Part shown: positions 1-44,338 of the stretch, piece after piece
Numbering within the stretch: position 1 is the stretch's first letter
Layout of the letters: each line of letters opens with the position of its first letter
NCBI GenBank assembly: GCA_028874995.1
Contig: JAPPGM010000111.1
Location: forward strand, 1 to 44,338
DNA length: 44,338 bases
Direction: 5' to 3'
From: Gemmatimonadota bacterium
GTDB lineage: Bacteria; Gemmatimonadota; Gemmatimonadetes; Longimicrobiales; Gaopeijiaceae
Position numbers and translations under genes: made by a program
The notes under the pieces: model-generated
The model's database searches: none
Seen by the model: only the letters and a program-made list of their open reading frames with translations
Told to the model about the DNA's origin: nothing

Positions 1-1
1 C

Positions 2-859
<858 letters not shown>

Positions 860-997
860 GACACCTGTTCGGACCACACCGCGGAGCCCTGTCAACCGCG
901 GGAGGATCGAGGCGCCGAGGGCGCGGATCTCTCCCGGGATTCCGGCCAGCCCAGGGCTCGGGCCGGGGCTGTTGACCGCCGACTTGACCATCGGCCG

Positions 998-2209
998 ATG
1001 CTGACCGCAGCCGACATCGCAGCCGCCCGCGCCCGTATCGGTTCTCATGTCGTCACGACCGGGTGCCCGGAATCGTTCGCGCTGCGCAGGGTGACGGGTT
1101 GCCCGGTGTATCTCAAGGCCGAGCTGAGACAGCAGACGGGATCCTTCAAGGACCGGGGGTCGCTCAACAAGCTGATGCAGCTGGGCGATGCGGATCGCGA
1201 CGCCGGGGTTGTCGCTGCCAGCGCCGGGAATCACGCCCAGGCGCTCGCCCGCCACGCCGCCCGGCTGGGGATCCCCTGTACGATCGTCATGCCCAACAAC
1301 GCGCCACTGATCAAGGTCAGCAACACGCGCGCGAGCGGGGCGCGGGTGATTCAGACGGGGGAGACGCTCTCGGACGGCATGGCGGTGGTCGACCGCCTGG
1401 TCACCGTGGAGAGGCTCACGCTGGTGCACGCCTTCGACGATCCGGCCGTGATGGCGGGCCAGGGTACGATGGGGCTGGAGATCCTGGAACAGGTCCCTGA
1501 GGTGACGACGATCGTGGTGCCGGTGGGGGGCGGGGGGATGATCTCGGGTGTCGCCACGGCGGTGAAGGCGGAGAAGCCAGGCGTCCGCGTCATCGGCGTC
1601 GAGGCCGAGGCCTCACCCGGGGCGGTCAGGTCGTTGGAGGCCGGTGCGCCCGCGCACGTGGAGATGTCGGACACGCTGGCCGACGGGATCGCCGTCAAGC
1701 GGATCGGCGACCTGACCTACCCGCACCTCGAGGCGTTGGCCGACGATGTGGTGCTGGTGAGCGAAGAGGAGATCATCCGCGCGATCTTCTTCCTGCTCGA
1801 GCGCGAGAAGCTGGTGGTGGAGGGGGCGGGGGCGGTGGGCGTGGCGGCGCTCCTCGAGGGGAAGATCCCTGTGGCCGCGGGCGACACCGTGGTCTGCATC
1901 CTGTCAGGCGGCAACATCGACATGAACATGGTGTCGCGGATCATCGACCGGGGGCTGTGGGCCGATGGCCGCCTGGCCAGCCTTTCGGTGGTGGTGCGGG
2001 ACCGTCCCGGCTACCTGAACGAGGTCACCGGGGTGGTGGCGATCGCGGGGGCGAACGTGCTGCATATCGAGCACACGCGGGCGTTCGGGGACATCGCCGT
2101 GGGCAAGGTCGCGATCGAAATGAAGATCGAGACCCGGGGGCGGCAGCATGTGGCGGAGATCGTGGATCAGCTCAGGGAGCTGGGACACCAGGTGGACGAG
2201 GTCGGATAG
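998..2209 (+). CDS. ilvA: Threonine ammonia-lyase with C-terminal ACT domain
   Basis: This PLP enzyme deaminates L-threonine to 2-oxobutyrate, the first step towards isoleucine or threonine breakdown. The 403 residues match the ~400-residue ilvA1/tdcB-type form with one ACT domain. The PLP lysine lies in GSFKDRG (K51). The glycine-rich phosphate loop GGGGMISG and the C-terminal LSGGN motif are present. Residues ~325-400 (VVVRDRPGYLNEVTGVV onward) form the ACT domain, which suggests amino-acid feedback. The ATG at 998 fits the alignment, but no clear Shine-Dalgarno site precedes it. The 138 nt before it hold three TTGACC-like words and no convincing -10. The gene ends 5 nt before the convergent MFS gene. 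Confidence 0.92.
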   Translation: MLTAADIAAARARIGSHVVTTGCPESFALRRVTGCPVYLKAELRQQTGSFKDRGSLNKLMQLGDADRDAGVVAASAGNHAQALARHAARLGIPCTIVMPNNAPLIKVSNTRASGARVIQTGETLSDGMAVVDRLVTVERLTLVHAFDDPAVMAGQGTMGLEILEQVPEVTTIVVPVGGGGMISGVATAVKAEKPGVRVIGVEAEASPGAVRSLEAGAPAHVEMSDTLADGIAVKRIGDLTYPHLEALADDVVLVSEEEIIRAIFFLLEREKLVVEGAGAVGVAALLEGKIPVAAGDTVVCILSGGNIDMNMVSRIIDRGLWADGRLASLSVVVRDRPGYLNEVTGVVAIAGANVLHIEHTRAFGDIAVGKVAIEMKIETRGRQHVAEIVDQLRELGHQVDEVG

Positions 2210-2214
2210 GGCCC

Positions 2215-3531
2215 CTAACCTTCTCCCCCCACCACCCCGTACCGCTTGAGCGTCGCCTCCATCGTCGGCCGCCCGAGGCGCACCCGGCTGTCGTCGAGCA
2301 GGTACGAGAAGACGTAACCCGCTCCGAGCATCAGGATCCCGATCAGGAAGCAGTACATGACCGCGCGGTCCGGATACGTGTCCTTCAGGTAGCCCACATA
2401 CATGGGCCCGATGATCCCCGCGGCCGACCACGCCGTCAGGATCGTCCCGTAGATCTTCGACATGTTCCTCGATCCGAAGACGTCGAGGATGAACGAGGGC
2501 ATGGTCGCGAACCCACCCCCGAAGCAGAGGAGCACGTAGCAGACCAGCACCGAGAAGATCCAGGGGTTGTTCTCGGTCATGAGCACGCCGAAGACCACCA
2601 TCTGGCTGGCGAGAAGGATGCGGAAGACGCTCACGCGTCCGAGGCGGTCCGAAAGCAGTCCCCAGAACAGGCGTCCCACGCCGTTGCAGAGCGAACTCAC
2701 CGCGATCAGCGTGGCCCCGTACTCGGCCAGCTTGGCGGGTGCGATGGTCGGGTCGTCCAGTCCCCACACCTCCTGCAGCAGCTCCGACTGGAAGCTGATC
2801 ACCGAAATGCCGGCCGCGATGTTGAAGAAGAACACTATCCACATGATCGCGAACTGCGTGGTGCGCATGTAGGGTGCCGCGGGCTCCGTCTTCGGGCGCC
2901 CGGCCGACCTGGCGGGTCGCGGCGGACCGGCCGTCAATGTTTGCGGCGGGTCGCTCAGGACCAGGCTGCACGGAATGAGAACGCACGCGAAGAAGATCCC
3001 CAGCCACAGGAAGACGAGCTGCAGGTCAACCGCCGCCCGCACGACCAGAAAGGGTGCCAGTCCCTTGCTCAGCAGAAACGCGCCCACGCCGAATCCCATC
3101 ACCACGATGCCGGTCACCAGTCCCTTGCGGTCCGGATACCACTTGGCCGCCGTGGCGACGGGGGTCACATACCCCATCCCGATGCCCGCGCCGCCGACCA
3201 CGCCGTAGCCCAGGTAGAAGAGCCAGATCGAATCCATCGAGAGCGCCAGGCTGGCGAGCAGATAGCCCGCGGAGAAGAGGACGCTGCCCGTTACCGCGAG
3301 GACCTTGGGACCAAGTCTGGGGAGCAACTGGCCCGCCACGGCCGCCGACACCCCGAGCGTGAAGATGGTGATGCTGAAGGCGGCGGCGGTCTGGCTGAAG
3401 GTCCAGCCGACGTCCCGCACCAGCATGGTCTGGAAGAAGCTCCAGGCGTAGACCGTCCCAAGACAAACCTGGAGAATGGTGCAGAAGAGCGCGATGACGC
3501 TCCTCGGGATCCGCGTGGGGCCCCTTGCCAC
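2215..3531 (-). CDS. MFS transporter, oxalate/formate antiporter (OFA) family
   Basis: A 12-helix major facilitator of 438 residues. The OFA family moves small carboxylates such as oxalate, formate, lactate or pyruvate; the substrate here is unknown. Recognisable stretches are the N-terminal LGTVYAWSFF with FSQTAAAFSITIF, then GYGVVGGAGIGMGYVTPVATAAKWYPDRKGL in pieces, GRLFWGLLSDRLGR between helices 8 and 9, and GGGFATMPSFILDVFG. The frame is open much further upstream, but that part is a shadow of the neighbouring gene. I chose the GTG at 3531 because it lies 2 nt after the stop of the HAMP gene with GGGGAG upstream, and because residues from VIALFCTILQ on are the first helix. It is the third gene of an operon with a binding protein and a sensor-like protein. 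Confidence 0.88.
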   Translation of the reverse strand: MARGPTRIPRSVIALFCTILQVCLGTVYAWSFFQTMLVRDVGWTFSQTAAAFSITIFTLGVSAAVAGQLLPRLGPKVLAVTGSVLFSAGYLLASLALSMDSIWLFYLGYGVVGGAGIGMGYVTPVATAAKWYPDRKGLVTGIVVMGFGVGAFLLSKGLAPFLVVRAAVDLQLVFLWLGIFFACVLIPCSLVLSDPPQTLTAGPPRPARSAGRPKTEPAAPYMRTTQFAIMWIVFFFNIAAGISVISFQSELLQEVWGLDDPTIAPAKLAEYGATLIAVSSLCNGVGRLFWGLLSDRLGRVSVFRILLASQMVVFGVLMTENNPWIFSVLVCYVLLCFGGGFATMPSFILDVFGSRNMSKIYGTILTAWSAAGIIGPMYVGYLKDTYPDRAVMYCFLIGILMLGAGYVFSYLLDDSRVRLGRPTMEATLKRYGVVGGEG

Positions 3532-3533
3532 GC

Positions 3534-4301
3534 CTACGTGCCGCTCCCCGACCGCGACTCGGAGTCTTCCTGCCGGGTCGCCGCGTACTGGATCAGGCGG
3601 GCCATGTCCCCGACCTCGTCGTCGCGGACCAGAATCGCTTCCTGCGGCGGCGCATCCCCGGCGCGCGCGCGGGCCAGCTGCGCCACGTAGCCGAGCAGGT
3701 CGGACAACGGCTTCGAAGCCAGGTTCACGAGCCAGATCGAAGCAAGCACGCCCACCACCAGAATGATGCACAGAAGCGCGATCTGCTGGCCCATCGCACG
3801 CCGGATCTTGAGCCCCAGGAGCTCGAGGTCCATCCCCACGTGAACCGTGCCCGCCACGCCGGACAGAATCGGGCTCCCCACCTCGACGAAGTCGCCCATT
3901 CCGGAAATGCTCCGCTCGACGGGCTCGGTCGACGACGGATCGCTCTCCAGGATCTGGTCCGGAATCCCCGGCACGAAGGTGTGCGCCAGGAATTCGCCGG
4001 TATCGCTGGTGATGTAGATGTAGCGGATGCTCTGGATCTGGACGAACTGGTCGATGAGCGACTGCAGCGTGGCCAGGTTTCGGTTCAGGAGGATGTCGAC
4101 GCTGGAATCGGCGATGTTCTTTGCGATGCTCTCGCTGTTGCTGATGTACTCGTCTTCGAGCTCGCGCGAGACGGTCCGGATCGAGAGCATCGAGATTGCG
4201 AGCACGACCACGCCGAAGAGCGAGAAGAATCCGAAGCGGGTCTTGCGGAAGAGCTTCCGGACCTTGAGCGCGTCCGACCGCCGACTGGTCCCGAGCTTCA
4301 T
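3534..4301 (-). CDS. Membrane sensor protein with Cache-like periplasmic domain and HAMP domain, no output domain
   Basis: A 255-residue inner-membrane protein built like the input half of a sensor kinase. Helix 1 is at ~22-44 (FFSLFGVVVLAISML), followed by a periplasmic domain with the Cache/PAS-like IRYIYITSDTGEFLAHTF and PGIPDQIL motifs. Helix 2 is at ~170-192, followed by a HAMP-like segment (LASKPLSDLLGYVAQLA to DEVGDMARLIQ). The protein then stops at GSGT; no kinase, cyclase or methyl-accepting module follows in any frame. Its ATG overlaps the stop of the upstream binding-protein gene (ATGA), and the transporter starts 2 nt after its own stop. The domain reading is fairly sure. The role (relaying ligand binding to the transporter or to an unlinked partner) is inference. 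Confidence 0.75.
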   Translation of the reverse strand: MKLGTSRRSDALKVRKLFRKTRFGFFSLFGVVVLAISMLSIRTVSRELEDEYISNSESIAKNIADSSVDILLNRNLATLQSLIDQFVQIQSIRYIYITSDTGEFLAHTFVPGIPDQILESDPSSTEPVERSISGMGDFVEVGSPILSGVAGTVHVGMDLELLGLKIRRAMGQQIALLCIILVVGVLASIWLVNLASKPLSDLLGYVAQLARARAGDAPPQEAILVRDDEVGDMARLIQYAATRQEDSESRSGSGT

Positions 4302-5614
4302 GAAACGCCGAACCTGGCTTGCCAGTCGTCGAGCGACACGAATCGGTCGCCCTCAGGGACGGTGTAGTAGATACGCTGCAGACCCTGCCGGCGGTCTGGC
4401 CCGTAGCGCACCCGTTCACCGACTCCGAGGTCGTAGTTGCGGACCTGGAAGACGGCCTCCGCGATTCCGGATCTCTCGGGCCGGTCGCCCATGCGCCGGA
4501 TGATCTCCGTGATCATCTTCGCGTTCACAAAGCCTTCGAGGCTCACGAAGCTCCGCGGGACCGTCTCGTACGGCTCTCCCTCGTTGATCCGGTCGACTTC
4601 GTCGGACGAGGGCGGCGGAGGGTCGTAGCGGTCCATGAGTTCGTGGTACTCCCGCACCGCCGGGAGCGACCTGTCCTCGTAGCTGGGAACCACCTGCGAA
4701 TTCACGAGCCAACGGGTGTGCGCGTCGGGCTCCTCGTGGTTCTCCCGCATGAGCCCGAGCAGATTCTCGCTGCCCACGAAGGAGACGTTGGCAACAGGGA
4801 TGTGGAGTCCGAGCATCTCCGCGTCCCGGGCAAAGGCGGCGCAGGCCTGGTAGGCCCCGATGCAGATCACGGCGTCCGGAGACCGCGCCTGCAGGATCTC
4901 GACGGCATCGCGCATGGGGGAACCGAACTGGGTGCCGCGCGTGTAGGTGGCCTCGCCGGCCATGGTTTCGCCGTGGGCCGCCATTGCTTCGCGCACGCCC
5001 GCCCAGCCGCTGCGTCCGTAGGCGTCGTTCTGGTAGAAGACCGCGACCCGCCGTCGCCCGATATCGAGGAAGTTGTTGACCAGGCCCGCCGTCTCCTGCC
5101 GGTAGGAGGCGCGCAGGTTGAAGGCGAATTCGCCGTAGGGCGGCTCGCGCTGGGGCTCGGCGCCGGTGAAGGGGAAGAAGAGGTACATCTGCTCGTCGCG
5201 GAACTTCTTCAGCACCGGCAGCGCGCGCGTGACCGTCGGCGTGCCGACATAATTGAAGAGCAGGAAGACGCTCGGGTCCTGAATGAGGCTGATCGTATTG
5301 GCGACACAGGGGTCGGGCTGGTAGCCGTCGTCGTAGAGCTTCATCACGATCCTGCGGCCGTTCACCCCGCCGTTCTCGTTGACGTGGTTGAAGTAGGCCA
5401 TCGAACCGCGGTAGAGCTCGGTGCCGAGGGCACGCGAGGGACCGGAAAACGCAGCGGAGACGCCGAGGACGATCTCGTCGTCCTGGATGGGTCGGGACGG
5501 CGTCCGGCCGCGGAGGACGTATGGGGCGGCAGGGGTCCCGGCGGCCAGCCGGCCTGCCAGGGGGGCTCCGAGCAGCACACCGGCCGCGGAGCGGAGCAGC
5601 GACCGGCGGGTCAT
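4298..5614 (-). CDS. Tat-exported type-1 periplasmic substrate-binding protein (Leu/Ile/Val- or urea-type)
   Basis: A binding protein of the branched-chain amino acid/urea/amide class. The signal is twin-arginine (TRRSLLRSAAGVLLGAPLAG). The mature part begins IVLGVSAAFSGPSRALG and contains FNHVNENGGVNGRRI, DDGYQPDPCVANTISLI and VAVFYQNDAYGRSGW, all typical of Peripla_BP_6. No ABC permease or ATPase gene is nearby; instead it leads an operon with a HAMP membrane protein and an MFS transporter. The frame is open up to a GTG at 5719, but that would give a ~40-residue n-region. I prefer the ATG at 5614, just after a 14-bp palindrome. The start is therefore uncertain; the family is not. Confidence 0.85.
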   Translation of the reverse strand: MTRRSLLRSAAGVLLGAPLAGRLAAGTPAAPYVLRGRTPSRPIQDDEIVLGVSAAFSGPSRALGTELYRGSMAYFNHVNENGGVNGRRIVMKLYDDGYQPDPCVANTISLIQDPSVFLLFNYVGTPTVTRALPVLKKFRDEQMYLFFPFTGAEPQREPPYGEFAFNLRASYRQETAGLVNNFLDIGRRRVAVFYQNDAYGRSGWAGVREAMAAHGETMAGEATYTRGTQFGSPMRDAVEILQARSPDAVICIGAYQACAAFARDAEMLGLHIPVANVSFVGSENLLGLMRENHEEPDAHTRWLVNSQVVPSYEDRSLPAVREYHELMDRYDPPPPSSDEVDRINEGEPYETVPRSFVSLEGFVNAKMITEIIRRMGDRPERSGIAEAVFQVRNYDLGVGERVRYGPDRRQGLQRIYYTVPEGDRFVSLDDWQARFGVS

Positions 5615-5628
5615 GTGAAACGTTTCAC
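5615..5628. promoter_or_regulatory. 14-bp perfect palindrome, LacI-family-like operator
   Basis: GTGAAACGTTTCAC is a perfect palindrome directly before the chosen ATG of the binding-protein gene. The central CG and the TGAAA half-site match the general form of LacI/GalR/Cra-family operators. If translation began at 5719 the same bases would be coding, so the operator role is an inference. No lacI-type gene is in the window. Confidence 0.45.
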
Positions 5629-5743
5629 AAGCGGATTTGGTCGTTCCCGTGGTGCCGTCGCGGGGTTTGGCTCGGGTCATCTCCGGGTCCGGAAAGAGAC
5701 TGGTGACTGCATCCACCACATATCGAAACTCAAACGCCCGCTA

Positions 5744-5772
5744 AACCTAGCCCACGTTCCCACATCGATCAA
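5744..5772 (-). promoter_or_regulatory. Sigma-70-type promoter of the binding protein-HAMP-MFS operon
   Basis: Read on the minus strand, TTGATC (5772-5767) and TAGGTT (5749-5744) are separated by exactly 17 nt. Transcription would start near 5737 and give a ~120-nt leader to the ATG at 5614, with the palindrome at its end. The site lies just downstream of the M28 peptidase stop, so the operon has its own promoter. Confidence 0.5.
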
Positions 5773-5781
5773 CGCAAGCCG

Positions 5782-7161
5782 TCATCTGCGGCGGCGGATC
5801 TGTCCGGACGGAAATGCGACCACGCTCTCGTTGCCGTCGTGGCCAACCGCAGCCACGCCAAACAGGTAGTTGTCGATCACCAGCCCCTCCAGCGTGAACT
5901 CGGTCACGTCGGCCACCCAGCGCGAGCGCTGCCAGCGCGGGGCGGTGGTGTCACGCCAGTAGACCTTGTATCCGGCCAGCCGGGAGTCGTCGACCGCTTC
6001 CCACTGAAGGGTGGTCGAGGGGCGAACCGCGCCGCCGATCCGCACTTCGGCCGGGGCGGGGGGCGCCCACGCCAGCTGTGCGAGCACGGCAGCGTTCAGC
6101 GCGGTCATTCTCGCGGCATAGTCGAAGTCGACGCCCTCGATCACGTCACCGTACGCGATGCCGTCCTCCGTGCGGATGTTCTGGTGCTGGCGCGTGTAGT
6201 TCTCGTGCGTCTCCATGATGCGCACCGCCGCGAAGCCCAGGTCGTTGAAGGGGCGGTGATGGCCGCCGCGCCCGAAGCGGTCGAGGCGGTAGATCATGAT
6301 GGGGTCGAGGTTCGGAATGTACGCGTCGGCGGTGGCGGCCACGTAGCGGGCCAGCTGCCTGGAGGGACCGTCCACTTCGCCGCCGTATACGCGGTAGCGC
6401 GCACGGTCCCGCTCGGTATCGGTGACGGGGGTGGGCTCGGAGAAGACGCGGAAGGTGTTGTTCTCGATCACCCCGTCAACGCCCTCGATGTTGCCGATCA
6501 TGTCGTTGTTGAGGACGCCGATGATCTGCCAGCCTTCCTCCCGGGCGACTTCGGCCATGTGACGCCCGCCCCAGAGTCCCTGCTCCTCCCCGGAGAGCCC
6601 GGCCAGGACGACCGAATTGCCGAACTCGTGGCCGGCGAGGAGACGGGCGGCCTCGATCGCACCGGCCATCCCCGACGCGTTGTCGTTGGCGCCGGGCGCG
6701 TCGGACTCGGCGTCGTAGCTGCTTGATGCCCGCGAATCGATGTCGCCGGACATGATCACGTACCGGTTCGGGTCGATGGTGCCCCGCTTGATGGCCAGGA
6801 CGTTCACCACCCAGGTGTCGTGGGGGATCCTGGAACTCTGCTCCGAGGTCACCTGGTTGCGCTGGTACACGACCGCGTAGCACCCGCCGCACGCCGCCGA
6901 GATGCGGTCGAATTCGGCCTTGATCCAGCGGCGGGCCGCACCGATCCCCCGGGTTGCCGACAGGGTGTCCGAGAAGGTGTTGCGGGTGCCGAAACCCGCC
7001 AGCATGCGGATGTCGGCCTCGACGCGCGCTGCCGAGGCGACCGCGATAATGTCGTAGATGCGCAGGTCGGTCTGGGGGGGTGCCTGGGCGCGGAGGGTCA
7101 TCGGGATCGCAACGACGAGAATCGCCGCACATCCCACGCTCGCCAATCCAGGCAGTCTCAT
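5782..7161 (-). CDS. Secreted M28-family zinc peptidase with C-terminal fibronectin-III-like domain
   Basis: A 459-residue exported exopeptidase-like protein (Sec signal MRLPGLASVGCAAILVVAIP, cleavage after RAQA). The M28 core shows D142 in GDIDS, PGANDNASG (D160), SGEEQG (E192/E193), NNDMIG (D220) and HHRPFND (H301/H302). Residues ~375-450 look like a fibronectin type III module (LQWEAVDDSRLAGYKVYWRD). The first metal ligand is unusual: the usual HxD reads D140-I-D142 (GDID), which I checked in the DNA. The ATG at 7161 has an excellent AAGGAGGA seven nt upstream, so upstream ATGs are rejected. It probably degrades peptides outside the cytoplasm, which fits the SusC/D and peptidase content nearby. 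Confidence 0.87.
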   Translation of the reverse strand: MRLPGLASVGCAAILVVAIPMTLRAQAPPQTDLRIYDIIAVASAARVEADIRMLAGFGTRNTFSDTLSATRGIGAARRWIKAEFDRISAACGGCYAVVYQRNQVTSEQSSRIPHDTWVVNVLAIKRGTIDPNRYVIMSGDIDSRASSSYDAESDAPGANDNASGMAGAIEAARLLAGHEFGNSVVLAGLSGEEQGLWGGRHMAEVAREEGWQIIGVLNNDMIGNIEGVDGVIENNTFRVFSEPTPVTDTERDRARYRVYGGEVDGPSRQLARYVAATADAYIPNLDPIMIYRLDRFGRGGHHRPFNDLGFAAVRIMETHENYTRQHQNIRTEDGIAYGDVIEGVDFDYAARMTALNAAVLAQLAWAPPAPAEVRIGGAVRPSTTLQWEAVDDSRLAGYKVYWRDTTAPRWQRSRWVADVTEFTLEGLVIDNYLFGVAAVGHDGNESVVAFPSGQIRRRR

Positions 7162-7235
7162 CGGTAATCCTCCTTCCATGTGGGGCCAACCATTGATCTT
7201 TCGCATCCGCGAGACGGCTTCTGCGATGTCTCAAC

Positions 7236-8234
7236 CTACCCGCCCCCCCACCCCTCCGCACCCCACACCATCACGATCTTCCCGAAATTCTCGTTCGCCT
7301 CCATGCGGCGATGCGCCTCCGCCGCCCGCGACACGGGGAACACCCTGTCGATCACGGGAAGCAGCCATCCGTCCGGAAAGCCCGGCACCACCTCGGCGCT
7401 GAACTCCCCGGCCAGCTCGGCCTTCTCCTCCACCCCACGCACCCGCAGCACCGTCCCGAAGAGCCGCGCCCGCCGCGCCATCAGCGCCCGCAGATCGATC
7501 TCGGCCCGGCTTCCCCCCGGCACGCCCACCACCACGTGCCGCCCACCCATCGCGATCGCCGCCTGGTTGCGGGCCAGATAGGGTGCTCCCACCAGGTCCA
7601 GGATCACGTCGGCCCCGAACCCGTCCGTCTCGTTCATCACCGTGCGCGCCCACGCGTCCCCACCGTCCAGCCCCACGTCCAGGCCGATCTCGGCGGCCCG
7701 TTGCAACTTGAACGCCGTGCGCGACGTCCCGATCGTGTGCGCGCCCGCCCGCCGCGCCAACTGCACCGCCGCCGTCCCGACCCCACTGCCCACTGCATGG
7801 ATCAGCAGGGTCTCCCCACGCTGTAACCCCGCCTGCCGGAAGACCGCGTCGAAAGCGGTCATGTACACTTCGGGAATCGCTCCGGCCATTGACCATGGCA
7901 TCCCCTCCGGCACCGCCACGGCCACCCGTTCGTCGACTGCCACGCGCTCCGCGTATCCCCCACCCCCCACGATCCCCATCACCCGGTCGCCCGGCTGCCA
8001 CCGCGTCACACCCACACCAACCTCCTCCACCACGCCGGCGAACTCCAACCCCGGCACTTCGGACTCCCCCGGCGGCGGAGGGTAGAGCCCACGGCGCTGC
8101 AGCAGGTCAGCCCGGTTCACCCCGGAAGCGCGCACTCGCACCAGGATCTCGCGGGGAGACGGCTCCGGGTCGGGGAGGGAAGCGAGCCGGAGAACGTCCG
8201 GCCCGCCGAATTCGGAGATGACAACGGCTTGCAT
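7236..8234 (-). CDS. NAD(P)H-quinone oxidoreductase, zinc-free MDR family (TP53I3/PIG3-like)
   Basis: A 332-residue medium-chain reductase of the quinone oxidoreductase branch, which reduces quinones or other enones with NADPH in the cytosol. The start MQAVVISEFGGPDVLRL and the block GVNRADLLQRRGLYPPPPG are characteristic of the PIG3-type subgroup. The nucleotide-binding motif is VGSGVGTAAVQLARRAGA. No structural or catalytic zinc cysteines are seen. The ATG at 8234 is preceded by TATATT six nt upstream and no Shine-Dalgarno sequence, which suggests a leaderless transcript. It diverges from the exonuclease gene across a 95-nt spacer holding 11-bp tandem repeats. Confidence 0.9.
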   Translation of the reverse strand: MQAVVISEFGGPDVLRLASLPDPEPSPREILVRVRASGVNRADLLQRRGLYPPPPGESEVPGLEFAGVVEEVGVGVTRWQPGDRVMGIVGGGGYAERVAVDERVAVAVPEGMPWSMAGAIPEVYMTAFDAVFRQAGLQRGETLLIHAVGSGVGTAAVQLARRAGAHTIGTSRTAFKLQRAAEIGLDVGLDGGDAWARTVMNETDGFGADVILDLVGAPYLARNQAAIAMGGRHVVVGVPGGSRAEIDLRALMARRARLFGTVLRVRGVEEKAELAGEFSAEVVPGFPDGWLLPVIDRVFPVSRAAEAHRRMEANENFGKIVMVWGAEGWGGG

Positions 8235-8240
8235 GGGAGC

Positions 8241-8246
8241 AATATA
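8241..8246 (-). promoter_or_regulatory. -10 element of the quinone oxidoreductase gene, leaderless geometry
   Basis: TATATT on the minus strand sits six nt before the ATG at 8234, so the expected transcription start falls on or beside the start codon. I find no good -35 at 16-18 nt. Confidence 0.4.
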
Positions 8247-8256
8247 GGCATTGTCC

Positions 8257-8300
8257 AATGATTCCCGGCTGATTCCAGGCTGATTCCAGGCTGATGCCGG
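8257..8300. repeat. Four tandem 11-bp repeats between divergent genes
   Basis: Consecutive units at 8257-8267, 8268-8278, 8279-8289 and 8290-8300 follow GCTGATTCCAG. Units 2 and 3 are identical; units 1 and 4 differ at three positions each. The 11-bp period is close to one helical turn, so bound proteins would line up on one face. The array sits between two divergent start codons, as an operator array or a polymerase-slippage product would. Confidence 0.7.
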
Positions 8301-8316
8301 TCCCAACGCGAGCCGT

Positions 8317-8322
8317 TAGACT
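8317..8322 (+). promoter_or_regulatory. -10-like element of the exonuclease gene, leaderless geometry
   Basis: TAGACT lies seven nt before the ATG at 8330. No ribosome-binding site is visible. The same TTAGACT word precedes the patatin gene at 20946-20952. Confidence 0.35.
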
Positions 8323-8329
8323 ACGACCC

Positions 8330-9109
8330 ATGAAGCTTCCCCTCGACCTCGACCGCCCCGTCATCTTCTTCGACCTCGAGACCACGGGTCTCAGCCTCGC
8401 GAACGACCGGATCGTCGAACTCGCGGTCCTGCGCGTTTCGCCCCAGGGCGACGTGTTCGAGAAGGTGCGGCGCTACAACCCCGAAATCCCCATCCCTCCC
8501 GAAGCCGCCGCCGTCCACGGAATCACCGACGATGTCGTGGCGGACGAGCTCCCGTTTCGCAGAACCGCCAGGTCGCTGGCCCAACTCCTGGATCCGTGCG
8601 ATCTGGCGGGCTTCAACATCCGCCGCTTCGACCTGCCGATCCTGCTGGCCGAGTTTCGCCGGGCGGGCGTCCCCTTCGAGGTGAAGGGCCGCCTGCTGAT
8701 CGACATGAAGATGATCTTCCACCGCGAAGAGCCCCGCGACCTTTCCGCCGCCGCCCGCTTCTACCTAGCCCGCGACCACCAGGACGCACATACCGCACTG
8801 GGAGATATCCGCACCACCGCCGCGGTTCTGACGGCCCAGCTGGACCGTTACGCACACCTGCCGCGCGACGTGGCGGGACTTCACGCCTACTGCGACGAGA
8901 TGGGGCCCTTCGTGACCGAGTTCGACCGCTGGTTTTCCGAGGAGCGCGGCGCGCTCGTCTTCAATCGCGGGAAGCACAAGGGAGCCCCTCTCGACGAGAT
9001 AGCCGGCTCGGCCCCCGACTACCTGGAATGGATGATGCGCGCCGACGACATGCCGGATGAGGTGCTGGAGGTCGTCGGCCAGGCTCTGGCAAGGAGAAAC
9101 AACGCATGA
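8330..9109 (+). CDS. DnaQ-like 3'-5' exonuclease (DEDDh family)
   Basis: A 259-residue exonuclease related to the DNA polymerase III epsilon subunit and exonuclease X. The DEDDh residues are visible: D15 and E17 in FFDLETTG, D101 in FNIRRFDLPIL, then H154 and D159 in HTALGDIRTT. The C-terminal ~45 residues (VFNRGKHKGAPLDEIAGSAP onward) form the small extra domain common in stand-alone DnaQ/ExoX-type enzymes. The ATG at 8330 starts the conserved fold; an in-frame ATG at 8294 would lie inside the tandem repeat. The stop overlaps the next start by ATGA. DNA repair or RNA turnover is likely; a replicative proofreading role is unproven. Confidence 0.85.
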   Translation: MKLPLDLDRPVIFFDLETTGLSLANDRIVELAVLRVSPQGDVFEKVRRYNPEIPIPPEAAAVHGITDDVVADELPFRRTARSLAQLLDPCDLAGFNIRRFDLPILLAEFRRAGVPFEVKGRLLIDMKMIFHREEPRDLSAAARFYLARDHQDAHTALGDIRTTAAVLTAQLDRYAHLPRDVAGLHAYCDEMGPFVTEFDRWFSEERGALVFNRGKHKGAPLDEIAGSAPDYLEWMMRADDMPDEVLEVVGQALARRNNA

Positions 9110-11974
9110 GATTTCGTTTGGCTCTCGGCTTTGCGGTCATGGCGTCAGCCCCCGGCGTCGCCGGCCAGCAGGCGGTCACCGAAGCCGATCTGGCGGTCTT
9201 CCAGCCCCGCCACGTCGGCCCCGCCGTCACCGGCGGACGCATCCACGACGTCGAGGCTCTGCCCGGCGATCCGTCGACGATCTACGTCGCCACCGCCTCG
9301 GGCGGGCTGTGGAAGAGTGTCAACCGGGGCATCTCGTGGACCAACCTGTGGGAACACATGCCCGTCAGCACCTTCGGCGACCTGGCCATCGCGCCCTCCG
9401 ACCCGCGCGTCCTCTACGCAGGGACCGGCGAGCAGCAGAATCGCCAGAGCACGTCGTGGGGCAACGGCGTCTATCGGTCCGACGACGCGGGCGCCACCTG
9501 GCGGCACCTCGGCCTGGAGGAGACCCGCCACACGGGGCGCGTGCGCGTCCACCCAGGCAACCCCGACATCGTCTACGTGGCGGCGCTCGGGAACCTGTGG
9601 CGATCGTCGCCCGAGCGGGGCGTCTACCGGTCCCGGGACGGCGGCGAGAGCTGGGAGAAGGTGCTGTATATCGACGAACACACCGGCGCCGTGGACCTCG
9701 CCATCGACCCCTCGAATCCGGACATCCTCTACGCGGCCATGTACCAGCGGCAGCGGCGCACCTGGGGATTCAACGGCGGGGGACCCGGCAGCGGGATCTA
9801 CAAGACGACCGACGGCGGCGAGAACTGGCGCGAGCTGACCAACGGGTTGCCGGAGGGCGACAAGGGACGCATCGGGATCGCCGTTTCGGAGTCGAACCCG
9901 CGCGTGCTGCACGCACTCGTCCAGCATGCCGACGAGTCGGGCGGCTACCGCAGCGAGGACGGCGGCGAGAGCTGGGAGAAGGTCAACGACCGAAACATCC
10001 GGCCCATGTACTATTCGCATGTCTTCATCGACCCCTCGAACGAGGACCGGGTCTACACGCTGGCCACCTCGGCCCACCGCAGCGAGGACGGCGGCCGCAC
10101 CTTCGTGGAGATCGCCGAGCGGCCCACCTACGACGTGGGCGTGCACGCCGATCACCACACCATGTGGATCGACCCCGGCGATCCCGAGCACTTCTACCTG
10201 GCCGGAGACGCCGGATTGCACGAGACCTACGACATGGGGGTGACCTTCCGCCGCATCCACAACCTGCCGATCGGGCAGTTCTACGGGATCACCGTGGACA
10301 ACCGCGACCCGTACAGGATCTACGGCGGCATGCAGGACAACCACTCCTGGATGGGTCCGTCGAGGACCCGTTCCTGGGAGGGGATCGTGGACGACGAATG
10401 GCGGCAGAGCGGTTTCGGCGACGGGATGTACCAGCAGGCCGATCCGGACGGGCGCACGATCTACATCAATACCCAGAACGGGGGGTGGACCCGCTTCGAC
10501 AACGTCACGGGCGACATGATGAGCCTGCGGTTGAGCGCGCCAGAGGGCGAGGAGCCGTACCGGTGGGACTGGGTGTCGCCGAGCCTGGTCTCGCGCCACG
10601 ATCCCAACGTGGTCTACCTGGGCGGGAACCGTCTCTTCATCTCGCGGGACCGGGGCGACAGCTTCACCCGCACCGAGGATCTCACGCGGCGGCAGGATCG
10701 CGACACGCTCGAGATCATGGGGGTGCGCGGCGCCGACATCGAACTCTCGCGCAACGACGGCACCTCGTCGTACGGCGAAATCGTCACGATCTCCGAATCC
10801 CCCCTGGATCCGGCCGTGCTCTGGGTCGGCACCGACGACGGGAACGTCCAGGTGTCGACGGACGGCGGCCGCAGCTGGAACGAGGTCTCGGGCGGAGCTC
10901 CCGGGCTGCCGGACGGCACCTACGTCAGCCGCCTCCTCGCCTCGGCCGACGCGACCGGTACCGCCTACGTCACCTTCGACGCCCACCGCGACGGGGACTT
11001 CCGGCCTTACGTCTACCGCGCCGAGGATTTCGGTGACGTCTGGACGCCGCTCCACGGCAATCTCCCATCGGGATCCGCCAACGTGATCGTGCAGCACCCC
11101 GACAACCCCGGCGTGCTTCTTCCTCGGCACCGAGCACCACGTCTTCGCCAGCACCGACCGGGGCGCCTCGTGGGCGCGCTTCCCCAACCTCCCCACCACC
11201 GCCTACGACGACATGGTCATCCACCCCCGCGAGAAGGACCTCGTGCTGGGGACGCACGGCCGCTCGATCATCATCCTGGACGATGTCGGCCCGCTGGCCC
11301 GGTATGGGATCACCGCCGCCGATGCCGTGGCGCTCTACGACACGCGCCCCGGCACCATCATGAACTACTGGAAGGACACCTCATATCGCGCCCAGGCCCT
11401 GTTCATGGGCGACAACCCGGTGGACGGGACGCACATCACCTACCGCCTCGGTCCGGGCTCCGGCCCCGCCCGGCTCACGGTCCGCAACGCCGCCGGCGAT
11501 GTCGTTCGGGAGCTGGCGGTCCCTGCCAGGCCCGGATTGCACCGGGTCAACTGGGATCTCCGCCACGCTCTTCCGGATGCCGATGGTGCCGAGTGGGCCG
11601 CCCACGATCCCACGGTCGTCCCCCGCACCCTGGCCCAACGCGGTCCCTTCGTGTCGCCGGGCATCTACACGCTGGAACTCTCGGCGCGTGGCACCACGGT
11701 GACGGGCAACGTGAGCGTGGCAGGCGACCCCGACCTCCCCCTCACGGTGGAGGACTACCGCGAACGCGAAGCCTTCCTGCTGGAGATCCTCGAGCTGACG
11801 AGCCAGCTTGGCCGGGGTGGAAATGACGACGCTTCCGCCTATCGCCGCCAGCTCATGCAACTCTACAGCGCGATCAACGGCGGCGGGGTCCGGCAGGGGA
11901 CGCTGTACCCCCCGACCACCACCCAGCGCGAACAACTGGAACGGATCAAGCAGGCCCTGGGGTTGGTGGCATGA
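9106..11974 (+). pseudogene. VPS10/sortilin-like BNR-repeat exported protein, frameshifted near 11118
   Basis: A large secreted beta-propeller protein with a Sec signal (MRFRLALGFAVMASAPGVAG) and many Asp-box/BNR units such as SGGLWKSVNRGISW, YRSDDAGATW, YRSRDGGESWEK and YKTTDGGENW. It is read in one frame to about 11117 (HPDNPGVL), after which the sense continues in the next frame as FLGTEHHVFASTDRGASW to the stop at 11974. One extra base in the run cttcttcctc at ~11114-11123 explains this. Joined, the product is ~955 residues, close to full length for such proteins. The downstream part carries a second propeller end and a beta-rich tail. It is either a sequencing error, a recent mutation or, less likely, programmed frameshifting. 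Ligand unknown. Confidence 0.8.
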
Positions 11975-12571
11975 CTACCAGCTGATCCGTGTCGGAAACC
12001 CAACCAGGATCTCGAAGGACTCGTCGAGGTGCGCCGGCATGCGCTGATCACGCCGGTACCGCCCCTCGATATTGAAGACCGAGCCTCCCACCACCGGTGA
12101 CAGCCCACCCCCCCAACCGAAGACCACCGAGTCGCCACCCTGCCACTTGCGGGTGGCCTGGTCGTAGGTGCGGTTGGCCACCGGATACGCCCGCCCGAAG
12201 AACCCGATCAGGTAGGGCTGGGTCGGAACGTCGATCCTGATGCCACCCAACCCGGTCGTCAGGTAGTCGATTTCCAGGCCGGCCTCGGTGTTGACAGCCA
12301 GGATGGTTCCGGCGCCCCCGATGAACGCGGCGACCCGCACAGGGCTGGAAACGGGGAGCCATATCTCCGCGGCGGCCCGCATGCCGGCCATGGGCGAGAC
12401 GGGCAGCCGCTCTTCACGCGGGTTGTCGGCGACACCCGCGTAGGGTAGCACCATGATGCTGACGCTGATGCCTTCGGGCTCCTCTTCCGTCTCCTGCGCC
12501 GCCACCTCTCCCGTAGTCGGCAGCGTGAGACCGAGAACCACCGGAACTGCGATTGCGAAACGACACATCAT
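11975..12571 (-). CDS. Exported beta-rich outer-membrane-like protein, unknown function
   Basis: A 198-residue protein with a Sec signal (MMCRFAIAVPVVLGLTLP, cleavage after VAAQ). After a short acidic linker (ETEEEPEG), alternating polar and hydrophobic residues with many glycines and aromatics (LTTGLGGIRIDVPTQPYLIGFFGRAY) run to a C-terminal strand ending RISW, which suggests a small beta-barrel. I do not recognise a named family. The ATG at 12571 has AGGGAGG upstream; a second ATG at 12568 is equally possible. Its stop abuts the convergent sortilin-like gene, and it follows the larger outer-membrane gene by 16 nt, so both probably share a transcript. Confidence 0.6.
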   Translation of the reverse strand: MMCRFAIAVPVVLGLTLPTTGEVAAQETEEEPEGISVSIMVLPYAGVADNPREERLPVSPMAGMRAAAEIWLPVSSPVRVAAFIGGAGTILAVNTEAGLEIDYLTTGLGGIRIDVPTQPYLIGFFGRAYPVANRTYDQATRKWQGGDSVVFGWGGGLSPVVGGSVFNIEGRYRRDQRMPAHLDESFEILVGFPTRISW

Positions 12572-12587
12572 TTGTTCCTCCCTTGGG

Positions 12588-13949
12588 TTAGCGCCACCAG
12601 CCGAAGCCGCCTCCGAACCGGTTGTTAACCACATTATTGTAGATTGAGCCGAACTGGAAGGAAAAGCCGACTTCGATTCCGTAGTTGAAGTCCTGGGCCC
12701 GCTGCTGGAGGTTCAGCAATGCTTCGGCGTCGGTGGCTCCTTCCGCCGACAGGTAGATCTGGTCGTTCACCCATGAGATGTTCGCCTCGCCGCTGACGCT
12801 CAGGCCGCGGGTGATGCGGAAGTCCACGTCCCCCCGCATCGAGACGTTGTACAGTTCGGTATCGTGGAGAAAATGCGAACCCTGCAGCCGGATGGAGGCG
12901 TCGCCCCACTGCTGGCGCTGGGAGATCTCGATTTCAATGGCCTGTTCCCATCGCGTCTCTTCCAACTGCCCGTGGACGGTCTTTTCGATGTAGCGCCTGT
13001 AGGCGGGTCCGATCTGGTAGAAGACCGTGAAGGAGCGACGCGTGGCCTCTTCGTAGGGGAAGAAGCTGTACTCGAGTGCGGGCGTTAGCTCGACGCGGAA
13101 CGTCTGGTTGAAACGGACGATCTTGCGGGCCTCGCCCTCGATCCCGATGGACCAGTGATCGGCCAGCGAGTATGCGATCAGCTCGCTGAACCCCCAGTCG
13201 GTCCGCTGGTCCGAAAAGGTGGAGTCGTTGGCCAGGTCGATTTCACGGTGGTTGAATTCCAGGTTCGCCCGGAAGTTCATCTTCCAGGTGGGGGTCACAC
13301 GCGACGCACTCGCGTTCCCGTTGATCTGGTTGGTGCGGCGTGTCTGCTCCCCGTTGAGTTCCGTGCGCCCCCCGAGCCGGAAGACCCAGAAGTTCCACGG
13401 GTCGTCGACTTCTTCCTGAGCCACGACGCGCTCGGCCGGATCGAATCCCTCGGTGACGGGGGCAACCATGCCGGCGATTTCATGGAAGTCCTCCGCGGTC
13501 TCGAAGAAGCCGTGAACGGTGGCGAAGTGCAGCAAACCCACGCCGATGGTATAGACGAGTTCGTCGAGCGTCTCACGGTCCGTGGCGGTGGGAGGCGCCT
13601 GGTACAACAGTTGCTCCTCGTACTCGACGTCCTCCCTGCCCATGAAGTCCAACTGGTACTCCCGCCCGCCCGCGCCCGTCGTCTGGCTCGTCATGATTAC
13701 ATGGACATCCGCGCTCTCGGGCACCCGCACCCAGTTCACCCATGTGAGTTCCGTGCGGAAATACTCGCGGTTGCAACCCCGGGTCGCGCAATCGAGGAAA
13801 ACGCTCAGGCGGTTGCCGTTCACGCCTTCGGTCTGTTGCGCGGAGAGTGGGTCGGTCGCGCACGCGACCACAACCAGCGAGAGAACCACCAGGAGCCGGT
13901 GAACGCCCGCGGCGGAGACAATGTGTGCGGCCGCTGGTCGGGTCAGCAT
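12588..13949 (-). CDS. Conserved exported outer-membrane beta-barrel-like protein, unknown function
   Basis: A 453-residue exported protein. The hydrophobic stretch LLVVLSLVVVACA is followed either by a lipobox-like VVAC or by signal-peptidase I cleavage at LSAQ. Residues ~40-150 form a soluble domain (FRTELTWVNWVRVPESADVHV). The rest is a run of amphipathic strands ending in FNYGIEVGFSFQFGSIYNN and a terminal tryptophan-rich tail, typical of a barrel. The frame is open to an ATG at 14027, but the ATG at 13949, preceded by GGCAGGGGG, gives a normal signal length. Function is not recognisable. The next gene on the same strand starts 16 nt after its stop. Confidence 0.6.
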   Translation of the reverse strand: MLTRPAAAHIVSAAGVHRLLVVLSLVVVACATDPLSAQQTEGVNGNRLSVFLDCATRGCNREYFRTELTWVNWVRVPESADVHVIMTSQTTGAGGREYQLDFMGREDVEYEEQLLYQAPPTATDRETLDELVYTIGVGLLHFATVHGFFETAEDFHEIAGMVAPVTEGFDPAERVVAQEEVDDPWNFWVFRLGGRTELNGEQTRRTNQINGNASASRVTPTWKMNFRANLEFNHREIDLANDSTFSDQRTDWGFSELIAYSLADHWSIGIEGEARKIVRFNQTFRVELTPALEYSFFPYEEATRRSFTVFYQIGPAYRRYIEKTVHGQLEETRWEQAIEIEISQRQQWGDASIRLQGSHFLHDTELYNVSMRGDVDFRITRGLSVSGEANISWVNDQIYLSAEGATDAEALLNLQQRAQDFNYGIEVGFSFQFGSIYNNVVNNRFGGGFGWWR

Positions 13950-14205
13950 GGCCGGGGGCCCCCTGCCAACAAAGCGAGGAGCCGCCCACCGGCGATGATC
14001 ATCTATCCTTGAAGTCCCCGTGGTCATGTGTCAGGAGGCGTTTTCGTTCGGCACCCCGGATACGCCGTTTCAAGAGGTGCGAACCCGAGCCCGTAGCAAA
14101 GACACGCCGGGCCACCGCGCCGTTGAGCCCCCATTGCCCCGTCGCCGTCCCCGGTGCAGACTGCCCACACATCGCACGCCACCGACTACGGGAGACTCTT
14201 GCATC

Positions 14206-14598
14206 ATGCTCTACGCCGCTCACTCCGGCCTCCGCTTCCTGGTACTGCTGGCCGGGCTCTTCGTGATTCTCTACGCGCTCGTGGGCCACTTCGGCAAACG
14301 CGAATACTCGTCCGCCATGGCGCGTCTCGCGGCCGTCTTCACGGGCCTGCTGCACCTGCAGGTGCTGACCGGGATTGCGGTGCTCTTCACCCGGCCCTTC
14401 TACAACAGCATCATCGGCCACCTCTTCCTGATGCTGCTCGCGGCCGCCGTGGCCCAGCTCACCAGCAGCGTGGTCAGGCGCCGCCCCCGGGAGGAGAAGA
14501 CGTACGCACCGCATCTGGTGGGAGCGGTGGTGGCGCTGGGACTCGTGGTGGCAGGAATCCTCGCGATCGGGCGGGGGGTGCTGCAGAGTACGATGTAG
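14206..14598 (+). CDS. Four-helix membrane protein resembling the 'cytochrome b' family of Bacteroidota
   Basis: A 130-residue integral membrane protein with four helices (~5-30, 40-62, 68-92, 104-128). Conserved-looking residues are AHSGLR in helix 1, LHLQVLTG in helix 2 and GHLFLML in helix 3. This H..R, H-Q..G and GH..M pattern is what I recall of a small 4-TM family annotated as cytochrome b-like in Bacteroidota, so the histidines may ligate haem. That assignment is from memory and not certain. GGGAG stands 11 nt before the ATG at 14206. The frame is open further upstream, but that sequence is not protein-like. It stands alone between minus-strand genes. Confidence 0.6.
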   Translation: MLYAAHSGLRFLVLLAGLFVILYALVGHFGKREYSSAMARLAAVFTGLLHLQVLTGIAVLFTRPFYNSIIGHLFLMLLAAAVAQLTSSVVRRRPREEKTYAPHLVGAVVALGLVVAGILAIGRGVLQSTM

Positions 14599-14619
14599 GG
14601 GACGGCCAGCGGCTCTGAA

Positions 14620-15261
14620 TCACGGGCCCTTCTTCCGGAACTCCGAACGTACTCTCCGCCATTCGTCGCAGGCCGTCTGACGCGCGGCCTCCAGGGCCTC
14701 GGGACCGATGACGCTCCGGACCTCCTGGTTGAGCGCCTCCAAGGCTTCGCGATCCGGGTCGGCCGTGTCGGCGAGAACCTCCATGAAGTCCGCGACGAGC
14801 GGCATGATGCGCTCCATCTCGGCATTGAACGAATCGCGCTGGGCCGGGGTCATCGCTTCCCACTGCTCGGCCCACGCGGCGGCGACAGAGTCCCGGTCGA
14901 GCGCCTCCAACTCCGCCAACGCTTCTTCGGACCACTCTTCCGACCGATCAAACTCTTGGAGGAGCAGCCGCTCCATCACCTCGCTGAAATCCTCGCGGTT
15001 GGACACCACCTCGTCCACGAGAACCTCGTCGCACATCACCATGCGGACCCGGATCGGACCTTCACCGTCTTCGAGACGCTGGACGACGGCGCTGTCTTCG
15101 GCGCTGAATTCCGGTTCGAAACCGGAAGGATCCAGCTTCATTTCCAAGACCGGGATGGTGGACTCCCGGTCCACACCGCCACAAGCCCAAGCCAACAGCA
15201 CCCCTGTGGCCGCGACCACACTCCAGCCGCCCCGGTGGACATACCGTCTACGAACTCGCAT
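14620..15261 (-). CDS. Putative lipoprotein with helical charged C-terminal region
   Basis: A 213-residue exported protein. The signal GGWSVVAATGVLLAWAC ends in a cysteine with an imperfect lipobox (AWAC), so lipid attachment is likely but not certain. The mature part is strongly acidic and helical (SEEALAELEALDRDSVAAAWAEQ in pieces, REALEALNQEVRSV). Two further cysteines, C77 and C198, might pair. I recognise no family. The ATG at 15261 is supported by AGAGGTG eight nt upstream. It lies 167 nt downstream of susD on the same strand, so it may be the last gene of the susCD transcript. Upstream of the ATG the frame stays open but is non-coding in character. Confidence 0.65.
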   Translation of the reverse strand: MRVRRRYVHRGGWSVVAATGVLLAWACGGVDRESTIPVLEMKLDPSGFEPEFSAEDSAVVQRLEDGEGPIRVRMVMCDEVLVDEVVSNREDFSEVMERLLLQEFDRSEEWSEEALAELEALDRDSVAAAWAEQWEAMTPAQRDSFNAEMERIMPLVADFMEVLADTADPDREALEALNQEVRSVIGPEALEAARQTACDEWRRVRSEFRKKGP

Positions 15262-15428
15262 GGCTACACACCTCTTTGTTCTTCGCACCATCGTCGGACG
15301 CGGCAAACCTCGGGACCCGGGGTTCGCGTCGCAAGGATCCCGCGCAGAAGCGGCGAGCCGCCGGGCCGGCGAGGCGGGACAGCCTGTCGGACCTGGGACC
15401 CGGCAGCTCGCCGTGCTCGCGGTCCCCG

Positions 15429-16715
15429 TCAGCTGAGGTTGTCGTTCGTCTCGATCTCGCTCCGCGAAATCGGGAAGCACAAGTCCTGCTGAACCAGGTG
15501 CGAACCCTCGTCCTGGCTTCCCGACGGCACCTCCAGCGGATGCCGCTCTCCCGGCGTGTTGTCCCTGTTCCAGCGGAAGAAGTCGCCCAGGCGGCGCCCT
15601 TCCAGCCACAGCACGATCCCGCGCTCGCGCTTCAGCGCCGTCCACGCTTCCGCCGTGTTGGAGGCCATCGCCGGTTCGACCCCCACCGCCTCACGCAGCG
15701 TGTTGATCTTCGCCAGCGCGCCCTGCCAGTCCCCGCTCACGAGCATCGCCTCGGCCTCGATGAGGCGCATCTCGGCCCCCTTCGAGAGGGGGATGTCCGC
15801 GCCCGGATCGGGGTATTTCGTCTGCGGCCACCACGGTACCTGCCCACAGCACTGGACCGCGGCGTCCCCGGTTTCGTCGGTGACGCGGAAGGGCACCCGG
15901 GGGTCGCCGTTCGGGTTGTTGTCGCTCAGGCTGTACTCCTCGTACTTCGTGAACTTCTGCGTGTGCGCCTTGTACGGCTCCGCCTGGCTCGCAAACTGGA
16001 TCCGGTTGTGGGTCGTGGTGCCTTCCGTCGAGTGGTAGGGCATTTGGAAGACGAAGTCGTCCGGCACGGCTGTCGCGTCGGCGACCGCCCCGGTCCAGTC
16101 GCCCAGGAACGCCTTGACCGAAGCCCGGGCCGCAACGGCCGCCATGGCCACGTCGCCCGAACCGAGCCGCTGGGCCTCGTCGAAGCGGGCGATGGCCCGT
16201 TCGTAGTAGATGCTTCGCGGCTGTCTTGGTCCCCCGTCGATCACCGCATCGCAGAAGTTCTCTCCCAGCAGCCGATACGCGTAGCCCGCCCAGAGGTAGG
16301 CCTTCCCGAGCATGGTCGGGTCCACGGCACCAGTTTCCTCGATCTTCGCGATCCCGTCGTCACCCCACCAGCGCGCCCTCTGCGAGAGGTTCCAGTGGGT
16401 GTTGATCGTCTCGTAGTCGAGTTCGCCGTTCTGCCACTCGACCTGAATGCCGAAGCTGCCCGTCGAACCGGACGGGTGGATTTCCCGTGTGATTGCGGCA
16501 GAGGTATACCCGACCCAGTTGTGCGCCTCGGACGCGGCCCGGCCGATTCCCTGCACGATCGCCGCCTGCGCCTCGGCTCTCAGGAGGAAGTCCTCCTGGA
16601 CGCGGCCGGGATTGACGACCGAGACATCGCACGCCGACGGCAATGCCGCCACCGCGACGACCGCCAGTGCGCCACGCCCGATCCCCCCCGCTGCTCCCAT
16701 CATTGTGCTCTTCAT
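15429..16715 (-). CDS. RagB/SusD-family outer-membrane nutrient-binding lipoprotein
   Basis: A 428-residue SusD-like lipoprotein that caps a SusC-type channel on the cell surface and captures glycans or peptides. The lipobox is PSAC, giving C+DVSVVNPG as the mature start. The TPR-like helical core shows GKAYLWAGYAYRLLGENFCDAV, FDEAQRLG and AEAMLVSGDWQGALAKINTLR. The family's C-terminal block WTALKRERGIVLWLEGRRLGDFFRW is intact. The first ATG (16724) directly touches GGGGAGGG; the ATG at 16715 has a better spacing of nine, so I use it. It follows susC by a few nt in one operon. It is shorter than classical ~500-residue SusD, as usual for Gemmatimonadota-type members. Substrate cannot be told. 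Confidence 0.9.
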   Translation of the reverse strand: MKSTMMGAAGGIGRGALAVVAVAALPSACDVSVVNPGRVQEDFLLRAEAQAAIVQGIGRAASEAHNWVGYTSAAITREIHPSGSTGSFGIQVEWQNGELDYETINTHWNLSQRARWWGDDGIAKIEETGAVDPTMLGKAYLWAGYAYRLLGENFCDAVIDGGPRQPRSIYYERAIARFDEAQRLGSGDVAMAAVAARASVKAFLGDWTGAVADATAVPDDFVFQMPYHSTEGTTTHNRIQFASQAEPYKAHTQKFTKYEEYSLSDNNPNGDPRVPFRVTDETGDAAVQCCGQVPWWPQTKYPDPGADIPLSKGAEMRLIEAEAMLVSGDWQGALAKINTLREAVGVEPAMASNTAEAWTALKRERGIVLWLEGRRLGDFFRWNRDNTPGERHPLEVPSGSQDEGSHLVQQDLCFPISRSEIETNDNLS

Positions 16716-16731
16716 TCGTCGCATCCCTCCC

Positions 16732-19700
16732 CTAGAAGACGATTTGCATGGACATCGTGTAATACGCCGGCGGCGGAACGTGCTCCGTCATGCTGCGGAC
16801 CCGGGTGTTGTAGCCGACGTTGCCGCCGACCTCCGGGTCAAGCGTCCGCATCAGCGGATCCACCCAGCGGAAGAAGTTCCGGCCCGAAAGCGTGAGGTTG
16901 GCCCGAGAAGCCCCGATCATGTTGGCCCACCGGTCGGGCAGCGGCGTCTGCAGGCTGACTTCGCGGATCTTGAAGAAGTCGGCCGGCTGAATGGCGAAGT
17001 CGGACTGGTACCACTTGACGTCGCACCGGGCCCTCTCTTCCGCCGTGAGCGCTTCGTATCCGTCGGTCTCCTCCGTATTGTACGCCTCGAAACAACCCGC
17101 CCAGCGCACCGACCGGCGGGTGGCCGCGGCCTGGGGCCCGTTGAACATGAAGGCCCCGGCCTGGTACTCGCTCCGCGCCGTCAGCGTGACTCCGTAGGGA
17201 AGACTCAGAGTGGTCCCGAGGCTGGCGATGGTCGTCGCCTGGTTGGGGCCGTGAATGCACTTCTCTTCGCCGGGATCGTCGCCGGAGATGATGGGGTCGG
17301 CGAGTTCGTCGGGATTCGTGACGCAATTCGAGCGGATGACCGGCGCCGGATGCCCCTCGATCACCCACCCGAAGCCGCCGATGCTGAACTCGGTCACACC
17401 CCCAAGCGAGGTGACTTCGGACCCGTGCATGGCCACGCTGCTGAACACATCCAGACTCCAGGTGTCGTTTCGCACGACGCTTGCGTTGATCCCGACCTCG
17501 ATGCCCCGATTCACGAGCTCGCCGACGTTCGCCAGCTGGGAACCGATGAACCCCTGCGACGGAACCTGGCGGACGCTGAAGAGCGCATCCGATGTCACCT
17601 GATGAAAGCCGGTGAAATCGACCGCGAGGCGGTCATCGAGGAACGACCCCTCGAACCCGGTCTCGAATTCCGAGGTCGTTTCCGGCCCGATATCGGGGTT
17701 GCCCACGTTGCTGGGCAGGAAGGCCGGCTCGCCGCCCCATCCCACCGCGCTGAACGTTCTGACGGCATCGAAGGCACCGGGTGCGCGGCCCGCCCGTCCC
17801 CATGCCGCGCGCAACTTCATCGTGCCCCAGGAGTCATTCCAGAAGTCCTCGTCCGAGACGATGTACGCACCGGAGACCTGCGGATACCATTTCACCCCGA
17901 AGTCGCTGCCGAAGGCCGAGTTCCCATCCACCCGAAAGCCAACTGTGAGGAAGTACTTGTTGGCCTTATCGAAGACGTTCTGGGCGAAGAAGCCGGCGGT
18001 CACCACCCTCGTTCGGTCCTCGAATCCCAGCGTGTTGCCCGCGTTGTCGACATCGGGGTCGCCGGGTCCGGGGAAGTTCTCGCCGTACGCCGTCGTGAGT
18101 TCGCGCCGCTCGGTCACGCTCTGCCCCCCGAACGAGAGGCGTGACCCAATGTCATTCGGAAGACCGAACTCGTACGATCCGACGTAGTCAACCGTGAGGG
18201 TGTTGAACTCGAACCGCGAGGTCGAGAGAATGCCGCTCGGGGCCCGGATGAAGCCGAAGGGCCGCAGGTTGCGGTTGTCCTGCTGCGCCAGGTCGTACCC
18301 CAGGCTGAGCTGGTTGGTGAAGCTGCCGAAGGGCGTAAGGGTCGCCGTCACACCCGTGATCAGGTGGTCGATCTGGGTTGTGAGCTCCTGGTCGAGGAAG
18401 GGGTTGATGGCGTTGAAGGACTCGTCGTTGAGGTAGTTCCGGTCACGGCGGAAGGTGTTGAGCGTCATGCCGTGGGCGTTGTTCCCGGCGGCCGTATGCG
18501 AAAGCTGGTCGTTGGTGTACGAGGTGTTCCACTGGACCTGGAGGTTGTCCAGGGGGGTGAAGCTGAAGTTGCCGCGCAGGATCACCTTCCTCTCGTTGTC
18601 GTTCTGCAGCACGCCGTCGTCGTTCTCGTAGGAACCCGACACGAAGTACCGCACGTCACGGGCACCGCCGCCCACGTTGAGCGCGTACTTCTGCTGGTGC
18701 GCGCCGATGTCGCTGAAGAGCCCGGCGTCGCACGGCTGGCCCTCGACCACGATGGGGTCTTCGCAGTTCGGCTTGTGGCCGCGCAGCCACGGATTGATGA
18801 AGAGGAAGTCCGAGCGTCCGCCCGAAAGCGAAGTCGGGTTCTCGGACGGAGGCCTGAGCGACGGGTCGGGACCGAAGGTGAGGTTGCGCGCGAAGCCTTG
18901 CTCCACCTGGCCCGTCCAGGTTGCCTCGCCGACACTCCCCCGCTTGGTGAAGATCTGGATGACACCGGCCGAGGCTTCGGTACCGTAGAGCGTGGTGGCG
19001 GCGGCCCCCTTGATGACCTCGACCCGCTCGATGTCCTGCGGGTTGACGCTGTTGAGGGGGCTGGAGATGTCGTTGTTGCTGCGTCCCGAATACCCGACCG
19101 GAGGCACGTTCTTGCCGAAGCCCTCGCTGCGGACCCGCACCCCGTCGATGTAGACGAGGGGCTGGTTGGACTGCGTCATGGAGACGTTGCCGCGCAGGCG
19201 GATCATCGCGCCGCCGCCGGAACTCGCCGAGCTCTGCGTGATCGACATGCCCGGGACCCTGGCCTGCAGCAGGGCGTCGACGTTGGTGGGTGGACCGACG
19301 ACATCCCTGTCCACGTCCAGTTGGGTGATCGCGTTGCCCACCTCGCGCCTGCGCGCCGCGCCCGCCGTGCCCGTCACGACGATTTCGTCGAGGCCGAGCG
19401 CCTGGGCCGGCATGGCGAAGTCCTGTTCGGTGCTGCGGCCGGACACCACCGTGATCCGTGACTCCATGGTGGCGTAACCGATTCGCGAAACCCGCACTGT
19501 GTACTCGCCGGCGGGGACGTTCAGGATGACGAAACGGCCGTTGTCCCGCGACAGTGTTCCCAGGCTGGTCCCCACCAGAACCACCTGCACCGAGCTCACG
19601 GGCCGCTGGCTCGCCGCATCTGTGACCTGTCCGGTGACGGCCCCGTCCTGCGCCGCGGCGAAACCGGGCATCGCAAGGGCCGCGGCCACCAGAATGGCGC

Positions 19701-19758
19701 CGATGCCGGCCGCTACAACCCCGGCGGCGCGACAACTCTCGAATGGACGAACGGTCAT
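16732..19758 (-). CDS. SusC/RagA-family TonB-linked outer-membrane transporter
   Basis: A 1008-residue TonB-dependent channel that imports ligands delivered by the SusD partner. In order: a Sec signal (to FAAAQ), a carboxypeptidase-regulatory-like domain at ~40-115 (VTGQVTDAASQRPVSSVQVVL), and a TonB plug with EIVVTGTAGAARRREVGNAI, the SusC mark VDALLQARVPGM, YIDGVRV and IERVEVIKGAAATTLYG. A 22-strand barrel follows, ending with an aromatic terminal strand (YTMSMQIVF). The ATG at 19758 has AAGGAG in front. susD starts 7 nt after its stop. No linked glycoside hydrolase is seen; peptidases are the only degradative neighbours, so peptide uptake is plausible (inference). Confidence 0.95.
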   Translation of the reverse strand: MTVRPFESCRAAGVVAAGIGAILVAAALAMPGFAAAQDGAVTGQVTDAASQRPVSSVQVVLVGTSLGTLSRDNGRFVILNVPAGEYTVRVSRIGYATMESRITVVSGRSTEQDFAMPAQALGLDEIVVTGTAGAARRREVGNAITQLDVDRDVVGPPTNVDALLQARVPGMSITQSSASSGGGAMIRLRGNVSMTQSNQPLVYIDGVRVRSEGFGKNVPPVGYSGRSNNDISSPLNSVNPQDIERVEVIKGAAATTLYGTEASAGVIQIFTKRGSVGEATWTGQVEQGFARNLTFGPDPSLRPPSENPTSLSGGRSDFLFINPWLRGHKPNCEDPIVVEGQPCDAGLFSDIGAHQQKYALNVGGGARDVRYFVSGSYENDDGVLQNDNERKVILRGNFSFTPLDNLQVQWNTSYTNDQLSHTAAGNNAHGMTLNTFRRDRNYLNDESFNAINPFLDQELTTQIDHLITGVTATLTPFGSFTNQLSLGYDLAQQDNRNLRPFGFIRAPSGILSTSRFEFNTLTVDYVGSYEFGLPNDIGSRLSFGGQSVTERRELTTAYGENFPGPGDPDVDNAGNTLGFEDRTRVVTAGFFAQNVFDKANKYFLTVGFRVDGNSAFGSDFGVKWYPQVSGAYIVSDEDFWNDSWGTMKLRAAWGRAGRAPGAFDAVRTFSAVGWGGEPAFLPSNVGNPDIGPETTSEFETGFEGSFLDDRLAVDFTGFHQVTSDALFSVRQVPSQGFIGSQLANVGELVNRGIEVGINASVVRNDTWSLDVFSSVAMHGSEVTSLGGVTEFSIGGFGWVIEGHPAPVIRSNCVTNPDELADPIISGDDPGEEKCIHGPNQATTIASLGTTLSLPYGVTLTARSEYQAGAFMFNGPQAAATRRSVRWAGCFEAYNTEETDGYEALTAEERARCDVKWYQSDFAIQPADFFKIREVSLQTPLPDRWANMIGASRANLTLSGRNFFRWVDPLMRTLDPEVGGNVGYNTRVRSMTEHVPPPAYYTMSMQIVF

Positions 19759-19871
19759 AAGGCAACTCCTTCCCGAATGGTTGGCGCACAGGGGCCACGC
19801 ACCGGGGATCTCCCGGCCCGTCTCCTCACAATGTCTCCCGCGCGGGAGCGTTTCGAGGACCCATCCCCCCC

Positions 19872-20240
19872 TCATGGTAATATGTCAATTTCGACCCGAT
19901 CCTCCACCACCCCCTCGACAACGTCCTCGGCCGTGCCCGTGACCGTGAACCTGCCGGAATCCGTGTAGGTGTGGTGCACCGATCCCGAAGCCGTCTGGGC
20001 CCCCCTCGCGCGCACGGAATCCGCCACGCCGTCACCCCACGCCACGATGATCCCGACAAGCTGGCGCCCGTTCACCTCGTATCGCACCGAAAGCTCCTCC
20101 CCCACCCTCCCCTCATCCGGTCCGGCAAGCTCGATCGCGAGCGGCGTCCCGAGATCGTCGTCGCTCCAACACGCGGCAACGGTGAGACCGAAGAGCAACG
20201 CAGAGCGGGGTCCCAAGCGGATGATATGTACACTGCACAT
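19872..20240 (-). CDS. Small lipoprotein with PKD/Ig-like domain
   Basis: A 122-residue exported lipoprotein. The signal LGPRSALLFGLTVAAC ends in a good lipobox (VAAC). The mature part is one Ig/PKD-like beta-sandwich: LAIELAGPDEGRVGEELSV, IIVAWGDGVADSV and VHHTYTDSGRFTVTGTAED, where WGDG and HTYTDSG are the usual PKD landmarks. Such domains bind surface polymers or proteins. The start is uncertain: ATGs at 20240 and 20261 are both possible and surround an AT-rich palindromic segment. The upstream lipoprotein gene ends at 20346 on the same strand, so the two may be co-transcribed; susC begins 114 nt downstream. Confidence 0.65.
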   Translation of the reverse strand: MCSVHIIRLGPRSALLFGLTVAACWSDDDLGTPLAIELAGPDEGRVGEELSVRYEVNGRQLVGIIVAWGDGVADSVRARGAQTASGSVHHTYTDSGRFTVTGTAEDVVEGVVEDRVEIDILP

Positions 20241-20248
20241 GACATTAA

Positions 20249-20264
20249 GTAATGTACACATTAC
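20249..20264. promoter_or_regulatory. Inverted repeat GTAATGT-AC-ACATTAC, possible operator
   Basis: Seven-base arms with a 2-nt centre form a nearly perfect 16-bp palindrome in a short AT-rich patch (20221-20268) of otherwise GC-rich DNA, immediately before the PKD lipoprotein start. TACATT on the minus strand, inside it, is ten nt before the ATG at 20240 and could be a -10 element. Confidence 0.4.
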
Positions 20265-20345
20265 ACTCCGAATTCCTGGCCGCGGTGACACCGCCCGGAT
20301 CTCCCGGCGACCGTGTGCTGTCAGGGTTTCCGTCACGCCCCTCAC

Positions 20346-20831
20346 CTAGTCGAAGACGAATCCGAGACTGATCACCAGGACCCCGTCCTCGTTCGGCGGA
20401 TCCGGGCGATTGGTGCCGCCTCTGCGTGCCCTCCCGACCTGATCCCACACGATCGCTCCCACCACCACCCCGGCAATCCCCACCAGCGCGTAGGTCCTCC
20501 CGCGGGCCAGGGAACGCACTTCGACGTCCGCCAACCCGGGCGCGGGGATCCGCAGCCGCTGATGGTACGAGTCCACGCGAATTCCCTCGGCCACGGTCAG
20601 GAGCGGGACCTCGAGCAGCAGACCCTCGGCGCCGGCGTCGACAACCGTTCCCTCCAGGGCGCGCTCACCGCGAGGGAGGAACTCGTCGAACTCCTCGATC
20701 TGTTCCTGGGTGAGCAGGGTACGCACCCTGTCGCCGGGATCGAGTTCGACCAGACTGCCGGGCACGTAGTGATGGCAGGCCCCGGCGAGGAGCGGCAGCG
20801 ACACGGCGGCGACGGTACGGGTCCGAATCAT
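20346..20831 (-). CDS. Putative lipoprotein, unknown function
   Basis: A 161-residue protein with signal MIRTRTVAAVSLPLLAGAC ending in a strong lipobox (LAGAC). The mature part starts HHYVPGSLVELDPGDRVRTLLT, has a beta-rich middle (GTVVDAGAEGLLLEVPLLTV) and a single hydrophobic stretch near the end (YALVGIAGVVVGAIVWDQVG) before the terminal VLVISLGFVFD. The internal helix may insert in the membrane. I do not know the family. The ATG at 20831 follows TAAGTT by ten nt with no Shine-Dalgarno site. It is divergent from the patatin gene 130 nt away. Confidence 0.6.
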   Translation of the reverse strand: MIRTRTVAAVSLPLLAGACHHYVPGSLVELDPGDRVRTLLTQEQIEEFDEFLPRGERALEGTVVDAGAEGLLLEVPLLTVAEGIRVDSYHQRLRIPAPGLADVEVRSLARGRTYALVGIAGVVVGAIVWDQVGRARRGGTNRPDPPNEDGVLVISLGFVFD

Positions 20832-20946
20832 CACGCCTAGTAACTTAGTATGCCCGTGGTCCGCGGGTGAATGCCCGATGATCCCTCCGGCTGGGTCATG
20901 ACGCACGGGCGCCGCAGCCCCGGCGGAAATCCGCGGCCCAACCTGT

Positions 20947-20952
20947 TAGACT
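20947..20952 (+). promoter_or_regulatory. -10-like element of the patatin/acyl-CoA dehydrogenase operon
   Basis: TAGACT lies nine nt before the ATG at 20962; no ribosome-binding site is seen between them. The seven-base word TTAGACT also precedes the exonuclease gene at 8316-8322. Confidence 0.35.
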
Positions 20953-20961
20953 GAACCCGAC

Positions 20962-22188
20962 ATGACAGACCGAATCACCAGCTCCAAGGCAGGGCCACTC
21001 GCCTTCGTGATGGGCGGCGGCGGCGCCCGCTCCGCGTACCAGGCGGGCGTTCTGCGATACCTGTCGCGCCGCTTTCCGGATCTCGAAATCCCGATCATTA
21101 CCGGGGTCAGCGCCGGAGCCATCAATGCGGCCCACCTGGCCGCGCACCACGGCACCTTCCGTCAGGCCGCTGACGAGCTGAACCAGCTCTGGGGGGAACT
21201 GACGGTCGACAAGGTCTTCCGCACGGACCTCGGGTCGCTTCGAAAGCACCTGTTCCGCTGGAGCCGGCAGCTTCTTTCGGGCGGCAAGGGCGGGAGCCTC
21301 AAGGTGCGGGGCCTGCTGGACACCCAGCCGCTCCGCGAATACCTCACGGAAGCGATGCACGCGGTGAACGGCGAACTGACCGGCATCCACTACAAACTGG
21401 CGACGGGCAGGCTGAAGGCCGCCGCCCTGAGCACGACGAACTACTCGACGGGGCAATCCATACTGTGGGTACAGGGCCACGACGTCGAGGAGTGGGAGCG
21501 TCCCAACCGCCGGTCCCGGGTGACGACGCTATCGGTCGACCACGTCATGGCTTCGGCGGCGCTTCCCATCGTCTTTCCCGCCGTGCCGATCGGAGGGCAC
21601 TGGTACGGCGATGGGGGCATCCGGCTCACGGCACCGCTGTCGCCGGCGCTGCACCTCGGGGCCGACCGGATCCTGGCCATCAGCACCCGCCGGGCACGTT
21701 CCCGCACCGAGGCCGACTCTCCTTCCGTGAAGGGCTATCCGCCGCCGGTCCAGGTCGCGGGAGTCCTGATGAACGCCATCTTCCTCGACCTCCTCGACGA
21801 GGACGCCCTGCGACTCTCCCGTGTCAACCAGCTTGTGGCGGGGCTGGATCCCGAGAAGCGGCAGGGCATGCGGCAGGTGCGCCTCCTGACCCTCCGGCCA
21901 TCGGTGGACCTGGGCCGGTTGGCGGGCAGGTTCGAGCCCCAGCTGCCCAGGGCGATCCGCTACATGACCCGGGGACTCGGCACCAGGCATACGGAGACGC
22001 CGGACTTCCTCAGCCTGATCATGTTCCAACCGGACTATTTGGGCGAACTTATGAGTGTGGGCGAGGCCGACGCCGAGTCCCGGGAAGCGGAGCTGGCGGA
22101 ACTGCTGGAGCCCGGCGGCAGAGGCGCGGAAGCGGACGGGCAATTGCGGACCGTTGAATCAACAAGCGAATCGAGGAGGGCACGGTGA
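20962..22188 (+). CDS. Patatin-like phospholipase
   Basis: A 408-residue serine acyl-hydrolase of the patatin/RssA type, expected to release fatty acids from lipids in the cytosol or at the membrane. The oxyanion glycine loop VMGGGGARSAYQAGVL, the nucleophile elbow GVSAG (S50) and the dyad aspartate in YGDGGIR (D217) are all present, so it should be active. The C-terminal ~120 residues are an extension without clear motifs, ending in an acidic, low-complexity tail. The stop overlaps the GTG of the acyl-CoA dehydrogenase (GTGA), so both are translated together: lipid hydrolysis followed by beta-oxidation is a sensible pairing. Confidence 0.9.
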   Translation: MTDRITSSKAGPLAFVMGGGGARSAYQAGVLRYLSRRFPDLEIPIITGVSAGAINAAHLAAHHGTFRQAADELNQLWGELTVDKVFRTDLGSLRKHLFRWSRQLLSGGKGGSLKVRGLLDTQPLREYLTEAMHAVNGELTGIHYKLATGRLKAAALSTTNYSTGQSILWVQGHDVEEWERPNRRSRVTTLSVDHVMASAALPIVFPAVPIGGHWYGDGGIRLTAPLSPALHLGADRILAISTRRARSRTEADSPSVKGYPPPVQVAGVLMNAIFLDLLDEDALRLSRVNQLVAGLDPEKRQGMRQVRLLTLRPSVDLGRLAGRFEPQLPRAIRYMTRGLGTRHTETPDFLSLIMFQPDYLGELMSVGEADAESREAELAELLEPGGRGAEADGQLRTVESTSESRRAR

Positions 22189-24134
22189 ACACGAGCGCCG
22201 CAAACGACCACCGCACGATGAGCGACGCCCAGGAGTCGCGGGACGTCGCCGAGGGGGCCCGGCAGGCGCGGTGGGAAAAGCGCAGCTTCATGAAGGAGCT
22301 GTTCGGGGGACGCCTGTCGCTGGACCTCGTGCATCCCCATCCGGGCCAGGACCCGGAAGAGGCCGCCAGAGCCGCGCCCTTCCTGGAGAGCATCCGCCGC
22401 TTCGTGGAAGCGCATGTGGACGGCGACGCCTTCGACCGCGATGGGTGGGTGCCCGACTCGGTGTTGCAGGGCCTGGCCGATCTGGGCGCCTACGGGATCA
22501 AGATCCCGCGCGAGTACGGGGGTCTTGGACTGTCGCAGACATCGTACAACCGGGCCCTCGCGCTGGTCGCCAGCCGTTGCGCCTCCACGGCGGCCTTCCT
22601 CTCGGCGCACCAGTCGATCGGCGTGCCCACGCCACTGGTCCTCTTCGGCACCGAGGCGCAGAAGCGCAAGTACCTGCCGCGCGCCGCCCGGGGCGAGCTT
22701 TCGGCCTTCGCCCTGACCGAGCCGGATGTGGGTTCCGACCCGGCCAACATGTCCACCTTCGCCGAGCCGTCGGCGGACGGAACGCACTACATCCTCAACG
22801 GCGAGAAGCTGTGGACCACGAACGGGCCCCGAGCCGACCTGCTCGTGGTCATGGCCCGGACCCCCGCCCGCGAGGGAGTCAGGGGGAAGCGTCCGATCAG
22901 CGCCTTCATCGTCGAGAGGGCGTGGCCGGGGGTGGAGGTGGGCCACATCTGCCGCTTCATGGGGCTGAACGGCATCTCCAACGGCGTGCTTCACTTCCGC
23001 AACGTGAAGGTCCCCCGCGAGAACCTGCTGTGGGGTGAGGGACTGGGTCTAAAGCTGGCGCTGATCACACTCAATACGGGTCGCCTGGCGCTCCCGGCCT
23101 TCTGTGCCGCCGCGGGCAAGGGCCTGCTGCGTGCATGCCGCAAGTGGGCGAATGAACGCGTCCAGTGGGGCGCGCCCATCGGCAAGCACGACGCCGTCGC
23201 CCAGATGCTGGGACGCATGGCCGCCGAGACCTACGCGATGGAAGCGGCCGTGGACCTGGCCGCGGCGATGTCGGGCCTGGGAACACTGGACATCCGCCTC
23301 GAGGCGGCCACCGCCAAGCTGTGGCACAGCGAAAAGGCCTGGGATCTGGTCAACGACGCGGTGCAGATCCGCGGAGGGCGAGGCTACGAGACCGCCGACT
23401 CGTTGAGGCAGCGTGGCGAGGAACCGTTGCCCGTCGAGCGTGCGCTCCGCGACGCGCGTATCAACCTGATCTTCGAGGGGTCGAGCGAAATCATGCGACT
23501 CTTCATCGCACGGGAGGCGGTCGACGAGCACCTGACCGTGGCAGGCGCGGCGATCGACCCGCGTTTGCCGCTGTCCACCCGTGCGGCGGCCTTTCTCAGG
23601 GCGGGGCTGCACTACGCCGTCTGGTACCCGGGAAGGTGGCTGGGATGGGGGCGGTGGCCGCGCTACGGCGCCTTCGGCCCCCTGGCCACCCATGTCCGCT
23701 TCGCGAACCGCGCCTCACGGAAGCTCGCCCGCACCCTCTTCCACGCCATGATGCGCTTCGGGCCCCGTCTGGAGCAGCGGCAGGCGGTTCTGGGCAGGCT
23801 GGTGGACATCGGCGGCGACCTCTTCGTCATGACCGCCTCCTGCGTGCGCGCCATGATGCTCGTCCGCGAGGAGCCCGGAAACCGCACCCCGCACGAGCTC
23901 GCCCACGCCGCCTGCAAGCTCGCCCGCCGACGAATCCGGGCGAACTTCCGCGCCGTCTTCCGCAACGACGACACCGACATGTACAAGGTGGCGCGAGGGG
24001 CGATGGGCGACCGCTACGACTGGCTGGAGAAGGGGGTCATCCACGAGCCCGCGGCAACCCGCGCCGCGGCTCCGACCCAGCCACTCCGCCCCGAGCCGGA
24101 GCATCGCCGGGTCACGGAGCCCGTACCCGGTTGA
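22185..24134 (+). CDS. Acyl-CoA dehydrogenase, very-long-chain (ACADVL/ACAD9-like)
   Basis: A 649-residue FAD enzyme for the first step of fatty-acid beta-oxidation. The family landmarks are IKIPREYGGLGLSQTSYNRAL, FALTEPDVGSDPANMSTFA, YILNGEKLWTTNG, and GRLALPAFCAAAGKGLLRAC. The catalytic glutamate is in NLIFEGSSEIMRLFIAREAV. The length and the ~180-residue C-terminal extension match the VLCAD-like class, which is longer than ~380-residue short/medium-chain enzymes. The GTG start at 22185 has GAGGAGGG five nt upstream and overlaps the patatin stop by four bases. Acyl-chain preference is inferred from architecture only. Confidence 0.92.
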   Translation: MNTSAANDHRTMSDAQESRDVAEGARQARWEKRSFMKELFGGRLSLDLVHPHPGQDPEEAARAAPFLESIRRFVEAHVDGDAFDRDGWVPDSVLQGLADLGAYGIKIPREYGGLGLSQTSYNRALALVASRCASTAAFLSAHQSIGVPTPLVLFGTEAQKRKYLPRAARGELSAFALTEPDVGSDPANMSTFAEPSADGTHYILNGEKLWTTNGPRADLLVVMARTPAREGVRGKRPISAFIVERAWPGVEVGHICRFMGLNGISNGVLHFRNVKVPRENLLWGEGLGLKLALITLNTGRLALPAFCAAAGKGLLRACRKWANERVQWGAPIGKHDAVAQMLGRMAAETYAMEAAVDLAAAMSGLGTLDIRLEAATAKLWHSEKAWDLVNDAVQIRGGRGYETADSLRQRGEEPLPVERALRDARINLIFEGSSEIMRLFIAREAVDEHLTVAGAAIDPRLPLSTRAAAFLRAGLHYAVWYPGRWLGWGRWPRYGAFGPLATHVRFANRASRKLARTLFHAMMRFGPRLEQRQAVLGRLVDIGGDLFVMTASCVRAMMLVREEPGNRTPHELAHAACKLARRRIRANFRAVFRNDDTDMYKVARGAMGDRYDWLEKGVIHEPAATRAAAPTQPLRPEPEHRRVTEPVPG

Positions 24135-24153
24135 GGGTGCATTCCCGGTTTTG

Positions 24154-25035
24154 ATGGCCCGTCCTCTCCAGCTCGTCGTCCTCCTCTGGACTCTGGCGCT
24201 CCTCCTTCTGGGCAGCATCGTGCACGCGACCGGGGCGAGCCTGGCCTGCCCCGACTGGCCCACCTGCTTCGGCACGATGATGCCCGAGATGACCGGCGGG
24301 GTCTTCTGGGAGCACCTCCACCGCCTGTGGGCCGGCGCGCTGCTCATCCTTTTCCCCGTGGCGGTTTTTCTGACTCGCCGCGCGCATCCGGAACGGGTGG
24401 TGCTTTTCCGTCTCGGGCTGGCCGGAATCGCCCTGCTGCTCGTGCAATCGGTGCTGGGCGGCCTCACGGTGATCTTCCAGCTGCCCGACGCCATCTCGAC
24501 TTCCCACCTGGCGCTGGCGTTTCTCTTCCTTGCGCTGGTCACGGTGATCCTCGTGCGGACGGGACCGGACAGGAATGACTATCGGGAAGCGACGCAAGAG
24601 CGGCGGCTGGCATGGCGAGCCGGCCTCGTGGTAGCCGGGCTCGTGTTTGCGCAGTCGGTGGTGGGAGCGCTGGTGCGCCACACCGACGCCGGGATGGCCT
24701 GTCCGGACGTGCCGCTGTGTCTGGGCCGGGTGATCCCGCCGCTGCAGTTTCCCACGGTGCAGCTCCATTTCCTGCACCGGGTGCTGGGAATCGTCGTGGC
24801 GATCGTGACGCTCCGCTACGGCTGGCTCGTCGCGGCCCGCACCCGGTCGCCATTCGCGCGGAGGATGGCGACGGCGATGGCGGCGGGCGTGGTCGCGCAG
24901 GTGCTCCTGGGGTTCGCTTCCGTGGCGGGGCGACTGGCACCGCCCTACGTGTCCGCGCATACGCTCCTGGCCGCGATGCTGCTCGCACTGGGGGTGGCCA
25001 TGGCCGCCCACGCCTGGGAACCCGCGCCCCGATGA
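24154..25035 (+). CDS. ctaA: Haem A synthase, COX15/CtaA family
   Basis: A 293-residue, eight-helix membrane enzyme that oxidises the C8 methyl of haem O to make haem A for cytochrome oxidase. Both pseudo-repeats are visible: VHATGASLACPDWPTC with EHLHRLWAG in the first, and GALVRHTDAGMACPDVPLC with LHFLHRVLG in the second. The later histidines in STSHLALAF and SAHTLLAA are also there. The cysteine pairs after each repeat mark the CtaA type with a periplasmic cysteine loop. I take the ATG at 24154; the TTG just before is an alternative. The stop overlaps the DUF420 start by ATGA. This indicates an aa3-type oxidase elsewhere in the genome. Confidence 0.93.
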   Translation: MARPLQLVVLLWTLALLLLGSIVHATGASLACPDWPTCFGTMMPEMTGGVFWEHLHRLWAGALLILFPVAVFLTRRAHPERVVLFRLGLAGIALLLVQSVLGGLTVIFQLPDAISTSHLALAFLFLALVTVILVRTGPDRNDYREATQERRLAWRAGLVVAGLVFAQSVVGALVRHTDAGMACPDVPLCLGRVIPPLQFPTVQLHFLHRVLGIVVAIVTLRYGWLVAARTRSPFARRMATAMAAGVVAQVLLGFASVAGRLAPPYVSAHTLLAAMLLALGVAMAAHAWEPAPR

Positions 25036-25463
25036 CCGCCGAGGCGATCGGAGAAGCGCTGGCAGCGGTCAACGCGGGATTGAACCTCACCAGCACCGTG
25101 CTGCTGCTGGCAGGGGTCCGACACATCCGCCGCAGGCAGATCAGGAAACACCGTCGCTGCATGATCGGCGCAGTGACGGCCTCCGCCCTTTTCCTGGCCC
25201 TGTACCTGTTGCGGTTCTCCCTCACCGGCACGCACGCCTTCGAGGGACCCGAGCTGGTGCGGCGCATCTACCTGGCGATTCTCTTCAGCCACATGGTGCT
25301 GGCCGCGGCGGTCGTGCCGCTCGTCCTCCGCCTCCTGTACCTCTTGCGACGCCGCAAGTTCAAGGCGCACGGGCGCCTGGCGCGATGGACCCTCCCGGTC
25401 TGGCTCTACGTCTCCGTCACGGGGCTTTTTGTCTACTTCATGCTCTACCACGCATACGGATAG
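25032..25463 (+). CDS. DUF420 family membrane protein (CtaM/YozB-like)
   Basis: A 143-residue protein with four helices. The order of landmarks fits DUF420: ALAAVNAGLNLTSTVLLLAG, RRRQIRKHRRCMIGAVTASALFLALYLLRF, ILFSHMVLAAAVVPLVL and KFKAHGRLARWTLPVWLYVSVTG ending FVYFMLYHAYG. In Bacillus and related bacteria these proteins help mature cytochrome aa3 oxidase. The ATG overlaps the haem A synthase stop, which fits that role. The second conserved histidine (SHMVLA) and the H..RW motif are intact. Confidence 0.87.
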   Translation: MTAEAIGEALAAVNAGLNLTSTVLLLAGVRHIRRRQIRKHRRCMIGAVTASALFLALYLLRFSLTGTHAFEGPELVRRIYLAILFSHMVLAAAVVPLVLRLLYLLRRRKFKAHGRLARWTLPVWLYVSVTGLFVYFMLYHAYG

Positions 25464-25481
25464 TAGTCCGTGGCAGCCATC

Positions 25482-25498
25482 CGCAGGCGCTGCCTGCG
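25482..25498. other. Small GC hairpin between convergent genes
   Basis: CGCAGGC and GCCTGCG face each other across GCT in the 54-nt gap between the DUF420 stop and the V4R-like stop. There is no T-run on either side, so it is at best a weak bidirectional terminator. Confidence 0.3.
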
Positions 25499-25517
25499 CG
25501 GTCGCGAGATCGCGCGG

Positions 25518-26120
25518 CTACTCCTTCAGCGACCACCGACAGGACCGGTCACCCCGTGTCTCACAACTGTGCTTGACCACCTTGAGGTCCCCGCCCACCC
25601 CCTTCCGCACCGCGTGCTGACAGAATCCCGTGACCAGTGCGCAAGCGTCCCCGCCCGGGTCCAGTTGTACCAGGGGCGACACCGAAGCCTCCAGGGAGAA
25701 TGTCCCGGAGACGAAACCGCCCACACGCTGTCCGAACAGCTTCCGCAGTGTTCGCTCGGTCGCCCGCCTGACCATGCGGAATCGCAAGACCCGCGGCAGC
25801 CACCGTTTCCGTCCCGGCATGTGTTCTTCCGCAAGCTTGGTCCCCGTCTCGAAGAAGACCTTCGCCGCGTCGGGACGCTTCTTGATCAGACGCATGAAAT
25901 CCGCCAGTTCTTCGGTGGAGAGCTTCCTGCCCTGGCGGGAGTACTCCCGGTACAGCTCGATCTGCCGCCTGACGACTTCGCTCAGCCCCAGCCTGCGCGG
26001 AATGGTACGTGCGATGACCTCGTTCTCGAGCGTCTCCCCGGGGCGGTCCACCGCCCGAAGCGCTTCGAGCAACGATAGCGCGACCTGGGCGGCCACTCGA
26101 GGTTGATCGGCTTCGCTCAA
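25518..26120 (-). CDS. Helical protein with C-terminal V4R-like cysteine motif, unknown function
   Basis: A 200-residue soluble protein. The first ~125 residues are helical and charged (GRKLSTEELADFMRLIKKRPDAA, EEHMPGRKRWLPRVLRFRMV). The end, KVVKHSCETRGDRSCRWSL, resembles the C-x6-C motif that closes V4R (4-vinyl reductase) domains, which bind small hydrophobic or haem-like ligands or metals. The region FSLEASVSPLVQLDPGGDACALVTGF would fit the preceding strands. The family call is tentative. The start is a TTG at 26120 after a weak GAGAT; a GTG at 26096 is possible. It is divergent from the E1-alpha gene. Confidence 0.5.
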   Translation of the reverse strand: MSEADQPRVAAQVALSLLEALRAVDRPGETLENEVIARTIPRRLGLSEVVRRQIELYREYSRQGRKLSTEELADFMRLIKKRPDAAKVFFETGTKLAEEHMPGRKRWLPRVLRFRMVRRATERTLRKLFGQRVGGFVSGTFSLEASVSPLVQLDPGGDACALVTGFCQHAVRKGVGGDLKVVKHSCETRGDRSCRWSLKE

Positions 26121-26361
26121 TTGCGGATCTCGTTCCTGTTGCCGTTGACGTAAGTGCCCAGGCCACGCCGCTGCACCTCAAATCTGACAAAAGCGGCCAG
26201 CCTGGAGCAATCTCACGGACGGCCGATTGCCCCCCTGGGGTCCCACTTTCTACCTTCCGGTGTCACCGGCGTTCGCTACCGCCCCGGCACGGCGAAGGCG
26301 AGTCGGCCGGAAGATCTCCCCCACTCTGCGACCAGCGCTCAACCATCCACCCACGCCTCCC

Positions 26362-27498
26362 TTGAAGCGATACGCGGCCTTCGACCCGCCCGAGTACCGG
26401 AACTGGGCACCTGACCCCGGCCTCGTGCGCGAGTACCGCAGTCGGATCCAGAAAGCTCCCGACCGCAACGGCGTGGTGAGCCGACTCGCGACCGACGGTT
26501 TGCTCGACCTGTACCGCGATCTCCTCCTCACAAGGCTCCAGGACATCGGACTCAAACGCTGGGTGCGCCAGGGTGTGATCAGTAAGGCGTGGCTGGGCGT
26601 GGGCGAGGAGGCGGTCACGGTGGGGTGCGTGGCCGCCCTGGAGCCGGACCGGGACGTGGTCATTCCGATGATCCGCAATGCAGGGGCCAGCCACATGATG
26701 GGGCTGCCGCTGGTGCACGGCTTCACCTCCTACCTGGCCGCCGCAGACAGCCCCAGCGGTGGACGCGACTTCCACTACGGCGATGTCGGCAGCGGCGTGA
26801 TTCAGCCGGTGAGCCACATGGGCACGAGTGTCCCGGTCGCGGCCGGCGCGGCGCTGGCCTTCAAGAACCGGGGCGAGGACAGGGTCGCACTCACCTGGGC
26901 CGGTGACGGCGCCACCAAGACCGCCGCCTGCCACGAGGGTCTGGTCTTCGCCTCCCGGCTGGGAGTGCCCGCGATCGTCGTGATCCAGAACAACCAGGTC
27001 GCCCTCGGCACGCGTGTCGACCAGCACGGCGCCGGCAGACCCGCGGACATCCCCGCCGCGCACGGCATCACCGCCTTCACCTGCGACGGCAACAACGTGC
27101 TGGACGTCTACGCGGCCACCACGCTGGCGAGGAGACAGTGCGCGGGTGGCGACGGCCCCGCCGTGATCGTCGCCGAGACCTTCCGCATGGGCGGCCACGC
27201 CACCCACGACGAGCGCGAAGCCCGCGAGACCTTCGCTGCCGAACTCTTCGAACACTGGGGGCGACGCGATCCCGTCGGCCTCTTCGAAGCGTACCTGCTG
27301 GATGAGGGCATCCCCGCCGACACCCTGGCCGATGTGGAGGCCGACGCCACCGAAGCGGTCGAACGGGCCGCCGAGGAAGCGCTGGCATCGCGCAACGACC
27401 TGCCGCCTCCCGAGCATGCCCTTTCCCCGGGAGTCTCCGAGGGCGATGTGCTCCACGGCCTGGGTGAACGGCTGGCGGCCCTCGCCCGGGCTGAATAG
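26362..27498 (+). CDS. 2-oxo acid dehydrogenase E1 component, alpha subunit (branched-chain/pyruvate type)
   Basis: A 378-residue thiamine-diphosphate subunit. The TPP motif is clear: TWAGDGATKTAACHEGLVFA then IVVIQNNQVALGTRV, and the phosphorylation-loop region FRMGGHATHDE is conserved. IRNAGASHMMGLPL replaces the more usual YRE-x-G loop. E1-alpha normally works with an E1-beta, an E2 and an E3, but none of these is adjacent: a PspA-like gene follows 10 nt later. The N-terminus is uncertain. The frame is open to TTG 26227, and I use TTG 26362 because recognisable sequence begins at FDPPEYRNW. No ribosome-binding site is visible at either. The 240 nt upstream to the divergent V4R-like gene show no clear promoter. 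Confidence 0.78.
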   Translation: MKRYAAFDPPEYRNWAPDPGLVREYRSRIQKAPDRNGVVSRLATDGLLDLYRDLLLTRLQDIGLKRWVRQGVISKAWLGVGEEAVTVGCVAALEPDRDVVIPMIRNAGASHMMGLPLVHGFTSYLAAADSPSGGRDFHYGDVGSGVIQPVSHMGTSVPVAAGAALAFKNRGEDRVALTWAGDGATKTAACHEGLVFASRLGVPAIVVIQNNQVALGTRVDQHGAGRPADIPAAHGITAFTCDGNNVLDVYAATTLARRQCAGGDGPAVIVAETFRMGGHATHDEREARETFAAELFEHWGRRDPVGLFEAYLLDEGIPADTLADVEADATEAVERAAEEALASRNDLPPPEHALSPGVSEGDVLHGLGERLAALARAE

Positions 27499-27508
27499 GA
27501 TTGACGCC

Positions 27509-28159
27509 ATGTTCGAGAATCTCCGCCGGGCCTTCAGGGAAGCGGTCGACAACTTCAACAAGGAGCTCGACCGCAATGCCGTGCCCGAGGCCGTCGACAA
27601 GCTGCTCAAGGGCATGGAGCGCGAAGCCGTCGACGCGAAGGCGGCGCTGGAAGGTCTGAAGAAGCAGCTGGCCGTCGCGCAAGATCGCTCCGGCGAGGAG
27701 GCGCGCAACGTCGAGGTCTGCCGGCGCCGCGAGACGATGGCGCGCGAAATCGGCGATACGGACACGGCCGATCTGGCCGCCACCTACGCCGAGAAGCACG
27801 CCGCCCGCAGCAAGGTCCTAGCCGACAAGGCGACAGCCATCGAGGCCGAAATCCGCCTGCAGGAAGGGGAGTACAGGGAGATGCTCGCCCAGATCAGGAA
27901 AGCGCGCGCCAACCGCGACCGCCTGGCGGCCACCGCCGGACGCACGCAGACGCGCGAGGCGCTCGGCGGCTCCGACGACCTCTTCGGGGAGCTGGACCGC
28001 ATGGCCGAGAGGATCGTCGACACCGAGGCGGCGGGGAGCGCGGAGGAGGCCCTTTTCGACGACGCGGCCGAATTCGACGAGCAGCTGGGGGCGTCCCGCC
28101 GCGAAGACGTGATCGACGCCCGCCTGGAGGAGTTGAAGCGTCGCATGAGGAAGCGCTGA
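27509..28159 (+). CDS. PspA/IM30-like coiled-coil protein
   Basis: A 216-residue, almost wholly helical protein. It starts MFENLRRAFREAVDNFNKELD and has long heptad-rich stretches (AKAALEGLKKQLAVAQDRSG, EIRLQEGEYREMLAQIRKARANRDRL) ending with ARLEELKRRMRKR. Size, start and helix pattern resemble PspA/IM30/Vipp1 membrane-protecting proteins, though the N-terminal amphipathic helix is less typical, so the family call is probable rather than certain. The ATG lies 10 nt after the E1-alpha stop. TAGGAT in that gap includes the stop codon and could act as a -10, but read-through is the simpler view. The GlsB-like gene downstream supports an envelope-stress theme. Confidence 0.6.
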   Translation: MFENLRRAFREAVDNFNKELDRNAVPEAVDKLLKGMEREAVDAKAALEGLKKQLAVAQDRSGEEARNVEVCRRRETMAREIGDTDTADLAATYAEKHAARSKVLADKATAIEAEIRLQEGEYREMLAQIRKARANRDRLAATAGRTQTREALGGSDDLFGELDRMAERIVDTEAAGSAEEALFDDAAEFDEQLGASRREDVIDARLEELKRRMRKR

Positions 28160-28232
28160 CGCTCGCCGTGATCCGCCACCACAGAGCCCCTCCACCAACC
28201 TGGGGACTCGTGCGGATCACTTCCCGAACCGC

Positions 28233-28238
28233 TAGATT
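28233..28238 (+). promoter_or_regulatory. -10-like element of the GlsB-like gene, leaderless geometry
   Basis: TAGATT ends six nt before the ATG at 28245; there is no Shine-Dalgarno sequence. No good -35 is seen at 17 nt. Confidence 0.35.
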
Positions 28239-28244
28239 CCGGGC

Positions 28245-28523
28245 ATGGAAAACTGGATCGGAGTTGCAGTCTGGATCGTGATGGGCGTGGCGATAGGCCT
28301 CGCAATGAAGGTCGTCGTCAAGCGCCCCGATACCACCCCGGGACACACCCGGGTTCTGTGCGCCCTGGGCGCTTTCGCCGCGGTGATCGGCGGCATGCTG
28401 GGCGTCGGCATTCTCGAATTCGACCACCCGGTGGCGCTCAGCCTCGGCGGGATGGCGGGCGCGACCGCCCTGGCGGTCCTGATGACCTGGGTCTACCGGT
28501 GGGGGATCAGGGGTCTCACCTGA
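28245..28523 (+). CDS. Small membrane protein resembling GlsB/YeaQ/YmgE (transglycosylase-associated) family
   Basis: A 92-residue protein with three hydrophobic segments: WIGVAVWIVMGVAIGLAMKVV, VLCALGAFAAVIGGMLGVGIL and LGGMAGATALAVLMTWVY. The glycine spacing in GAFAAVIGGMLGVGI and the final GATALAVLMTWVYRW fit the GlsB/YeaQ/YmgE stress-protein family, whose biochemical role is unknown. Size (80-100 residues) also fits. The ATG at 28245 is preceded by TAGATT rather than a ribosome-binding site. The M20 peptidase starts 29 nt after its stop. Confidence 0.6.
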   Translation: MENWIGVAVWIVMGVAIGLAMKVVVKRPDTTPGHTRVLCALGAFAAVIGGMLGVGILEFDHPVALSLGGMAGATALAVLMTWVYRWGIRGLT

Positions 28524-28551
28524 GGCTGGCGCAACCGATCCACCCGGCACC

Positions 28552-29931
28552 ATGATCCATCCCGTCGAATTCGCCCACAGGGAACGCGGCCGTTTCTACG
28601 ACGAGTTGTGGGACTTCCTGCGCATCCCTTCCGTGTCGGCGAAGTCGGACCACGACGGGGACACTGAGCGGGCCGCCGAATGGGTGCGCGACCAGCTCGA
28701 ACGGGCAGGGCTCCAGGCGGAGACGCTCCCCACCCCCGGACACCCGGTCGTGCTCGGCGAATGGCGGGGAGCCGGCCCCGACGCGCCGACCGTCCTCATC
28801 TACGGCCACTACGACGTGCAGCCCCCGGAGCCGCTCGATCTGTGGGACAGCCCGCCCTTCGAGCCGACCGTGCGCGACGGCCGCATATACGCCCGCGGCT
28901 CCGCCGACGACAAGGGACAGCTCTTCCTGCACATCAAGGCGCTGGAGGCCCACCTTTCCACGCGGGGCCACCTGCCCGTCAACGTCATCGTGGTCGCCGA
29001 GGGCGAAGAGGAGGTGGGCTCTCCCAACCTCGTCCCCTTCGTCAAGGCCCACCGGGAGCGCCTCGCGGCCGAAACCGTGGTCATCTCGGATTCCGCCATG
29101 TTCGCCCCCGGCATCCCCTCGCTCCTGTTCTCACTGCGGGGCCTGGCCTACTTCGAGATCCACGCACGGGGCCCCCGATCCGATCTTCACTCGGGCGCTT
29201 ACGGCGGTGCGATTCCCAACCCCGCCAACGCGCTGGCGCGGGTGATCGCCACCTTCCACGACGACAGGGGCCGGATCGCCATCGAGGGCTTCTACGACGA
29301 CATCGAGCCCCCGCCACCGGACACGCTCGAAGGCATCCGCTCCCTTCCCTTCGACGCCGACGCATACGCGCGCCAGGTGGGCACCATCCCGGCCGGCGGC
29401 GAATCGGCCTACTCACCTCTGGAGCGGCTGTGGACGCGGCCTTCGTGCGACGTGAACGGCATGCTCTCCGGCTACACGGGCGAAGGCGCCAAGACCGTAC
29501 TGCCCGCCGAGGCGATGGCGAAGGTCAGCTTCCGCCTGGTCCCGGGCCAGTCGCCGGAGGGGGTGAAGGAGTTGCTGCAAGCGCATCTGGTGACGGTGGC
29601 GCCCGCCGGCGTGGAACTCACACTGGTGGAGCTGCACGGCGGCCGTCCCTGGCGCGCCCGACTCGAGGGACCGCTCTTCGAGGCCGCCTCAAGGGCGCTG
29701 GAGCGCTCGTTCGGGGCACGGCCGGTGCTGGCCGGCGAAGGCGGCACGATCCCGATCGTCGGCGAGTTCGAGGAGATCCTGGGCGCGAGTTCGCTGCTCC
29801 TCGGCTTCGCGCTCCCCGGCGCCAACATGCACGCCCCCAACGAGTGGTTCGCGAAGGACTGCTTTGAAAAGGGGATCGACACCCTGATCCACCTGTACGA
29901 CGAGCTGGCTGCCACCGGCGATTCCGCGTAG
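28552..29931 (+). CDS. M20 family dipeptidase (carnosinase/CNDP-like)
   Basis: A 459-residue di-zinc peptidase with no signal sequence, so it acts in the cytosol on dipeptides. Metal ligands and catalytic residues lie in YGHYDVQPPEP (H and D), RGSADDKGQ (D), AEGEEEVGS (E-E) and ISDSAM (D). The last ligand is in LPGANMHAPNEW. The lid domain follows LHSGAYGG, typical of the CNDP subgroup that splits near the middle. Length is normal (450-480). The ATG at 28552 matches homologous starts; no Shine-Dalgarno site is evident. It ends 78 nt before convergent trpE, with a large palindrome between them. Confidence 0.92.
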   Translation: MIHPVEFAHRERGRFYDELWDFLRIPSVSAKSDHDGDTERAAEWVRDQLERAGLQAETLPTPGHPVVLGEWRGAGPDAPTVLIYGHYDVQPPEPLDLWDSPPFEPTVRDGRIYARGSADDKGQLFLHIKALEAHLSTRGHLPVNVIVVAEGEEEVGSPNLVPFVKAHRERLAAETVVISDSAMFAPGIPSLLFSLRGLAYFEIHARGPRSDLHSGAYGGAIPNPANALARVIATFHDDRGRIAIEGFYDDIEPPPPDTLEGIRSLPFDADAYARQVGTIPAGGESAYSPLERLWTRPSCDVNGMLSGYTGEGAKTVLPAEAMAKVSFRLVPGQSPEGVKELLQAHLVTVAPAGVELTLVELHGGRPWRARLEGPLFEAASRALERSFGARPVLAGEGGTIPIVGEFEEILGASSLLLGFALPGANMHAPNEWFAKDCFEKGIDTLIHLYDELAATGDSA

Positions 29932-29954
29932 CACCGGCCAGCCCGGCCAGGTCG

Positions 29955-29983
29955 CTTGACTAAGTCAACTTGACTTAGTCAAG
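29955..29983. other. 29-bp double palindrome between convergent genes (terminator or protein site)
   Basis: CTTGACTAAGTCAA and TTGACTTAGTCAAG are exact reverse complements around one central C (29969). Each half is itself a palindrome (TTGACT-A-AGTCAA and TTGACT-T-AGTCAA). Outside lies a further GC pair, GCCCGGCC at 29941-29948 and GGCCGGGC at 29986-29993. Position between two stop codons suggests a bidirectional terminator; the absence of T-runs and the nested symmetry suggest a binding site for a dimeric protein. Confidence 0.6.
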
Positions 29984-30009
29984 CCGGCCGGGCGGGCACG
30001 GCCCACGTT

Positions 30010-31509
30010 TCACCCCCACCTCACCATCCCCGCCGCCCGCAGCAACGCCCGCGCCTTGTTCATCGTCTCCTCGAACTCGGCCTCGGGATCAGAATCCGCC
30101 ACCACCCCCGCCCCCGCCTGCACGTGCGCCCGGCCGCCCCGCACCACCATCGTGCGGATGGCGATCGCAGTATCCATCTGGGCACCCCCCCATCCGATGT
30201 GCCCCACCGCGCCCGCGTACGGCCCCCGCGCGGTGGGCTCCAGTTCGTCGATGATCTCCATGGCGCGCACCTTCGGAGCTCCCGACACCGTTCCCGCGGG
30301 GAAGCACGCCCCCAGCACGTCCAGCGCGGAAAGCCCCGCCCGCGCCTTGCCCTCGACCTGGCTGCACAGGTGCATGACATGGGAGTACCGTTCCACGGCC
30401 ATGAGCTCGGGAACGGTGACGCTCCCGTACTCCGACACGCGCCCCACGTCGTTGCGACCCAGATCCACCAGCATGCGGTGCTCGGCAAGCTCCTTCTCGT
30501 CACTGGCGAGTTCCCGCGCCAGCTCCCGGTCTTCGGCGGGGGTGCGTCCCCTCCTGCGCGTCGCCGCGATTGGCCGCACCGTCACCACCCCGTCCTCGAG
30601 ACGCACCAGGACCTCCGGCGACGACCCCACGATGCTCAGGCCGTCAAGTTCGAAGAAGTACATGTACGGCGACGGGTTGATGGTTCGTAGCGCCCGGTAG
30701 AGATCGAAGGGAGGATGCTCGAAACGGGTCGTGAGCCGCTGGCTGAGCACGACCTGGAAGGCGTCGCCCGCCGCGATGTATTCCTGAATCCGGCGTACCC
30801 CGGCAACGAAGTCGCCGCGCTCGAAGTTGCTGTCGCATGCGATGTCGGCCGTGGCCGGGCCGAGTTCCAGCGACAGCGGGGCGGGAGCACGGGCGGTATG
30901 GAGCTTCTCCACAACTCCCTCCAGGCGTTCCACCGCCTCCCTGTAGAGAACCTTGAGCGCGTCGGGGTCGGTGGTGTCGCCGGTCTCCACCGTGGTGATC
31001 GCCTTGGCCCGGCCGTGCAGATTGTCCACCGCGATCACAACGTCGGAGAACATGACCATCGCCGTCGGCAGGTTCTGGTCGTCGGGCGGCCCCGGTCCCA
31101 GCCGCTCCAGGCGCCGCACGAAGTCGTAGCCGAAGTAGCCCACGGCGCCGCCCCAGAAGCGGGGAAGACGGGGGTCGGGGCGGGGATGCGCGTCCGTCAG
31201 ACGGGCGTGCAGGTCGGCCAGGGGATCTTCGGCTTCGCGCGGACGCCACCCCCGTTCCGCACTCCACACGGAGATCTCACTACCTTTCAGCATCCACGCT
31301 TCGCGCGGCCGACTTCCCAGGAAGCTGTAGCGAGCCCATTGTTCACCCCCCACGACGGATTCGAGAAGGAAGCCGAAGGTACCGTCGCGCAGCTTGTGAT
31401 ATGCGGTGACAGCCGTATCGGAGTCGAAGAGGAATTCGGACCAGACGGCAGTGCGGCAGCCCGGCGCGGCGTCTTCGAGGAAGGATTCGAAGGTGGGTTC
31501 GACGTTCAA
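30010..31509 (-). CDS. trpE: Anthranilate synthase component I
   Basis: A 499-residue chorismate-using enzyme, the first of tryptophan synthesis. The N-terminal domain has FLLESVVGGEQWARYSFLG, a typical trpE block that in studied enzymes is part of the tryptophan feedback site. The catalytic domain shows YFFELDGLSIVGSSPE, VTVRPIAATRRRGRT, DEKELAEHRMLVDLGRND, FPAGTVSGAPKVRAMEIIDELE and AGAGVVADSDPEAEFEET. The frame is open to 31650. The best start is TTG at 31509, giving NVEPTFESF, which aligns with the usual first residues; TTG 31575 is the alternative. No Shine-Dalgarno site supports either. No trpG or other trp genes are in the window. Confidence 0.9.
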   Translation of the reverse strand: MNVEPTFESFLEDAAPGCRTAVWSEFLFDSDTAVTAYHKLRDGTFGFLLESVVGGEQWARYSFLGSRPREAWMLKGSEISVWSAERGWRPREAEDPLADLHARLTDAHPRPDPRLPRFWGGAVGYFGYDFVRRLERLGPGPPDDQNLPTAMVMFSDVVIAVDNLHGRAKAITTVETGDTTDPDALKVLYREAVERLEGVVEKLHTARAPAPLSLELGPATADIACDSNFERGDFVAGVRRIQEYIAAGDAFQVVLSQRLTTRFEHPPFDLYRALRTINPSPYMYFFELDGLSIVGSSPEVLVRLEDGVVTVRPIAATRRRGRTPAEDRELARELASDEKELAEHRMLVDLGRNDVGRVSEYGSVTVPELMAVERYSHVMHLCSQVEGKARAGLSALDVLGACFPAGTVSGAPKVRAMEIIDELEPTARGPYAGAVGHIGWGGAQMDTAIAIRTMVVRGGRAHVQAGAGVVADSDPEAEFEETMNKARALLRAAGMVRWG

Positions 31510-31591
31510 ATGACGGAAGGGGAGGTCCGGTTGAGGGAGACCGGATACCTTTCCAGGATTCGAGAAGAAAGTCAACGATCGAGAGGTGCCG

Positions 31592-33994
31592 ATGCGCCCC
31601 CGAAAAAACACCCCCCGGAGCACACCCGCTCCCCGGAGCACCCCGGACAACTCGCCGCCGTACGTGTGGGCGGCAGCCGTGGCCGTTGCCGTGGGTCTGC
31701 TCTACGCCGTCACCCTCGCGCCGACCACCGCGTTCTGGGACACCAGCGAGTACATCGCCACCGCACACATCCTGGGCATCCCCCACCCCCCCGGGAACCC
31801 CCTCTTCATCATCCTGGCCCGCACCTGGGACATCCTGCTGGGGGTCTTCGGGCTCTCCACGGCGGTGAAGATCAACCTGTTCTCCGCTCTGATGGGCGCG
31901 CTGGCCCACGGTCTCTGGTTCCTGGTGGTTCACCACATCCTCAGACACTTCTCCGACGACCGCACATTCCGACTCGTCGGCGCATGCGCCGCCGTGCTGG
32001 TCAGCGCCACCGCCTTTACGGTCTGGAACCAGTCGAATGTGAACGAGAAGGTCTACACGGTGTCCCTCCTCACGATCGCCCTGCTGTCGTGGCTCGCCTT
32101 CCGCTGGCAGGAGCGCATCGGCAAGGCCGGCGACGACAACCTCCTCGTCCTCATGGCCTTCGTGCTGGCCCTCTCGGTGGGGAACCACCTCATGGCCTTC
32201 CTGGCGGCTCCGGCGCTCCTCCTCTTCGTCCTCCTCGTGCGGCCCCGCTGCCTCCTCAACCCCCGCCTCTACCTCTACGGCGTACCCGCCGTCGTACTCG
32301 GCCTTTCCGTCCATCTCTTCCTGCCCATCCGCTCGGAGCTCGGGCCCATCATCAACGAAGCCCAGCCGACCTGCGAGAACATCGGCGCGGCGGTGGTGAG
32401 CGTTGTCACCTACGGCAACGCCGGATGCGAGGATCTGTCGGACGCGCTGGCGCGGAAGCAGTACGACAAGCCCCCGCTCACCAATCGGCAGGCGCCCCTC
32501 GTCTCCCAGGCCGGCAACTGGCTGCAGTACTTCGACTGGCAGTGGGCCCGGTCACTCTCTCGGACCGACCAGACCTTCGGCCGGGCACGGATCCCCATCA
32601 CGGCGCTCTTCATCGGCCTGGGCATCTTCGGGATCCTGGAGCACTACCGCCGGGACCGGGCCAGCTGGGTGTACATGATCTCGCTCTTCGGTGTCCTGTC
32701 CGCCGGCCTCGTCTACTATCTGAACTTCAAGTACGGGTATTCGATGCCCCTTCCCGAGGGAGACGAGCTCCGGCAGGCCATGGAGGCCGCGAACGCGCGA
32801 ACCTCCCGTGATCTCGCCGAGGTGCGCGAACGCGACTACTTCTTCGTCGTGGGCTTCTCGGTGTGGGGCCTCATGGCCGGCATCGGGATTGCGACCCTCT
32901 GGGACCGGGTCACGCGCATGTCCGGACGCTCGTTCGCCGCCACCTCACCCGTGCTCGGACTGGCTCTCATCCCCCTGGTGCTCAACTTCGGCTGGGCAAG
33001 CCGGGCGGGAGACCATGCGGCGCGCGACTGGGCGCACAACCTCCTCATGAGCGTCGAGCCGTACGGGGTGATCTTCACCAACGGCGACAACGACACCTTC
33101 CCGCTGTGGTACCTGCAGTATGTCGAGGGCATCCGCCCCGATGTCACCGTAGCGGTGACTTCGTACCTGAACACGCCCTGGTACGTGAAGCAGCTTCGCG
33201 ACCTCACCCGTCCCTGCCAGCCCGGCCAGGACCCCACCGCGGACCCCACTCTGATCCTGTGCCAGCATCCGTACACGGCAGAGAACACGGACGCCATGTA
33301 CACCCACGACCCCGCCGAGGCCGAGGCCGCCGGCAAGGTGCCGGTCCAGCTGGCCGAACCGGTGCGCGTCCCGTCACGGGGGATGTTCCGTGACGACTTG
33401 AGCGACGCCACCATCGAGCGCTATGCCGGCAGCTACCTGCAGCTGCGCGAAGCACGAGCCTACACGCTGGGCCCGCTCACGGCGAGAGTGGCGGGCGGTC
33501 AGGTGCTCTACCCGTGGCACCAGTTCGCTCTGGCCGCGATCGCGAACTCGCTCGGTGACCGGCCGGTGTACTTCGCGTCCGCCGTCACCCCGGCGGCCAC
33601 CTTCGACATCATGGGTTACCTGGTTCGACAGGGTCTCGCCTTCCGGCTCGTGCCGGGCAACCCTGCGGAACTCGCCCCGGGCGTCACACCTAACCAGGAC
33701 ACCGCGCAAACCGCCGTCGTGCTCGGCGCCTGGCTGGACATCGAACGCACCAAGCGGCTTGCCGACAGCGTATTCGTGGACCACTCCGGGATTCCGCACG
33801 ACTGGGACTACTGGCCGGACCGGTCAACCCGGGGCATCCCAAGGTACTATTCGTGGGTGTACGAATCGCTATGGCAGGATCCGGCACTCCGCGACGATCC
33901 GGAGCGCCGGGCCGAAGTCGAGGCTCTCCGGAGGGCCTGGGAAGACCTCGCGAATTCGCTGGAGCTACGTCAACCAGACAGCCCCGAGCCCTGA
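31592..33994 (+). CDS. DUF2723 polytopic membrane protein (GT-C-like, O-mannosyltransferase-type)
   Basis: An 800-residue membrane protein. The diagnostic motif FWDTSEYIATAHILGIPHPPGNPLF spans residues 48-72 (split here: D50, E53, HPPGNP at 65-70); the acidic pair after helix 1 is the catalytic signature of GT-C glycosyltransferases. About ten helices follow to residue ~460. The soluble C-terminal half contains IFTNGDNDTFPLWYLQYVEGIRPDV, a DUF2723 mark, and TPWYVKQLRD. It probably moves a sugar from a lipid carrier to a protein or glycan outside the membrane; the acceptor is unknown. The ATG at 31592 has GAGAGG five nt upstream. Its last 30 bp overlap the convergent Rad50-like gene. Confidence 0.85.
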   Translation: MRPRKNTPRSTPAPRSTPDNSPPYVWAAAVAVAVGLLYAVTLAPTTAFWDTSEYIATAHILGIPHPPGNPLFIILARTWDILLGVFGLSTAVKINLFSALMGALAHGLWFLVVHHILRHFSDDRTFRLVGACAAVLVSATAFTVWNQSNVNEKVYTVSLLTIALLSWLAFRWQERIGKAGDDNLLVLMAFVLALSVGNHLMAFLAAPALLLFVLLVRPRCLLNPRLYLYGVPAVVLGLSVHLFLPIRSELGPIINEAQPTCENIGAAVVSVVTYGNAGCEDLSDALARKQYDKPPLTNRQAPLVSQAGNWLQYFDWQWARSLSRTDQTFGRARIPITALFIGLGIFGILEHYRRDRASWVYMISLFGVLSAGLVYYLNFKYGYSMPLPEGDELRQAMEAANARTSRDLAEVRERDYFFVVGFSVWGLMAGIGIATLWDRVTRMSGRSFAATSPVLGLALIPLVLNFGWASRAGDHAARDWAHNLLMSVEPYGVIFTNGDNDTFPLWYLQYVEGIRPDVTVAVTSYLNTPWYVKQLRDLTRPCQPGQDPTADPTLILCQHPYTAENTDAMYTHDPAEAEAAGKVPVQLAEPVRVPSRGMFRDDLSDATIERYAGSYLQLREARAYTLGPLTARVAGGQVLYPWHQFALAAIANSLGDRPVYFASAVTPAATFDIMGYLVRQGLAFRLVPGNPAELAPGVTPNQDTAQTAVVLGAWLDIERTKRLADSVFVDHSGIPHDWDYWPDRSTRGIPRYYSWVYESLWQDPALRDDPERRAEVEALRRAWEDLANSLELRQPDSPEP

Positions 33995-35443
33995 CCTCTG
34001 CCGCAGAATGCGGTCCCCGTCTCCCGTTCCCCCCGCCCGGTAGAGGAAGTCGAAATACTCGGGCACCGCGGCCACCACCTGCGGTGCAGCGCACACCAGC
34101 ACCAGCGGAATGCGCCGCGACAGACGCGCCAGAGCCGCCACCGCGCGGGAGCGGTCCTGCGGGTGCAGGCGTTCCAGGCCCTCGGGGAAGACGATCGACT
34201 CCAGCTTCGCCCCCGCGCCCGTCGCCAGCTCCAACAGCACAATCCGCGCGGCCATCTCGAGCACGGCGACATCCGCCCCACCCCTCCCCCCACCCCCGGC
34301 CCACGCCGCGAAGATTTCTGGAAACGAACCCAACAACCGCCCCCCGGTGAGTGCCACCACCTCGCCGTGAATCCTCGCCCGCACGCGGCGCCGGGTCTCG
34401 GACACCAGACGCGCCCTCCCCTCCTCCCCCGCGGCACCGCCTTCCGCGCGGCCCCCCACCCCACCCCCCCGCCGTCCACGCAACCGCGCCGCCAACTCCA
34501 ACAGGTCATCGAGGCGACGAGCAGCCGCCTCCAACCCCACCACCTGCGCCTTGCACCGGGCAAGCTCCTCCGCAAGACCATCGACCTCCGCCGCCAGCGC
34601 GACCGCCCGTCGCTCCGCCGCCTGCAGGTCGTCCGGCTTGCCTTCGAGCTGGTCCCGGCGGCGGCGCCACCACCGTCCGTCCTGCACCACCGACTCCCAT
34701 TCCTCCCTGAGGACCTCCCGCACCGGCCCCGCAAGATCTCCAAGCTCCCTGCCGCACCTGCCGCACGGGCCGTCCTCCCCCCCCTCGTCCATGCTTTTGA
34801 GCTTCCCGCGCAGTTCCCGCTCCCGGTCACGGTACAGCAGGAGCCGCGTCTCGGCGTCCTGGCGCTCCCGCACCCACGCCATCGTTCCGGCTTCCGCGTC
34901 GCCACGGGCGATCGCCGCCTCCTCGCGCGCCTCGCGCAACCGCGCCTTCAGTCCCTCCACCTCCTCCTGAGACTTCGTCAGACGGTCCACCTCGTTTCGG
35001 GCGTCCCTCGCCAGGCGAGCCACCCGGGCGCCCGGCAGATCGTAGGCGGAACCCCCCTCTGCCACACCACTCCCTCCCCCACGCACCTCCCCCGCTCCCG
35101 CCGGACCCAGCAGCAGCGCCCCCCCCGCCGCCAGCCACGTTCTCGCCGCCCCGCCACCGAACCAGATCGCCGCGTACTCCTCCCGCCGCAGCACGTGCGC
35201 TTCGAGCACCGGTTCGAGCTGCGCCTCGAAGGCGTCGGTCCCCACGATAACCGGGCCGTCCGTCCCCTCCACCACCGGCCCCGGCGCACTGCGACGACCC
35301 CGGCTCGCAAAGGCCGTGCGCAGGCCCTCAAGAAACTCGCCCCACACCGGATCGCCCTCGGACACGAAACCCACCAATCCCCGCGAATCTCTCAGATCCA
35401 GGACGGGACCTCGCGACCCCGCCTGCAGCGACGCGAGCCTCAT
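33965..35443 (-). CDS. Rad50/SbcC-like coiled-coil protein with CxxC hook but degenerate ATPase motifs
   Basis: A 492-residue protein laid out like a small Rad50/SbcC. An N-terminal globular part (1-135) leads into a coiled coil at ~140-220. A zinc-hook-like C227-GR-C230 sits at the turn, a returning coil runs at ~240-325, and a C-terminal globular part (~345-492) closes it. The ATPase sites look lost. Where Walker A should follow GLVGF the sequence is VSEGDPVWGEFLEGL, with no GxxGxGK[ST]. The Walker B region reads ESIVFPEGLERLHPQDR, so the aspartate is proline. No LSGG signature is seen. Its ATG overlaps the stop of the Mre11-like gene (ATGA). Homology is inferred from layout, motif remnants and that partner. 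Confidence 0.62.
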   Translation of the reverse strand: MRLASLQAGSRGPVLDLRDSRGLVGFVSEGDPVWGEFLEGLRTAFASRGRRSAPGPVVEGTDGPVIVGTDAFEAQLEPVLEAHVLRREEYAAIWFGGGAARTWLAAGGALLLGPAGAGEVRGGGSGVAEGGSAYDLPGARVARLARDARNEVDRLTKSQEEVEGLKARLREAREEAAIARGDAEAGTMAWVRERQDAETRLLLYRDRERELRGKLKSMDEGGEDGPCGRCGRELGDLAGPVREVLREEWESVVQDGRWWRRRRDQLEGKPDDLQAAERRAVALAAEVDGLAEELARCKAQVVGLEAAARRLDDLLELAARLRGRRGGGVGGRAEGGAAGEEGRARLVSETRRRVRARIHGEVVALTGGRLLGSFPEIFAAWAGGGGRGGADVAVLEMAARIVLLELATGAGAKLESIVFPEGLERLHPQDRSRAVAALARLSRRIPLVLVCAAPQVVAAVPEYFDFLYRAGGTGDGDRILRQRSGLGAVWLT

Positions 35444-36486
35444 CGGCCGGCCCGCACCCCCACGCGCCCCCGCCCCCGCACCCCACCGCGCGCAGTCCTC
35501 GCGCGCACCCCCGGCACGTCACGCCGCGCCCCCTTCCCGCCCACCCCATGCGACGCACCCTGCCCGGGAAGCGCTTCCACCCGCAGCTCGGCAACCCTGC
35601 GCCGCACCCCGGCGAGCACCTCCCTGTCGAGCACGGCCAGATCGTCCGCGGCAAGTCCCCGAACCGGAATCCGCAGGAGCTTCCCGTCGATCCCGCCGGG
35701 CACCCCCGCCAGCGCCTCGCCCAACCGCCGCGCGACCGTCGCGGTGCCCCCTCCCGTGGCTTCGATGGGAGCCAGGCTCACCGCGGCCCGTGCCTCCACC
35801 GGCCAGAAGGTCACCTCGCCCGACTCCAGCTGAACGGTCACGAACCCCTTGTCGATCGCCGCCTCCTCCCACGGGTCGGTGCCGACCCGCTCCAGCGACC
35901 CGCAGTAGCAGACCCGCTCGGCCACCGCCGCATAGGCGTGGTTGGAGCCGAGCGCGACGTAGTCCCAACCCGCGAGCGCGATCGCGGGGGCGTGGGAGCG
36001 CCCTGACGCCAGCGCCGCGTGCGCCACCAGGACGTTCCACTCCGCCTCCGGATGGGGAGAGATGTCCACCGAGCGGGAGGCCATGACCGCGGGGTGGGGA
36101 AGGAGGGTGACGCCGAGCCGTCCGTCGTGCAGACGGAGTCGCCTGACCGTGGTCGTCGCCACCTCGACGCCGGGCAGCGCGCCGATCACCATCAGCGGCC
36201 CGTGCGCGCCCGCCTCCAAGGGAGTGTCGCGGGCTCCGGCGGATACGGCGACGACCACCCCGGGAAGACTGTCCCGCAACTTGCGGACCGACCTCGAGAA
36301 GGTGGCGATCGGCGACGCGGTGACCTCGGGGTGATCGAATACGTCACCGGCGATGACCAGCAGGTCGGGGGCCAGTTCCGCGATGCGGGCCAGCGCGTTC
36401 TCGAAGGCCCGCAGCACATCCGCCGCCCGTCCCGGCCCCGCCCCGGCGTAGCCCAGGTGCAGATCCGAGAGGTGGGCCACCCTCAT
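35440..36486 (-). CDS. Mre11/SbcD-like metallophosphoesterase with altered active-site motifs
   Basis: A 348-residue calcineurin-like protein of the SbcD/Mre11 nuclease type. Motif I is intact (HLSDLHLG, D8 and H10), as are motif II (GDVFDHPEVT, D48) and a histidine in NVLVAHAAL (H156). Motif III, normally GNHD, reads G84-A-R-D87, so the metal-binding Asn and the catalytic His are gone. Motif V, normally GHxH, reads G180-S-N-H183. I confirmed both in the DNA. The tail after ~320 is Gly/Arg-rich. The ATG at 36486 overlaps the upstream stop (TGATG), and its own stop overlaps the Rad50-like start. It may be a structural or DNA-binding partner with weak or no nuclease activity (inference). Confidence 0.75.
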   Translation of the reverse strand: MRVAHLSDLHLGYAGAGPGRAADVLRAFENALARIAELAPDLLVIAGDVFDHPEVTASPIATFSRSVRKLRDSLPGVVVAVSAGARDTPLEAGAHGPLMVIGALPGVEVATTTVRRLRLHDGRLGVTLLPHPAVMASRSVDISPHPEAEWNVLVAHAALASGRSHAPAIALAGWDYVALGSNHAYAAVAERVCYCGSLERVGTDPWEEAAIDKGFVTVQLESGEVTFWPVEARAAVSLAPIEATGGGTATVARRLGEALAGVPGGIDGKLLRIPVRGLAADDLAVLDREVLAGVRRRVAELRVEALPGQGASHGVGGKGARRDVPGVRARTARGGVRGRGRVGVRAGR

Positions 36487-37820
36487 CAGATGTCCCAGTG
36501 GCCGAGCGGCCCGCCGTCCCCGTGCAGCACTTCCAGCCCGGCGACGGGCCCCGGCGGCGATCCCCCCGCGTGGAGGCACCACACTTCGTCCCCACGGGGG
36601 CGCAGCCGCGGCGGTCCCACGAAGGTGGGCACCGCGGCTACGTACCGCGCCACCCGGAACCCCGCCGCGACCGTTGATTCGGCCACCGTCCGCGGCAGCT
36701 GGCTCCGCCGCCCTCGCACCCAGACCCTCTCCACCCCGGCCTCGCGCAGCGCGGCCTGCAAATCCCCGGCGGCCAGTCCCGCCCGGAGCCCGTCCCCCGC
36801 GGTCTCCCAATCCATCACCACCGTATGCCCCGGCACCTCCGGCACGGCGGACTCCACCAGCGACCCGGCGTCCCACTCGAACCCCTCGGTGGCCAGTGCT
36901 CCGAGGTCGGCATCCGGCTCATGCAGCCGCCACTCCCCCTCTCCCTCCCTCGCAAACCAGCTCCCGGCGCCCACGAACAGCACCGGAGCGCGCTCGTCCA
37001 GCGTACTCGCCACCCCCAGTCGCCAGTCTCCCGCGACGGGTGGATCGACCATACAGTCCCATTCACCGACCCAGAGGACCCTCACCTCGGACTCCGGCAC
37101 CGCGGTGTGCCACACCTCGAGGCGCAGCCCGGGACGGGTGGTTTCGCGCAACAGGACGCGGCGGCGCGGCACGCGGTCGAAAATCCACCCCTGGAAGCGG
37201 GCGCCCCCGGACGCGAACACGGCGGCTCCGAGAAACGCGGTTACCGCCAGCACAGGACGTCCCAGGAGCATGAACACCAGGGCCGCACCCGCCACGACCC
37301 CGGCCACGGCCCCGATCACGACCTGCCTTCGGGAACCCGATTCCAGGGACATGGCAAAGCTCCCGATACGCCCCCACACCCCACCCGCGAAGTACGCCGG
37401 CAGGGCACCCGTGACGGCCAGGCCCAGGCCCTGCGTGAGGGACCTGCCGGCAAAGCCGTCCAGCAGCTCCCACAATCCGGTGAACCCCGACCCGGCCAGG
37501 AGCGTCACGAGGAGGCCGACCCACCACCTCACCACCGTGCGAACGGCCTGATCGTCGTCCCCCGCCCTCCCCATCCATATCCCCGCGGCCAGTGACAACA
37601 GGGCGACGCCAATCAGAACCGCAGCCGCACGGACGAGACCCTCGCTGTCTTCGCCGAGCAGAGCGATGAGTTGTGAAATCTCGCGCTCGCTATTCAGGAT
37701 TCCCCGCGCCAGTCCCTGTGAATCGTAGAGCAACACGCCCGCGCCGGTCACGACCGCGGTGGCAACGGCGGCGCCGACCAGCAATGAAGGCACCCAGATC
37801 AACCTGCGCGCCCGACTCAC
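36486..37820 (-). CDS. Six-helix membrane protein with cytosolic Rossmann-like domain, unknown function
   Basis: A 444-residue protein. Helices lie at ~8-32, 64-84, 98-120, 128-147, 165-186 and 187-204. The soluble C-terminal half (~210-444) contains VRVLWVGEWDCMV and PVLFVGAGSWF followed ~10 residues later by LHEPDADLGALA. That spacing recalls a nucleotide-binding motif I and the acidic residue of motif II in spermidine synthase or methyltransferase folds, some of which are fused to membrane helices. The key GxGxG and proton acceptor are not clear, so I do not assign an enzyme. GTG at 37820 has AGGAGA five nt upstream. It is the first gene of the operon with the Mre11- and Rad50-like genes. 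Confidence 0.6.
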   Translation of the reverse strand: MSRARRLIWVPSLLVGAAVATAVVTGAGVLLYDSQGLARGILNSEREISQLIALLGEDSEGLVRAAAVLIGVALLSLAAGIWMGRAGDDDQAVRTVVRWWVGLLVTLLAGSGFTGLWELLDGFAGRSLTQGLGLAVTGALPAYFAGGVWGRIGSFAMSLESGSRRQVVIGAVAGVVAGAALVFMLLGRPVLAVTAFLGAAVFASGGARFQGWIFDRVPRRRVLLRETTRPGLRLEVWHTAVPESEVRVLWVGEWDCMVDPPVAGDWRLGVASTLDERAPVLFVGAGSWFAREGEGEWRLHEPDADLGALATEGFEWDAGSLVESAVPEVPGHTVVMDWETAGDGLRAGLAAGDLQAALREAGVERVWVRGRRSQLPRTVAESTVAAGFRVARYVAAVPTFVGPPRLRPRGDEVWCLHAGGSPPGPVAGLEVLHGDGGPLGHWDI

Positions 37821-37987
37821 CGCCGTCTCCTGCCGACGCCTGTGGTCCCGTTCCGTAGATCCCCGTTCATGCGGGATTCTACCCTCTCACGCGACCGGGG
37901 ACCAACTGCGGCGTGTACCCCGGTTTCCACTGGCGGGAGGACGCGAGCGTCGGCGGCCGGCAGCGGGGTACTCCCTCGCACGCGACC

Positions 37988-38881
37988 CTACAACTCGTCA
38001 AGAATCGCCCGGTAGCTGTCGTAGCGGGCCCCGCTGATCTTCCCCGCCCGCACCGCCGTCCGCACCGCGCAGGCCGGTTCGTGGGCATGCGCGCAGTCGT
38101 TGAAGTGGCAGTCCCCCAGGAAGGGACGGAAGTCGGCGAAGCAGCGGTCCAGCTCCGCCCGCGACACATCGCCCAGGCCGACCTCGCTGAAACCCGGCGT
38201 GTCGGCCACCACCCCGCCCCCGTCCAGGAAGATGAGTCGGCTGGAAACCGTGGTGTGCCTTCCCGCCCGCGACCGCCCCCCCACCTCGCGGGTACGCAGT
38301 TCGAGTCCCGGGTCGACCGCGTTCAGCAACGTCGACTTCCCCACCCCCGACGGCCCCGCCAGCGCCGACGACCCGGCCCGGATCACCTCGCAAAAGGCCT
38401 CCATGCCCGCGCCCGTCACCGCCGACGTCTGCACGACGAGGTAGCCAGCGAACCGGTACAGCTCCGCCAGCTCACCGGCCGCCGCCCGGCCCCTCGCCAG
38501 GTCGATCTTGTTCAGGACGACGCACGCGTCCATGCCCCCCGCCTCCCCCATCACCAGCATCCGGTCGATCACTCCGGGGGTCGGGGGCGGATCCGCAACC
38601 GACGCCACCACCAGGAGGCGGTCCAGGTTGGCGGCCACCACCTTGGCCACGCGGCCACCCGCCGTCCGCCTGCCCAGGTACGTCCGCCGCGGCCGCACCG
38701 ACTCGATGACATTGCCCCCTCCCCACGCCTCGACGATTCCCACCCGGTCCCCGATCACCACCTTGTCGCGCGAATCGCCAGACCGCTTCAACCGCCCCCG
38801 CAGCGTCGCCTCCAGGGTGCCGTCGGCGGTGCGCACAGTGTACACGCCGCCCGTGGCCTCGATCACCTGGCCCGTCGTCAC
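37988..38881 (-). CDS. rsgA: Ribosome small-subunit-dependent GTPase A
   Basis: A 297-residue circularly permuted GTPase that checks late 30S ribosome assembly. An OB-fold occupies ~1-70. The permuted G motifs follow in the expected order: NKID (124-127), QTSA, GPSGVGKST (176-184) and DTPG (227-230), with the switch region RHTTV between. The C-terminal zinc site is C258, C263, H265 and C271 (GDCHFNDCAHAHEPAC). The start is a GTG at 38881; no ribosome-binding site is obvious and no in-frame ATG lies upstream. The sigma-factor gene ends 100 nt upstream on the same strand, with a hairpin between. Confidence 0.93.
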   Translation of the reverse strand: MTTGQVIEATGGVYTVRTADGTLEATLRGRLKRSGDSRDKVVIGDRVGIVEAWGGGNVIESVRPRRTYLGRRTAGGRVAKVVAANLDRLLVVASVADPPPTPGVIDRMLVMGEAGGMDACVVLNKIDLARGRAAAGELAELYRFAGYLVVQTSAVTGAGMEAFCEVIRAGSSALAGPSGVGKSTLLNAVDPGLELRTREVGGRSRAGRHTTVSSRLIFLDGGGVVADTPGFSEVGLGDVSRAELDRCFADFRPFLGDCHFNDCAHAHEPACAVRTAVRAGKISGARYDSYRAILDEL

Positions 38882-38902
38882 GCCGCCGCCGCCCGCAACG
38901 AA

Positions 38903-38939
38903 GACACCCCCGCGACGGTCATGCCGCCGCAGGGGTGTC
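38903..38939 (-). terminator. Hairpin between the sigma-factor gene and rsgA, possible terminator
   Basis: GACACCCCCGCGACGG pairs with CCGCCGCAGGGGTGTC around a 5-nt loop: 16 pairs with two mismatches. It begins 42 nt after the sigma-factor stop and ends 22 nt before the rsgA start. No T-run follows on the minus strand, so termination would be partial or factor-assisted. Confidence 0.4.
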
Positions 38940-38980
38940 GAATCCGCGAATGATCGCAGCTCGAATGTGTGAGGGTGCCT

Positions 38981-39883
38981 CTACGCGGCGAAGGACTTGA
39001 GAGCCTTGCCCTTGTCCCCCTCGCGCAGACGCCGGAGCGCCCGGTCCCGGAGCTGGCGGATCCGCTCCCGGGTCACCCCCAGGATGTTGCCGATCTCCTC
39101 CAGGGTGTGCTCGCGCTCTCCCTCGAGGCCGAAATACAGCCTCAGCACCTTGGCGTCGCGCGGCTCCAGCGACCCCAGCGCGTTCGCCACCGCCTCGGTG
39201 AGGAGACGGTTCTCGACCTCCAGCTCGGGCTCGGCGGCCTCTTCGGTGATGAAGCGCTCCACGAGCTGCGAGTCCTCGCTGTCGCCGATCGGCGCGTCCA
39301 GGCGGATCTCCGCCGCGTTCAGCGTCTGCAGCGACTCCACGAGCTGCGGCGTCAGGAAGGTCGCCTTGCCCAGCTCCTCGCTGGTCGGATCGCGTCCCAG
39401 CTCCTGCTTGAGCCGCTCCTTCTCGCGGAAGATCCGGGCGAGGTCCGATGCGCGGTTCAGCGGCACGCGCACGGGACGTCCGTGGTTCGCCAGCGAAGCC
39501 AGGATGGCCTGCCGGATCCACCACACCGCGTACGAAATGAACTTCACTCCCTGCTCGGGATCGAACTTCCGGGCCGCGGTCACGAGTCCCACGTTCCCCT
39601 CCTGGATCAGGTCCGTGAGGGAGACGCCCCGGTTCTGGTACTTCTTCGCGACGCTGATGACGAAGCGCAGATTGGCCTTCGCGAGCGCCTGGATCGCCTC
39701 TTCGTCACCCTTCTGGGCGCGCGCGCCCAGGATCTTCTCCATATCCGGCGTGATCAGCTCGTGACGGCTGACATCGCGCAGATACTGATCCAGCGCGGTC
39801 TGCTCGTCCAGGCTGGCGTCGAATCCGGTGAGCGGGTTCACCCGCCCCTTCGGGCGCCGTCCCCGCCGTGTCTTTGTGGCCAT
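38981..39883 (-). CDS. sigA: Primary RNA polymerase sigma factor (SigA/RpoD type, short form)
   Basis: A 300-residue sigma-70 factor. Region 1.2 (DQYLRDVSRHELITPDMEKIL), region 2 (ANLRFVISVAKKYQNRGVSLTDLIQEGNVG and FISYAVWWIRQAI) and region 3 (ELGRDPTSEELGKATF) are followed by region 4 (LEPRDAKVLRLYFGLEGE and LEEIGNILGVTRERIRQL). Region 1.1 and the non-conserved insert are absent. The region 2.4 and 4.2 helices are those of a housekeeping factor, so it should read TTGACA/TATAAT-type promoters such as those noted here. The ATG at 39883 follows GAGAAGAG, a weak but usable ribosome site; an upstream frame extension begins inside a hairpin and is rejected. A promoter is at 39958-39986. Confidence 0.92.
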   Translation of the reverse strand: MATKTRRGRRPKGRVNPLTGFDASLDEQTALDQYLRDVSRHELITPDMEKILGARAQKGDEEAIQALAKANLRFVISVAKKYQNRGVSLTDLIQEGNVGLVTAARKFDPEQGVKFISYAVWWIRQAILASLANHGRPVRVPLNRASDLARIFREKERLKQELGRDPTSEELGKATFLTPQLVESLQTLNAAEIRLDAPIGDSEDSQLVERFITEEAAEPELEVENRLLTEAVANALGSLEPRDAKVLRLYFGLEGEREHTLEEIGNILGVTRERIRQLRDRALRRLREGDKGKALKSFAA

Positions 39884-39904
39884 GGTTCTCTTCTCGTTCT
39901 TCAA

Positions 39905-39934
39905 GTGCGGGCGGGTACGGCGTCCCGCCTGCAC
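39905..39934 (-). other. Hairpin in the 5' leader of the sigma-factor gene
   Basis: GTGCGGGCGGG (39905-39915) and CCCGCCTGCAC (39924-39934) form an 11-bp stem with one mismatch and an 8-nt loop. It ends 21 nt before the ATG, just upstream of the ribosome-binding site, in the predicted transcript. It has no U-run. Confidence 0.5.
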
Positions 39935-39957
39935 GGTTGCAGCATATACAGCCTTTA

Positions 39958-39986
39958 CTCGTAAGGTTGTAGTCTTCGTTTGTCAA
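39958..39986 (-). promoter_or_regulatory. Sigma-70-type promoter of the primary sigma-factor gene
   Basis: A perfect TTGACA (39986-39981 on the minus strand) is followed after 17 nt by TACGAG (39963-39958). The local drop in GC content also fits a promoter. Transcription would start near 39950, leaving a ~67-nt leader with the hairpin. Confidence 0.5.
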
Positions 39987-40070
39987 TGACACCCTGGGTG
40001 CTCATTTCGTTGCCCCCGGTGTCGAGGACTCCTACATGTACCCCGGCTCCGCTCCGGGTTCCCGCGTGTT

Positions 40071-41402
40071 TCATACCGGAACCCCTAACGGGCTGGCGGC
40101 ATTCGGTTTTTCGGGCCTCCCGGCCCCGGCGAGTTTCTCCAGCAACCACTCCGGCGCCACCTCGCGGCGCTTGAAGGTGAAGAGGCGCAGCACCCGTGCC
40201 GTGCGGTACAGTTCCGCCGCCAGACTGGGCAGATCGATCAGCCCCGGAATCCCCTCGCGCCCGAGCCGTATCACCGTGCCGCCCCTGTCCACCAGTACGT
40301 CGAGCTGGAACATCGCCTTCTTGACGGGGAAATCGAGGATCACTTCTCCGGGAGCGAGCCCCAATTCGGAGGCGATCCCGTCTTCCCAGCGCCGTTTTGC
40401 CGGTGTATCGCCGCTCACCCAATCGGGGAGCGTCGTATCTTCGAGTTGCCATGCGGTGATTTCGGTTGCCCGCTTCGGCAGCCGGCGTTCGCGCAGGGCG
40501 GGAAGCCAGTGGCGTTCCAGGCGCGCCGCGACCGGGCCGCGGCCGGCGCGGGCACGTCGGGAAAGCTCGTAGAGCAACTCTTCGTCGGTGGGGCCGATCA
40601 GTTCGAGCGGCGACACCAGCCCGGCCTCGACCGCGGTCTCCACGATCCGCTTGTAGAGACCCGTGGCGGCCCTGACGCCGTGGTGCCAGTACACGGTCCG
40701 GAACATCTGGTACTTGGAGAAGAGCAGCGACTCCAGCGTGTTCATCGCCTTGCCGCGCAGTCCCACCTCCCACCGGCCGGTGACCGGGTCCCGCAGGACG
40801 GCCAGGCTCTGCAGGAGACGTTCCACGTCGACCTCGCCGTACGGCACCCCGCAGAACCGCGCGTCGCGCCGCAGATACTCCATCTTGTCCAGGTCCAGGC
40901 TGCCGCTCACGAGGCCGCGGAGCGCGTTTCCGCCCTCCCCCATGATGATGCGGAAGATCTCGTCGGCGGCGCCCGGCCCCAGCGGCTTCAGGGCCGCCTT
41001 CAGAGGGTCCGATTCGAAGAAGCGCGCGCTGATCTCCTGGTGGTCGCCCGCGATCCGCTCGGGTTCGAGTTCCTCGAGCGCGTGCGAGAAGGCGTAGTGG
41101 CCGATGTCGTGGAGAAGGGCCGCGTAGGGGATGAGGCGCTCGCCGCGCCAGACGTGGTCCGGGACCGGCGGACCGGCCTTCAGGATTCCGAGCGCCCGCA
41201 CCGCCAGATGATAGACCCCCAGCGCGTGATCGAAGCGCGTGTGCGTGGCTCCCGGATACACCAGGTGCGCCAAGCCCAGCTGACGGATGTAGCGGAGACG
41301 CTGAAAGGCCGCCGTGTCCATGATGGCGACGGCGACGGCGTCCATCCGGATCGTGTTCCAGACCGGATCGCGTATGACGAGCGAACGACCATGCCCCTGC
41401 AT
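40071..41402 (-). CDS. HD-domain phosphohydrolase (dNTPase/SAMHD1-like)
   Basis: A 443-residue metal-dependent phosphohydrolase of the dGTPase/YwfO type. The HD core shows H54 and H59 in HTRFDHALG, the HD pair H98-D99 in LLHDIGHYAFSHALE, and the late acid in SLDLDKMEYLRRDARFCG. The start IRDPVWNTIRMD and the block YQMFRTVYWHH are also typical of this group, which hydrolyses dNTPs or removes phosphates from nucleotides. The ATG at 41402 has no ribosome-binding site but sits eight nt after a TATTGT element, as a leaderless gene would. The frame upstream is open but lies over the divergent promoter region. The downstream 187-nt gap holds only a weak GC hairpin and the sigma promoter. Confidence 0.88.
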   Translation of the reverse strand: MQGHGRSLVIRDPVWNTIRMDAVAVAIMDTAAFQRLRYIRQLGLAHLVYPGATHTRFDHALGVYHLAVRALGILKAGPPVPDHVWRGERLIPYAALLHDIGHYAFSHALEELEPERIAGDHQEISARFFESDPLKAALKPLGPGAADEIFRIIMGEGGNALRGLVSGSLDLDKMEYLRRDARFCGVPYGEVDVERLLQSLAVLRDPVTGRWEVGLRGKAMNTLESLLFSKYQMFRTVYWHHGVRAATGLYKRIVETAVEAGLVSPLELIGPTDEELLYELSRRARAGRGPVAARLERHWLPALRERRLPKRATEITAWQLEDTTLPDWVSGDTPAKRRWEDGIASELGLAPGEVILDFPVKKAMFQLDVLVDRGGTVIRLGREGIPGLIDLPSLAAELYRTARVLRLFTFKRREVAPEWLLEKLAGAGRPEKPNAASPLGVPV

Positions 41403-41410
41403 GGAGGGCC

Positions 41411-41439
41411 ACAATAGCCCACGCGGCGGGACATCGCAA
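41411..41439 (-). promoter_or_regulatory. Promoter of the HD-domain gene, leaderless geometry
   Basis: On the minus strand TTGCGA (41439-41434), a 17-nt spacer and TATTGT (41416-41411) precede the ATG by eight nt. The expected start of transcription is at or next to the A of the ATG. Confidence 0.55.
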
Positions 41440-41474
41440 TGTGAATTCGGGACCGATTGTCCTGCGTCGCTACG

Positions 41475-41503
41475 TTGACCCGACCCGAACAAATCGCGAA
41501 ATT
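41475..41503 (+). promoter_or_regulatory. Candidate promoter of the UvrC-like gene, leaderless geometry
   Basis: TTGACC (41475-41480), a 17-nt spacer and GAAATT (41498-41503) precede the ATG at 41512 by eight nt. The -10 is weak (three of six), but the layout mirrors the divergent HD gene's promoter. Confidence 0.4.
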
Positions 41504-41511
41504 GCGGTCCC

Positions 41512-42606
41512 ATGGCGACTTCCCCGCTCCGAGAGAAGGTCCGCACGCACGCCGAGGATCGCCCCGGCGTCTACCGCTGGCTTGGTGCCGGCGGGCAAAT
41601 CCTCTACGTCGGCAAGTCCGTGCGCCTGAAATCGCGCCTCCTCTCCTACTTCCGGGAAGAGACCGGCAAGACCGCCCGCCTTGTGGCAGAGGCCGAAGAC
41701 GTCAACTGGGACTGGAAGCCGAACGAGTTCGCGGCGCTCATCCGGGAGATGCGCCTCATCCGCGCGTGGCAGCCCGAGTACAACGTGCAGCACAAGCGCG
41801 ACCGCCGGTACGGATTCATCAAGATCACGCGGGAGCCTGCGCCGCGGCTGGTCCCGGTCTCACGCGTCCACAACGACGGGGCAGGCTACTACGGACCCTT
41901 CGCGCAGACGGGCTGGCTCGCCCAGGCGGTGCACGACCTCTCGCTCGCGACGGGTCTGCGCGACTGTCCCGCCCACACCCCGATCCACTTCGGCGACCAG
42001 CTCGAGATCTTCGCGGGCGGCAGGGTGCCCCGGTGCATTCGCGCGGACACCGGGACCTGCCCCGCGCCCTGCGCCGGCCGCTGCACGACGGCGGAGTACG
42101 ATCGCCGCCTGCGTCTGGCCCGCGCGTTCCTCGAAGCCCGCAGCCGCGCGCCGCTGGCCGAACTGGCCGAATCCGTGAAGGCCGCGGCCGCCGACCTTCG
42201 CTTCGAGTACGCGGCCACCATCCGCGACCGCATGGAGACGCTGGAGAAGCTGTGGAACCACCTCTCCGGCTTCCGTGGGCAGGTGGAGAACCTGAACCTG
42301 GTGTACCCGGTCCCGGGGCACGGAGGGGACGACCGCATCTACCTGATCCGCCGCGGGAGGCCGTGCGCGGAGATGCCGTGGCCGAAATCGGACCGGGCGC
42401 GGCGGCGGGCCAGCGAGGTGGTGGAGGAGGTGTTCCGGCCGGTCCCGGCGGAGCGGGACGGGAAGCTGGATGGGGACGCGGCGGCCGAGGTGCTGCTGAC
42501 GGTGTCGTGGTTCAACCGGCGTCCGCGGGAGAGGGAGAGGGCGTTGGCGCCGGAGCGGTGGCTGGGGGGGGTGGGGAGGAAGCGGCGGCACCCGAGGCCG
42601 GCGTAG
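41512..42606 (+). CDS. UvrC-like protein: GIY-YIG nuclease, cysteine cluster and UVR domain, lacking the C-terminal half
   Basis: A 364-residue protein matching the N-terminal half of excinuclease subunit UvrC. The GIY-YIG nuclease is at ~15-95 (GVY at 19-21, YVG at 32-34, R42, NEFAALIREMRLI, PEYNV). Four cysteines, C175, C183, C187 and C191, match the UvrC iron-sulphur site. A UVR domain (~217-247, AAAADLRFEYAATIRDRMETL) would bind UvrB. The RNase H-like 5' nuclease and helix-hairpin-helix domains of the ~600-residue UvrC are missing, and the end is a basic, low-complexity tail. It differs from Cho, which lacks the UVR domain. It may make only the 3' incision or act as an accessory; a full uvrC may lie elsewhere. 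Confidence 0.82.
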   Translation: MATSPLREKVRTHAEDRPGVYRWLGAGGQILYVGKSVRLKSRLLSYFREETGKTARLVAEAEDVNWDWKPNEFAALIREMRLIRAWQPEYNVQHKRDRRYGFIKITREPAPRLVPVSRVHNDGAGYYGPFAQTGWLAQAVHDLSLATGLRDCPAHTPIHFGDQLEIFAGGRVPRCIRADTGTCPAPCAGRCTTAEYDRRLRLARAFLEARSRAPLAELAESVKAAAADLRFEYAATIRDRMETLEKLWNHLSGFRGQVENLNLVYPVPGHGGDDRIYLIRRGRPCAEMPWPKSDRARRRASEVVEEVFRPVPAERDGKLDGDAAAEVLLTVSWFNRRPRERERALAPERWLGGVGRKRRHPRPA

Positions 42607-42654
42607 AGGTGCAGGCTGATGCGTGGCAGTAGCCCGGAGACCACGCGGCTGAAA

Positions 42655-42830
42655 ACGCGCTGGACATTCCAATAGTCATATCGTGTGTCATAATCGTTCA
42701 GTCAAACATGTGATTCAATAATAAGTTGTTGATTGACAGCATCTTAGATATAGCGATGTTTCATCCTATGCGCCTGATGAAGATGGACATTTGATTGGAC
42801 ATATCATAGGATATTAATCTGGAAATCTTG
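42655..42830. other. AT-rich island upstream of the Fic gene
   Basis: About 175 nt of strikingly AT-rich, non-coding DNA interrupts the GC-rich sequence. It includes a perfect TTGACA at 42733-42738 without a good partner -10, and TTGATT (42791-42796) 15 nt before TATTAA (42812-42817), a possible promoter for the Fic gene. ATATC and GATAT (42801-42814) form a small inverted repeat. The composition suggests foreign origin. Confidence 0.55.
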
Positions 42831-42845
42831 CAGGGAGGCCCGACC

Positions 42846-44039
42846 ATGACGAATGACCGCGAATACCGGCGCACCCACCCCTGGATCAGCTTCCGCCACC
42901 ATCTGGAACGTGCCGACCCCATTCATTGGGCGTTGCTCGGAGAAGCGGCCGCCAGATGCGATCAGGTCGCTCGGGCGATCCTTCCGCCTGCCGATGCCCG
43001 CGAGATGCACCAGCTCTACCTGGTCAAGGGCGCGCGGGCCACGACCGCGATCGAGGGGAACACGCTGAGCGAGGAGCAGATCGGAGCACTGCTGGAGGGG
43101 CGTCTGGAACTCCCGCCTTCCCGGGAATACCTGAAGCGGGAGGTCGAAAACGTTCTGCACGCCGTCAACGGCATCTTCGCGCAGATCATGAACGAACAGC
43201 CGCCGGAACTGACGCCGGACTGGATCGCCGGCGCGAATCGCCGCTTGCTCGCGGGCCTCGGGGAACACCTCGAAGAGGGCGTGGTGCCGGGTGAGATACC
43301 GGTGCATCCCGTTGTGGTCATGCGCTACCGGGGTGCCCCGAGAGAGGATTGCGCCTTCCTTCTCCACCGACTCTGCGGATGGCTCGAAGGTGACGACTGG
43401 CCGGTCCGCCCGGACCGCCGCGAAGACCGCACCGCGTCGGCGATTCTGCGCGCCGTCTTCGTGCATCTGTATATCGCGTGGATCCACCCCTTCGGTGACG
43501 GCAACGGACGGACCGCGCGGTTGGCGGAGTACATGATTCTTGCCAGGGAGGGTGTGCCGTCACCCTGCGCCCATCTCCTCAGCAATCACTACAACCTCAC
43601 CCGTTCCGAGTACTACCGGCAGCTCGACCGGTCCAGCCGGGCGAACTCCGGCCGAGGTGATCCGCTGGATTTCCTGCTCTACTCCCTCCAGGGGTTCGTG
43701 GACGGCCTGCGTGAACAGAGCAGATTCATCGAGAGGGTCCAGCTGAAGCTGGCCTGGAAGCACTTCGTCTACGGTGAATTCCGACGGATACCACCGTCAC
43801 CGGCCATGCGCCGCCGCCGCGAGGTGACCCTGGCGCTCGGGCGCGTGTCCGGGGCGGTCCGCCAGCAGGCGATACCCGACCTGAGCCCCGATCTGGCCAG
43901 GCGCTACGCGGACCGGACCGGCAAGACGCTCACCCGCGACATGAACTGGCTGGTGAAGCGGGACTTCGTGGAGAGAGGGGAGGACGGGTACCGGGCGAAG
44001 GTGGACTCGATGCGCGCCTTCCGGCCCGCGCGGGCGTAG
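42846..44039 (+). CDS. Fic-family protein, class II (N-terminal inhibitory motif), with winged-helix C-terminus
   Basis: A 397-residue Fic enzyme, usually an AMP-transferase acting on proteins. The catalytic loop HPFGDGNGR (214-222) is complete. The N-terminal TTAIEG (66-71) fits the self-inhibitory [ST]xxxE[GN] helix, so it is a class II Fic whose own helix blocks ATP use. A Fic_N-like domain precedes the core. The last ~60 residues (LARRYADRTGKTLTRDMNWLVKRDFVERG) form a winged helix that could bind DNA. The ATG at 42846 has AGGGAGG seven nt upstream; a TTG at 42828 is rejected. The gene is GC-rich but starts after an AT-rich island and is followed by transposase debris, suggesting acquisition by transfer. 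Confidence 0.9.
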   Translation: MTNDREYRRTHPWISFRHHLERADPIHWALLGEAAARCDQVARAILPPADAREMHQLYLVKGARATTAIEGNTLSEEQIGALLEGRLELPPSREYLKREVENVLHAVNGIFAQIMNEQPPELTPDWIAGANRRLLAGLGEHLEEGVVPGEIPVHPVVVMRYRGAPREDCAFLLHRLCGWLEGDDWPVRPDRREDRTASAILRAVFVHLYIAWIHPFGDGNGRTARLAEYMILAREGVPSPCAHLLSNHYNLTRSEYYRQLDRSSRANSGRGDPLDFLLYSLQGFVDGLREQSRFIERVQLKLAWKHFVYGEFRRIPPSPAMRRRREVTLALGRVSGAVRQQAIPDLSPDLARRYADRTGKTLTRDMNWLVKRDFVERGEDGYRAKVDSMRAFRPARA

Positions 44040-44052
44040 CACTCGTGTCATG

Positions 44053-44304
44053 TCACACCTCACACGTCGGATAGAGGCGCTTGGCGCGTGCGTCGTCCGT
44101 CGTGAACTGCCAGTCTGTCGGCCTTGGCTCGGGATCCGGTCTCTGCCCGCCTGCCGGGCGGAAGTCGGCATTCCGCTGCGGCGGGATCATCCAGCCGACG
44201 CGCCGCCGCGGTTTGACGGCACCCGCCGCACTGTCTCGTGCGAGACGCTGTACCTGCTGGGGGGGCGGCACGAATCCCGCCGGAGGCCTGTCCCATTCCG
44301 ACAT
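44053..44304 (-). pseudogene. IS630-family transposase remnant
   Basis: An 83-codon frame that joins two separated pieces of an IS630-type transposase. VKPRRRVGWMIPPQRNADF recalls the segment between the N-terminal helix-turn-helix and the DDE domain. DWQFTTDDARAKRLYP recalls the extreme C-terminus (the usual form is WxFTTxDARxKLxRLYP). The catalytic DDE domain of ~150 residues between them is absent, replaced by ~15 unrelated residues, so it cannot be functional. I recognised the pieces by memory of the family; no terminal repeats were found in the short flank. It could instead be a short unrelated protein. Confidence 0.5.
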
Positions 44305-44338
44305 GCTCGTGTCCCGGGTTTTGCCGCGGCGACGGGCG

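Follow-up and report, generated by a model that had tools for sequence, protein, structure and literature searches.

The window analysed here, a stretch of 44,338 nucleotides from a Gemmatimonadota bacterium (GenBank assembly GCA_028874995.1, contig JAPPGM010000111.1), contains three neighbouring genes that we call MEM, MRE and RAD. They and all features mentioned below lie on the minus strand. MEM (36486..37820) starts with GTG and encodes a membrane protein of 444 amino acids, with hydrophobic segments at the N-terminus and an eroded spermidine-synthase-like domain at the C-terminus. It is followed by MRE (35440..36486), coding for a 348-amino-acid Mre11/SbcD-like protein whose second metal site and catalytic His are gone, and by RAD (33965..35443), coding for a 492-amino-acid Rad50/SbcC-like protein with lost ATPase motifs, a shortened coiled coil and a CxxC hook. 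An earlier note on this DNA had described overlapping stop and start codons between these genes, and both overlaps were verified: TGATG (36484..36488) joins MEM to MRE and ATGA (35440..35443) joins MRE to RAD. The 1-base overlap of MEM with MRE recurs in 42 of 58 degenerate loci, and in 57 of the 58 the MEM stop overlaps or abuts the MRE start (-1 to +11 bases). Among nine loci with intact Mre11-Rad50 pairs, the neighbourhood is loose: the corresponding gap is 166-2671 bases and abutment is found in none (0/9). At the second junction the two genes form one open frame in 41/72 degenerate loci.

The window MRE matches PF00149 in Pfam (E 7e-8), and scores 44.5 bits against the SbcD model TIGR00619, under the cut-off of 77.65. 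It is 41% identical to the MRE part of a fused homologue (L176; L100, same contig) whose predicted structure has the phosphoesterase and capping-domain fold and matches MjMre11 with Z 27.4 over 276 residues at 3.1 A. Its motifs are as the earlier note gave them, DLH and GDVFD being intact while GARD replaces GNHD and GSNH replaces GHxH. At the first of these replacements, G84-A-R-D87 (36226..36237), the metal 2 ligand Asn and the catalytic His are lost and an Arg occupies the His position; at the second, G180-S-N-H183 (35938..35949), the last His is kept and the first is lost. MRE lacks a complete two-metal active site with the catalytic His of GNHD and GHxH. For the comparison across 79 degenerate MRE sequences we use P. 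furiosus Mre11 numbering (D8, N84, H85, H206 and so on), which was checked; residues are presumably assigned to metals as in established Mre11 knowledge, which we take over in place of a structure of MRE itself. The metal 1 ligands D8, H10, D49 and H208 are retained in 77-79 of the 79 sequences (H208 in 77), and the bridging-site Asn, N84, in none. The catalytic H85 has become Arg in 77/79, H206 survives in 6/79, and H173 is lost in about a third. In the most degenerate member (G023/L193), metal 1 ligands are lost too.

One suggestion that can be made from this pattern is that MRE is still an enzyme with a new chemistry. A single-metal site together with the Arg in place of H85 would then make up a different phosphoesterase, and RAD would be its structural subunit. 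The retention of the four metal 1 ligands and the strong conservation of the replacement Arg are what would be cited in its favour, as is the omega of MRE, which in each of the four clades is the lowest among the three genes, though only narrowly so in one. However, two-metal phosphoesterases with the Mre11 fold depend on the bridging Asn, H206 and H173, and it is these that are lost always, nearly always and in about a third of cases respectively; in G023/L193, moreover, metal 1 ligands are lost as well. We regard such an enzyme as unlikely.

The predicted structure of RAD (pLDDT 89.4) has an SMC/Rad50-type head with a coiled coil between its two lobes, and C227 and C230 lie between two long helices. 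Its best matches are Rad50 heads (P. furiosus Rad50, Z 15.4 over 256 residues at 4.7 A), followed closely by SMC heads, and in the PDB a profile built from degenerate RAD proteins alone matched no chains other than those of Rad50 (best E 3e-7). These two results rule out an unrelated fold for the 492-residue protein, which the earlier note had named as an outcome that would overturn its view of the locus. What that note had said of the motifs of RAD also stands: C227-G-R-C230 is present, there is no GxxxxGK[ST], FPE stands at Walker B, and the SGGE signature is missing. Residues 27-34 (VSEGDPVW, 35342..35365) align with the Walker A GPNGAGKS of intact orthologues, and S416-I-V-F-P-E421 (34181..34198) aligns with their Walker B LLILDE. 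Walker A was looked for in 75 degenerate RAD loci and found in 0/75; in the alignment the Q-loop region is absent and the signature, Walker B and H-loop are altered, the signature and Walker B in every RAD sequence. Since every ATP-binding motif has been lost, use of ATP by RAD is unlikely, and the motifs of the pair as a whole argue against an ATP-dependent nuclease activity. The hook presents the opposite picture. The CxxC is found in 75/75 degenerate RAD loci, both Cys of the zinc-hook motif (34754..34765) are invariant in 57/57 aligned sequences, and the hook region W190-E277 (34613..34876) is the best-conserved part of the protein, with a mean column conservation of 0.71 (over 187-283) against 0.39-0.52 in the rest and an omega of 0.053-0.096.

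Homologues with intact motifs exist in sister families. They occupy the same chromosomal place, beside a TMEM260-like gene and trpE, and score best against archaeal-type Rad50 models. All degenerate MRE proteins form a single clade (support 97/83), and the degenerate genes recur across the family in the same order, so that the operon is conserved in relatives. This recurrence, together with the Rad50-only PDB matches of the RAD profile, shows that the likenesses to Mre11 and Rad50 are not due to chance. Sequence comparison shows that an intact Mre11-Rad50 pair at this same locus was the ancestor of the degenerate one. The earlier note had reckoned that homologues with intact motifs would mean local decay; the homologues were found, but the implication does not follow. 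Because they occur in sister families and stand at the orthologous place, the change is an old one, and the degeneracy is an inherited state of one whole Gemmatimonadota family.

Purifying selection on these genes is strong (omega 0.08-0.14). The values are 0.079-0.100 for MRE and 0.103-0.137 for RAD, compared with 0.079-0.090 for the neighbouring RsgA used as a control. Local decay into a pseudogene is ruled out by omega and by the family-wide conservation. A slower decay, in which the genes would be functionless relics awaiting loss, could draw on the active-site residues missing from both proteins, on the absence of the system from some genera and on sporadic losses of parts: MEM is kept without MRE-RAD in G008, only a hook fragment is left in G032, and parts are missing in G010. 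It is already contradicted by an omega like that of RsgA, by frames that are open across dozens of species, by a single old origin, and by the fact that it is one metal site and the hook that have been selectively kept, and we consider it extremely improbable. What the partial cases, G008 and G032, and the family genomes without the system do mean is that the MRE-RAD system is dispensable. The central claim of the earlier note, that function was lost on both sides and the pair was nevertheless retained, is thus upheld in the form of a pair that has changed and is not decaying: there is one clade under constraint, its gene order is conserved and its hook is the best-conserved part.

A canonical sbcCD, which the earlier note had proposed to look for, is present elsewhere in the same genome. 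The degenerate pair is not a duplicate of it, a possibility ruled out by that separate sbcCD together with the existence of intact orthologues of the pair at the matching place in the chromosome. The degenerate pair might instead regulate canonical SbcCD, either through mixed hook dimers with SbcC or by competing for DNA ends. Such a role would fit this genome and its genus, in which SbcD scores above the cut-off in 23/23 genomes, but where the degenerate pair occurs in other sampled genera of the family, no SbcD scores above the cut-off, so regulation of SbcCD cannot be its general role. The intact orthologue, besides, is itself a separate Rad50-type system. This idea seems to us quite improbable.

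The window MEM matches nothing above cut-off in Pfam and NCBIfam, including NF037959, the fused MFS/spermidine synthase, and a MEM profile matched no sequence in the PDB; our description of the protein comes from hydropathy and alignment, by which the synthase motifs are largely gone. MEM orthologues adjoining intact pairs, unlike it, score 98-114 bits against NF037959 (cut-off 40) over the synthase domain, and the MEM family profile matches these orthologues down to E 9e-48. MEM as a newcomer that arrived with the degeneration is ruled out, since this more sensitive profile places it upstream of intact pairs; by homology it is ancestral to the degenerate and intact groups alike. Such ancestry, the resemblance to fused MFS/spermidine synthases in intact loci, the abutment of MEM and MRE in degenerate loci only and the survival of MEM in G008 could all point to a membrane complex unrelated to DNA, in which MEM would have an envelope- or polyamine-related function and the Mre11-Rad50 part would be a regulator or a ruler. 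However, the genes of intact loci are only loosely grouped, and the synthase half of MEM has eroded in the window's genus and is absent from other genera, so that little enzymatic function remains to be regulated. We rate this complex about as low as the new phosphoesterase, if anything a shade lower.

The explanation we favour, and think probable without being sure of it, is that a complex derived from Mre11-Rad50 gave up catalysis and was kept as a structural scaffold dimerised through its hook. Residues for cutting and for using ATP were lost, yet strong selection has maintained the complex and its hook is intact, and an enzyme has therefore probably been turned into a binding scaffold. Rad50 hooks are known to pair stably (PMC6969161), and RAD protomers would pair in the same manner through Cys2 hooks. 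In MRE, the new Arg and the metal site that is left would bind a phosphate-bearing ligand without cutting it. The simplest such ligand would be branched DNA or a DNA end; conservation cannot separate DNA from another one. Co-translation with MEM would place the complex at the membrane, where it may act as an ATP-independent tether or adaptor and not as a nuclease. In this scaffold reading we are least sure of the ligand and of the membrane step. Its most complete version is a family-wide, vertically inherited pseudo-Mre11-Rad50 that has lost the catalytic motifs of both proteins and the membrane synthase in one lineage, and whose single-metal complex, dimerised through the hook, holds DNA or another phosphate ligand at the membrane as an ATP-independent tether; this we put forward tentatively, as a possibility that is rather doubtful. 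As for MRE and RAD forming a complex at all, as the earlier note supposed, their fusion in over half of the degenerate loci supports it indirectly. Within the window's genus the C-terminal tail of MRE is Gly/Arg-rich and the Rad50-binding helix-loop-helix is apparently replaced, which makes contact with RAD uncertain there. Helices resembling the Rad50-binding C-terminus persist in the model of the fused protein and in MRE of other genera.

Several known systems can be compared with this one. Archaeal-type Mre11-Rad50 and SbcCD share with it both folds, the gene order, a coiled coil with a CxxC hook and the metal 1 ligands. They differ in that RAD is without Walker A, Q-loop, signature, Walker B Asp and H-loop, that MRE is without N84, H85 and H206, that the coiled coil of RAD is much shorter (492 amino acids in all against about 810), and that the degenerate pair abuts a membrane-protein gene. 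Mre11-Rad50 is usually explained by ATP-gated nuclease action, and roles of the hook and of tethering are hard to separate from catalysis. RloC, a zinc-hook ABC tRNase, keeps its ABC ATPase, has a tRNase part and is not known to have an Mre11 partner. What it has in common with RAD is a hooked Rad50-like protein put to a different use (PMC2610378). Mimivirus R555 and its relatives, in the passages on fusions of PMC3175470, have Mre11 followed by Rad50 in one chain, like the fused Gemmatimonadota loci. R555 is described there as carrying Walker A and Walker B motifs and a D-loop, whereas the fusions in Gemmatimonadota have neither Walker A nor Walker B and are inherited at a single place in the chromosome. 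One P-loop segment is missing in two fusions, from Anaerostipes and a Bacillus phage, and those passages describe no paired loss of P-loop and nuclease site (PMC3175470). Our search of the open-access literature found no account of a degenerate Mre11-Rad50 or of SbcCD in Gemmatimonadota. Three adjacent genes have lost catalytic motifs in the same lineage, yet they stayed together. Evolution seems here to have separated the roles, with the hook and one metal site under selection and the ATPase and nuclease motifs gone, and the natural single-chain fusions make the complex easy to study.

The three genes of the operon were confirmed exactly as the earlier note had placed them: overlapping, on the minus strand, with the membrane protein gene (MEM, 36486-37820) first, the Mre11/SbcD-like gene (MRE, 35440-36486) in the middle and the Rad50/SbcC-like gene with its CxxC zinc hook (RAD, 33965-35443) last. 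The residues quoted there were all correct on re-reading. Two conserved neighbours act as positional markers: a TMEM260-like (PF11028) membrane protein gene (31586-33994, plus strand) and trpE, encoding anthranilate synthase component I (30010-31650, minus strand). The window is contig 46 in an assembly of 191 contigs (4.5 Mb, about 97% complete). The pair is a derived Mre11-Rad50 branch whose catalytic motifs are gone and which selection maintains. The finding holds, with better support than a first reading of the sequence alone could reveal.

A search of related genomes matched MRE in 46 of 59 and RAD in 43; the relatives are by name Gemmatimonadota, many labelled Longimicrobiales, and when the search was widened, 122 of 154 genomes in the order proved to have relatives. 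The operon is conserved: across the window's family the order HD - sigma - rsgA - MEM - MRE - RAD is kept, followed by the convergent TMEM260-like gene and trpE. Many MRE-RAD pairs of two sister families adjoin the same TMEM260-like gene or trpE, and there the Rad50-like protein is about 810 aa long with GPNGAGKS, SGGEE and LILDEVFGSLD, while the Mre11-like protein carries GNHD and GHYH. This makes the degenerate pair, which lacks such motifs, the positional orthologue of an intact Mre11-Rad50 pair. Local decay would be another explanation; we reject it because the degenerate pair recurs across the family in conserved order and its intact orthologues lie in the sister families. Scanning 84,980 species genomes with two hook-region patterns, which degenerate forms without the hook region would escape, yielded 79 loci, of which 75 are degenerate and 4 intact. 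All but one are labelled Gemmatimonadota; the exception (L179, labelled Gammaproteobacteria) falls inside the Gemmatimonadota degenerate clade, probably because its bin was misassigned.

In a maximum-likelihood tree of 99 MRE rows, all 78 degenerate rows lie on one side of a branch (support 97/83) and another branch separates 19 intact-group rows (94/96); degenerate MRE has a single origin. One sister-family genome (G054, L089 2502-8153) has intact Rad50 ATPase motifs, but its MRE carries GDRDTPR and GHHP and forms a long branch among intact rows. This is apparently a partial loss that arose independently and affects Mre11 alone. It shows that the motifs can disappear from MRE with those of RAD still in place, and it need not be a step toward the degenerate clade.

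What was lost from MRE is selective. With numbering of P. furiosus Mre11, verified on alignment to PDB 1ii7, and the ligand assignment established for this family, metal 1 is bound by D8, H10, D49 and H208 and metal 2 by N84, H173 and H206. Among 79 degenerate MRE, the metal 1 ligands are kept in 78, 78, 79 and 77, respectively, and those of metal 2 in none (N84), 50 (H173) and 6 (H206); catalytic H85 is Arg in 77. Neutral decay would not leave one metal site so precisely in place. The most degenerate member (G023, L102/L193), on a long branch, has D8 and H10 replaced as well, and an in-frame TAG is reported inside its RAD match.

Compared with intact orthologues, RAD has lost or altered Walker A, the Q-loop region, the signature, the Walker B Asp and the H-loop; a D-loop-like FDRL persists in other genera and is absent from the window's genus. 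No Walker A was found in any of the 75 degenerate loci, and the hook Cys pair is present in all 75, which were collected with hook-region patterns. Mean column conservation is 0.71 in the hook region versus 0.39-0.52 in the rest of RAD, and nearly all RAD residues conserved at 95% or more lie there. Since RAD has 492 aa against about 810 and its hook is at residue 227 against about 405, its coiled-coil arms are much shorter than in the intact orthologues. A 257-aa frame in G032 (L105 4548-5318) holds little beyond the hook region; MEM and MRE were not found at that locus, in a genome only 81% complete.

Codon models for four clades of the window's genus gave omega of 0.079-0.100 for MRE, 0.103-0.137 for RAD and 0.087-0.151 for MEM, beside 0.079-0.090 for RsgA and 0.032-0.092 for the TMEM260-like gene; tree length exceeds 2 in two clades, where omega is rough, and all clades are concordant. 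For the hook of RAD omega is 0.053-0.096.

The earlier note had allowed that the 492-residue protein might belong to an unrelated fold. Its model (57 sequences, mean pLDDT 89.4, pTM 0.61) instead best matches the P. furiosus Rad50 head 3qkt (Z 15.4, 256 residues, 4.7 A). SMC heads score nearly equally, but the PDB entries matched by a profile from degenerate RAD alone are all Rad50 (best E 3e-7), which together with descent favours Rad50. The model of a natural MRE-RAD fusion (L176, 835 aa, pLDDT 86.8, pTM 0.84) matches MjMre11 4tug over its Mre11 part (Z 27.4, 276 residues, 3.1 A), in a list that barely covers the RAD part. In fold and descent the pair is Mre11-Rad50; the motifs on which the defining activities depend are missing.

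That MRE and RAD work jointly is favoured by their forming a single open frame in 41 of 72 loci, including the window's close relatives G003 and G014; Mre11-Rad50 fusions are also known from elsewhere (PMC3175470). Against it counts the MRE tail in the window's genus, which is Gly/Arg-rich and without the Rad50-binding helices of intact MRE.

MEM relatives lie upstream in 11 of 19 intact-group loci (a contig end truncates several of the others), and the MEM-MRE gap is 166-2671 bases in the nine measured. In degenerate loci the two genes overlap by one base in 42 of 58 and are at most 11 bases apart in 57. This abutment is the chief argument for a membrane link, an indirect one only. The further idea, that the pair would serve as an ATP-independent membrane tether, is our inference. 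All three MEM relatives tested from intact-group loci pass NF037959 (fused MFS/spermidine synthase; 98-114 bits, cut-off 40). The synthase motifs of degenerate-locus MEM are partly kept in some genera and mostly lost in the window's genus, and some other genera (e.g. L099, L101) lack the whole domain. G031 has MEM-MRE on each of two contigs (L096 and L097), possibly two copies or strain variation. Two same-genus genomes are without MRE and RAD: in G008 (L119 2422-6583) a full MEM remains, immediately preceding the TMEM260-like gene, and in G010 (L120 5148-6059) a shorter MEM-like frame.

A canonical sbcCD, whose presence elsewhere in the genome the earlier note had left open, lies on contig 161. 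SbcD scored above cut-off in 23 of 23 same-genus genomes and in none of the other sampled genera of the family that carry the degenerate pair, so MRE-RAD is not simply an SbcCD accessory. The source genome has a third, separate Mre11-like locus on contig 22 (L107 3746-7548), a phosphoesterase/AAA_27 pair resembling YhaO/YhaN.
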